Shown here one piece after another: positions 1 to 37,715 of a DNA stretch of 37,715 nucleotides. How positions within the stretch are numbered: position 1 is the stretch's first letter; the number at the start of each line of letters is the position of its first letter. Origin of the DNA: an uncultured Rhodospirillales bacterium (GTDB taxonomy: Bacteria > Pseudomonadota > Alphaproteobacteria > Acetobacterales > Acetobacteraceae); NCBI GenBank assembly GCA_903927465.1, contig CAIYMY010000085.1, positions 1 to 37,715 on the forward strand, given 5' to 3'. The notes beneath the pieces were generated by a model that was not told the DNA's origin, did no database searches, and was given only the letters and a program-made list of their open reading frames with translations. A program made the translations under genes and the position numbers.

Positions 1-1080
1 GAATATCCTGCCGAATTGCGCAATCCACCGAAGCGGCTGCATTGGGATGAAAACAAGCCGTGGTATTTCAAGCTTGCGGATAAAGGCTGGCTTTGCCCTG
101 GCTGGCCGCGCGAATTTGGCGGGCTTGGGCTTTCCCCGGCGAAGCAGATTATTTTCACCGAGGAAGTGGAACGCCATGGCTGCGCGCGCACCAATGACCA
201 TGGCATTGTCATGGTGGGCCCGCTGCTGATCAACCACGGCACGCGCGAACAGCAGCAGCGCTTCCTGCCGAAGATCCTCTCCGGTGAGCATATCTGGTGC
301 CAGGGCTATTCCGAACCCAATGCCGGATCAGATTTGGCGGCGCTCCGTACCGAAGCCGTGCTGGATGGCGATACCTATGTGGTGAATGGCCAGAAGATTT
401 GGACCACACTCGCCATGGATGCCAATTGGTGCTTCCTGCTTGTGCGCACGGATAAGAACGCGAAAAAGCAGGAAGGCATTTCCTTCCTGCTGGTGGATAT
501 GAACACGCCGGGCATTACCGTGAAGCCCATCATCAATCTTGAATATCACGACGAATTCTGTGAGGTATTCTTTGATAATGTGCGCGTGCCCGCGGCCAAT
601 CTGGTCGGCACGCCCAATCGCGGCTGGGATATGGCGAAGGCGCTGCTTTCTTTTGAACGCATCTATCTGGGATCGCCCAGGCTTTCCGCTTATGCGTTTT
701 CGCGCCTGAAGCAGCTCGCGGATCGTATGGGCGTTTGGGAAGATGCGGTGTTCCAGGACACCTACGCGAAGCTCCGGCTTGATCTGGAAGATCTGAAATC
801 GCTCTACGGCGTTTTTGTGGACAAGGTCAGGCGTGGTGAGACGCTGGGCCCCGATGTTTCCATGCTGAAGGTGTTTCAGACCGAACTTTTCCAGCGCATC
901 ACGGATACCATGCTGGAAATCTGTGGCGAGAATGCCGGCTTGCTCGACCCCATGGAAGGCAATCGCAACCTGAACCCGACAGGGCTTTATATTCAGGCGC
1001 GGCCTGCCACCATTTATGGCGGGTCCAACGAAATCCAGCGCAACATCATCAGCAAGAATGTCCTCGCGCTGCCGGGTTAA
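1..1080 (+). CDS. Acyl-CoA dehydrogenase, 5'-truncated by the window edge
   Basis: The reading frame is open from base 1, so the true start lies upstream; 359 residues are visible and roughly 30-40 N-terminal residues are probably missing. The family oxidises acyl-CoA thioesters at the alpha-beta bond using FAD and passes electrons to ETF. Seen: the central flavin/substrate signature YSEPNAGSDLA near base 307, NGQKIWTT near base 388, and the C-terminal IYGGSNEIQRN segment near base 1012. The C-terminal motif has Gly where short-chain enzymes carry the YEG catalytic Glu. The ERIYLGSPR stretch near base 655 may supply the base, as in pimeloyl-CoA/FadE-type relatives (inference). An amidase starts 30 bases downstream on the same strand, so the two are probably co-transcribed. 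Exact substrate unknown. Confidence 0.93.
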   Translation, partial: EYPAELRNPPKRLHWDENKPWYFKLADKGWLCPGWPREFGGLGLSPAKQIIFTEEVERHGCARTNDHGIVMVGPLLINHGTREQQQRFLPKILSGEHIWCQGYSEPNAGSDLAALRTEAVLDGDTYVVNGQKIWTTLAMDANWCFLLVRTDKNAKKQEGISFLLVDMNTPGITVKPIINLEYHDEFCEVFFDNVRVPAANLVGTPNRGWDMAKALLSFERIYLGSPRLSAYAFSRLKQLADRMGVWEDAVFQDTYAKLRLDLEDLKSLYGVFVDKVRRGETLGPDVSMLKVFQTELFQRITDTMLEICGENAGLLDPMEGNRNLNPTGLYIQARPATIYGGSNEIQRNIISKNVLALPG

Positions 1081-1110
1081 GACAGTGCGCACATCACGGG
1101 AAGAAGAATC

Positions 1111-2508
1111 ATGAGCGATCTTTGGCGCCTTACCGCAACCGATCTCGCGGCACGCATTCGGTCAAAACAGGTCTCCGCTATGGAAGCCGCGAAGGATGCG
1201 CTGGCGCGGCTTGATGCGGTCAATGCGAAGATCAATGCCGTGGTGGATCACCGCCCGGCAGAAACCCTGGCCGATGCCGCGCGCATTGATGCCATGATCG
1301 CGCGTGGCGAAGATGCCGGGCCGCTCGCCGGCGTGCCCATCACCATTAAGGTGAATACGGATCAGCAGGGCTATGCCACCACCAATGGTTTGCGCCTGCA
1401 AAAAGATTTGATTGCGAAGCAGGATAATCCAGTGGTCGCCAATTTGCGCAAGGCGGGCGCGGTGATTGTTGGGCGCACCAATACGCCGGCCTTTTCTCTG
1501 AGGTGGTTCACGCGCAATTCGCTGCATGGGCATACCAAGAACCCGCGTGATCCCAGCATTACGCCTGGCGGTTCTTCGGGCGGCGCGGCGGCCGCGACCA
1601 TGGCCGGTATCGGTGCCATTGGTCACGGCACGGATATTGGCGGTTCCATCCGCTACCCGGCCTATGCCTGCGGCATTCACGGGCTGCGCCCCACGCTTGG
1701 GCGCATTCCTGCATGGAATGCTTCTGGTGCGGAACGCCATGTTGGCGGGCAGGTCATGGCCGTCAGTGGGCCGCTGGCGCGCAGCATCGCCGATGTGAAG
1801 CTCGCTTTCGGCGCCATGTGCGCGCGCGATATCCGCGACCCCTGGTGGGTGGATGCCGCCATGGAAGGCCCGCCCGCGCCGAAGCGTGCCGCACTTTGCC
1901 TCTCACCCGATGGCATGAAGTTGCAGCCCGAAGTGCAGGCCGCCATGCGCGATGCCGCGAAGCGCCTGGAAGCCGCTGGTTGGACGATTGAGGAAACGGA
2001 TACACCCCCCTTGCGTGAACCCGCGCAATTGCAAGCGATGCTCTGGCTCGCGGAAAGCCGTCGCGGCCTGAACAACGCGCTGCAACAGGAAGGCGATCCG
2101 GATGCGAGCTTTGTTTTCTCGCAAATGGAAGCGCTTTGCCCGAACCCTGATCTGAACGGCTTCATGGATGCTCTGCAAAAGCGTTCGTATTTCGTGCGGC
2201 TCTGGATGGAGTTTTTTGAGCGCTTCCCGGTCGCGATCACGCCAGTTTCCGGCGAATTGCCTTTCCGTGATCAGGAAGATGTCGAAAGCCCCGCCGCTTT
2301 CCGCCGCATTATGGAAGCGCAGCTCACGCAAGTTGGGCTGCCGCTGATGGGCCTGCCTGGGCTTACCGTCACCACCGGCACGGTCGGACGCGTGCCTGTT
2401 GGCGTGCAGTTGCTCGCCGGCCGGTATCGGGAAGATTTACTGCTGCAAGCGGGCGCCACCATTGAAGCCGCCGGCGCGCCAATTACGCCGATTGATCCGG
2501 TCGGGTGA
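1111..2508 (+). CDS. Amidase (amidase signature family)
   Basis: A 465-residue enzyme that hydrolyses a carboxamide to acid plus amine or ammonia, probably cytosolic (no signal peptide seen). The Ser-cisSer-Lys triad is complete: Lys80 in VPITIKV, cis-Ser155 in the GGSSGG glycine/serine loop, and nucleophile Ser179 in GTDIGGSIR. The 75- and 24-residue spacings equal those of fatty-acid amide hydrolase. The ATG is preceded by a GGGAAGAAG ribosome site. The C-terminal region PVGVQLLAGRYRED is typical of the family. It follows the acyl-CoA dehydrogenase with a 30-base gap, suggesting a two-gene catabolic unit. Its stop codon lies inside a perfect hairpin. Automatic names such as Asp-tRNA(Asn)/Glu-tRNA(Gln) amidotransferase subunit A are unlikely because no gatB or gatC is near. 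Substrate not predictable. Confidence 0.95.
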   Translation: MSDLWRLTATDLAARIRSKQVSAMEAAKDALARLDAVNAKINAVVDHRPAETLADAARIDAMIARGEDAGPLAGVPITIKVNTDQQGYATTNGLRLQKDLIAKQDNPVVANLRKAGAVIVGRTNTPAFSLRWFTRNSLHGHTKNPRDPSITPGGSSGGAAAATMAGIGAIGHGTDIGGSIRYPAYACGIHGLRPTLGRIPAWNASGAERHVGGQVMAVSGPLARSIADVKLAFGAMCARDIRDPWWVDAAMEGPPAPKRAALCLSPDGMKLQPEVQAAMRDAAKRLEAAGWTIEETDTPPLREPAQLQAMLWLAESRRGLNNALQQEGDPDASFVFSQMEALCPNPDLNGFMDALQKRSYFVRLWMEFFERFPVAITPVSGELPFRDQEDVESPAAFRRIMEAQLTQVGLPLMGLPGLTVTTGTVGRVPVGVQLLAGRYREDLLLQAGATIEAAGAPITPIDPVG

Positions 2509-2522
2509 TTACACCCGACCGG
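2497..2522. terminator. Bidirectional hairpin terminator between convergent genes
   Basis: A perfect 11-bp stem (CCGGTCGGGTG with CACCCGACCGG) closes a 4-base loop at 2508-2511. The amidase TGA (2506-2508) sits in the stem and loop, and the convergent lyase gene stops 9 bases beyond. No T-run follows on either strand, so it is a transcript-end hairpin rather than a textbook intrinsic terminator. Confidence 0.6.
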
Positions 2523-2530
2523 GTCCAACA

Positions 2531-3391
2531 CTACGAAACGATGAAGGCCTTGGCCTTGGCGTCGTAATCGCCATAGCCAAGCGTATCCCGCAATTCCGCC
2601 GAAGGCAGCGCGCTGGCTGCTTCCGAAAGTCCTGCTTGCAGCGCGGCAAGCCCGGCCTTCATGCCCGCCGCGGCGGGTGAGAGCATACCAGTCGGGTAAG
2701 TGCCGATCTTGAAGCCGAGCGCCTTGGCTTCATCACGCGTCGGTGTGGCGCGCGCACCGCCGGGGGAAAGCACCGCGAAGGAAGGCCTTCCCTTGGCGGC
2801 AGCAATCGCACGATGGATTTCCGCATCATCGGCGGGGCTATCCAGGAAAAGAATATCCGCGCCTTCTTCGACAAACATCTCAATCCGCGCCACCGCCTCA
2901 TCAATGCCGGCGGTCGGGCGGCAATCGGTGCGCGCCAAAATCAGAATGCCAGATTCCTTCGCGGCTTCAACGGCGGCACGGATTTTCATGCGCGCTTCTG
3001 CGCGTGGCAGGCAGGGCTTGCCGGCGGCGGTCAGGGCGCGCGGCGTGATCTTGTCTTCAATCAAGATCGCGGCGGCCCCAGCCCGGCCATAAGCGCGCAC
3101 CGTGCGCTGTACATTCATCGCATTGCCATAGCCATGATCGCCATCGGCCAGCACCAGCGTATCGGGCGCCGCACCGCGCACCATGTTGAAACTGTCAAAC
3201 ATTTCGGCGAAGGAAATCAGGTCCAGATCCGGCCCGCCCAGGCGGCTTGCGGCCACGCAGGAACCGGACAGGAAGGCGGTCTCAAAACCAGCGTTGGCGG
3301 CAAGCTTAGCGCTCAGTCCATCCCATACGGCGGGCATGACAACGAAATCAGGCTTGGCAAGCAAAGCGCGCATTCTCTCAGGCGGGGTCAT
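2531..3391 (-). CDS. Isocitrate lyase/PEP mutase superfamily protein (oxaloacetate decarboxylase-like)
   Basis: A 286-residue alpha/beta-barrel enzyme of the superfamily that makes or breaks C-C or C-P bonds next to alpha-keto acids with Mg2+. Metal/substrate residues are visible: Asp83 and Asp85 in ADGDHGYGN, Glu112-Asp113, and Arg154 in ARTD. The KKCGH catalytic-cysteine loop of true isocitrate and methylisocitrate lyases is absent; the corresponding stretch reads IEDKITPRAL. That resembles the oxaloacetate decarboxylase (PA4872-like) branch rather than a lyase (inference). The start is supported by GAGGAAAC just before the ATG. It is divergent from the amidohydrolase gene and convergent with the amidase. 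Annotation as carboxyvinyl-carboxyphosphonate phosphorylmutase is common for such proteins but is not supported here. Confidence 0.88.
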   Translation of the reverse strand: MTPPERMRALLAKPDFVVMPAVWDGLSAKLAANAGFETAFLSGSCVAASRLGGPDLDLISFAEMFDSFNMVRGAAPDTLVLADGDHGYGNAMNVQRTVRAYGRAGAAAILIEDKITPRALTAAGKPCLPRAEARMKIRAAVEAAKESGILILARTDCRPTAGIDEAVARIEMFVEEGADILFLDSPADDAEIHRAIAAAKGRPSFAVLSPGGARATPTRDEAKALGFKIGTYPTGMLSPAAAGMKAGLAALQAGLSEAASALPSAELRDTLGYGDYDAKAKAFIVS

Positions 3392-3462
3392 GATGTTTCC
3401 TCAATCAGGGTGAATAAGCCTCACGCTAGATCGGATTGCGCTGGCAACCAAGGCCCGCGACT

Positions 3463-3475
3463 TGCTGGTCCAGCA
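3463..3475. promoter_or_regulatory. Odd palindrome between divergent genes, candidate operator
   Basis: TGCTGGTCCAGCA is a perfect 13-base palindrome around a central T, in the 131-base gap between the lyase-like gene (leftward) and the amidohydrolase (rightward). TGGTCCA-type cores resemble sites of GntR/FCD regulators. No regulator gene is adjacent, so the assignment is a guess. Confidence 0.3.
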
Positions 3476-3522
3476 GGCACCGCCTAACCTTACGCCACAA
3501 AAGCAAGCTCCGAGGAACCGCC

Positions 3523-4365
3523 ATGCCGATCATTGACTCCCAGGTCCATGCCTATGAACGCAACCATCCCGGCCGCCCTTGGCATGCGGTGCTGCATGGT
3601 CCGCCAGAGGTCACCGGCGCTGACATGGTCAAGGCCATGGATGCGGTGGGCGTGGATGGCGCAATCCTGGTTTCCGCCTTCACCATGTATCGCTTTGACG
3701 CAAGCTACGCGGTTTCTGTCCGCAATACCTATCCGGATCGTTTCGCACTGATAAAACCGGTTGATCCCAATGATGCTGGTGTGGCGGAAACTATCGCGGA
3801 TTGGCAGGCAACCCCTGGTGCAGTTGCCATTCGTATCATGATGCGCGGTGATGTTTCGGCAGACCCGGCTGACCCCGGCATCAATCACGTGCTGGCAACG
3901 GCGGCAAAGCGTGATCTGCCGGTCAATCTGCTCTGCTGGGGCAGGCTGGACCAGGTGCATGAATTGGCACGGCGCAATCCGAATACGCGGCTTGTGATTG
4001 ATCACCTCGGCCTGCAACAGCCCTTCGAGCCGCCACGGATGGAAAACGGCTTTGATGAACTGCCGAAGCTGCTGGCGCTTGCGGCTTTCCCAAACATCGT
4101 CGTCAAAATCAGCGGCGCCTGCACGCTTTCGCGTGGTGAATACCCTTACGCCGATATCTGGGAACCGCTCGCGCGCATATTCGATGCCTTCGGCTTGCAG
4201 CGCTGCCTTTGGGGTACGGATTGGACTCGCGCGGTGGAGTTGATGACTTATGCGGAAGGCGTGGATTCCTTCCTGAAATCTGATCGGCTGTCCGACACTG
4301 ATCGCGCCATGCTGATGGGTGAAGCCACAAGCCGCGCCTATCGCTGGACACCGGGGGGCAAGTAA
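3523..4365 (+). CDS. Amidohydrolase family 2 protein (TIM-barrel, lactonase/decarboxylase type)
   Basis: A 280-residue cytosolic TIM-barrel hydrolase. The start at 3523 is chosen because a GAGGAA ribosome site lies 6 bases before it and the protein then opens directly with the beta-1 metal motif. Longer in-frame starts upstream lack support. The motif reads IDSQVHAY, so the first His of the usual HxH pair is Gln7 and only His9 remains. Later ligand positions are present: His161 (VIDHLGL), Lys195 (VVKISG) and Asp233 (WGTDWTR). Family members include 2-pyrone-4,6-dicarboxylate lactonase, sulfomuconolactone hydrolase and gamma-resorcylate decarboxylase. Loss of one metal His suggests a metal-independent, lactonase-like chemistry (inference). 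The next gene, an MFS transporter, follows on the same strand and may import the substrate. Confidence 0.88.
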   Translation: MPIIDSQVHAYERNHPGRPWHAVLHGPPEVTGADMVKAMDAVGVDGAILVSAFTMYRFDASYAVSVRNTYPDRFALIKPVDPNDAGVAETIADWQATPGAVAIRIMMRGDVSADPADPGINHVLATAAKRDLPVNLLCWGRLDQVHELARRNPNTRLVIDHLGLQQPFEPPRMENGFDELPKLLALAAFPNIVVKISGACTLSRGEYPYADIWEPLARIFDAFGLQRCLWGTDWTRAVELMTYAEGVDSFLKSDRLSDTDRAMLMGEATSRAYRWTPGGK

Positions 4366-4427
4366 GGGCTGGCGCGACGGGTGCAAAGCTGCCAGCGTTT
4401 ACCAAAATCTTGCCGAGGAAACCCAGA

Positions 4428-4454
4428 ATGAAGCGACGCCATCATGATGCGTGA
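4428..4454 (+). other. Eight-codon leader mini-ORF overlapping the MFS start
   Basis: ATG at 4428 opens a frame reading MKRRHHDA that stops at 4452-4454, inside the first codons of the MFS gene (ATG at 4444). The only good ribosome site here, GAGGA at 4415-4419, is correctly spaced for 4428 and lies 24 bases before 4444. The MFS frame itself has a TGA at 4429, so the MFS protein cannot begin earlier. This fits translational coupling, but may be chance. Confidence 0.3.
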
Positions 4455-5703
4455 CAGCCGCTTGGATGGCCGCGCTGCCTGGACGCGTTTGGCGATTGCG
4501 CTTCTGATTAGCATGATCGGCAGCGCGCCGATGTGGACCGTGGTGGTGGTGCTGCCCACCGTGCAAGCGGAATTCGGCACGCTGCGCGCTGGCGCTTCGC
4601 TTCCCTATACCATGACCATGGTGGGCTTCATGGTGGGTGGCGTGCTCATGGGCAAGCTGTCTGATCGCTTTGGCGTCATGGTGCCGGTGCTGATCGGCGC
4701 TACCTCCATCGGGCTTGGCGGCATCGCGACCTATTTTGCGCCGAGCCTTTTCACCTTCGGTCTTTCCTATGGTGTTTTGCTGAGCTGCTTTGGCGCGGCG
4801 GCGGTATTCAGCCCGCTGATTGCCGATGTCTCGCTATGGTTCGAAAAACGCCGCGGCATTGCCATGGCGCTGGCGGCTTCCGGCAATTATTTCGCCGGCG
4901 CTTTCTGGCCCACTTTGCTGCAATGGGGCATTTCCACGATCGGCTGGCGCCAGGCGCATCTGATCATGGGCATCGCGAGCTTCCTCACCATCGTCCCCCT
5001 TGCCCTGCTGTTGCGCACCCGCGCCCCCATGCCGGCAGTGGCCGCACCTGGCACCACCGCGCCCCGCAATCCCATGGCGCTGGGGCTTTCGCCGAATGTT
5101 TTGCAAACACTGATCATCCTGGCGGGGATCACCTGCTGCATCGCCATGGCCATGCCGCAGGTGCATATCGTCGCCTATTGCGTGGATCTTGGTTTTGGCG
5201 CGGCGCGCGGCGCGCAAATGCTCTCCGTCATGCTCGCCAGCGGTATCGCTTCGCGCCTGATATTCGGTTTCATCATGGACCGTATCGGTGGCGTGCGAAC
5301 GCTCGTGCTTTCATCCCTGCTGCAAGGCATCGCGCTGCTGCTGTTCCTGCCATCTGATGGGCTGATGGCGTTGTTCCTGGTGTCCTTCATGTTCGGCCTG
5401 TTCCAGGGTGGGCTGGTGCCCTGCTACGCCATGATTGTGCGCGAGAACTTCCCACCATCGCAGGCCGGTAGCCGAGTGGGCCTGGCACTGTCTTCAACCA
5501 TGGTTGGCATGGCCATTGGCGGATGGATGGCGGGCGCGCTGTTTGACGCGACCGGCGGCTATACGGCGGCGATGTGGAACGGGATTGCGTGGAACCTGGT
5601 TAATCTTTCCATCGCGCTTGGGCTGCTGTGGCGGCTTAGAGCATTTTCAAGCCGAGTGGTCTCACTTGGCGGCTCGGAAAATGCGACCCAAAAAAGGATT
5701 TAG
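4444..5703 (+). CDS. Major facilitator superfamily transporter with a repeat-derived C-terminal tail
   Basis: A 419-residue inner-membrane carrier with about 12 hydrophobic helices. The MFS motif between helices 2 and 3 is visible as GKLSDRFG, and a related loop in the second half reads GFIMDRIGG. No ATP-binding domain is present, so transport is driven by an ion gradient. Family members near catabolic genes usually import small organic acids; the preceding amidohydrolase supports that, but the substrate is unknown. The natural protein seems to end after helix 12 at LGLLWRLR. The last 20 residues (AFSSRVVSLGGSENATQKRI) are encoded mostly by a 50-bp palindromic repeat that also encodes the tail of the CrtN-like desaturase at 26.6 kb. 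Start is 4444, possibly 4447. Confidence 0.92.
   Translation: MMRDSRLDGRAAWTRLAIALLISMIGSAPMWTVVVVLPTVQAEFGTLRAGASLPYTMTMVGFMVGGVLMGKLSDRFGVMVPVLIGATSIGLGGIATYFAPSLFTFGLSYGVLLSCFGAAAVFSPLIADVSLWFEKRRGIAMALAASGNYFAGAFWPTLLQWGISTIGWRQAHLIMGIASFLTIVPLALLLRTRAPMPAVAAPGTTAPRNPMALGLSPNVLQTLIILAGITCCIAMAMPQVHIVAYCVDLGFGAARGAQMLSVMLASGIASRLIFGFIMDRIGGVRTLVLSSLLQGIALLLFLPSDGLMALFLVSFMFGLFQGGLVPCYAMIVRENFPPSQAGSRVGLALSSTMVGMAIGGWMAGALFDATGGYTAAMWNGIAWNLVNLSIALGLLWRLRAFSSRVVSLGGSENATQKRI
5639..5688 (+). repeat. Palindromic protein-coding repeat, copy A
   Basis: A 50-bp element starting GAGCATTTTCAAGCC and ending GGAAAATGCGACC. Outer arms GCATTTTC and GAAAATGC pair perfectly; inner arms AGCC/GGCT and GAGTG/CACTT continue the stem with a 3-base bulge and one wobble. 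It differs from copy B (26572-26621) at three positions only. It lies in frame at the 3' end of the MFS gene, encoding AFSSRVVSLGGSENAT. In copy B the A-T pair replaces the wobble, so the fold is kept. Confidence 0.85.
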
Positions 5704-5743
5704 TGCGTGTCCGGTGAACGAATGTGAACGGGACGCGCACTAA
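5700..5743. terminator. Hairpin over the MFS stop codon
   Basis: Arms at 5700-5712 (TTAGTGCGTGTCC) and 5731-5743 (GGACGCGCACTAA) pair over 13 bp with one G-T wobble. The 18-base loop holds a direct repeat, GTGAACG at 5714-5720 and 5724-5730. It covers the MFS stop and lies in the 86-base gap to the convergent lipocalin-like gene. There is no T-run, so it could be a bidirectional end signal or another mobile palindrome. Confidence 0.5.
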
Positions 5744-5789
5744 TCGTCGGCAGCAGGCTTTTGCGTGAACTTCTAAGAAGGCCCGCGCT

Positions 5790-6176
5790 TCAGCCGATCT
5801 TCTCCCAATACAATTCCAATTGCTGCATCGCGCCATCCACCATGCGCGCTGGCGGTTTCAGCCACACGCCCACGCCTTCCGCGCGTACCTGCCGCACCTG
5901 ATCACCACCGATGCGATCGGCCAGATTGCTGTCATCCACGCGGGTGATCAGCACCTGTCCATCGAAAGTGTAATTGCCGGTATAGCCAGACCAGAAGCGC
6001 TTCACGCCGGGCGGCAACACGGCGCGGCCATCACCCGTTGCAGCCTGCATGCGCTGCGGGCCGAATTGCACAATGCCGGTTGGCTCCGGCCCATATTGGT
6101 GATGCCCCAAGGGCTGGCTCGCCGCATCGGTCGCGCTCACGCGCAAAAGCTTCCAAGTACCAAGTAGGGAAATCAT
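5790..6176 (-). CDS. Lipocalin-like domain protein
   Basis: A small protein of 128 residues. The ATG at 6176 is preferred because AAGGACGG sits directly before it and the protein then opens [11 protein letters not shown], the usual beginning of the lipocalin-like (lipocalin_5 type) family; a longer frame to 6206 would run into the upstream gene. GTWKL near the start, [10 protein letters not shown] in the middle and a [10 protein letters not shown] segment suggest a short beta-barrel that could bind a hydrophobic ligand. No signal peptide is seen. It lies 10 bases after the stop of the GMC oxidoreductase on the same strand and is surely co-transcribed with it. Its role is unknown; binding of the oxidoreductase substrate is a guess. 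Confidence 0.8.
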
Positions 6177-6186
6177 ATCCGTCCTT

Positions 6187-7821
6187 TCAGGCTGCTGCCC
6201 GCGCATCTTCCAGAATCATCGTCGCCGCCTTTTCACCAATCATGATGGAAGGCGCATTGGTATTGCCGGCGACAACGGATGGCATGATGGAAGCATCCGC
6301 CACGCGCAACCCCGCTACACCATGCACACGCAATTGCGGGTCCACCACGCTATTGCTGCCAATGCCCATGGCGCAACTGCTGGATGGGTGGTGATTTGTT
6401 GATCCTGTTTCGCGCACAAATCGTTCCATATCGGCATCGCTGGTGAAAGCTTCACCCGGCACCAATTCCCCCATCGCAAAGGCCTTCAAGGCCGGCTGTT
6501 CCGCCAGCTGCCGCGCAAGCCTTATGCCCGCCAGCATCGCCCGCATATCATACTCGGTGGCGAGAAACCCGAAGGTAATCGCCGGCGCGGCAAACGGGTC
6601 GGGGCTTGCCAGGCGCACCGTGCCGCGCCCTTCCGGGGCCAGATGCACCGGGCTTAGCGTGAAGCCGGAAAACGGGTGTGGAATAACACCCTTTTTGTTG
6701 CGTTCCAGCGTGCTCCATTCCAGCAGATTGATCTGTAAATCCGGCTGTTCCAGGCGCGGGTCGGTTCTGGTCAATACCCCCGTGCGCACTGCATTCACCG
6801 CCATGGGGCCGCTGCGAAACAAGCCATATTGCAGCGCTGCGGCAATTTTGCGCGGCCAACTATTTTCCAGATCATTGAAGGTAACGGGTTTGGCACAGCG
6901 CCACATCAAATAGACGCAGAAATGATCATGCAGATTGGCGCCCACCGCCGGCATATCGCGCAGCACTGGAATGCCCATTGCTTGCAAATGCTCCGCCGGC
7001 CCAAGCCCGGAAAGCTGCAATAATTGCGGTGACCCGTAGGCCCCGCCGGAGACAATCACCTCTCGCCGAGCGCGCACGCGCTTAAGGCCGCTGGGATCAC
7101 GATATTCCACGCCAATGGCGCGCCCGTTTTCGATCACCACCCGCGTCGCATGTGCATTGGTGCGGATATCAAGATTGGCGCGCCCCTTGGCGGGTGCCAG
7201 ATAGGCGCGCGCCGAACTCCAGCGCCGATTGGCACTGGTGGTGGATTGATAATATCCCGTGCCTTCCTGCACGCGGCCATTGAAATCCGGATTACGCGGA
7301 ATGCCTGCCTGTTCCGCGGCGCTGATCATCGCCTCCGTCAATTCTGTCGTGCCGGTGTGGTCCGAGACATTAAGCGGCCCGCCAACACCATGGAATTCAT
7401 CCGCCCCGCGCGCCTGATTCTCACTTTTCTTGAAGTAAGGCAGCACGGAATCATAATCCCAACCGGTGCAGCCGCGCTGGCGCCAGGAATCATAATCCCG
7501 CGGATTGCCCCGCATATAGACCATGCCATTGATGGAACTTGTGCCGCCCAAAGTCTTGCCGCGAGGGACAAAGAACTTCCGGCCATTTAATCGCTCTTGA
7601 GGCTGGCTTTCAAAGCACCAATTGATCGCCGAATTCGCATAGACCTTCGCAAAACCCAGCGGAATATGAATCCACGGGTTGCGATCCGGCGGCCCCGCTT
7701 CCAGCAAGCACACCGAATAGCGCCCATCTTCCGAAAGCCGCGCGGCAACCGCCGCCCCGGCGGAACCGGCGCCCGAGACGATAAAGTCAAAAACCCCGGC
7801 TTCTTCCGCTGTGCTGGTCAT
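6187..7821 (-). CDS. GMC-family FAD-dependent oxidoreductase (choline dehydrogenase-like)
   Basis: A 544-residue flavoenzyme that oxidises a primary or secondary alcohol. The start at 7821 overlaps the upstream deaminase-like gene as ATGA and has GGAGGG eight bases before it; a longer frame to 7836 is less likely. The FAD-binding GAGSAG lies at residues 17-22. [14 protein letters not shown] is the first GMC signature, and [18 protein letters not shown] the second. The active-site His is in [13 protein letters not shown], and the second catalytic position (His or Asn) in [12 protein letters not shown] near the C-terminus, where Asn is seen. Relatives include choline, alkan-1-ol and polyethylene-glycol dehydrogenases. 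The operon (deaminase-like, this gene, lipocalin-like protein) has no betaine-aldehyde dehydrogenase, which argues against choline as substrate. Confidence 0.93.
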
Positions 7822-9038
7822 GCTGCATCCCTCCATTGGCCATCAACCGCCACCAGGCGCCCCGCGTGAAACACACGCCGGCGCGGCGGATGTGCGCCAA
7901 TGGCATCCGGAATATTCTCGGCTGGCAAGGTGAAGAAATGCGCAGGGTTCCCGGGCGCTATGCCGTAATCCGCAATACCAAGCGCGGCAGCGCCTTCGGA
8001 AGACACCATGCTGAATAATTCCAGGATCAACGGATCATGACGCAAATCTTCCCGCCAGCCGATCACGGAAGCGCGTTCCAACATATCGGCATTGCCATAG
8101 GGGCTCCAGGTATCGCGCACATCATCATTGCCACAGAACACGCGCACACCAGCGCGGCGCAGCAGCATGAGCGGCGGCATGGTCGCACTGCCCGCACCAT
8201 GCGTTACCAAAGCAACACCACAGGATGCCATCATCTCCGCGGCCGCCTTCTGTTTTGATTCGGCAATGCCGCCCAAACAAAAGCCATGGCTGATCGTGGC
8301 CCGCCCCGCCATGCCATGCGCGCGCACGCGGGCACAGATTTCCTGCAAGCTGAACAGGCCAAGTTCGCCCGGTTCATGCAAATGGATATCCACGCCCACG
8401 CCGCGCTTTTCCGCGATCGCGAAAATGCCGTCCAGTTGTCCGGCCGGATCGCGGTCCACCTCACAAGGGTCAATGCCACCCACCAGCTCCGCCCCCGCGC
8501 CAATGGCGGCGTCCAGCAGGTCGAGCATGGGCTTGCCGCCGGCGCGCATCACACCCGCCTGGGGGAAGGCCACAATCTGGACGGTCGCGGCCCCGCGATG
8601 CGCCTCCCGCGCTGCCAGCACGCCTTCCAGCGCCGAAAGCCCAAAGGCCGGGGTGATATCAGCATGGGTGCGGATATGGGCCGTGCCATTCGCCACGCAG
8701 CGGCGGATCAGCGCCCCCGCCCGCGCGGCCGTATCCAGGGGTAGAGAGGGCAAAAGCCTCTCATCCGTCGCAATCCGGCTCATGCGGAAGGGCTCGGCTG
8801 CATGCGGGGTCCAGGGCAGGCCAAATAGCGTCTTATCCAGATGCATATGCCCATCCACCAGGCCGGGCAGCAGCAAATCCCCGCCCAAATCCAGCACCTG
8901 GCCTGCCGGGGGCGCCGGGGCATCGGTGGGCAGGATTGCCGCAATCCGCCCATCCTTCAGCGCCAGGCGCTGGCCAGGCGGCCCGCCATCGGCCAGACGA
9001 AAATTCTGCAAAACCGTGTCATAGGGCGCTTCAGCCAT
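7818..9038 (-). CDS. Cytosine-deaminase-like amidohydrolase
   Basis: A 406-residue metal-dependent hydrolase of the CodA branch. All metal and catalytic positions are visible with spacing nearly identical to E. coli cytosine deaminase: His64 and His66 (GHMHLDK), His219 (DIHLHE), Glu222, His251 (ISHGF) and Asp305 or Asp306 (GNDDVRD). The start at 9038 follows GGAGGAAGGG; an upstream in-frame start at 9086 is rejected. The family deaminates cytosine, creatinine, isoguanine or hydroxylated triazines, so a cyclic amidine or amide is the likely substrate type, the exact one unknown. It heads a three-gene minus-strand operon, overlapping the GMC oxidoreductase by the bases ATGA. Divergent from rpmH. 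Confidence 0.9.
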   Translation of the reverse strand: MAEAPYDTVLQNFRLADGGPPGQRLALKDGRIAAILPTDAPAPPAGQVLDLGGDLLLPGLVDGHMHLDKTLFGLPWTPHAAEPFRMSRIATDERLLPSLPLDTAARAGALIRRCVANGTAHIRTHADITPAFGLSALEGVLAAREAHRGAATVQIVAFPQAGVMRAGGKPMLDLLDAAIGAGAELVGGIDPCEVDRDPAGQLDGIFAIAEKRGVGVDIHLHEPGELGLFSLQEICARVRAHGMAGRATISHGFCLGGIAESKQKAAAEMMASCGVALVTHGAGSATMPPLMLLRRAGVRVFCGNDDVRDTWSPYGNADMLERASVIGWREDLRHDPLILELFSMVSSEGAAALGIADYGIAPGNPAHFFTLPAENIPDAIGAHPPRRRVFHAGRLVAVDGQWRDAA

Positions 9039-9145
9039 GCCCTTCCTCCCCATTCTGGCGTGGCGTACTGCGCCCCACCAAGCCATTTGGAGGATGATGC
9101 GGGCCGCTTTCCCCCAGCGTCAATCGGTTTCGGCTGCGCTTATGG

Positions 9146-9175
9146 TTGACGGATAGCCCCTGCTCTCCCTATAGA
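9146..9175 (+). promoter_or_regulatory. Candidate sigma-70 promoter for the rpmH operon
   Basis: TTGACG at 9146-9151 and TATAGA at 9170-9175 are separated by 18 bases, upstream of rpmH in the gap to the divergent deaminase-like gene. The -35 matches 5 of 6 consensus positions and the -10 four of six. It leaves an 88-base leader before the GTG of rpmH. Confidence 0.5.
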
Positions 9176-9263
9176 CCCCCACCCCGCCGGGGCGGCTATC
9201 CCAATGGCCCGCCGCCGGCGATCTTTCTTTGCCTTATGGCTGCGGCCCCCTGGGAGAAGTATC

Positions 9264-9398
9264 GTGAAGCGTACCTATCAGCCCTCCAAGCTCGTCCGGA
9301 AGCGTCGCCATGGCTTTCGCTCCCGTCTTTCGACCGTGGGCGGCCGCAAGGTGTTGGCCAATCGCCGCACCAAGGGCCGCAAGCGTCTTTCCGCCTGA
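9264..9398 (+). CDS. rpmH: 50S ribosomal protein L34
   Basis: The standard 44-residue L34, beginning [18 protein letters not shown] with a GTG start at 9264 placed behind GGGAGAAG. A longer in-frame opening at 9204 would add 20 residues unlike L34 and is rejected. The protein is almost entirely basic and binds 23S rRNA within the large ribosomal subunit. It is the first gene of the conserved rpmH-rnpA-yidD-yidC-yihA cluster found near oriC or gidAB in many bacteria. The gene is complete and unremarkable. Confidence 0.98.
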
Positions 9399-9423
9399 TC
9401 AGAGCCTCGCGCGGGATTGCGTG

Positions 9424-9804
9424 ATGGAGCGGCAAGAACCTTACGCCGCACCATTGCCTTCCGCTGCGCCTCGGCTCGCAAGGCTCAAGAAACGGCGGGA
9501 ATTTCTGCGCGCCGCATCCCGTGGTAAGCGCGCTGCAAAGCCAGGGCTTGTTTTGCAAGCGCTGGCTGTGCCCGAACCCTCGCTCAGGCTGGGCTTCACC
9601 GTGACGAAGAAAATCGGCAATGCCGTGATTCGCAACAGGGCCCGCCGGCGCCTGAAGGAAGCCGTACGGCTGACGCTTCCCGATATGGGGCTTTCCGGCT
9701 GGGATTTGGTGCTGATCGGGCGTGATGCCACCGCGGAACGCCCCTTTCCTCTGTTGATTGAGGATCTGCGCGCCGCGCTTCGCCAGGCCGGTGTCGCACC
9801 ATGA
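9424..9804 (+). CDS. rnpA: Ribonuclease P protein component
   Basis: A 126-residue basic protein that binds the RNase P RNA and helps it trim the 5' leader of pre-tRNAs. The family signature lies at residues 62-82, with [20 protein letters not shown] readable there. The N-terminal part [19 protein letters not shown] is the usual first helix region. About 15-20 residues before it ([12 protein letters not shown]) are a poorly conserved extension, common in alphaproteobacteria. ATG 9424 is used; the preceding GTG at 9421 is an equally possible start. The gap to rpmH is 25 bases, and the stop overlaps the yidD start as ATGA, so translation is coupled. Confidence 0.96.
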
Positions 9805-10040
9805 GCCTGCCTGCGGTTGCGCTGAAGGGCTGCGTGCATGCGTATCGCTATACGCTGCGCGGCATTATCGGCAGCCATTGCCGCCATTACCCGACCTGCA
9901 GCGATTATGCGCTGGAAGCTTTGGAAGACCATGGTGCGCTGCGCGGCACTTGGTTGACCACGCGGCGCATCCTGCGCTGCAACCCCTGGACCCCTGGCGG
10001 CTACGACCCCGTACCCCGCCCCAAAAACACTAAAGGCTGA
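9801..10040 (+). CDS. yidD: Membrane protein insertion efficiency factor YidD
   Basis: A 79-residue protein with the family core intact: [14 protein letters not shown], then [15 protein letters not shown], then [18 protein letters not shown]. YidD sits on the inner face of the cytoplasmic membrane through an amphipathic N-terminal helix and improves YidC/Sec-dependent insertion of membrane proteins. The start overlaps the rnpA stop by four bases (ATGA), the usual arrangement. yidC follows 9 bases later. The length is typical for alphaproteobacteria, and all three conserved Cys positions are present. Confidence 0.97.
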
Positions 10041-10049
10041 GCACCCGCC

Positions 10050-11831
10050 ATGGATCAGAAGCGTCTGTTCGCCGCGATTGCGCTTTCAATCGGCATATTG
10101 CTGTTGTTTGATGTCTACAAGCGCATGATGGCGCCGCCTGAAGCGCCGGCACCTATCACGCAACAGGCCCCCGCACCGGCCGTGCCCGCGCCCGCCGCTA
10201 GTGGCGCGCCCGTGCCGGCGACGCCGGTGCTGACCGCACCGTCGCAGCAGGAAGCCGCACCTGCGGCACGCGCGCCTGCGCAGCGTATCGCCATTGAAAG
10301 CGCCTCGGTCGCTGGCAACCTCAATCTGCGCGGCGCGCGGTTGGATGATCTGGTGCTGCTGCGCCACCGCGAAACTACTGATGCGGGCTCCCCGCCCGTG
10401 CGGCTTTTCGCGCCGCGTGATTCCGCCGCGCCCTATTTCGCGCAATGGGGCTGGACTGCCGCTGATGGCCGCACCCGCGTGCCGGATGGGGAGACTGATT
10501 GGCAGATTAGCGGTGGGCCGCTTGCGCCTGGCAAGCCGGTCACGCTCACCTGGAATAATGGCCAGGGCCAGATTTTTGAAATCCAGTTGAACCTGGATGA
10601 GAATTACATGTTCTCCGCCGAACAACGCATGCGCAATACCGGGGCTGACCTGGTGGCGGTGCTGCCCTGGGCGCGCGTGCGGCGCGAAACAACGCCGAAG
10701 GTTGAAGGCTTCTATATTCTGCATGAAGGCTTCACCGGCGTTATAGGCGGCCGGCTGAATGAAATGACCCTCGCTGACGCCAAAAACGAAGCGCAAAAGC
10801 GTCGTGGGGCGGCTTTCGAACAGGAAGATGCCGGCGGTTGGGTTGGAATTACGGATAAATACTGGCTCGCCGCTCTTATGCCTGCAGCAGCGGATCAACC
10901 GATGCGCGCGGCCTATCGCTTTGTCAGCGAAGGCGCTGGCACGGCTGGTGAACGTTGGCAGGTGGATATCGCCGCCCCCGCCGCGCAGCAGATCGCGCCC
11001 GGTGCCGCGGATGGCTTCAAAAGCCGGCTTTTTGCCGGTGCCAAGGAAGTCCATTTGCTGGATGATTACGCAACGCGCTTCGGCATCAAGGATTTCGACA
11101 AGGCGATTGATTTCGGCTGGTTCTACTTCCTGACCAAGCCCTTCTTCTACGCGCTGGATTGGCTGTTCCAGGTTTTCGGCAATTTCGGTGTCGCCATTCT
11201 GATCTTCACACTCGCCATCAAGATCGTCTTTTTCCCGCTGGCGAATAAAGCCTATAAATCAATGGCCAAGATGAAGGTTCTTGGCCCAAAAATGGCCGAG
11301 ATCAAGGAACGCTATAAGGACGACTCGCAAAAGGCGCAGGTCGAAATGATGGCGCTTTATCGGAGTGAGAAGGTAAACCCTGCCTCCGGCTGCTTGCCCA
11401 TCCTGATCCAGATTCCGGTGTTCTTCGCGCTTTATAAGGTGCTGTTCGTTACCATTGAAATGCGCCACCAGCCCTTCTTTGGCTGGATCAAGGATCTGTC
11501 CGCACCAGACCCGACCAATCTGTTCAATCTGTTCGGCCTGCTGCCCTTCGATCCCGCGGCCTTGAGCAACTTTTTGCACATGCCGGCCTGGGCGCTGATC
11601 ATGGGCGTGACCATGTGGGTGCAGCAAAGACTGAACCCGCAGCCGCCTGATCCGATTCAAGCCAAGATATTTGCATGGATGCCGGTGATCTTCACCTTCA
11701 TGCTGGCATCCTTCCCGGCCGGGCTGATCGTGTATTGGGCCTGGAACAATACGCTTTCTGTCTGCCAACAATACTACATCATGCGCCATGAACGCGCTGC
11801 ATCCCGCGTGGCCAAGGCAGGCGGCAAGTAG
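10050..11831 (+). CDS. yidC: Membrane protein insertase YidC (Oxa1 family)
   Basis: A 593-residue inner-membrane insertase. The first helix is residues 5-22. A Pro/Ala-rich linker (about 30-75) and the large periplasmic beta-sandwich domain follow. The conserved Oxa1-type core starts near residue 377: helix 2 FGVAILIFTLAIKIVFFPL, then the cytoplasmic positively charged hairpin with KMKVLGPKMAEIKERY, helix 3 with GCLPILIQIPVFFALYKVL (about 445-466), helix 4 near 508-527 and helix 5 near 540-567 (FPAGLIVYWAWNN). It inserts Sec-dependent and Sec-independent membrane proteins and is essential in E. coli. Size and layout are normal for Gram-negative YidC. It is preceded by yidD and followed by yihA after 28 bases. 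Confidence 0.98.
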   Translation: MDQKRLFAAIALSIGILLLFDVYKRMMAPPEAPAPITQQAPAPAVPAPAASGAPVPATPVLTAPSQQEAAPAARAPAQRIAIESASVAGNLNLRGARLDDLVLLRHRETTDAGSPPVRLFAPRDSAAPYFAQWGWTAADGRTRVPDGETDWQISGGPLAPGKPVTLTWNNGQGQIFEIQLNLDENYMFSAEQRMRNTGADLVAVLPWARVRRETTPKVEGFYILHEGFTGVIGGRLNEMTLADAKNEAQKRRGAAFEQEDAGGWVGITDKYWLAALMPAAADQPMRAAYRFVSEGAGTAGERWQVDIAAPAAQQIAPGAADGFKSRLFAGAKEVHLLDDYATRFGIKDFDKAIDFGWFYFLTKPFFYALDWLFQVFGNFGVAILIFTLAIKIVFFPLANKAYKSMAKMKVLGPKMAEIKERYKDDSQKAQVEMMALYRSEKVNPASGCLPILIQIPVFFALYKVLFVTIEMRHQPFFGWIKDLSAPDPTNLFNLFGLLPFDPAALSNFLHMPAWALIMGVTMWVQQRLNPQPPDPIQAKIFAWMPVIFTFMLASFPAGLIVYWAWNNTLSVCQQYYIMRHERAASRVAKAGGK

Positions 11832-11833
11832 GC

Positions 11834-11860
11834 ATGACGCCGCTTGCCAGGTTTGCGTGA
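11834..11860 (+). other. Eight-codon mini-ORF ending on the yihA start codon
   Basis: ATG at 11834, two bases after the yidC stop, opens MTPLARFA and stops at 11858-11860, so stop and yihA start share a base (TGATG). yihA itself has only a weak ribosome site, so coupling through this mini-ORF is possible. It is the same size as the mini-ORF before the MFS gene. Could be chance. Confidence 0.25.
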
Positions 11861-12522
11861 TGAGTGGCTTTGCCGAGGCTACCACAGAAGAAGCACGCGC
11901 CGCCCTGCTTGAAGCGGGGCGGCTATTGTTCGCGCGGTCTTGCGATTTCTTCTTCGGCGCGCAAAAGCTTGAACAAGTGCCACCGCCCGGCCTGCCGGAG
12001 ATCGCCTTTTGCGGGCGATCCAATGTCGGGAAATCTTCGCTGCTGAATGCGTTGACGGGGCGCAATGCACTGGCACGCGTTTCCAATACGCCAGGGCGAA
12101 CGCGCCAGCTCAATTTCTTCAATCTCGGCGAACGGCTCGTGCTCGTGGATATGCCGGGCTATGGCTATGCCAAGGCATCGAAGGAATTGCAGGCCGATTG
12201 GCAGGGCATGATGTTCGAATACCTGCGCGGTCGGCCCAATCTGCGCCGCGTATTGCTGCTGATGGATGCGCGGATTGAAACCAAATCCGCCGACATTGCC
12301 GCGATGAAATTATTGGATGAGGCTGCGGTCGCGTTTCAGATCGTGCTGACCAAGGCAGATGATGTGCCGTCCGAGCAATTCGCCAAGCGCCTGGCCGAGG
12401 TTGAGACGCTGGCCCGCAGCCATACCGCCGCCCATCCCATGGTACTGGTGACCAGCAGCGAAACCGGCCAGGGCATGCCCGAATTAAGGGCGGAGCTTGC
12501 CGCCTTTGCCCTGCCGGGCTGA
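11860..12522 (+). CDS. yihA: Ribosome-biogenesis GTPase YihA/EngB
   Basis: A 220-residue GTPase of the TRAFAC class, essential in many bacteria and linked to cell division and large-subunit assembly. The G motifs are all present: G1 GRSNVGKS (52-59), G2 Thr within TPGRTRQ (78-83), G3 DMPG (97-100), G4 TKAD (164-167) and G5 TSSE (198-201). The start at 11860 places the first conserved helix ([17 protein letters not shown]) close to the N-terminus as in relatives. A longer frame from 11788 inside yidC is possible but unlikely. It closes the rpmH-yidC cluster. In related genomes argB often follows (recalled, not checked); here a pseudogene follows at once. Confidence 0.96.
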
Positions 12523-12542
12523 TTTTTCTGCCGGCTGAGAGC

Positions 12543-12710
12543 ATCATCAAGCGTTTCGGCGCCCTAGTCGCCAATGACGCCGTGGAGTTGGAGGTCGCGC
12601 TCCGGGAAATCCATGCGCTGCTTGGCGGAAACGGGACAGGTAAATCCACTCTGGTCAAGATCATCTATGGCCTGCTGCGCCCTGATGCGGGGCGGCTAGT
12701 CTGGCGCGGA
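12543..12710 (+). pseudogene. Remnant of a BMP/sugar-type ABC transporter ATPase N-terminus
   Basis: About 56 codons survive, reading [18 protein letters not shown], then [20 protein letters not shown] with an intact-looking Walker A, then [15 protein letters not shown]. This matches the first 60 or so residues of the ATPase of nucleoside/sugar ABC importers (BMP-associated), where LLGENGAGKSTL is the normal form. There is no clear ATG: the frame opens into yihA's 3' flank, and the first possible start is a GTG at 12582 that cuts off the beta-1 strand. Q-loop, signature motif and Walker B are missing; the frame passes directly into a different gene remnant at about 12711. Non-functional. It lies 20 bases behind yihA. 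Confidence 0.75.
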
Positions 12711-13513
12711 GCGATGTTCGACCTGACGCCCGCCTTCGGCACGGCTTCGCGCTTTCTGGAAGAAGATGATGCGGTGCGCGCAATCACCCGGCGCGGTCTG
12801 CCCATTACGCTTGATCTTGCGGCGCTGTTCACCAATGCAGCTTGGGATACGCGCGACCCTGGCTTGCCCTTCCTGCTTTCCCCGATTGATCTGCAAACGG
12901 TGAAGGCCGCCAGCGTGACTTATGTGCACAGGATGCTGAAACGCGTGGTGGAAGAACGCTGCCGCGGTGATGCCACCCAGGCGGAAGCCGTACGCGTTGA
13001 ATTTCGCAACATCATTGGCGATGATCTGATAGCGATCATGCCCGGCAGCGCGGAAGCGATGCGCCTGAAAGCCGCGTTGCTGCAAAAGGGTTGGTGGAGC
13101 CAATATCGGGAAGTGGGCATCGGTCCGGATGCGGAGATTTTCACCAAATGCCCCGCCATGGCGTCCGTCGGCACGGGCAGCAAGATTGGAGTGCATCCTG
13201 TCTCCGCCTGATCCAACCTTGAGCCGAAAGCGGTGATGGTGGTGAATGACAAGGGGCGCATCAAGGTGCGACACTCGGCAATGATGTCAATCTGCGGGAT
13301 GTGGAAGGGCGCAGCGCGTTGTTGCTGGGGCGTGCGAAGGATAATAACGCCTCCGCCGCGCTTGGGCCCATGATCCGGTTGTTTGATGCGGGCTTCACTT
13401 TGGAAGATGTACGGCGCGCGGAACTCAGCCTGACCATCACAGGGCGTAATGGGTTTGAATTGGCGGCAAGCGGCACGGTGGGAGCGATCAGCCGTGACCC
13501 GCGGCATCAGTAG
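12711..13513 (+). pseudogene. Decayed fumarylacetoacetate-hydrolase-family gene
   Basis: The frame after 12711 reads [18 protein letters not shown], later [35 protein letters not shown] and [15 protein letters not shown]. These are segments of FAH-superfamily hydratases that bind Mg2+ and act on beta-diketone or 2-keto acids. A TGA at 13209 stands where relatives have Trp (SAWNNPEPE). Homology continues past it (VMVVNDKGRIK), then one base is missing near 13264 and the rest continues in another frame as GATLGNDVNLRDVEGRSALL and KDNNASAALGPMIRLFD, to ISRDP. About 35 N-terminal and over 80 C-terminal residues are absent. N-terminal fusion, stop and frameshift together show a dead gene. Confidence 0.85.
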
Positions 13514-13561
13514 CGACATGACGAGTAGCGCGGCGATGTATTTTTATTTTGAAAACGGAAT

Positions 13562-14806
13562 TCATTCTTGCCGGGTGATCGTCATGGGCAGGTCCCCAAC
13601 ACGGAAACCAGCTCGCTTTGCGGCATTTAGAAAAAGCCTCTCAAGGGCATGCTCAAGGGCGCCATCTATTTGGTCCTTTTCTTGCCCATAGCTCTCCGGT
13701 CCCGACAGGCCTTTCTGCCTCAGCAGCGTGAGCGCAGCAGGTCTGACCCAGAACATGGTGCCTGCAAAGAAATCGAGTTCAAAATCCTCCTGAGCGAGCC
13801 CAAGCTCCTGCGCCACCTGAAGCGTCCTTATCTGATTACCACTCCAGGCATCTTGTAGTTCAAATCGCATATTTGGAACCCGTAAGCGCGCGGGACCCAC
13901 GATGCCGAGATCTGGGTCAGCTTGAAACTTTGAGACGACCTCCAAGAGACGACCATCGGCCGCAAAAAGGTCAAGCAGGCAGGCCCTTCGCCACAAGTCG
14001 CCAAGGAGCGTGGTCCGGCCTGCGCGAAGCGATTTCTTGCCATGCAATTTGCAGACGATATCAAATTCGTCGAGCTTTCCACTATCAAGCAATTCAAAAA
14101 AAGGCCGGATATCGCGACCAGAATTTTCGGTCACTGTTATTCGGGCGAAGGGAAAAGCATCAGTAATTTTCTTGGCAATATGATTGTCTGCATGTGTCAT
14201 CGTTACCAGGAGACCAAACGGAACACGCACCTGCTTCAGACATGCCTCAATATCGTCCCAAGCATCAAAATAATATAAATGAACAATAAAACCGATATGT
14301 AGCTTGGCGTCCTGATGCGCGATCGGCCGAGGTGGTGCCTCAGCAAAACCAAGCACCAATCCGGCATTATCAAAATCGCAGATCGCCTCAAAGCCTAGAT
14401 AAAGTAGTTTCAGAATTTTCAATTCTTTTCGGATGGCTTTTCGATGCGCCGAATTCTTCATATAAAGAAAAATTGTGATTTCCAGAGAAAGAAATTTAAT
14501 GATCAATGGCTTGGCAAGAAGCCCCTTGATTACTTTCCAGCATCCCGTTAACGCTGATAGGCTTCGGATTTGACTTTCGGCTGATGAGGTCACGGATAAC
14601 GGACTTCGCCCCATCAGCATAATCCTTTGAACGCCATCTGCTGGTAGTGGAAGATATATTTTGCTGAAGTAGGTTGAAGCTATCTCCAACACTAAACCAT
14701 GTCCGGCACCGGGGAATATCTCGAAGAACTTAGAGTAATTTCCTGGCATTTCAGAATCCCACTCCAAGTAGAGGCATGATCCGCTTGGCAACGAATGCCA
14801 CGTCAT
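13562..14806 (-). CDS. Rhamnan-synthesis F (RgpF)-like glycan protein
   Basis: A 414-residue protein. Residues about 168-400 carry the RgpF-type domain: HIGFIVHLYYFDAWDDI, ENSGRDIRPFFELL (227-240), CKLHGKKS (252-259), GDLWRR and later DFFAGTMFWVRP. Members are glycosyltransferase-like proteins that build rhamnose-containing polysaccharide or O-antigen. The N-terminal 165 residues are not recognised. The gene is visibly richer in A/T than both sides and uses AT-rich codons (AAA, ATT, TTT), suggesting recent transfer. It stands alone, with no polysaccharide operon, between a pseudogene and an epimerase gene. Possible alternative start at the Met codon for residue 20. Surface-glycan function is inference. 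Confidence 0.8.
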   Translation of the reverse strand: MTWHSLPSGSCLYLEWDSEMPGNYSKFFEIFPGAGHGLVLEIASTYFSKIYLPLPADGVQRIMLMGRSPLSVTSSAESQIRSLSALTGCWKVIKGLLAKPLIIKFLSLEITIFLYMKNSAHRKAIRKELKILKLLYLGFEAICDFDNAGLVLGFAEAPPRPIAHQDAKLHIGFIVHLYYFDAWDDIEACLKQVRVPFGLLVTMTHADNHIAKKITDAFPFARITVTENSGRDIRPFFELLDSGKLDEFDIVCKLHGKKSLRAGRTTLLGDLWRRACLLDLFAADGRLLEVVSKFQADPDLGIVGPARLRVPNMRFELQDAWSGNQIRTLQVAQELGLAQEDFELDFFAGTMFWVRPAALTLLRQKGLSGPESYGQEKDQIDGALEHALERLFLNAAKRAGFRVGDLPMTITRQE

Positions 14807-14875
14807 ACGCTTTGTCGTTTTTCCTTGGCATAAAACGCAGTATCCTCTGTCTCAATATCTTCTCCCTATCTCGCA

Positions 14876-15727
14876 CTACCCCAAACTCGCCGCCAACCCC
14901 TCCCGATAACTCGGATACCGCCATTCAATCCGCAGTGCCGCCTTGGTGGCTGCATTCGCAACGCGACGATTTTCCGACCAGAAGGAAAGCGCCATGGGCG
15001 ACATGGCAGCGCGTGCTTCCTCAAAAGGAACCACCGGCGGTGGCGCCATGCCCAAAAGCCGCGCGGCTTCGGCCATGACTGCCGCGCTATCGGCAGGTTC
15101 ATCATCCACGAAATTCAGCACGCGGCAGCCAGGTTCAGGCGGGTTGCTGATGGCGGCCATGATCGCATGGGCAATGTCATCGCGGTGAATGCGGCTGAAG
15201 CTGTGGCCAGGCTTCACCACCCGCCGCGCGATACCCGCGCGCAATTCGGCAAAGGGCGCGCGCCCCGGCCCGTAAATCCCTCCAACGCGGCAAAGATCCA
15301 AAGCGGCATGCGCAGGTCGCGCCGCGCGCCAGGCTTCTTCTGCTGCCAGGCGCCTTTGGCTGCGCGGCTGGCCGGGGGCGGGCGCTGTCGCCTCATCCAC
15401 TGTGCCACCTCCACGATCCCCATAGACCCCGGTGGTGGAAAGATAGCCGATCCAGCGCTGATTTCCCGAAGCCAGGGCGGCGGCGTGGCGGCGCAGCACG
15501 GGGTCTCCGGCCTCATCAGGTGGTGTGGTGATCAGCCAATGGCTTGCCGCCGCGAAGGCCCGGCCGGCGGCGTCGAAGCTGATGACTTCAACCCCCGGCG
15601 GTGCCCTCACGGCCTCTGGCTGGCGGGAGGTGCCCACAACGCGCCAACCGTTGGCGGCAGCGGCCTCGGCAACCGCGCGCCCGGCATAGCCCAGCCCGGC
15701 AATGATCAGCAGCTTGTTCTGTTCCAT
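14876..15727 (-). CDS. NAD(P)-dependent SDR epimerase-like protein (YeeZ type)
   Basis: A 283-residue extended short-chain dehydrogenase-like protein. The dinucleotide loop GLGYAGRAV is at residues 11-19, and ISFDAAG and LITTPP mark the next strands. STTGVYGD carries the Ser/Thr and Tyr of the active-site region, but the YxxxK Lys is not evident, as in YeeZ/atypical SDR proteins. VGGIYGPGR and the RIHRDDIAHAIMAA segment are typical of epimerase relatives. Its substrate is unknown; related entries are often only named NAD-dependent epimerase. It ends about 69 bases upstream of the RgpF-like gene on the same strand, so a joint role in sugar-nucleotide supply is conceivable, but base composition differs sharply. 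Confidence 0.85.
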   Translation of the reverse strand: MEQNKLLIIAGLGYAGRAVAEAAAANGWRVVGTSRQPEAVRAPPGVEVISFDAAGRAFAAASHWLITTPPDEAGDPVLRRHAAALASGNQRWIGYLSTTGVYGDRGGGTVDEATAPAPGQPRSQRRLAAEEAWRAARPAHAALDLCRVGGIYGPGRAPFAELRAGIARRVVKPGHSFSRIHRDDIAHAIMAAISNPPEPGCRVLNFVDDEPADSAAVMAEAARLLGMAPPPVVPFEEARAAMSPMALSFWSENRRVANAATKAALRIEWRYPSYREGLAASLG

Positions 15728-15814
15728 GGTTTTTCCGCCACGCGCCGTGATAATTCGCTTGGGCGCCAGACTAGCATGGTAACATTACAAGCGGTCCGGG
15801 CTAAATAGCGGGTG

Positions 15815-16642
15815 ATGACGCAAAAGCCCATGAAGCTGATCGGGGTTGCCACCGCGCTTTTGGTTCTGGGCGCAGCGGGCGGTCTGTGGCTTTCGGGCGT
15901 GCTTTCCTCAGCACAAGACAATGCCGCGCTGCCGGTGCCGCCTGAGCCTCCTCGGCTTTCCCAGGCGCCGGAATATGCGCGCTGCCTTGACCTGTTGCTG
16001 GTTGATCCCGCGGGCGCGCGCGGCTTGGCGCGGGATTGGCATATGCAGGGCGGCGGAGAGGGTGCCGCGCAATGCGAAGCCCTTGCGCAACTCAGCCTTG
16101 GTGAGCCTGATGCTGCGGCCGAAGCGCTTGAACGCATCGCGGCCCGCAGCGAAGCCGGGATTGCCGCGCGCGCTGCGGTTTTCGGTCAGGCGGCGGAAGC
16201 CTGGCGCGCCGCCGGTAAGCCACAACGCGCGGCAGCGGCGGCGAGCCTGGCGCTCGCGCTCACACCGCAGGATGCCGATTTGCTGCTGGAACGCGCCATG
16301 GCGCGGCTCGCGCTCAACCAGGAAGCCGCTGCCTTGGCTGATCTTGATCTGGCCGTGGTGCTTGATGCGGATCGGGCCGAGGCCTGGATCTGGCGCGCTG
16401 CCGCGCAACGCCGGCTTGATCACCTGCGCCCGGCGGAAGACAGCATCACCACCGCGCTTCGCCTGGCGCCGCGCAATGTGGAGGCGCTACTGGAACGCGG
16501 GATTCTGCGCCAGCTACGTGGTGAGGCCGAAGCCGCGCGGCGCGATTGGGAAAGGGTGCTGGACTTGGCCCCGGTGAGCGCTGCCGCTGATCTGGCCGCG
16601 CAGAATCTGGCATTGATTGAGGCGGGGCCCAGCCAACGCTGA
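15815..16642 (+). CDS. Membrane-anchored TPR-repeat protein
   Basis: A 275-residue protein with one hydrophobic segment (about residues 7-28, LIGVATALLVLGAAGGLWL) acting as a signal anchor or uncleaved signal, so the rest is probably periplasmic. From about residue 85 on, helical Ala/Leu-rich repeats of about 34 residues occur, for example AEAWRAAGKPQRAAAAASLAL, DLLLERAMARLALNQEAAAL and AWIWRAAAQRRLDHLRPAED, the TPR pattern. TPRs are docking platforms for other proteins; the partner is unknown. Possible starts are GTG 15812, ATG 15815 or ATG 15830; 15815 is taken. It is divergent from the epimerase gene and stands alone. An IS630 remnant follows. Confidence 0.8.
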   Translation: MTQKPMKLIGVATALLVLGAAGGLWLSGVLSSAQDNAALPVPPEPPRLSQAPEYARCLDLLLVDPAGARGLARDWHMQGGGEGAAQCEALAQLSLGEPDAAAEALERIAARSEAGIAARAAVFGQAAEAWRAAGKPQRAAAAASLALALTPQDADLLLERAMARLALNQEAAALADLDLAVVLDADRAEAWIWRAAAQRRLDHLRPAEDSITTALRLAPRNVEALLERGILRQLRGEAEAARRDWERVLDLAPVSAAADLAAQNLALIEAGPSQR

Positions 16643-16764
16643 TCCTTATTAGCCCAAAATTCGGTTTGCCAAAGGAATATGTTCGAACAATTTCACGACT
16701 TGCAATCTGGAAATGCTGCGCGGCGCCAAGCGTGATGATGTGATCCCGGCCGGCAGCGTGACAG

Positions 16765-17053
16765 CTTTGCCCCACACTTACGCCGGGTGATATCGTTATT
16801 CTCGATAACCTCTCCAGCCACAAATGGCCCGGCGTCAGGCAAGCCATTCGGGCAAGGGGGCTCGCCTACTGTTCCTTCCGCCCCACAGCCCCGACCTTAA
16901 TCCCATCGAGCAGGTCTTCGCAAAACTCAAACATCTGCTCCGAAAAGCTGCTGAACGGTCGGTCGAGGCAACGTGGAGACGTATCGGTTAGCTACTCGAT
17001 GCCTTCCCGCATCATGAGTGCGCCAATGATTTCAAAAATCTAAGGCACGGAGT
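16765..17053 (+). pseudogene. IS630-family transposase C-terminal remnant
   Basis: Translation from 16765 gives [20 protein letters not shown], the second-Asp region of the DDE transposase, followed by RQAIRARGL. Near 16862 the homology jumps to a +2 frame and continues [18 protein letters not shown] and [20 protein letters not shown], containing the catalytic Glu, then meets a TAG at 16989 where relatives have Gln, and ends DAFPHHECANDFKN. The N-terminal two thirds is missing, and no terminal inverted repeats were recognised. The remnant abuts the 3' end of the following minus-strand binding-protein gene. The rest of the 430-base gap (16643-16764) holds nothing recognisable. Confidence 0.85.
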
Positions 17054-17072
17054 AGCTTGCAGTCTTCAGACA

Positions 17073-18056
17073 CTAACTTTGCAGCCGGATGCCAGCATCC
17101 CTGATCACGCGGGCCCATTTGGCGATGTCATTCGCGATGGTGGCGCGCATCTGTTCGCCATCACCCGCCACGATATCAAGCCCAAGGCCAGCGAAGCGCT
17201 GACGCATCGCAGGGTCCCCCAGAATCGCCAGGGAAGTGGCGTGCACTTTGGTCAGGATTGGCTGCGGCGTTCCAGCGGGTGCCATGGGACCAAACCAGGA
17301 GCTTGCCTCGAAGCCAGGAAAACCTTGCTCAACCAAGGTTGGCATATTAGGTGCATTGACGGAACGTTGCAGCGCGGTCACGCCTAGGCCCCGCAATTGT
17401 TCGTCCCGGATCATGGGCAAGACAGCGCCGATATTTTGGATCCCGATCTGCACGCTGCCATTCAGCACATCCGCCATATTGGCCCCGCGATAGGGGATGT
17501 GTTCCATCTTGATGCCGGCCTGGTGGCAGAATAATTCGCCGGCAATATGCTGCGGCGTACCGACGCCAGGCGTGCCATAAGACACTTTGCCTGGATTGGC
17601 CCGCGCATAAGCGACAAGTTCCTGAATGTTGCGTGGCGGGAAATCCTTATTCGCCAGAAACACTGTTGGCATGGCGAAGGCTATTCCAATCGGCGCCAGA
17701 TCCTTCATGGGATCAAAAGGCAGGCGCTGCAGGCTTGGCAGGATGGTGAGCGCCGCACTCGCAGCCCACATCAGCGTATAGCCATCAGGTGCCGCCTTCG
17801 CGACCCGATCAACGCCAATGGCGCCTGAATTGCCCGCGACGTTTTCCACCACGACCGGCTGGCCCCAGGCTTCGCTGAATCTTTGCGCGAAGATGCGCCC
17901 CGTCACGTCCGTAGCGCTACCGGCAGTGAAGCCGACAACCAGACGCACCGGGCGATCCGGCCAGGCAGTTTGTGCGAAACTCATCCCCGAGGCGCTGGCC
18001 CCGGCAAGGGCGACACCGCCCAGCAATACCCGGCGTCGCGAAAGCGATGCTGTCAT
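17073..18056 (-). CDS. Tripartite tricarboxylate transporter (Bug) substrate-binding protein
   Basis: A 327-residue exported solute receptor. The start at 18056 has GGGAGAAAG before it and opens MTASLSRRRVLLGGVALAG, a twin-arginine-like signal ending near FAQTAW. The mature protein begins with the family's WPDRPVRLVVGFTAG and ADVTGR-type segments (here SATDVTGRIF), followed by GQPVVVENVAGNSG and APDGYTLMW. Bug proteins are periplasmic and capture mostly carboxylates; many are orphans without TctA/TctB, as here. The annotated frame to 18110 is longer but lacks a ribosome site. Its 3' end touches the IS630 remnant, yet the reading frame looks complete (typical length 320-330). Ligand unknown. 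Confidence 0.93.
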   Translation of the reverse strand: MTASLSRRRVLLGGVALAGASASGMSFAQTAWPDRPVRLVVGFTAGSATDVTGRIFAQRFSEAWGQPVVVENVAGNSGAIGVDRVAKAAPDGYTLMWAASAALTILPSLQRLPFDPMKDLAPIGIAFAMPTVFLANKDFPPRNIQELVAYARANPGKVSYGTPGVGTPQHIAGELFCHQAGIKMEHIPYRGANMADVLNGSVQIGIQNIGAVLPMIRDEQLRGLGVTALQRSVNAPNMPTLVEQGFPGFEASSWFGPMAPAGTPQPILTKVHATSLAILGDPAMRQRFAGLGLDIVAGDGEQMRATIANDIAKWARVIRDAGIRLQS

Positions 18057-18182
18057 GAACGTCTTTCTCCCCAGTATTTTTATGGCCCCTTTGGCCACCA
18101 GAATGGCCAAGGGGAAGGGGAAAGCCTAACGCAGACAATCACGTGCCGTCCATGCGAAACATGGTCCGGCAGGCGCCCTGCC

Positions 18183-18794
18183 TCAGGCGGAGACCTGCCG
18201 CACCAAATCGCGCTTGCCGGCCGCCGCGCCTGCAGCCCATGCGGGCACAATTGGCCGAGGCTTTTCAAACCAAAAGCAAGTTTCCTCGACACCGCGTGAT
18301 GGGCACCAGATGCGCCCTTCCCCCATTGGGCCAAAGCCCAATAGACGAATGACAGCGAGCGAGGCCGCATTATCCGGCTGCACCGCTGCGCGCAGACGAT
18401 CAATATCCATATGCTTGAAGGCGAGTTCCACTGCGACCGGCCCCGCTTCGCGCATCAGCCCTTGGCCCTGGTATTTTTCGCCGAGCCAATAAGTGGTCAG
18501 CGCCACCCGTTCATCGCCAGGCGGGCAGATCAGGCTGACCCAGCCGCACATTGCGCCATCGGATTTCCGTTCCAGTGCGAGCGGCAGAGACCGCCTTTGT
18601 GCCGCGGCGCCGCGGGCCGCCACGATTTTCTCTTCCGCCATGGGGGAGGAGAAGGGCACCGGCCAGGAGGCCAATCGCTTGCTGATCGCTTCCGTCATCA
18701 TCTCCGCAATTGCCGGGGCATCGCGGCCTTCGACGCAGCGCAACCGAAGGCGAGGCGTTTCTGCTACGGGAGCAGATGGGAGAAAAACAACCAT
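18183..18794 (-). CDS. GNAT-family N-acetyltransferase (RimJ/RimL type)
   Basis: A 203-residue acetyl-CoA-dependent acyltransferase. The opening ETPRLRLRCVEGRDAPAIAEMM is typical of RimJ/RimL-like members that acetylate N-terminal or side-chain amines. The acetyl-CoA loop is visible as EKYQGQGLMREA (106-117), and NAASLAVIRLLGF forms the second conserved helix. The substrate is not predictable. It begins 24 bases downstream of the aldehyde dehydrogenase stop on the same strand, so it may be the last gene of the carotenoid transcript, but no functional link is known. A weak TATATA run in the gap could equally give it its own promoter. Confidence 0.88.
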   Translation of the reverse strand: MVVFLPSAPVAETPRLRLRCVEGRDAPAIAEMMTEAISKRLASWPVPFSSPMAEEKIVAARGAAAQRRSLPLALERKSDGAMCGWVSLICPPGDERVALTTYWLGEKYQGQGLMREAGPVAVELAFKHMDIDRLRAAVQPDNAASLAVIRLLGFGPMGEGRIWCPSRGVEETCFWFEKPRPIVPAWAAGAAAGKRDLVRQVSA

Positions 18795-18818
18795 AGGATG
18801 TATATAGGCCGTGGAAAT

Positions 18819-20159
18819 CTATTTGGCTAGAATTTTTTTTAACCTTTCCACAGCTTTTCCGCGAGGCTGATCAAATAGCCTAGACAGGGAAAAATTCCCA
18901 TGATGCACGCGGGCGCGACGGTGAGAGAATTCCAAAAACCCCGCCAAACCATTGCGTCGCCCGAAGCCGGATTCCCCTGATCCTCCAAAGCCTAGTGCCT
19001 GAAAGCCAGCGAATTCCACGCTACGCCCGGCAATGATGGCGCTGCCCCGGGCCAGGGCAGAAATCTGTTTTTCTTCCTTTGAATCGGCCCCAAAAAAATA
19101 AATCGCAAGCGATGCTGGGCGAGCCACAACCCAGGCGAGTGCTTCTTCCAATGAAGCCTCTTCGCGCAAAAGTAGTATCGGACCGAAGATTTCTTCATGG
19201 CAGATCGCCGCTTCGGGCGCGGCTTCCGCCAGCCGCAGCGCCATCCGACGCCCTGGGCCGTCTTCAGCCAGGGGGGTTAGGCTGGCGCCCGCCATCAACC
19301 GCTGCAGCCGGGCATATTGGGCGGCATTGATCACGCCCGTGTCCGGCAGGCTGATGCCACTCCCGCGGCAGGCTTCGATGAAAGCCTGCTTGCTATGGCC
19401 AACCAGCAGCACCGTATCGGGGGCCACACAAGTCTGCCCCGCATTGAAGGCCTTGCCCGCCAGGATATCGCGTGCAGCGCGCTTCAAATCCGCCCCCGGC
19501 AGCACCAGCACCGGGCATTTCCCGCCGAGTTCCAGCGTCAGCGGCGTCAGGTTCGGCGCAGCAGCGGCCATGATCTTGCGCCCCGTCGCGGTGCTGCCGG
19601 TGAAGACCAGATGGTCCCAGGGTTGGGCGGCGAAATCCGCGCCGATGTCAGCGCCACCTTGCACGCAAAGCGCGATATCATCGCCCCAGGCATCGCGCAG
19701 AATTTCGGCAATCAGCGCGGCGGTGCGCGGCAGCGCTTCCGATGGTTTCACACACACGCGATTGCCGGCGGCAATGGCATCAATCGCGGGCAGCAGCGCC
19801 AATTGCACCGGGTAATTCCACGGCGCCATGATACCAACCACGCCTTTGGGGACGAATTCCTCCCGAGCGCGGGCGGGCCAGAAGGGATAGGGTACGCTCA
19901 CGCGGCGGGCGCGCATCCAATGCCATAAATTGCGCCGCGCATAACGCGCCGCATCCGCAACAAGCAGCACATCCGCAAGCAGGGTTTCAATCGGCGCGCG
20001 GCCTTCATATTCGGCATCCAGCACGGCCATGATCTCATGCGAACGCGCCATCACGGCGCGCGCGAGGCCCGCCAGCAATGCCCGGCGCTGCTTGAGACTC
20101 GGCGCACCATCACGCGCTTCAGCGGTGCGCAAGGCGGCAAGGGCTTCAGCAGGGGTCAT
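18819..20159 (-). CDS. Aldehyde dehydrogenase, probable C30 carotenoid-aldehyde oxidising enzyme
   Basis: A 446-residue NAD(P)-dependent aldehyde dehydrogenase of the coniferyl-aldehyde/fatty-aldehyde (class 3-like) group. Active-site residues are all present: Asn115 (APWNYP), Lys138 (VKPSE), Glu210 (LELGGK) and Cys244 (GQTC). It begins inside the HpnE stop (ATGA) and is the last core gene of the carotenoid operon. In C30 pathways of Staphylococcus, Methylomonas and others an aldehyde dehydrogenase converts the terminal aldehyde of diaponeurosporenal or diapolycopenal to the carboxylic acid; context strongly suggests that role here. It is shorter than average (most are 460-500). The C-terminus DQPRGKAVERLKKILAK is basic and could hold the protein at the membrane surface (inference). 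Confidence 0.88.
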   Translation of the reverse strand: MTPAEALAALRTAEARDGAPSLKQRRALLAGLARAVMARSHEIMAVLDAEYEGRAPIETLLADVLLVADAARYARRNLWHWMRARRVSVPYPFWPARAREEFVPKGVVGIMAPWNYPVQLALLPAIDAIAAGNRVCVKPSEALPRTAALIAEILRDAWGDDIALCVQGGADIGADFAAQPWDHLVFTGSTATGRKIMAAAAPNLTPLTLELGGKCPVLVLPGADLKRAARDILAGKAFNAGQTCVAPDTVLLVGHSKQAFIEACRGSGISLPDTGVINAAQYARLQRLMAGASLTPLAEDGPGRRMALRLAEAAPEAAICHEEIFGPILLLREEASLEEALAWVVARPASLAIYFFGADSKEEKQISALARGSAIIAGRSVEFAGFQALGFGGSGESGFGRRNGLAGFLEFSHRRARVHHGNFSLSRLFDQPRGKAVERLKKILAK

Positions 20160-21382
20160 GCCGGAACAGCTTTCGCGGCTGCCTCACCAGAAAGCACCGC
20201 AGCCTCAATGGTGGCGGGCAGGCGCGGCCAGGTCCAATCCCCGGCCAGCACCAGATTACGATAAATCTGCCGTGGCGGTTGCGGCGGCATGCCAACCGCA
20301 TGGCGCGGCGTGGCGCGGCGTTCTTTCACCGCGCGCATGGCAGGTGGCGCTTCTGGCCATTCCCCCGGCACGCCAAAGGCCTTTACCGCAGCGAGGATTT
20401 CCGCCCAGGCGCGCGGTGCCAAATCCGGCGCTTGTTCTTCCATTTCAGCATCCGCCGCGCTGACCGTCACGCTGACCCCGCTTGGGCGCACCAGCACCCA
20501 TTGGGTCAGCCCGCCCAGCACGCCGATGAAGCGCACCGGCCCTGCCGTTTGGTGCGCGAAATGCAGATTGAGAATGGGCGCATGGCGTTCCGGCACGCGC
20601 AGTTTTGGGATCAGTCGCCCAACTTCCCAAGGCGGCAGCGCCAACACCACCTGGTCACGTGCTTCCAGCACGATGCTATCATCCCCGAAATGCAGCGCAA
20701 TGATGCGCCCTTCCGCTTCTGTCATGGCGCGCAGCCTGACGCCGAAACGCGTGGTGACGCCAGCCTTTTGCAACGTGTGCAAAGCGGGCGAGATCAAATC
20801 CGGCCCCAGCCCTTCCCGCGCCACCAGCACCGCGCCCGCCCCTGGCCGCCCAAGTCGGCGCAGCACCACGCCAAGCCGCGCGGAAGAAGCCTCATGCCCC
20901 GGCGTGTTCAGCGCGGCCACGGTGAGTGGTTCGATCAACGCACGATACAGCGCGGGATGCGCCGCCATCACTTCCGCCACGGGCCGATCACCAATGGGCA
21001 AAGCAAGGCGCAGCAGCGCTGCAAAGGCTGAGGCACTCAAGCCCGGCGGGCGCTTGGCGGGGTCTCGCCAGGCGAGCGGGCTTGCCGCGATGCGCCGCGC
21101 GCTGCCATCGGCCAGGTCAAATACGGGCAGGCCTTCCGGTTCCGCTTCCACCCAGCCTTCGCGTGCGCCGATATCTGCCAGAAAGCGCAAAGCGGCCCGA
21201 TTGGCGCCCATCAGCGCATGGGTGCCGTTATCTGTCCCATCGGGCAAAGCGCGGCAGCGCCCGCCGGCCACAGGCGTTGCTTCATGCAGCATGACGGCGC
21301 GGCCTTGCCCAGCCAGGCGCAGCGCCGCCACCAAGCCCGCGACACCTGCGCCAATGACATGGCATGTAGCCATGCCGCTCAC
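20156..21382 (-). CDS. hpnE: Hydroxysqualene dehydroxylase HpnE
   Basis: A 408-residue FAD-dependent amine-oxidase-fold enzyme that reduces hydroxysqualene to squalene, the last step of the HpnC-HpnD-HpnE route. The dinucleotide motif GAGVAG is at residues 11-16, followed by EATPVAGGRCRA, and the usual NGTHALMGANRAALRFL segment (GxHxx region) near residues 52-68. LEPLTVAALNT-like sequence (IEPLTVAALNT) and a C-terminal NLVLAGDWTWPRLPATIEAA, where FAD is closed, are diagnostic of HpnE rather than a phytoene desaturase. The gene overlaps the HpnC-HpnD fusion (upstream) and the aldehyde dehydrogenase (downstream) by four bases each. No shc hopanoid cyclase is in the window, so squalene here likely goes to carotenoid first. 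Confidence 0.9.
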   Translation of the reverse strand: MSGMATCHVIGAGVAGLVAALRLAGQGRAVMLHEATPVAGGRCRALPDGTDNGTHALMGANRAALRFLADIGAREGWVEAEPEGLPVFDLADGSARRIAASPLAWRDPAKRPPGLSASAFAALLRLALPIGDRPVAEVMAAHPALYRALIEPLTVAALNTPGHEASSARLGVVLRRLGRPGAGAVLVAREGLGPDLISPALHTLQKAGVTTRFGVRLRAMTEAEGRIIALHFGDDSIVLEARDQVVLALPPWEVGRLIPKLRVPERHAPILNLHFAHQTAGPVRFIGVLGGLTQWVLVRPSGVSVTVSAADAEMEEQAPDLAPRAWAEILAAVKAFGVPGEWPEAPPAMRAVKERRATPRHAVGMPPQPPRQIYRNLVLAGDWTWPRLPATIEAAVLSGEAAAKAVPA

Positions 21383-23040
21383 GCGCGACCGGCAGTGGCT
21401 TGCGGCATGGGCATGATCCCCATGGCGTAAGCTGCCATTTGCAGCTTCTCACCACGCGTCAGGCGCGGACGTGGCCGAGGCAACCCAAAGCCGCGCGCCA
21501 TCAGGCGTTCAAACAGCCGCTGATAGCCCCACATCATGATACGCGCTGGCAAAAGTGCGCGCTGATCCAGATGGCGCAGTTCCGCTGCGGCCTGCGCAAA
21601 GCCTGCCTCTGCCTGCTGTGCCAAATGCGCTGCGGCGCACGCGAAGCCGGGGCTTGCGATCAGCGTCGCGGCGGGCGCATCGGCCACACCCTCAGCCGCC
21701 AGCAGATCAAGCGGCAGATAGACGCGGTCGCGCAGCACATCCTCATCCAAATCACGCAGGATATTCACCAATTGCAGCGTGCGTCCAAGCCCAAGGCCGA
21801 AGTCAGCGGCTTCCGGCGCACCGAAAATACGCACCGCCATGGCGCCGACGCTACCGGCGACCCGGCGGCAATAAAGGTTCAGCGCTTCGGTATCTGCGAT
21901 GCGCAGGCTTGACGTGGAATCGGTTTCCATCCCCGCGATCATCGCTTCGCATTCCTGGATGGGCAGCGCGAAATTTTCGCGCGCCAGCGCCAATTCACGC
22001 GAAAGCGCACAATCCGGCGCGCGGAGCTTACTGCGCCAATCAGCCAGGAAGCGGCGCTTTTCGGATTCCGGTATCGCGCCATCGGCAATGTCATCCACCG
22101 CACGGCAAAAAGCATATACCGCCCACAGCGCACGACGCCTTTCGCCCTTCAGCGCCGACATGCCGCGCGCGAAGGAAGACCCCGCGCGCCCAACCCGCGC
22201 ACTGACCAAAGCCGCATCGCTTGGGCCTGTGCCGAGTGCCGCGCGAAAGCCATGCAGGAAATCAAGCCGCGATACAGCAACGCGCCCGAGCACCGGGTCC
22301 GCCGCGCGCAACCGCGCCAGCAGCCGCCGCGCGAGTGCAATCGTCACTGCACTTTCGCGCGCCAGGCGCTTGGCCGAGAGCAGCCGCGGCAAAGCAGCGG
22401 CGGCATCCAGCCTTTCCTCTACTTGATCGAGCGCGGCATCCAGCACGGCGCGCCGCGCCTCAGTATTTGCGGGGTCGAAGAAGCGCGCCTCACCGCCTGC
22501 CAAATCCATCCAGGCTTCGGGCATGTAGACGCGCCCGATATCGCGCCGATCCGGCACCAGATCCTGCACATGATTGAGGATTTGCAAAGCGGTGCAGAGA
22601 GCATCCGCCGCCGCCAAGGCTTCGGGCTTTGTTTCGTTATGCAGGCGCAGCAACATGCGCCCGACAGGATTGGCTGACCGTGCGCAGTAATCTTCCAAAG
22701 CAGCCCAATCCGCATAGCGCGCCTGCACTGCATCCTGCCGAAAGGCAGAGAGCATCAGCCGCGCCTCATCCGTGCCGCTGCCTGCGCCATGCAAAGCGGT
22801 GGCGGCGGGGTCATCAGTGGCGGGATCATCAAGGGCCGCTTCAAGCGCGGCTAGGCGGCGCAGTTTTTCCGGCGGGTCTAGCGCCGGGTCATCAGCAATA
22901 TCATCAGCGGTGCGCACAAAGCGATAAAACCCCAGAACCTTCGGGCGGATTTCTGGCGCCAGCAGCCGGGACGCGACAGGGAAATTCTCAGACCCCGCGT
23001 CTCGCGTTGGCGCGCGGGAAGCAGCGCTTTCAGCCGTCAT
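21379..23040 (-). CDS. hpnCD: HpnC-HpnD fusion: (hydroxy)squalene synthase in one chain
   Basis: A single 553-residue frame holds two trans-prenyl synthase domains. Residues 1-265 are HpnC-like: SENFPVASRLLAPE, first Asp motif DDIAD (46-50), second NHVQD...DIGRVYMP (156-173). Residues about 285-520 are HpnD-like: SFARGMSAL, DDIAD (316-320), RDLDED (430-434) and DRVYLP. HpnD condenses two farnesyl diphosphates to presqualene diphosphate; HpnC converts that to hydroxysqualene. The join is a short stretch around residues 266-288 (RAALGTGPSDAALVSAR) without a start codon or ribosome site. The start at 23040 overlaps the glycosyltransferase stop as ATGA; the longer frame to 23298 lies inside that gene and is rejected. 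In most genomes these are two adjacent genes. Confidence 0.9.
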   Translation of the reverse strand: MTAESAASRAPTRDAGSENFPVASRLLAPEIRPKVLGFYRFVRTADDIADDPALDPPEKLRRLAALEAALDDPATDDPAATALHGAGSGTDEARLMLSAFRQDAVQARYADWAALEDYCARSANPVGRMLLRLHNETKPEALAAADALCTALQILNHVQDLVPDRRDIGRVYMPEAWMDLAGGEARFFDPANTEARRAVLDAALDQVEERLDAAAALPRLLSAKRLARESAVTIALARRLLARLRAADPVLGRVAVSRLDFLHGFRAALGTGPSDAALVSARVGRAGSSFARGMSALKGERRRALWAVYAFCRAVDDIADGAIPESEKRRFLADWRSKLRAPDCALSRELALARENFALPIQECEAMIAGMETDSTSSLRIADTEALNLYCRRVAGSVGAMAVRIFGAPEAADFGLGLGRTLQLVNILRDLDEDVLRDRVYLPLDLLAAEGVADAPAATLIASPGFACAAAHLAQQAEAGFAQAAAELRHLDQRALLPARIMMWGYQRLFERLMARGFGLPRPRPRLTRGEKLQMAAYAMGIMPMPQATAGRA

Positions 23041-24140
23041 GCCGCGCCGCTGGCGGAATAGGCGCGACCCTTCCAGCCGGCAGGGCGCCCGATCAGCACG
23101 CGCACCAGCGCGGTCCATTGAATGGCAAGCCCAACCAGCACAGCCAAGGGATGCAGCGGCACGGTCCACCAGGCTTCGCGGGTTTTGAAGGTGATGGCGG
23201 CGCGCAGCGCGAACACTAGCGCAATGGCAAGCCCCGCCTGCCAAGCCGGCAAAAGAAAGAAGGGCCAGATATGCGCGCCGGCCAAAAGCGTGGTCCAAAT
23301 GGGCAAGCCAACGGGCGTCGCCATGCCTTCATGCGCATTCTTGATGAAGCCATTCCAGCTTGCGCGCAGCCCATCATACATGCGGCATTCGGCAAGCTTC
23401 ACGCCTTCCACCATTTCCGTCCGGAAACCAGCACCACGCAGCTTGCGCGAAAGCTGCAAGCCATCATGCAACAGCGTGCGGATGGCGCCATGCCCGCCGA
23501 TGCTTTCGTAAGCACCACGCTCAAACAGGATCAATTGCCCGCAAGCAGCGCCAAGCTCCGCGCGCCCGGTCTCAGCCCGCCCGCCGCCGGGCAGATAGCC
23601 GATCAGCAGCAGATTGATCATAGGCACGGTCAGCGCTTCACCCAGCGAGCCGATGATCTGGCGCGGTACGCCAGTCACCATGGCAAGCTTTTGCTGCGCG
23701 GCATGGCCGCACATGGCAGCAGCGGCATCACGCGCCAGGCGCACATCGGCATCAATGAACAGGAAATGCGTCCCCCGCGCCGCTTCCGCCAAGCGCGCGC
23801 AGGCATGCACCTTGCCGGTCCAGCCCTGCGGTAGTGGGGGGCAAGACAGCAAGCGCACCCGCGCATCGCGCGCGGCATAGGCATTCACCATCGCCGCGGT
23901 GCGATCGCTTGACCCATCATCCATCACCAGCACTTCAATCGCGACACCGCGCTGCGCGAGTGCGGCATCCAGACAGGCGCTGATATGCGCTTCCTCATTC
24001 CGTGCCGGGATCAGGATGGATACCAGCGCATCCTTCGGCGCCGGCCCGTGCGCCTTGGCCATGCGGCGGAGGTTATCCAACGCAAAGCCAATCGGAAACA
24101 GCGCCAAGGCGAGCGCAATCCAAGGCAGGGCTTCAATCAT
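23037..24140 (-). CDS. Family-2 glycosyltransferase, CrtQ-like
   Basis: A 367-residue membrane glycosyltransferase. An N-terminal hydrophobic helix (about 4-21) is followed by the GT-A domain: VSILIPARNEE (40-50), LVMDDGSSD (71-79, nucleotide-binding Asp) and the metal-binding DAD at 130-132 (FIDADVRLA). Two or three hydrophobic segments end the protein (about 275-350). The set resembles CrtQ of staphyloxanthin synthesis, which attaches glucose to the carboxyl of a C30 carotenoid acid, and the hopanoid/carotenoid-linked HpnB-type transferases. Context makes carotenoid glycosylation likely, but the sugar is unknown. It begins in the stop of the acyltransferase (ATGA) and ends in the start of the HpnC-HpnD gene (ATGA). 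HpnB is the main alternative identity. Confidence 0.85.
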   Translation of the reverse strand: MIEALPWIALALALFPIGFALDNLRRMAKAHGPAPKDALVSILIPARNEEAHISACLDAALAQRGVAIEVLVMDDGSSDRTAAMVNAYAARDARVRLLSCPPLPQGWTGKVHACARLAEAARGTHFLFIDADVRLARDAAAAMCGHAAQQKLAMVTGVPRQIIGSLGEALTVPMINLLLIGYLPGGGRAETGRAELGAACGQLILFERGAYESIGGHGAIRTLLHDGLQLSRKLRGAGFRTEMVEGVKLAECRMYDGLRASWNGFIKNAHEGMATPVGLPIWTTLLAGAHIWPFFLLPAWQAGLAIALVFALRAAITFKTREAWWTVPLHPLAVLVGLAIQWTALVRVLIGRPAGWKGRAYSASGAA

Positions 24141-24955
24141 GGGGCGGTTTCCGCGCGTTGTTCATGTCGGGGGTCGAAGCGTTCACCGCGCAGTAGCGCC
24201 TTGGCGCGGCGCCAGGCTTGATAAATGCCGCCCATGCCTTCCTGCCCCTGCACCAGGGTTTGAAACGCCGCCGGATCACGCGCAATGGCATCGGCGCTGA
24301 GCTTTTCCATCACGCCTGCCAAGGCATCGGAAAGCATGGCGCTACGCGCCTCTCGCGGCGCTTCCAGCAGCGTCGCAGCTGGGATGGGCGCGCCAAAAGC
24401 GGCGAGCATTTCCGCCTTGCGTTCGCCCCAGAAAGGGTAATCCAGCGCAAGCGGCACAAACACAGCATCGGGGGCGATTTCCGGCAGGCGGATCATGCCA
24501 GGCGCAATCGGCACGGGCCTTTCGCGCGGGTCACTGAAACGCCCCGGCGCATTGATCCAAAGAATATGCGCGGGATTGGCCAGCACCTTTTCCACCAGAC
24601 GCAGAAACGCGACTGATCCGCGTGCGGACCCAGTTTCAATGCCGAAAACGCCAAGCCGCGTCATGAAGCGATATTTCTCAATGGCCTTCGCTTCCATCGG
24701 CGTAAAAAGCGGCCGATGCGGCAAAAGTCGGCGATAGAGCAGCATGAAGGCAACGCCATCCCACCAGGAAGGGTGATTGGCGAAGATCACCACGGGCTTA
24801 CCTTCCGGCAAATCGGGCAGGCCCCAGCGCGCCACGCGCAGCGCGCGCATGTGTTTGCGGAAAAACCGCGTGAACATGAAATCGAAAAAATCCAGATGGC
24901 GCGCTGAACGCAGCGCCACCGGGTCAGGCACTTGTTTTGCCTGGCCTGTCGTCAT
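24137..24955 (-). CDS. Lysophospholipid-type acyltransferase, CrtO-like role
   Basis: A 272-residue acyltransferase of the PlsC/LPLAT superfamily. The catalytic HX4D is present as His61-PSWW-Asp66 (NHPSWWDG), and the motif-III position reads INAPGRFSDPRERP (about 134-147) instead of the common FPEGTR. VFVPLALDY is the fourth block. Relatives in carotenoid clusters of alphaproteobacteria and Planctomycetes carry the same W..xxGRF..RERP form, so it is a subfamily trait rather than a defect (recalled, not tested). In staphyloxanthin synthesis CrtO adds a fatty acid to the sugar; a parallel role is inferred, though S. aureus CrtO is not homologous in detail. Its first and last bases overlap the flanking genes by ATGA. 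Confidence 0.83.
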   Translation of the reverse strand: MTTGQAKQVPDPVALRSARHLDFFDFMFTRFFRKHMRALRVARWGLPDLPEGKPVVIFANHPSWWDGVAFMLLYRRLLPHRPLFTPMEAKAIEKYRFMTRLGVFGIETGSARGSVAFLRLVEKVLANPAHILWINAPGRFSDPRERPVPIAPGMIRLPEIAPDAVFVPLALDYPFWGERKAEMLAAFGAPIPAATLLEAPREARSAMLSDALAGVMEKLSADAIARDPAAFQTLVQGQEGMGGIYQAWRRAKALLRGERFDPRHEQRAETAP

Positions 24956-26535
24956 TCAGCCGCGGCTGGCAGATCGGCCTCTCGCCGGCCAGCCAATTCC
25001 GCTTCGGGGGACATGCCGCGCCCGCCAAGATCACGGTCCAAAGCATCAGCGGCGATCCAGCCGGACATCATGACCATTGGCATGCCAGGGCCAGGATGCG
25101 CCGCGCCGCCGGCCAAATAGAGGCCCTTGATCGCCTTGCTGCGATTGCTCGGCTTGAAGGCGCCGGTGAAGGAACCATGCGACGCCAGGCCGTAAATCGC
25201 GCCATTCAGCACCTTGTAGCGGTTATGGATATCCACCGGCGTCAATTGGCTTTCGCAGACAATGCGGCTTTCGATGTCTTCCATCCCCGCCGTGCGCTTC
25301 AACTTGTCCAGGATTTTCTGGCGATAGGCCGGGAACATCTTCGACCAATCATGATGCGGCCGCAGATAAGGCGTATGCACCAGCACATAAAGCGCTTCCC
25401 CACCTTCGGGTGCCACCGAAGGATCAGTGCCCGATGGCGCGGCCAGATAGGCAGTCGGGTCCGGCGCCGGTTCGCCCTTGCGATAGATGGCATCAAATTC
25501 TTCTTCCGCATCGCGGGAGAAGACGAAATCATGATGCGCCAAATGTTCGTAACGGCGATTAAGCCCGAGATAGAGCACAATACCGGAACAGGCAGGTTCA
25601 TACTTCTTGGCGTAGCGCTGCGATGCATTGCCCTTCACCAATTCCGTATAGGTGCGGATCGCATCCATGTTCGAAATCAGCGCATCACAGGCAATACGTT
25701 CGCCATTGGCCGTGACGCTGCGCACAGCGCCGCCCACAATCTCAATATCCGTCACCTCGGCATTGGTGCGCAGATCAGCCCCAAGCGATGCCGCGAGGTT
25801 CGCGAGCCCTTCCGCCGTGGCGCGCGTGCCGCCCACCGGATACCACACACCTTCGGATGCCTGCATATCGCCAATGCTGCAGAGCACCGCCGGCGCCAGA
25901 TAGGGGCTCGATCCCACATATTGCGTGAAGTGATCCAGCATCTGCGCCAATTGCTCATTCGGCACATGGCCGCGGATGACTTTCGCCACTGTCTGGCCCA
26001 TGCGCAGCGCCATGACATCACGCAGCACATTGGGCTTGAAATTATCACCAAGGTTCAGCGTATCGCCGATGCCTTCTACTGGCTTCCAGAAGAAGAATTT
26101 CTCAGAAACCTTGTGCAAATGGCGGGCGACGCGCTGGAAGCTTTCATAACCCGCGCCATTTGGCCCGCCAGGTGCGAAGGCATCCATGGACCGCGCCATG
26201 TCCTGCACGTTTTCGATCAGATCAATCTGCTTGCTGCCATCAAAAAAGCAACGCCATTGCGGATCAAGCCTGATCAGCGGCATTTCCTTTTGCTGATCGC
26301 GCCCGGCTTCGGCGAAGATGCGGCGCAGCACGCGCGGTACGGTCAGGATGGTGGGGCCCATATCGAAACGGAAATTCCCGCGCCCATCGGGTGATGGCAT
26401 GTTCAGCACCGCTGCCTTGCCGCCCAGCCAGGCATTACGCTCAAGAACCGTGACCTGATGCCCGCGCGCCTGCGCGGTGGCGGCTGCAGCAAGCCCGCCT
26501 AAACCGCTGCCGATGACAATTACCTTGGCACCCAT
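24952..26535 (-). CDS. CrtP-like FAD-dependent carotenoid oxidase/desaturase
   Basis: A 527-residue flavoenzyme of the phytoene-desaturase (CrtI/CrtN/CrtP) family. The FAD fold GSGLGGL starts at residue 9, followed by LERNAWLGGKAAV. FDMGPTILTVPRVL and PQWRCFFDGSKQIDL look more like CrtP (diaponeurosporene terminal oxidase) than CrtN, and the C-terminal FAD closure GLYLAGGAAHPGPGMPMVMM is typical. As a CrtP homologue it would oxidise a terminal methyl group of the C30 polyene to an aldehyde, the substrate of the aldehyde dehydrogenase later in the operon. Assignment of CrtP versus CrtN function is by motif resemblance only. The ATG follows GAGAAGGAGAGGG. It lies 15 bases behind the CrtN-like gene. 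Confidence 0.85.
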   Translation of the reverse strand: MGAKVIVIGSGLGGLAAAATAQARGHQVTVLERNAWLGGKAAVLNMPSPDGRGNFRFDMGPTILTVPRVLRRIFAEAGRDQQKEMPLIRLDPQWRCFFDGSKQIDLIENVQDMARSMDAFAPGGPNGAGYESFQRVARHLHKVSEKFFFWKPVEGIGDTLNLGDNFKPNVLRDVMALRMGQTVAKVIRGHVPNEQLAQMLDHFTQYVGSSPYLAPAVLCSIGDMQASEGVWYPVGGTRATAEGLANLAASLGADLRTNAEVTDIEIVGGAVRSVTANGERIACDALISNMDAIRTYTELVKGNASQRYAKKYEPACSGIVLYLGLNRRYEHLAHHDFVFSRDAEEEFDAIYRKGEPAPDPTAYLAAPSGTDPSVAPEGGEALYVLVHTPYLRPHHDWSKMFPAYRQKILDKLKRTAGMEDIESRIVCESQLTPVDIHNRYKVLNGAIYGLASHGSFTGAFKPSNRSKAIKGLYLAGGAAHPGPGMPMVMMSGWIAADALDRDLGGRGMSPEAELAGRREADLPAAAE

Positions 26536-26550
26536 CGCGCCCTCTCCTTC

Positions 26551-28176
26551 TCAGTCACCAGCAGAATGTTTGGTCGCATTTTCCGAGCCACCAAGTGAGT
26601 CCACTTGGCTTGAAAATGCTCCAGCATTGGCCCGCATATGGCTTGGGCTGCGTTCGCTGCGCGCCATGCCCAAATCCTGCAATAATAAATCCGCGCTGAT
26701 GCGCGCACCTTCATAAATCACCGGCAAGCCACTGCCGGGATGCGTGCCGCCACCCACCAGGTACACGCCCTTGGCACGGCCAAAGCGATTGCGCGGGCGG
26801 AAATGCATCATCTGGCGCACATTATGCGCCAAGTTGAAGGTCGCCCCATAGCCGACTGCATAATCATCCTGCCACTCCTGCGGCGAGATGATTTTCTCAT
26901 ACCGAATACGGCTTTCGATATCATGCAAGCCAATCGCCTTCAGCCTATCCAGCGCAAGGCGCCGATAGCGCGGCGCTTCCACCGCCCAATCCGCACCGCC
27001 CAAAAGGTTCGGCACCGGCACCAGCATATACAATGTGGAATGCCCGGGCGGTGCCATGGAAGGGTCGGTACTGGCCGCGGCCTGCACATAAAGCGACGGA
27101 TTTTGCGGAATGATCCCTGCTTCGATCTGCGCCAGATTATTCTCATAATCTTCCGCAAGCAGCACGGTATGATGCGCCAGATCAAGCTGCCCTTCAATGC
27201 CTAGATAAAGCATGAAGGTGGAACAGGAATAACGCGCTTCGGCGATTTTCTTATCGGGCCATTGCGGGCGCTGTTCTTCTTCCATCAGCCCCGGAATGGC
27301 ATGCGCGAAATCGGCATTCACCACCACCGCATCCACCGCATGAAGCCGCCCGCCCGCTTCAACACCCACCGCGCGCCGGCCTTCAAAGACAATGCGATCA
27401 ATCTTGGTGTTCAGGCGGATATCCACGCCCACATTCTCGGCAACCCGCGCCATGGCTTCGGACACCATGCCGCACCCGCCGCGCGGATGAAACACGCCAT
27501 GTTCATATTCCAGGAAGGACAGGATGGAGAACATGCTCGGGCAGCGGAAGGGGCTCATGCCCAGGTATTTGGACTGGAAGGAAAATGCCAAGCGCGTGCG
27601 CGGGTCCGAGAAGTGTCTTTGCAATTCCTGATCCAGCGAAAGCCAGGGCCGCAGATGCTTGAGCCCATTCATCACTTCCGGCGCCAGATAGGTCATCACG
27701 CCAGGAAAGGGCCGTTCCAACACGGGGCGGAAGGCTTCCAGCTTCACGCGGTTTTCCGCCATGAAGCTGCGCACGCCCGCCGCATCAGCGGGATTGATCT
27801 TCGCCACTTCCGCTTCCATGCGCGCCAGATCAGGCGTCGCTTCAATGGAAACGGGATTGGCGCCTTCAAAGATCAGCCGATATTGCGGATCAAGGCGGAT
27901 CAGATCCACCTCATCCTCAAGCCGCGTGCCGCAGGCTTCGAAAATTTCCGCCAGGATGCGCGGATACAGGAAGAAAGTCGGCCCAATATCAAAGCGGTAG
28001 CCGCCAGGCGCCGTCACGGTGCGGGTCCGCCCGCCCACCACGGCATCCTTTTCGAATACCGTAACGCGCACGCCTGAGGAGGCCAGCAGCATAGCCGCAG
28101 CCAAGCCTCCGGGGCCGGCGCCGATCACGGCAACATGGGGGCGAGTTTGTGAGAGCGAGGGAGGTGATGCGTTCAT
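26551..28176 (-). CDS. CrtN-like squalene/dehydrosqualene desaturase with repeat-derived tail
   Basis: A 541-residue phytoene-desaturase-family flavoenzyme, first gene of the carotenoid operon. GAGPGGL (19-25) and VFEKDAVVGGRTRTV open the FAD domain; FDIGPTFFLYPRIL and the C-terminal GVYLVGGGTHPGSGLPVIYE are family marks. It probably inserts several double bonds into squalene or dehydrosqualene to give 4,4'-diaponeurosporene or diapolycopene. The native end seems to be near LLLQDLGMA. The extra tail includes AFSSQVDSLGGSENAT, encoded by copy B of the 50-bp palindromic repeat and nearly identical to the MFS transporter tail. The ATG has only a weak ribosome site (AAAGACAG region), unusual for the leading gene. 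Confidence 0.87.
   Translation of the reverse strand: MNASPPSLSQTRPHVAVIGAGPGGLAAAMLLASSGVRVTVFEKDAVVGGRTRTVTAPGGYRFDIGPTFFLYPRILAEIFEACGTRLEDEVDLIRLDPQYRLIFEGANPVSIEATPDLARMEAEVAKINPADAAGVRSFMAENRVKLEAFRPVLERPFPGVMTYLAPEVMNGLKHLRPWLSLDQELQRHFSDPRTRLAFSFQSKYLGMSPFRCPSMFSILSFLEYEHGVFHPRGGCGMVSEAMARVAENVGVDIRLNTKIDRIVFEGRRAVGVEAGGRLHAVDAVVVNADFAHAIPGLMEEEQRPQWPDKKIAEARYSCSTFMLYLGIEGQLDLAHHTVLLAEDYENNLAQIEAGIIPQNPSLYVQAAASTDPSMAPPGHSTLYMLVPVPNLLGGADWAVEAPRYRRLALDRLKAIGLHDIESRIRYEKIISPQEWQDDYAVGYGATFNLAHNVRQMMHFRPRNRFGRAKGVYLVGGGTHPGSGLPVIYEGARISADLLLQDLGMARSERSPSHMRANAGAFSSQVDSLGGSENATKHSAGD
26572..26621 (-). repeat. Palindromic protein-coding repeat, copy B
   Basis: Read on the minus strand, the 50 bases match copy A (5639-5688) except at three sites. 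Two keep or improve pairing: A for G in the inner left arm removes a wobble, and T for C lies in the bulge. The third is in the loop. The element is in the same reading frame as in copy A and encodes AFSSQVDSLGGSENAT near the end of the CrtN-like desaturase. No further copy was found by eye in this window. Confidence 0.85.
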
Positions 28177-28191
28177 CCGGCAATCTGTCTT

Positions 28192-28206
28192 TACGGTTCA
28201 TCCGTA
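28192..28206. promoter_or_regulatory. Inverted repeat upstream of the carotenoid operon, candidate operator
   Basis: TACGG and CCGTA flank a 5-base spacer (TTCAT), a perfect interrupted palindrome 16-30 bases before the first operon ATG. Together with the terminator it fills the 84-base gap. No convincing -35/-10 pair was seen; the spot would cover a transcription start or leader. The binding protein is unknown, and the match to a regulator family is not claimed. Confidence 0.35.
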
Positions 28207-28226
28207 CCAAATGTCTAAAAGGAAGT

Positions 28227-28260
28227 AAAAGCCGAGCCGGCCAAAGGGATTGGCCAGCCC
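28227..28260 (-). terminator. Intrinsic terminator of the acyl-CoA dehydrogenase operon
   Basis: On the minus strand, directly behind the stop at 28261, GGGCTGGCCAA (28260-28250) pairs with TTGGCCGGCTC (28244-28234) around a 5-base loop, with one mismatch and one wobble. A TTTT run follows at 28230-28227. It separates the dehydrogenase transcript from the carotenoid operon. Confidence 0.75.
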
Positions 28261-29874
28261 TCAGGCCGCCATTGCCCCCTCAATTTCCGCGAAGCGCGCC
28301 CCAGCACGCGGGAGAAGCCGGCGCAGATAGAAATCCGCCACTGCCCCATAGGCTGCGCCATCCGCCGCAGCCGCCCGCGCGAGAAGAGCACCACCCAGGA
28401 CCCAGCCCACTGCATCCAGATAGGCAGTTGCGAGCGCTTGGCTAGCCTCCGCATCGCGACCTTGTTCGGCCAGCACCGCTTCCGTGGTCCGCGCCAGGCC
28501 TTCCGCTGCGGCGCGCAGCCTGGCATCGGGCAGGGCTGCGATCTCCTGAATCAGCTTCCGCATTTCGGCCCCGCCATCGCGGGCGAGCTTACGGGTCAGC
28601 AGGTCAATCGCCTGAATGCCGTTGGTGCCCTCATAAATCGGGGCGATGCGCGCATCGCGCAGCACCTGGGCGGCGCCGGTATCCTCGATAAAGCCCATGC
28701 CGCCATGCACCTGCACGCCGAGGGAAGCGGTTTCCACCCCGCGATCCGTGGCCCAAGCCTTCAGCACCGGGATCAGCAGCGCCAAGCGCGTGCTGGCCGC
28801 GGCATCGCCCATCAGCTCCGCGCGGTCCGCAGCCGCGGCCGCTTCCAGCATGATCAGCCGGGCAGCGAGCGTAGTCGCGCGCATTTCCATCAGCATGCGC
28901 GCGACATCCGGGTGTTCGGAAATGGCCCGCCCATTCTGCACACGCTGCGCGGCATAGGCTTCGGCCAGGCGCAGCGCCGCCGCGCCATGCGCAACCCCTT
29001 GGGTGCCAACGCCGAGCCGCGCGTTATTCATCATGGCGAACATGGCTTGCAGGCCGCGATGCGGTTCGCCGACCATTTCAGCCTCCGCCCCCTCATACAA
29101 CATGATGCAGGTGGGGCTGCCATGGATGCCCATTTTGCGTTCGATGCCACCGCAGCGGAAGGCATTGCGCGCGCCATCGGGCAGGATTTTCGGCGCGGCA
29201 AACAGCGAAATCCCGCGCGAGCCCGGCGGCGCATCCTGCAGGCGCGCCAGTACCAGATGCAGGATATTGCCGGCGCAATCATGTTCGCCCCAGGTGATGA
29301 AAATCTTCTGCCCATGCAGCGCGTAGCGCCCATTGCCGAGCGGTTCCGCGCGCGTGCGCAGCATGCCCAAATCACTGCCGGCTTGCGGTTCGGTCAGGCA
29401 CATCGCGCCAGTCCAATCGCCCGCGATCAAGGGCGGCAGCCAGCGCGCCGCCTGATCCAGCGTGGCGTGATGGCGGAGTAGATCAATCGCACCCGCCGTC
29501 AGCAGCGGGCCGAGCAGGAAGGATGTATCCGCCGCCATGCCCAATTCAGTCATGGCGGTCCAAAGGCTGAGCGGCAGCCCCTGCCCGCCATATTCCACCG
29601 GTGCGGCCAGGCCCTGCCAGCCACCTTCGCGCCATTGGTCGTACAAGGCGGGGTAATGCGCCGGCGTGGTCACCGTGCCATTGGCGTAGCGGGCACCCTG
29701 CTTATCCGCTTCCTGGGCTTTCGGTTGCAGCGCTTCGGTGCAGAAGCGATTTGCCTCATTCACAATCTGGGCAATGTCATCGGCGGAAAGCGGCGCGCCG
29801 GCAGCGTTGGTCAGGCCCGGCAGGTCAACCAGGCGCGTGAGGCCAAAAATCAGATCATCAGCGGCGGTGGTCAT
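28261..29874 (-). CDS. Acyl-CoA dehydrogenase with C-terminal extension (DmdC-like)
   Basis: A 537-residue flavoenzyme. The start at 29874 overlaps the stop of the upstream oxidase as ATGA; the longer frame to 29934 lies inside that gene. Core blocks: MCLTEPQAGSDLG (FAD/substrate), GQKIFITWGEHD, RKMGIHGSPTC, VQVHGGMGFIEDTGAAQ, and the catalytic Glu in YEGTNGIQAIDLLTRKL. The GTNGIQA..L..RKL form and the extra helical C-terminal domain match the group that includes 3-methylmercaptopropionyl-CoA dehydrogenase DmdC. Many such proteins act on medium- or long-chain acyl-CoA instead, and no dmd genes are near, so substrate is left open. Most DmdC-like enzymes have about 590 residues; here the N-terminus is shorter. 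A terminator follows the stop. Confidence 0.92.
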   Translation of the reverse strand: MTTAADDLIFGLTRLVDLPGLTNAAGAPLSADDIAQIVNEANRFCTEALQPKAQEADKQGARYANGTVTTPAHYPALYDQWREGGWQGLAAPVEYGGQGLPLSLWTAMTELGMAADTSFLLGPLLTAGAIDLLRHHATLDQAARWLPPLIAGDWTGAMCLTEPQAGSDLGMLRTRAEPLGNGRYALHGQKIFITWGEHDCAGNILHLVLARLQDAPPGSRGISLFAAPKILPDGARNAFRCGGIERKMGIHGSPTCIMLYEGAEAEMVGEPHRGLQAMFAMMNNARLGVGTQGVAHGAAALRLAEAYAAQRVQNGRAISEHPDVARMLMEMRATTLAARLIMLEAAAAADRAELMGDAAASTRLALLIPVLKAWATDRGVETASLGVQVHGGMGFIEDTGAAQVLRDARIAPIYEGTNGIQAIDLLTRKLARDGGAEMRKLIQEIAALPDARLRAAAEGLARTTEAVLAEQGRDAEASQALATAYLDAVGWVLGGALLARAAAADGAAYGAVADFYLRRLLPRAGARFAEIEGAMAA

Positions 29875-31031
29875 GGGGTGGCCTCCAAGGCAGCAAGCAA
29901 ACCAAAAGCGGGCGCATCCCGCCCGGCGGCCCAACCCGGCAGGGCGCGGGCAAGGGCAGTATCCTCTGCCGCCGCAGCCAGGGCCAGACCCAAAAGCGGG
30001 GCGAATTTGAAGCCATGGCCGGAAAAGCCGGACATGACAAAGCAGCCGGGGGCGGCGGCTTCCAGGACGAATTCCTCCCGGTCTTCCACATCATAATAGC
30101 AGGCTTGCGCGCCAAGCACGCGATAGCCCGCCGCGTTGATCAGGCGCGGGCGGGAGAGGGCCAGGATTTCCTCAATTTCCGCGGGCGTTGCCGCGCGCGG
30201 GTCGGCCCCGGCATCGCCCTGGCGGGAAAAGCGGTGATCCCCGATCTTGAGCGCGGTGCCCGCCACCGGCGGTACGGCGTAAAACCCGCCATCTTCGGCC
30301 AGATCAAGCAGCATGGGCGCGGCTTCCCAGGCGGTGCGGAAGCCAGCTGGGGGTTCAAGCCGCACCAGGATTTGGCGAGAAGGCACCACGCGGCCAGTCA
30401 GCCCCGTGCCGAGCAGCTTTGGCCCCCAGGGTCCGGCGGCAAGCACCAGCAGATCGGCGCTGCGTTCCGCGCCATTGGCCAGGCGCAGTGTTTTGCGCGC
30501 CGGTTGGGCGGCGGCGACCTCGGCGGCCTCGAACACCACGCCCTGCGCGGCGAGATGCGCTGCGAGCCCGGCGACGATGCGTTCCGCGAGCAGCGCGCCA
30601 CCGCGCGGCAAGGTGAAGGCGGCGGCGATGCCGGTATCTGACAGCATGGGAAAGCGCGTGGTGATCTGATCCGGCGATAGGTCAGCACAGGCATGCCCAT
30701 CGGCCCGCAGAGCAGCCCGGCTTTCCGCAAGCCAGCCGCCATGATGATTGGCCAAGGCCAACACGCCGGTTTCTACGTAATGCCGGGTGCCGAGTGCGGC
30801 CCAGATCATATCCCAAGCCGCATAGGCGGGATCAACCATCCGCATATACCCGGCCTGCGCGCCATAGGCGTGGCGGATCAGGCGGTGCTGATCAACCGAC
30901 GCCCCGCGCGGATTGGGGATGGGCGCCTGTTCAATCACGCGAACCTGCCAACCAGCGCGGGCCAGCGCCCAAGCGGTGCAAAGCCCCATAATGCCGGCGC
31001 CGAGAATCAGGGCGTTTCGTTGTGCTGCCAT
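29871..31031 (-). CDS. FAD-dependent amine oxidase, monomeric sarcosine oxidase-like
   Basis: A 386-residue flavoprotein of the DAO/SoxA-SolA group, which oxidises N-methyl amino acids with O2 to give formaldehyde and H2O2. GAGIMGL (11-17) starts the FAD domain, followed by VDQHRLIRHAYG, the loop next to the flavin. Cys311 in QACYYDVEDREEF lies where monomeric sarcosine oxidase attaches FAD covalently (Cys315), and the family signature GFSGHGFKFAPLLG follows. So covalent flavin is expected. Substrate could be sarcosine, N-methyltryptophan or pipecolate-like. It begins the minus-strand pair with the acyl-CoA dehydrogenase (ATGA overlap). No THF-dependent subunits are present. Divergent from the MAPEG gene across a 134-base gap. 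Confidence 0.9.
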   Translation of the reverse strand: MAAQRNALILGAGIMGLCTAWALARAGWQVRVIEQAPIPNPRGASVDQHRLIRHAYGAQAGYMRMVDPAYAAWDMIWAALGTRHYVETGVLALANHHGGWLAESRAALRADGHACADLSPDQITTRFPMLSDTGIAAAFTLPRGGALLAERIVAGLAAHLAAQGVVFEAAEVAAAQPARKTLRLANGAERSADLLVLAAGPWGPKLLGTGLTGRVVPSRQILVRLEPPAGFRTAWEAAPMLLDLAEDGGFYAVPPVAGTALKIGDHRFSRQGDAGADPRAATPAEIEEILALSRPRLINAAGYRVLGAQACYYDVEDREEFVLEAAAPGCFVMSGFSGHGFKFAPLLGLALAAAAEDTALARALPGWAAGRDAPAFGLLAALEATP

Positions 31032-31165
31032 GGAGCAAGCCTATGCCGGTTTGGGTGAGGAATGGGAATGCTTGTTTTATCAAGCCGCGAAGCGCAAATC
31101 GTCTTTGCCAAGTCGGTGCAAGGCAAGGCCCCTTCCCGCCAAAGCCAAAAGGAACCCATCCCGCC

Positions 31166-31552
31166 ATGATCATCGCCTTCTGGACCATGCCTTTGACGCT
31201 GATTTTCCTGTGGCTCAGCTTGCGCGTGATCCGTTATCGGCGGGCTGAGCGGATCCCGCTTGGGTCGGGCGGTAATGCCGCGCTGGAACGCGCCATCAGG
31301 GCGCATGCCAATTTCGCGGAATTTGTGCCCTTTGCGGTATTGCTGCTGATCCTGGCGGAATGGGGTGGCGCCTGGCCATGGCTGCTGCATGCGCTTGGGG
31401 CGCTGCTGGTCGCGGCGCGCCTGTCGCATGGCGTGGGCATGGTGCAAGACCCGGAAGATTATCGCTTTCGCGTCTTTGGTATGATGGGCACCTTCAGCGT
31501 CATAGGTATCGCGGCGGTGGCGGCCTTCCTGGGGGCTGTCCTGCGCGGCTGA
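31166..31552 (+). CDS. MAPEG-family membrane protein
   Basis: A 128-residue integral membrane protein with about four helices (MIIAFWTMPLTLIFLWLSL, FVPFAVLLLILAEW, LLHALGALLVAARLSHGVGM, FSVIGIAAVAAFLGAVL). RAIRAHANFAEFVPFAVLLL is the hallmark of MAPEG (glutathione-transferase-like) proteins such as bacterial microsomal GST homologues, with the Arg/His/Asn/Glu helix that binds glutathione. The start at 31166 lies 12 bases after AAGGAA and gives a protein of family size; the longer frame from 31022 has no membrane support. Role could be lipid or electrophile detoxification; unproven. No signal for co-transcription with the rhodanese 62 bases downstream, though it is possible. Confidence 0.87.
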   Translation: MIIAFWTMPLTLIFLWLSLRVIRYRRAERIPLGSGGNAALERAIRAHANFAEFVPFAVLLLILAEWGGAWPWLLHALGALLVAARLSHGVGMVQDPEDYRFRVFGMMGTFSVIGIAAVAAFLGAVLRG

Positions 31553-31614
31553 ACGCTTGTGCGATGACCATGAATGCGGCCTATGATGGCGCCGTACTAA
31601 CGGAGAGATGATCC

Positions 31615-31995
31615 ATGACCTTGACCGTCCAACAAATGCTTGCCGCCGCCGAAGCCGTGGTGCCGCGCATCAGCGCAGATGAAGCGAAAGGCCTGCTCGG
31701 CCGCGCTGATGTGGTTTTCCTGGATGTGCGCGAACCGGCAGAAGTCGCAGCCTCCGGCAAGGTACCCGGTGCGCTGACAATCCCTCGTGGCCTGGTGGAA
31801 TTCCGCGCCGATCCTGCTTCCGCTTTGCATGATGCGAATTTTGATCGCGCCAAGACCATTGTTGCCTATTGCGCATCCGGCGGGCGTTCCGCGCTGGTGC
31901 TGAAGACGCTGCATGATATGGGCTATGCCAATGTGCGCAATCTGGGCGGCTTCAAGAATTGGGTAGATGGCGAGGGCGAGATCGAAAAGGTCTAA
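31615..31995 (+). CDS. Single-domain rhodanese-like protein
   Basis: A 126-residue cytosolic rhodanese domain. VFLDVREPAEVAASGKVPGAL carries the conserved Asp-Arg and Glu, and the active-site loop is Cys-Ala-Ser-Gly-Gly-Arg (YCASGGRSA), i.e. a CxxGxR persulfide loop of the six-residue sulfurtransferase type. ALVLKTLHDMGYANVRNLGGF is the usual closing strand and helix. It can move sulfane sulfur from thiosulfate or persulfides. The ribosome site GGAGAG lies before the ATG. fccA-fccB and a cysteine desulfurase are within 5 kb, so sulfur metabolism is a theme of this end of the window, but these are separate transcripts. Confidence 0.93.
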   Translation: MTLTVQQMLAAAEAVVPRISADEAKGLLGRADVVFLDVREPAEVAASGKVPGALTIPRGLVEFRADPASALHDANFDRAKTIVAYCASGGRSALVLKTLHDMGYANVRNLGGFKNWVDGEGEIEKV

Positions 31996-32004
31996 TCGCT
32001 ACTT

Positions 32005-32030
32005 GGGGATCGCGTCGGCACGCGATCCCC
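32005..32030. terminator. Bidirectional hairpin between rhodanese and Bug genes
   Basis: A perfect 11-bp stem, GGGGATCGCGT with ACGCGATCCCC, closes a 4-base CGGC loop in the 50-base gap between convergent genes. No T-run follows in either direction. Position and stability argue for a shared transcript end. Confidence 0.65.
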
Positions 32031-32045
32031 GAATTACGCACGCCT

Positions 32046-33002
32046 TTATTGCGGTTGAATGCCCGCTGCGCGTGCTGCGTCGCCCCATTTCTTCATCTCG
32101 GCTTCCGTCAAGGCGCGCATTTCTTCTGACGTGTTTGAGGTGATCTCAGCGCCCAAAGTCTTGTGGCGTTCTACCACGATTGGCGCTTGCAGCGCGGCAC
32201 GGATATCGGCGTTGAGCTTCGCCAGAAGGGTTGCGGGAATACCGGCCGGGCCAATCACCATGCCCCAAGTTGAGGCCTCAAACCCTGGCAGGAAAGCTTC
32301 GCCGAGCGTGGGCACATCAGGCAATTGCGGGCTGCGTCGCGCGCCGGTGGTGGCGATGGCTTTCAAGGTACCGGCCTGGATATGCGGCAGCGCAGCCGGC
32401 ACCGTGTCAAACATGATGTTCACGCGATTGGCGATCAGGTCCGGATGCGCCTGTGTGCTGCCGCGATAGGGCACGTTTTCCAGCTTGATCCCGGTGCGTT
32501 CGGCAAACAGCACAGGCGCCAACCGCACAACACCACCCGTGCCGGCAAAGGTCACACCCGGGTTGCGCTTGGCGTATTCCACCAATTCAGCGGGTGTGTT
32601 GGGTGCGAAGGCTTTCGGTGCACACAACACCAAAGGCGTCACGGTGGTCTGCGTGATGAAGGTAAAGTCCCGCATGGTATCGAAGGGCAGCCGATAAAAC
32701 GCCGCATTGATCGGATGCGCCACCGAAACCAAACCAAGCGTATGCCCATCCGGCGCGCTGCGCGCCACCACTTCGGTGCCGATCACGCCATCCGCCCCGG
32801 CGCGATTTTCGACCGGCACCGGCTGGCCCCAGGCGGCGGCCAGGGGTTCGGCAATCAGCCGCGCCGTGATGTCCGAAACACCCCCTGGCGTATAGGGCAC
32901 AATCATGCGCACTGCGCGATTGGGAAAGCCTGCCTGCGCTTCGGCGCGGGCAACGAGCAGGATGGCGGGCGCGGCAAGTGCCACGCGGCGGGTAAGCTTC
33001 AT
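32046..33002 (-). CDS. Tripartite tricarboxylate transporter (Bug) substrate-binding protein, second copy
   Basis: A 318-residue exported binding protein. MKLTRRVALAAPAILLVARAEA is a short signal, ending near AQAGFP. The mature part opens with FPNRAVRMIVPYTPGG and SDITARLIAE, the family start, followed by GQPVPVENRAGADGV and APDGHTLGLV. It differs strongly from the Bug protein at 17.1 kb, so they are not recent duplicates. No TctA/TctB membrane genes are near; orphan receptors are normal in this lineage, where they share membrane parts or act in sensing. A conspicuous GTCTATATAGAC palindrome lies 30 bases before the ATG and probably controls it. Ligand unknown, most likely a carboxylate. Confidence 0.93.
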   Translation of the reverse strand: MKLTRRVALAAPAILLVARAEAQAGFPNRAVRMIVPYTPGGVSDITARLIAEPLAAAWGQPVPVENRAGADGVIGTEVVARSAPDGHTLGLVSVAHPINAAFYRLPFDTMRDFTFITQTTVTPLVLCAPKAFAPNTPAELVEYAKRNPGVTFAGTGGVVRLAPVLFAERTGIKLENVPYRGSTQAHPDLIANRVNIMFDTVPAALPHIQAGTLKAIATTGARRSPQLPDVPTLGEAFLPGFEASTWGMVIGPAGIPATLLAKLNADIRAALQAPIVVERHKTLGAEITSNTSEEMRALTEAEMKKWGDAARAAGIQPQ

Positions 33003-33240
33003 GGTGTTTCTCCCTTTGGGTATTTTGCAAAGTCTATATAGACCATATCCTTTGCAACGGTATCGTCGGGGCGCTTACCCTGAATTGATCTCGACGAAGC
33101 GCCGGCTATCCATGGTCACATCCATGGCGCGGCTTTGCAGATAGGCGGTCCGCCAACACCACAATTTTAAGGCATACTTCGCTAGAGCCCCGGCGAAGCC
33201 AAGCGCGCGCTGATGTAAAATCCAATCGCGCCTTAACGGC
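33003..33240. other. Gap upstream of the second Bug gene
   Basis: Between two minus-strand genes. Besides the palindrome at 33032-33043 it holds a pair of CCATGG sites around 33111-33128 and a 74-residue frame (33075-33299) of unknown likeness. No gene is supported. Most of the region looks like neutral sequence or an old gene relic. Confidence 0.4.
33032..33043. promoter_or_regulatory. GTCTATATAGAC palindrome, candidate operator
   Basis: A perfect 12-base palindrome, 30 bases before the Bug start. Two direct TTTGCAA copies flank it at 33024-33030 and 33051-33057, start to start 27 bases. The TATA core could at the same time be the -10 box on the minus strand, which would make this a repressor-over-promoter site; sites of this look are common for GntR/FCD regulators. 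Confidence 0.5.
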
Positions 33241-34533
33241 TCAACCGAACATCTCATCCGTGATGCTGTCATACCAACCATCGGCATAAAGCGCTTCAAG
33301 CTGGCGCTGTTCCTTGCGCCTTTCTGCGGTCAGCGCCGCATTGCGCGGGCTGACGCCACCAGAACCCTCAACCTCGGCAAAGCCAGTCGGGCCGGGGCGA
33401 AAGACGCCGACAATCGAAATACCGTAATCAGCCCCAACATGGCTGTAGCAAGTGTTGAAGAAGGTCGCGGCCGGTGGCGCGCGGCCCGCAAGCGATGCGG
33501 CTATGCAAGCAACCGCGTGCTTGGCATGCGATGATGCCACGAAGCCCGATTTCGGCATGGGTGCGGCGATGGTCGCATCCCCCAGCACATGAATGCCTTC
33601 CACCTGCGTGCTTTCCAGCGTGGCGGGCTTGATCGGGCACCAGCCGGATTGATTGGCAAGCCCAGCATCGCGCGCGATCTTCGCCGCCATTTGCGGCGGA
33701 ATGACATTGACGACATCGCCCTTCAGCTTTTCGCCGAATTCCGTTTCCACTTCCATGGCGGCGGCATTCACCCGCGTCACGCGCCCATCATTGGAAGCGC
33801 CGCGCCATTGGATGATGCCGGGGTAGAGTTCTTCCCACGCATCCTGAAACAGCGGCTGCTTCGAAAACCCGTTTTTCGCATCAAGCGCAATCAGCTTGCT
33901 GCGTGGCTTGGCGCGCTTCAGATATTCGGCAACCATGCTGATCCGCTCATAAGGGCCAGGCGGGCAGCGGAAGGGATTGTCGGGGATCACCATCACGAAT
34001 CTGCCGCCATCGGGCATGGCTTCAAGTTGACGGCGCAGCAGTGAAATCGGTTGCAGCGATGGCACCCAACCATGCGGCATGCGTTCGCTGGCGGCTTCAT
34101 CATAGCCTTCAATCGCGCCCCAGCGCAGATCAATGCCAGGCGACATGATCAGCCTATCATAAGGCACCTGCGCCCCATCCGCGAGCCGGACCTGCTTCGC
34201 CGCAGCATCCACCGCGACCACGCTTTGATGCACCACACGCACACCACGCGCGGCGAGCTTTTCATAGCCGAAGGTAATGCTGTTCATGTCCCGCCGTCCG
34301 GCGAGAACCAGATTGCCATAAGGGCAAGTGGTAAAGGTCCGGCTGCGTTCGATCAACGTAACGTCAAGCGCGGGGAAATTGTCACGCGCAAAACGCGCGG
34401 CGGAAGCGCCACCAAAGCCACCACCGATGATGACAACGCGCCCAGCACCCGCTTGGGCATGGGCCAGGCGAGGCGCGGCAAGGGCTGCGGGCATTGCAGC
34501 AGCAGCGAAGAAGGCGCGGCGGGAAAGGGCCAT
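33241..34533 (-). CDS. fccB: Flavocytochrome c sulfide dehydrogenase, flavoprotein subunit
   Basis: A 430-residue periplasmic flavoprotein. MALSRRAFFAAAAMP is a twin-arginine-type signal, fitting export of a folded FAD protein. GGGFGGAS (37-44) starts the FAD fold. Cys70 in TTCPYGN matches the Cys that holds FAD covalently in Allochromatium FccB (Cys42), and Cys190 (FRCPPGPYERIS) with Cys362 (FFNTCYSH) match the redox disulfide (161/337), with nearly the same spacing. It oxidises sulfide to sulfur or polysulfide and passes electrons to its cytochrome partner. GGAGGAAC precedes the ATG. The gene for the small cytochrome lies just upstream (17-base gap), so the two form an fccAB operon. Confidence 0.92.
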   Translation of the reverse strand: MALSRRAFFAAAAMPAALAAPRLAHAQAGAGRVVIIGGGFGGASAARFARDNFPALDVTLIERSRTFTTCPYGNLVLAGRRDMNSITFGYEKLAARGVRVVHQSVVAVDAAAKQVRLADGAQVPYDRLIMSPGIDLRWGAIEGYDEAASERMPHGWVPSLQPISLLRRQLEAMPDGGRFVMVIPDNPFRCPPGPYERISMVAEYLKRAKPRSKLIALDAKNGFSKQPLFQDAWEELYPGIIQWRGASNDGRVTRVNAAAMEVETEFGEKLKGDVVNVIPPQMAAKIARDAGLANQSGWCPIKPATLESTQVEGIHVLGDATIAAPMPKSGFVASSHAKHAVACIAASLAGRAPPAATFFNTCYSHVGADYGISIVGVFRPGPTGFAEVEGSGGVSPRNAALTAERRKEQRQLEALYADGWYDSITDEMFG

Positions 34534-34550
34534 GATCTTGTTCCTCCGGC

Positions 34551-34844
34551 TTATTGTGGGCGCGCGTAATGCGCGGCCAGAAGCGCAGTTTGTTCCGGCG
34601 AATAGCCGCGGCTGATGCGGCCCATTATCGTGGCAGGCCGTTCATTGGCGCTGAAGCTGCGCATAAGTGCCATGAATTCATCACGGCTATGATTCGCTTT
34701 GATGGAAGGGATGCCCTGCCCGCCTTGGCCGCTGACGCCATGGCAACCCTGGCAGCCGCCGATCAATAGTGGCGTGTCTGTCGCCTGCGCAAAAACTGGC
34801 GGAGCGGACAAAACAAGAAAGCAAAGCACTATTTTGAGTTTCAT
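34551..34844 (-). CDS. fccA: Small c-type cytochrome, probable FccA partner
   Basis: A 97-residue exported cytochrome. The start at 34844 follows GGGAGAC and opens MKLKIVLCFLVLSAPPVFA, a Sec signal cut near AQA. One heme site is present (CQGCH). The likely sixth ligand is Met in ATIMGRISRGYS. The mature protein is about 77 residues with a single heme, unlike the 21-kDa diheme FccA of purple sulfur bacteria, and like the monoheme partners of chemotrophic FCSD. It would take electrons from FccB and hand them to the respiratory chain. No sox genes are in the window. The longer frame to 34865 is rejected. Confidence 0.9.
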   Translation of the reverse strand: MKLKIVLCFLVLSAPPVFAQATDTPLLIGGCQGCHGVSGQGGQGIPSIKANHSRDEFMALMRSFSANERPATIMGRISRGYSPEQTALLAAHYARPQ

Positions 34845-34865
34845 GGACGTCCGTCTCCCAGCCAA

Positions 34866-35128
34866 TTTGAAACATCGCTATTCATCGATATTTCAGTGAC
34901 CCTATCCAGCAAAAATCATTGGGTCAACAACAGAATCTTCACGCAAAGCTGCGGGAATATTCCCATCCCATCAGACGAAAAAGAAGAATGAAATTCCGTT
35001 TTCCATGCGGCCGAGTGCAAGGTTTTCCCACGCCCACTGCCAGAATGCAGATCCCGAAACCCGATCGCATTGCAAATCAGATCATCACCAAAGCCATCAT
35101 GGATAGCAGCACAGAAAGCCCAGCGCCT
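34866..35128. other. Promoter-bearing gap upstream of fccAB
   Basis: A 263-base, comparatively AT-rich stretch without a supported gene, between the cysteine desulfurase stop and fccA. On the minus strand TTGACC near 34923 followed about 17 bases later by TAGGGT is a weak promoter-like pair, and GACCC/GGGTC copies form an inverted repeat with an 18-base spacer (about 34897-34924). Evidence is thin. Confidence 0.3.
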
Positions 35129-36217
35129 TCAGCGTTTGCGCGCACCAAGTCTTTCGCGCATTCCCGCCCAAGCCGCCAAAAACCGCGCCACCGTCTCCGC
35201 CCCCGCATTCCACGGCAGCGAAACACGGATTGCACAGGCGGCATCTGCCCCAAACCCCATCGCCGCCAGCACATGGGATTGCCGCACCTTGCCGGATGAA
35301 CAGGCCGCGCCGGCGGAAACCGCAACGCCGGCCAGGTCAAGCGCAATCACCTGGGTCTCCGCCGGGGCACCTGGCAGGATCAGGCTGGTGGTATTGGGCA
35401 GGCGGGGCGCACTGCCGCCAGCGATAATCACCTCGGGCGCCAGGGCCTTCACCCCTGCCTCAATCGCATCGCGGAGCGCCGCCAGGCCTTCAGGGCGCGG
35501 GCAGGCAAGGGCCGCGCCGAAGCCGGCAATGGCGGGCAGGGCTTCGGTCCCGCCGCGCCGGCCGGATTCCTGCCCGCCACCAGTCAAAAGCGGCGTGGGG
35601 TCTAAACCGGGCCGGAGCAATAGCGCCCCAACCCCCTTGGGACCGCCAAGCTTATGGGCGGAAAGCGCCATGGAATCGGCGGGACCCAGGACAAAGGGCA
35701 GGCGCCCCGGCATCTGCACCGCATCCAGATGCAGCAAAGCGCCATGCTCCTGGCACAGCGCCGCGATGGCTTCAATGGGATGCAGCACACCGGTTTCATT
35801 ATTCGCCACCATGACCGCAACCAAGGCCGGGCCAGCGGCCTTCAACGCCGATTCCAGCGCGGCAAGGTCCAGGGTGCCGTCGGCCAGCACCGGGATCACC
35901 CCCGCCGCCGGCCCCGCCGCCGCCAGCACAGCGGGGTGTTCCGTCGCGCCCACCAGTACGCGCCGCCCGGCAGCAAGGCCCCGGATGGCCAAAGCATTCG
36001 CCTCAGTCCCGCCCGAGGTGAACACAAGATCCCGCCCGCGCGCGCCGAAGCGCGCCGCAATCGCGTCCCGCGCTTCTTCCAATACCCGCCGCGCCGCCCG
36101 ACCCTCGGCATGGACCGAGGATGGGTTGCCCGGCAAAGCCATAGCCTCGGCCATGGCGGCGATGGCTTCCGGGCGCATGGGTTCGGTCGCATTCGCGTCC
36201 AGGTAAAGGCGGGCCAT
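35129..36217 (-). CDS. Cysteine desulfurase (NifS/IscS family)
   Basis: A 362-residue PLP enzyme that removes sulfur from cysteine as an enzyme-bound persulfide for Fe-S cluster assembly. LYLDANATEPM starts the protein; TEHPAV (His94), Asp165 (LHLDAVQ) and the Schiff-base Lys189 (SAHKLGGPKG) are all there, and the active-site loop holds Cys306 in GAACSSGKV. The form GAACSSGKVRQSHVL is group I (NifS/IscS-like). It is somewhat shorter than E. coli IscS (404), lacking its IscU-contact C-terminal tail. It starts 6 bases after the iscR stop, so the two form an operon. iscU, hscA and suf genes are not in the window, at least not on this side. Confidence 0.95.
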   Translation of the reverse strand: MARLYLDANATEPMRPEAIAAMAEAMALPGNPSSVHAEGRAARRVLEEARDAIAARFGARGRDLVFTSGGTEANALAIRGLAAGRRVLVGATEHPAVLAAAGPAAGVIPVLADGTLDLAALESALKAAGPALVAVMVANNETGVLHPIEAIAALCQEHGALLHLDAVQMPGRLPFVLGPADSMALSAHKLGGPKGVGALLLRPGLDPTPLLTGGGQESGRRGGTEALPAIAGFGAALACPRPEGLAALRDAIEAGVKALAPEVIIAGGSAPRLPNTTSLILPGAPAETQVIALDLAGVAVSAGAACSSGKVRQSHVLAAMGFGADAACAIRVSLPWNAGAETVARFLAAWAGMRERLGARKR

Positions 36218-36223
36218 GGCGCC

Positions 36224-36685
36224 TCAGCCGGGGGGGAAGGGGGCGGCGGCGCGGCCCAAAACGCGCCCGGCCAGCACATCCGCCAGCGTCACGCCGTCCA
36301 GGAAAAGCCGGATTTGTCCGCCCAATTCCGCCCAAAGATCATGGGTTTCGCAACGCTGCCCCGCCAGGCACCCGGGGTTGCCTTCATCGCACCTGGTTGC
36401 CGAAATCGGTTCTTCCACCGCATCTATGATGGCCGCGATGGTGATGCGCGCCGGCGCTGGCAGCAGCCGATAGCCCCCACCAGGCCCGCGGGCGGATTCC
36501 ACCAGCCCCGCGCGGCGCAGCCGGCCGAAAAGCTGTTCCAGATAGGCGGCTGAAAGATGCTGCGCGGCGGCGATATCGGCGATGGAGGCGGGTTTGGCTT
36601 CCAGCGGGTCCGACTGGGCAGCCTCGCGCCGCGCCATTTCAGTAAGCGCCATGACGGCATAGCGTCCGCGGGTTGAGAGCCTCAT
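36224..36685 (-). CDS. iscR: Rrf2-family Fe-S sensing regulator IscR
   Basis: A 153-residue winged-helix regulator. MRLSTRGRYAVMALTEMAR is the Rrf2 opening; QHLSAAYLEQLFGRLRRAGL is the recognition helix and SARGPGGGYRL the wing. Three cysteines at 99, 106 and 112 (TRCDEGNPGCLAGQRC) and His115 in ETHDLW match the [2Fe-2S] ligands of E. coli IscR (92, 98, 104 and His107), with one extra residue in the first gap. Holo-IscR represses Fe-S assembly genes, so it likely controls the operon it heads and perhaps the divergent hydrolase. An inverted TGTCA/TGACA pair lies just before the ATG. Confidence 0.95.
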   Translation of the reverse strand: MRLSTRGRYAVMALTEMARREAAQSDPLEAKPASIADIAAAQHLSAAYLEQLFGRLRRAGLVESARGPGGGYRLLPAPARITIAAIIDAVEEPISATRCDEGNPGCLAGQRCETHDLWAELGGQIRLFLDGVTLADVLAGRVLGRAAAPFPPG

Positions 36686-37075
36686 CTGTCAACCCAGCCT
36701 GACACCCGCGATGGGGGGCAAAAAAAACGCGACTCCCAGCATGAAAACATTAGGAATTTCCAGTCGTGACCATTATATTACACCTTCTTCGGAGGGACGG
36801 GAAACCCCTCTGAGGCATCGGGGTGACGGCTTCGGCTGCGCCTCGGCGATAGGTTACGGCGGCGCTCCCGTGGCAATAATAGCTAGGTTTGCCGATCTTG
36901 GCGGTCAAGATTTCCGCGTTCGGCAATTGAGCGATGAGTGCGTATCCTGTTCGTGGGTTTTGGTTTCCCTGAAATGCGGCGCCGGTGCCGCTGGGTTCTG
37001 CATTGCCCATCCCCCATGGGCGATGGGTGGCGAGCCCCGTACCGGCCAAGAATGGAATGGATACGAGAGAAGACC
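36686..37075. other. Structured 390-base gap between iscR and the hydrolase
   Basis: No gene is supported on either strand; frames at 36711-37088 (+) and 36750-37049 (-) have no recognisable product. It holds an A8 run near 36720, an inverted repeat ATCTTG-N5-CAAGAT (36895-36911), CCTCTGAGG near 36807 within ACCCC/GGGGT arms, and a 22-base near-perfect palindrome at 37006-37027. Divergent promoters are expected here. Density of inverted repeats suggests an RNA or an old mobile element. Confidence 0.4.
36687..36704. promoter_or_regulatory. TGTCA-N8-TGACA repeat at the iscR start
   Basis: Inverted 5-base arms with an 8-base spacer, ending one base before the iscR ATG. The position suits an autoregulatory or translation-blocking site, but it does not match the known IscR boxes, so assignment stays open. 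Confidence 0.25.
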
Positions 37076-37715
37076 ATGCCAGAAGTGATGTTCGCCGGGC
37101 CTGATGGCCGGCTTGAAGGACGCTACCACCATTCCAAGCGCCCGAATGCCCCCACGGCGCTGTTGTTGCATCCGCACCCGCTCCATGGCGGGACGATGAA
37201 TAACCGTGTGATCCATGCGCTGTACCAGCGTATGCAGGCGTTGGGCTTTTCGGTGCTGCGCTTCAATTTGCGCGGCGTGGGACGCAGCCAGGGCCGTTAT
37301 GATGGCGGCATTGGCGAAATTTCGGATGGCTGTGCGGGGCTGGATTTCCTGCAGACGGTTAATCCTAACGCGTCTTCCCAATGGGTGCTGGGCTATTCCT
37401 TCGGCGCTTATGTCGGCATGCAAGTGCTGATGCGCCGGCCGGAAATGGGCGGCTTTGTTTCCATCAGCGCGCCCGCTTCGCATTATGATTTCGGCTTCCT
37501 GGCCCCTTGCCCCTGCGGCGGGCTGATCCTGCATGGCGCCGATGATGAATTGGTGCCGGAACCTTCAGTGAAGAAGCTGGTGGAAAAACTGAATACGCAA
37601 AAGGGTGTCAGCATTGACTACCGCGTCATGGCCGGCGCTGGCCATGTCTTCACGCCGGAACAGACCGAAAAGGTTGTGGATGCGGCGGAAGATCACGTGA
37701 TGGGCATTCTGAACC
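37076..37715 (+). CDS. Alpha/beta hydrolase (CocE/dienelactone-hydrolase-like), 3' end outside the window
   Basis: A cytosolic alpha/beta hydrolase of which 213 residues are visible; the frame is still open at the last base, but family members have about 215-225 residues, so nearly all is present. LLLHPHPLHGGTMNN is the oxyanion-hole region, FNLRGVGRSQG the second block, and the nucleophile elbow is GYSFG (VLGYSFGAYVG). The acid Asp lies in LHGADDELVPE and the catalytic His in GAGHVFT. Relatives often carry the name CocE or are uncharacterised hydrolases. The ATG follows GAGAGAAGA. It is divergent from iscR; in related genomes such a hydrolase often precedes suf/isc genes (recalled), which may continue to the right. 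Confidence 0.9.
   Translation, partial: MPEVMFAGPDGRLEGRYHHSKRPNAPTALLLHPHPLHGGTMNNRVIHALYQRMQALGFSVLRFNLRGVGRSQGRYDGGIGEISDGCAGLDFLQTVNPNASSQWVLGYSFGAYVGMQVLMRRPEMGGFVSISAPASHYDFGFLAPCPCGGLILHGADDELVPEPSVKKLVEKLNTQKGVSIDYRVMAGAGHVFTPEQTEKVVDAAEDHVMGILN

Follow-up and report, generated by a model that had tools for sequence, protein, structure and literature searches.

The window analysed here, a stretch of 37,715 nucleotides that corresponds to contig 85 of a 3.78-Mb draft genome (98.5% complete), contains two unrelated protein genes that end in the same peptide. The gene at 4444–5703 on the plus strand encodes an MFS transporter, as judged from its orthologues and from NCBIfam MFS matches that are all below cut-off, and the gene at 26551–28176 on the minus strand encodes a phytoene-desaturase-family protein of 541 amino acids (TIGR02734, 509 bits against a cut-off of 238). 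A 50-bp repeat is located at 5639–5688 (+) in the former and at 26572–26621 (−) in the latter. The two copies differ at exactly three bases, and in an automatic repeat search their match lengthens to 53 nt at 92%; when up to three mismatches are allowed, the window holds just these two 50-mers, and none appeared in 100 shuffles. Both genes read the repeat in one frame, giving the tail AFSSxVxSLGGSENAT, such that the MFS protein ends in ...AFSSRVVSLGGSENATQKRI and the desaturase in ...AFSSQVDSLGGSENATKHSAGD, each followed directly by the stop. The sense strands of the two copies fold into an identical two-part hairpin, with z-scores of −3.5 for the desaturase copy and −1.6 for the MFS copy, for which 11 of 200 shuffles folded equally well; on the opposite strand the z-scores are −3.6 and −3.8 for the MFS and desaturase copies, respectively. 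A sequence-only reading of the window had reported the two copies with their three differences, the common hairpin, and the common frame and tail in two unrelated proteins, and all of these are confirmed by window comparison together with the mismatch search, by folding, and by translation, respectively.

The same reading gave the extent of the repeat as 50 bp. Such a 50-mer exists, but the unit at the MFS gene is 102 bp long (5639–5740) and the insert at the desaturase gene about 63 bp (26559–26621). The complete two-arm element of the MFS gene end lies on the plus strand at 5639–5740, where BLAST alignments with the sister genomes G019, G014, and G007 break, and is composed of a first arm (P1) at 5639–5690, which is the repeat originally noted and matches the covariance model with 77.4 bits, an A-rich linker at 5691–5699, recognized by comparison of copies, and a second arm (P2) at 5700–5743, which was read from the sequence as TTAGTGCGTGTCC...GGGACGCGCACTAA and includes the right-hand TA at 5741–5742. 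The current MFS stop codon, TAG at 5701–5703, is supplied by the start of this second palindrome. On the left, a TA at 5637–5638 represents the target duplication by comparison with empty sites; on the right, the stretch at 5741–5768 starts with TA and continues with leftover codons of the former MFS C-terminus and its stop, which lie beyond the current stop and can be aligned with the empty sites of G019, G014, and G007.

In BLAST comparisons, the window aligns with these three sister genomes up to 5638 and resumes at 5741, while the relatives are contiguous, and the MFS site is empty in all three syntenic stretches. The junction reads ...CGGCTTAACCG... in G019 and ...CGGCTTA[GAGC...GCAC]TAATCG... 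in the window, with TA on both sides of the insert, and the last eight residues of the G019 form of the protein, NRRQQAFA, are replaced by 21 element-derived residues. None of the 16 MFS orthologues read, a set that includes L142, L143, G014, and G007 and leaves out L140, has the tail. Synteny of G019, G014, and G007 with the window stops after about 12.5 kb, the alignment of G005 reaches only 5639, and none of the stretches L240, L242, L244, and L246 aligns with the window. G005 carries an element-like copy in the opposite orientation (L241:6554–6605, also in L143) just downstream of the same MFS gene, which is apparently an independent insertion. A scan of 5500–5900, around the MFS copy, found no promoter- or terminator-like site.

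The desaturase copy consists of the first arm without the second. This arm is placed at 26570–26621 (−) by the mismatch search and the covariance model, and the whole in-frame insert, delimited by eye from the filled locus L060 and the empty locus L050, covers 63 bp at 26559–26621 (−). Empty orthologues from the same clade are 523 amino acids long, compared with 541 with the insert. Among the 25 orthologues read out of 80 loci, the tail is present in seven and absent from 18, nine of which come from outside the clade (L061–L065, L067–L069, L080), and a covariance-model search of all 80 loci places the element at the gene end in the same seven. Both filled and empty forms were thus obtained for the desaturase when orthologues were aligned with and without the tail, the MFS orthologues being empty, and because the tail is missing from distant orthologues it is not an ancestral protein feature. 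The arm in L060 is preceded by nine extra bases relative to the other filled desaturases, which fits one insertion and a subsequent in-frame loss of 9 bp. Single-arm copies show no TA duplication, and a CTG/CTGG repeat is found at L060; the desaturase copy, lacking its second arm, would persist as a frame-preserving single arm of 63 bp. A second, TA-flanked insertion is present upstream of the desaturase gene in four of 15 named loci (L047, L051, L053, L056) and absent from the other 11 and from the window. The best desaturase orthologues belong to metagenome genomes filed as Roseomonas sp., Alphaproteobacteria, Rhodospirillales, and, in two cases, Asaia bogorensis, followed by Roseomonas and Neoroseomonas strains; isolate names such as LacPavin and Loclat point to a clade that lives in lakes.

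Beyond the window, the repeat is present in high copy number. The exact outer-arm pattern, which is palindromic, so that each copy shows on both strands, occurs 112 times in the host genome. With a covariance model trained on 16 of the genome's own copies, the count rises to at least 150 copies in 110 clusters, with further copies in a search of 100 loci, so that the whole-genome search named beforehand as a test revealed a dispersed family and not two copies. Clusters contain runs of up to five copies and have a single orientation in all but one of the 110. Copies or arrays of the first arm are situated at contig ends in C35, C39, C63, C83, C110, C113, C155, and C211; such repeats probably break the assembly, and the copy number is therefore probably underestimated. 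The copies in C38 (L173) and C203 (L231) have an identical 26-bp upstream flank, which suggests that the region around the element may have been duplicated. Within a genus sample of 35 genomes, 19 contain from 43 to at least 99 matches, eight contain one to five, and eight contain none, and in the same search two of 24 genomes from other families match. In wider samples, which include the own genome and in which strict filters cause weak matches to be lost, 13 genomes out of 150 from the family and 12 out of 385 from the class match, with no more than 39 and 15 matches, respectively, counted per genome.

The layout varies among copies. Following the first arm, 45 of 150 copies have a second palindrome by a simple pattern (two of them doubtful by eye), 41 have another first arm, and 64 have neither, although several of these 64 show other hairpins. 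The first arm is 52 bp long and starts with GAGC, and the element ends are of the GAGCATTTTC type. Arm-level tallies are based on 146 of the 150 copies, four short ones being left out; the motif GANTC is in the loop of 62 of these and in the 3' part of 64, and is nowhere in the first arm of 53, including the MFS copy. TA is found on both sides at three clean sites, namely the MFS site, the site upstream of the desaturase gene, and C28:38775. At C64, C145, and C147, only the right-hand TA agrees with the empty site, and genome-wide the dinucleotide before the first arm is variable, often CG, TG, CT, or TT (108 of the 110 clusters, those with a full-length first copy). TA is consequently the best-supported target, but not the whole story.

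Pairing within the first arm is well preserved. In 118 distinct sequences, 97.8% of pair cells are standard, and eight of the 16 pairs include cells changed on both sides, 49 in all, where cells count copies and not events and the alignment was fitted to the model; none of 500 shuffles scored as high, nor did any slid register. The commonest change, from U-A to C-G in 26 sequences, may represent one subfamily. Because G-U cells (18) are about as numerous as A-C cells (17), there is no strand preference, and nothing singles out the sense RNA, as opposed to DNA or both strands, as the target of selection; selection on the sense RNA only is rejected, as there is no G-U excess. The proposal that substitutions keep the stem owing to structural selection is thus upheld in that two-sided changes maintain pairing, but not as far as the sense RNA is concerned.

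The position of copies relative to gene ends was determined using a codon-usage caller trained on 31 window genes, with which several tailed genes score low. In 21 of the 110 clusters, the gene upstream owes the end of its stop codon to the element, which contributes its first base (G) in 7 clusters and its first two (GA) in 14. Genes run into another 12 of the 110 clusters, ten in the AFSS frame; the two off-pattern genes are at C167:22714, where the gene ends a few residues in, and at C172, where an IS66 transposase gene is in another frame. At this last site (L225, 1501–1551), the first arm is inside the IS66-family transposase gene, which stays open for about 300 residues beyond it. Read in the three sense frames, 131, 137, and 143 of 146 first arms contain no stop codon, the highest count belonging to the AFSS frame. 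When rebuilt stops are included, the phases are 1, 24, and 8 of 33, whereas TA dinucleotides within the final 60 coding bases are distributed 40:76:68 (chi-square p 0.0007); since the stop mechanism influences the phase classes, the difference is no more than a hint of target bias together with removal of worse tails. The tabulation of position and frame, another test named beforehand, therefore yielded in-frame tails, with ten genes in one frame, but a completed stop (21/110) proved commoner than a run-in (12/110).

Grouped by neighbouring genes, 26 clusters are convergent, 9 divergent, 55 codirectional, and 20 unknown; the convergent excess over divergent clusters has a p of 0.006, and copies between codirectional genes face both ways about equally often (28 sense, 27 antisense). 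Many copies have a gene stop no more than about 10 bp away, on one side or the other. As read from the listed gene ends, eight genes that converge on the element have their TAG stop at the outer end of the second arm, and a similar protein end coded by the second arm, VHxxSxE, is found at C41:37987, C121, C157, and C163. The element overlaps a called gene antisense or at its start in C17, C82:5967, C102, and C163. Called genes contain TA 16 times per kb, against 18 per kb overall, and of 183 such genes only 84 terminate in TAA or TAG; these values rule out TA supply as the sole cause of stop-codon landings and make purging the likelier filter. The tailed proteins include RuvC (TIGR00228, 147 bits, cut-off 101) and the phytoene-desaturase-family protein, as well as proteins resembling UbiK, nicotinate phosphoribosyltransferase, and metal ABC permeases, each of which scores below its cut-off. 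The ruvC gene is at 1442–2044 (−) of C15 (L006), and its tail is present in the host and G007, and not in G012, G014, G019, and G031.

Comparison with sister species shows how these gene ends looked with and without the element. Sixteen sites, comprising eight with a tail and eight with a rebuilt stop, were compared with 70 orthologous loci from eight sister genomes (70 of 136 matches used), of which 24 are filled and 46 empty. An empty orthologue exists for 15 of the 16 sites, the exception being C184, with five of five filled. All eight tail sites have empty orthologues, and for six of them a further species carries the element too; outside the host species, in-frame tails are retained at C15, C45, C79, C81, C137, C46:20613, and the desaturase gene. 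At the seven rebuilt-stop sites with empty orthologues, the native stop is in the junction codon in 17 of 19 empty copies, while in the two exceptions (L315, L316) a TAA adjoins the junction one base out of register. At those sites, therefore, the element does not shorten the protein, but sits inside the stop codon and restores it, in contrast to the MFS gene, where it has replaced the protein end. Overall, the earlier idea that a dispersed palindromic element gave an in-frame tail near the C-termini of unrelated proteins is supported.

The repeat family called CIR (Chen and Shapiro, 2003), known from alphaproteobacteria, is described in the available portions of two articles as being about 110 bp long, with two inverted-repeat arms, a linker, GANTC at the loop, TA ends, and an unknown mechanism of mobility (PMC2229807; PMC10969869). 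In the portion available, the former article states that CIR was not found intragenically and has stops in all six frames (PMC2229807), and the latter, a 2024 review, calls it strictly intergenic (PMC10969869). The element described here is like CIR in its length of 102 bp at the MFS site, in its two arms and linker, and in its TA termini, which are on both sides at three clean sites, though variable before the first arm in the host; the GANTC-in-loop feature of CIR is seen in 62 of 146 own copies, 53 having none in the first arm. It is unlike CIR in that genes run into 12 of 110 clusters and the first arm is mostly open in the three sense frames. RIME1, reportedly described by Osteras in 1995 as a Rhizobium-specific intergenic mosaic element, presumably has a layout of two palindromes. 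The likeness to RIME1, going by its description, is a two-arm homologue on S. fredii pNGR234b, and the difference is that RIME1 is reported as Rhizobium-specific and intergenic. RIMEs are also termed intergenic repeats of rhizobia in the available part of PMC2573895.

The homologue was obtained in a distant blastn search of one two-arm copy against plasmids, which gave four records (S. fredii pNGR234b, two Novosphingobium, and one Sphingobium). The S. fredii match has 75% identity over positions 2–92 of the 121-nt query, and in the Novosphingobium and Sphingobium matches only the first arm is aligned. The own-copy model scores the S. fredii pNGR234b locus (L237) at 36 bits and a Novosphingobium plasmid at 67 bits, and the loci of both have GANTC in the loop and a second hairpin; a tblastn search of the tail peptide against plasmids led nowhere. 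By description, rather than by comparison with published sequences, the element appears to match the layout of CIR and probably that of RIME1. The assertion that the family is undescribed in this lineage fails, as the kind is already known in alphaproteobacteria (CIR, and probably RIME1) from the layout and from the homologues in Sinorhizobium and Novosphingobium. A limited literature search found no description of such repeats in Roseomonas, and the available portions of PMC1273637 and PMC2873474 contain no element sequence. No Rfam model matched the window at gathering score, and a known Rfam RNA is accordingly rejected.

Most copies of Rickettsia palindromic elements lie inside coding sequences. 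The present element resembles them in being palindromic and dispersed and in making in-frame additions to unrelated proteins (ten genes in one frame; empty orthologues at eight of eight tail sites), but differs in its two-arm layout with TA ends and in having run-in genes at only 12 of 110 clusters. It is RPE-like in effect, but not an RPE, and the likeness drawn in the sequence-only reading holds for the in-frame tails on unrelated proteins, but not for the kind of element, which is two-armed and CIR-like, nor for the frequency of run-in. The available portions of the CIR sources describe RPEs in genes at unusually high frequency, the 107-bp form of Correia/NEMIS, ERIC, RU-3, and YPAL as MITEs co-translated with or fused to genes, and QMITE2 as residing mostly in 3' untranslated regions (PMC2229807; PMC10969869). 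Those MITEs are likewise small non-autonomous repeats, some gene-fused or at gene ends, but they come from different bacteria and have different sequences, and no systematic stop-codon restoration is described for them in the same portions (PMC2229807; PMC10969869). GTAG REPs, small palindromes near gene 3' ends, often give neighbouring genes a TAG stop, according to the available part of PMC3733652. With these stops and the in-frame fusions of Correia, ERIC, RU-3, and RPE in print, each trick of the present element has a precedent elsewhere, and it is not the first such case outside Rickettsia.

We consider it probable, at roughly 0.83, that a non-autonomous mobile element of the CIR/RIME1 kind contributes the repeat as its first arm, which an A-rich linker and a second arm complete to about 102 bp, and that this element inserts at TA or similar dinucleotides; this estimate includes the tails and the purging. 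Its copy number is high, its sites are polymorphic between sister species, TA is present at the clean sites, and its arms are kept paired by double changes. It is overrepresented between convergent genes, stop codons in which it lies are restored by its first bases (G or GA), and genes that run into it do so nearly always in the AFSS frame. Insertion would be driven in trans at TA-like sites by an enzyme of another source, and harmful insertions within genes would be purged, so that the surviving copies would be those between genes, those in a stop codon that the element restores, and those a few codons upstream of one, where the added tail does no harm. The tail would be translated, without a function of its own. 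In other words, the element belongs to a kind of mobile DNA already known, and what is unusual is its habit of sitting at gene ends.

The gene-end habit might also suggest a domesticated 3'-end signal, in which the arms are bidirectional transcript-end or mRNA-stabilizing hairpins that are kept for this role and the tails are a by-product. The 26 convergent against 9 divergent clusters, the many copies with a gene stop no more than about 10 bp away on one side or the other, and the strong covarying stems are in keeping with this; however, 46 of 70 orthologous loci are empty, pairing shows no strand preference (18 G-U against 17 A-C), copies between codirectional genes are oriented either way alike (28 sense against 27 antisense), and the MFS copy, the one copy scanned, has no terminator-like match, so that we regard such a signal as rather unlikely. 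It is much less plausible that the tail spread among proteins because it is itself under selection as a protein feature, such as a degradation or localization tag. Ten genes do carry it in one frame, and it persists in frame in other species at the seven sites named above, but genes run into just 12 of 110 clusters, tail-free orthologues are common (31 empty against 11 filled) and exist for all eight tail sites, the carriers are unrelated (RuvC, desaturase, MFS, permease-like), and purging of worse frames along with target position could yield the frame bias.

Nor does a REP element moved by a RAYT transposase account for the repeat. REPs are palindromic, dispersed, and near gene 3' ends, as is the present element, and those of the GTAG type also often supply a stop codon, in the part of PMC3733652 available. 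That part further describes REPs as 20–40 bp long with tagged ends, links the GTAG type to RAYT, and reports CGTC REPs as missing in Acetobacteraceae (PMC3733652). In contrast, the present element is 102 bp long, its first arm of 52 bp begins with GAGC, its ends bear no GTAG or CGTC tag, and TA is on both sides at clean sites. Moreover, a search of the host genome for Y1/RAYT (PF01797) gave no match, compared with five positive genomes among 14 controls, and a REP/RAYT origin, which we hold to be very improbable, is rejected on this ground. A C-terminus common to the two genes by descent or recombination would explain the same tail in two proteins, but it is refuted by the empty sites in sister genomes; the at least 150 copies, most of them not run into by genes, and the distant orthologues without the tail leave it next to no probability.

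If the preferred reading of a CIR/RIME1-type mobile element is taken further, the element could be specialized in gene ends, its TA|G and T|GA termini restoring stops from either side and its AFSS frame making in-gene landings tolerable. Tentatively, and with rather less than even odds, it may thus be a stop-codon-homing, coding-compatible repeat that tagged ten proteins, including RuvC, in one Roseomonas-like genome; if true, a repeat class regarded as strictly intergenic would here be tagging proteins systematically, in the manner known from Rickettsia. Independently of this specialization, a repeat class called strictly intergenic reaches coding sequence, and the filled and empty orthologues at many sites constitute a natural experiment on small palindromes that alter protein and transcript ends. 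The junction pairs could, in addition, help to work out the mobility mechanism of CIR/RIME1.

Finally, some minor observations should be noted. The host has just two IS630-type fragments, one at the end of contig C172 and one in the window at 16842–16949 (+), a DDE_3 transposase fragment between two genes, and no ends matching those of the palindromic element were seen by eye. Neither these fragments nor the search for Y1/RAYT ties a transposase to the element. Among 15 copies from other lineages that were displayed, 10 have TA directly before the arm, several have a second hairpin, and four have GANTC in the loop. Five loci from other families of the class (L324, L328, L329, L330, L333) contain a related arm with a GCGAAGTGG...CCGGTTCGCG inner stem, a type common in rhizobia, and in all five the arm is located right after TA.
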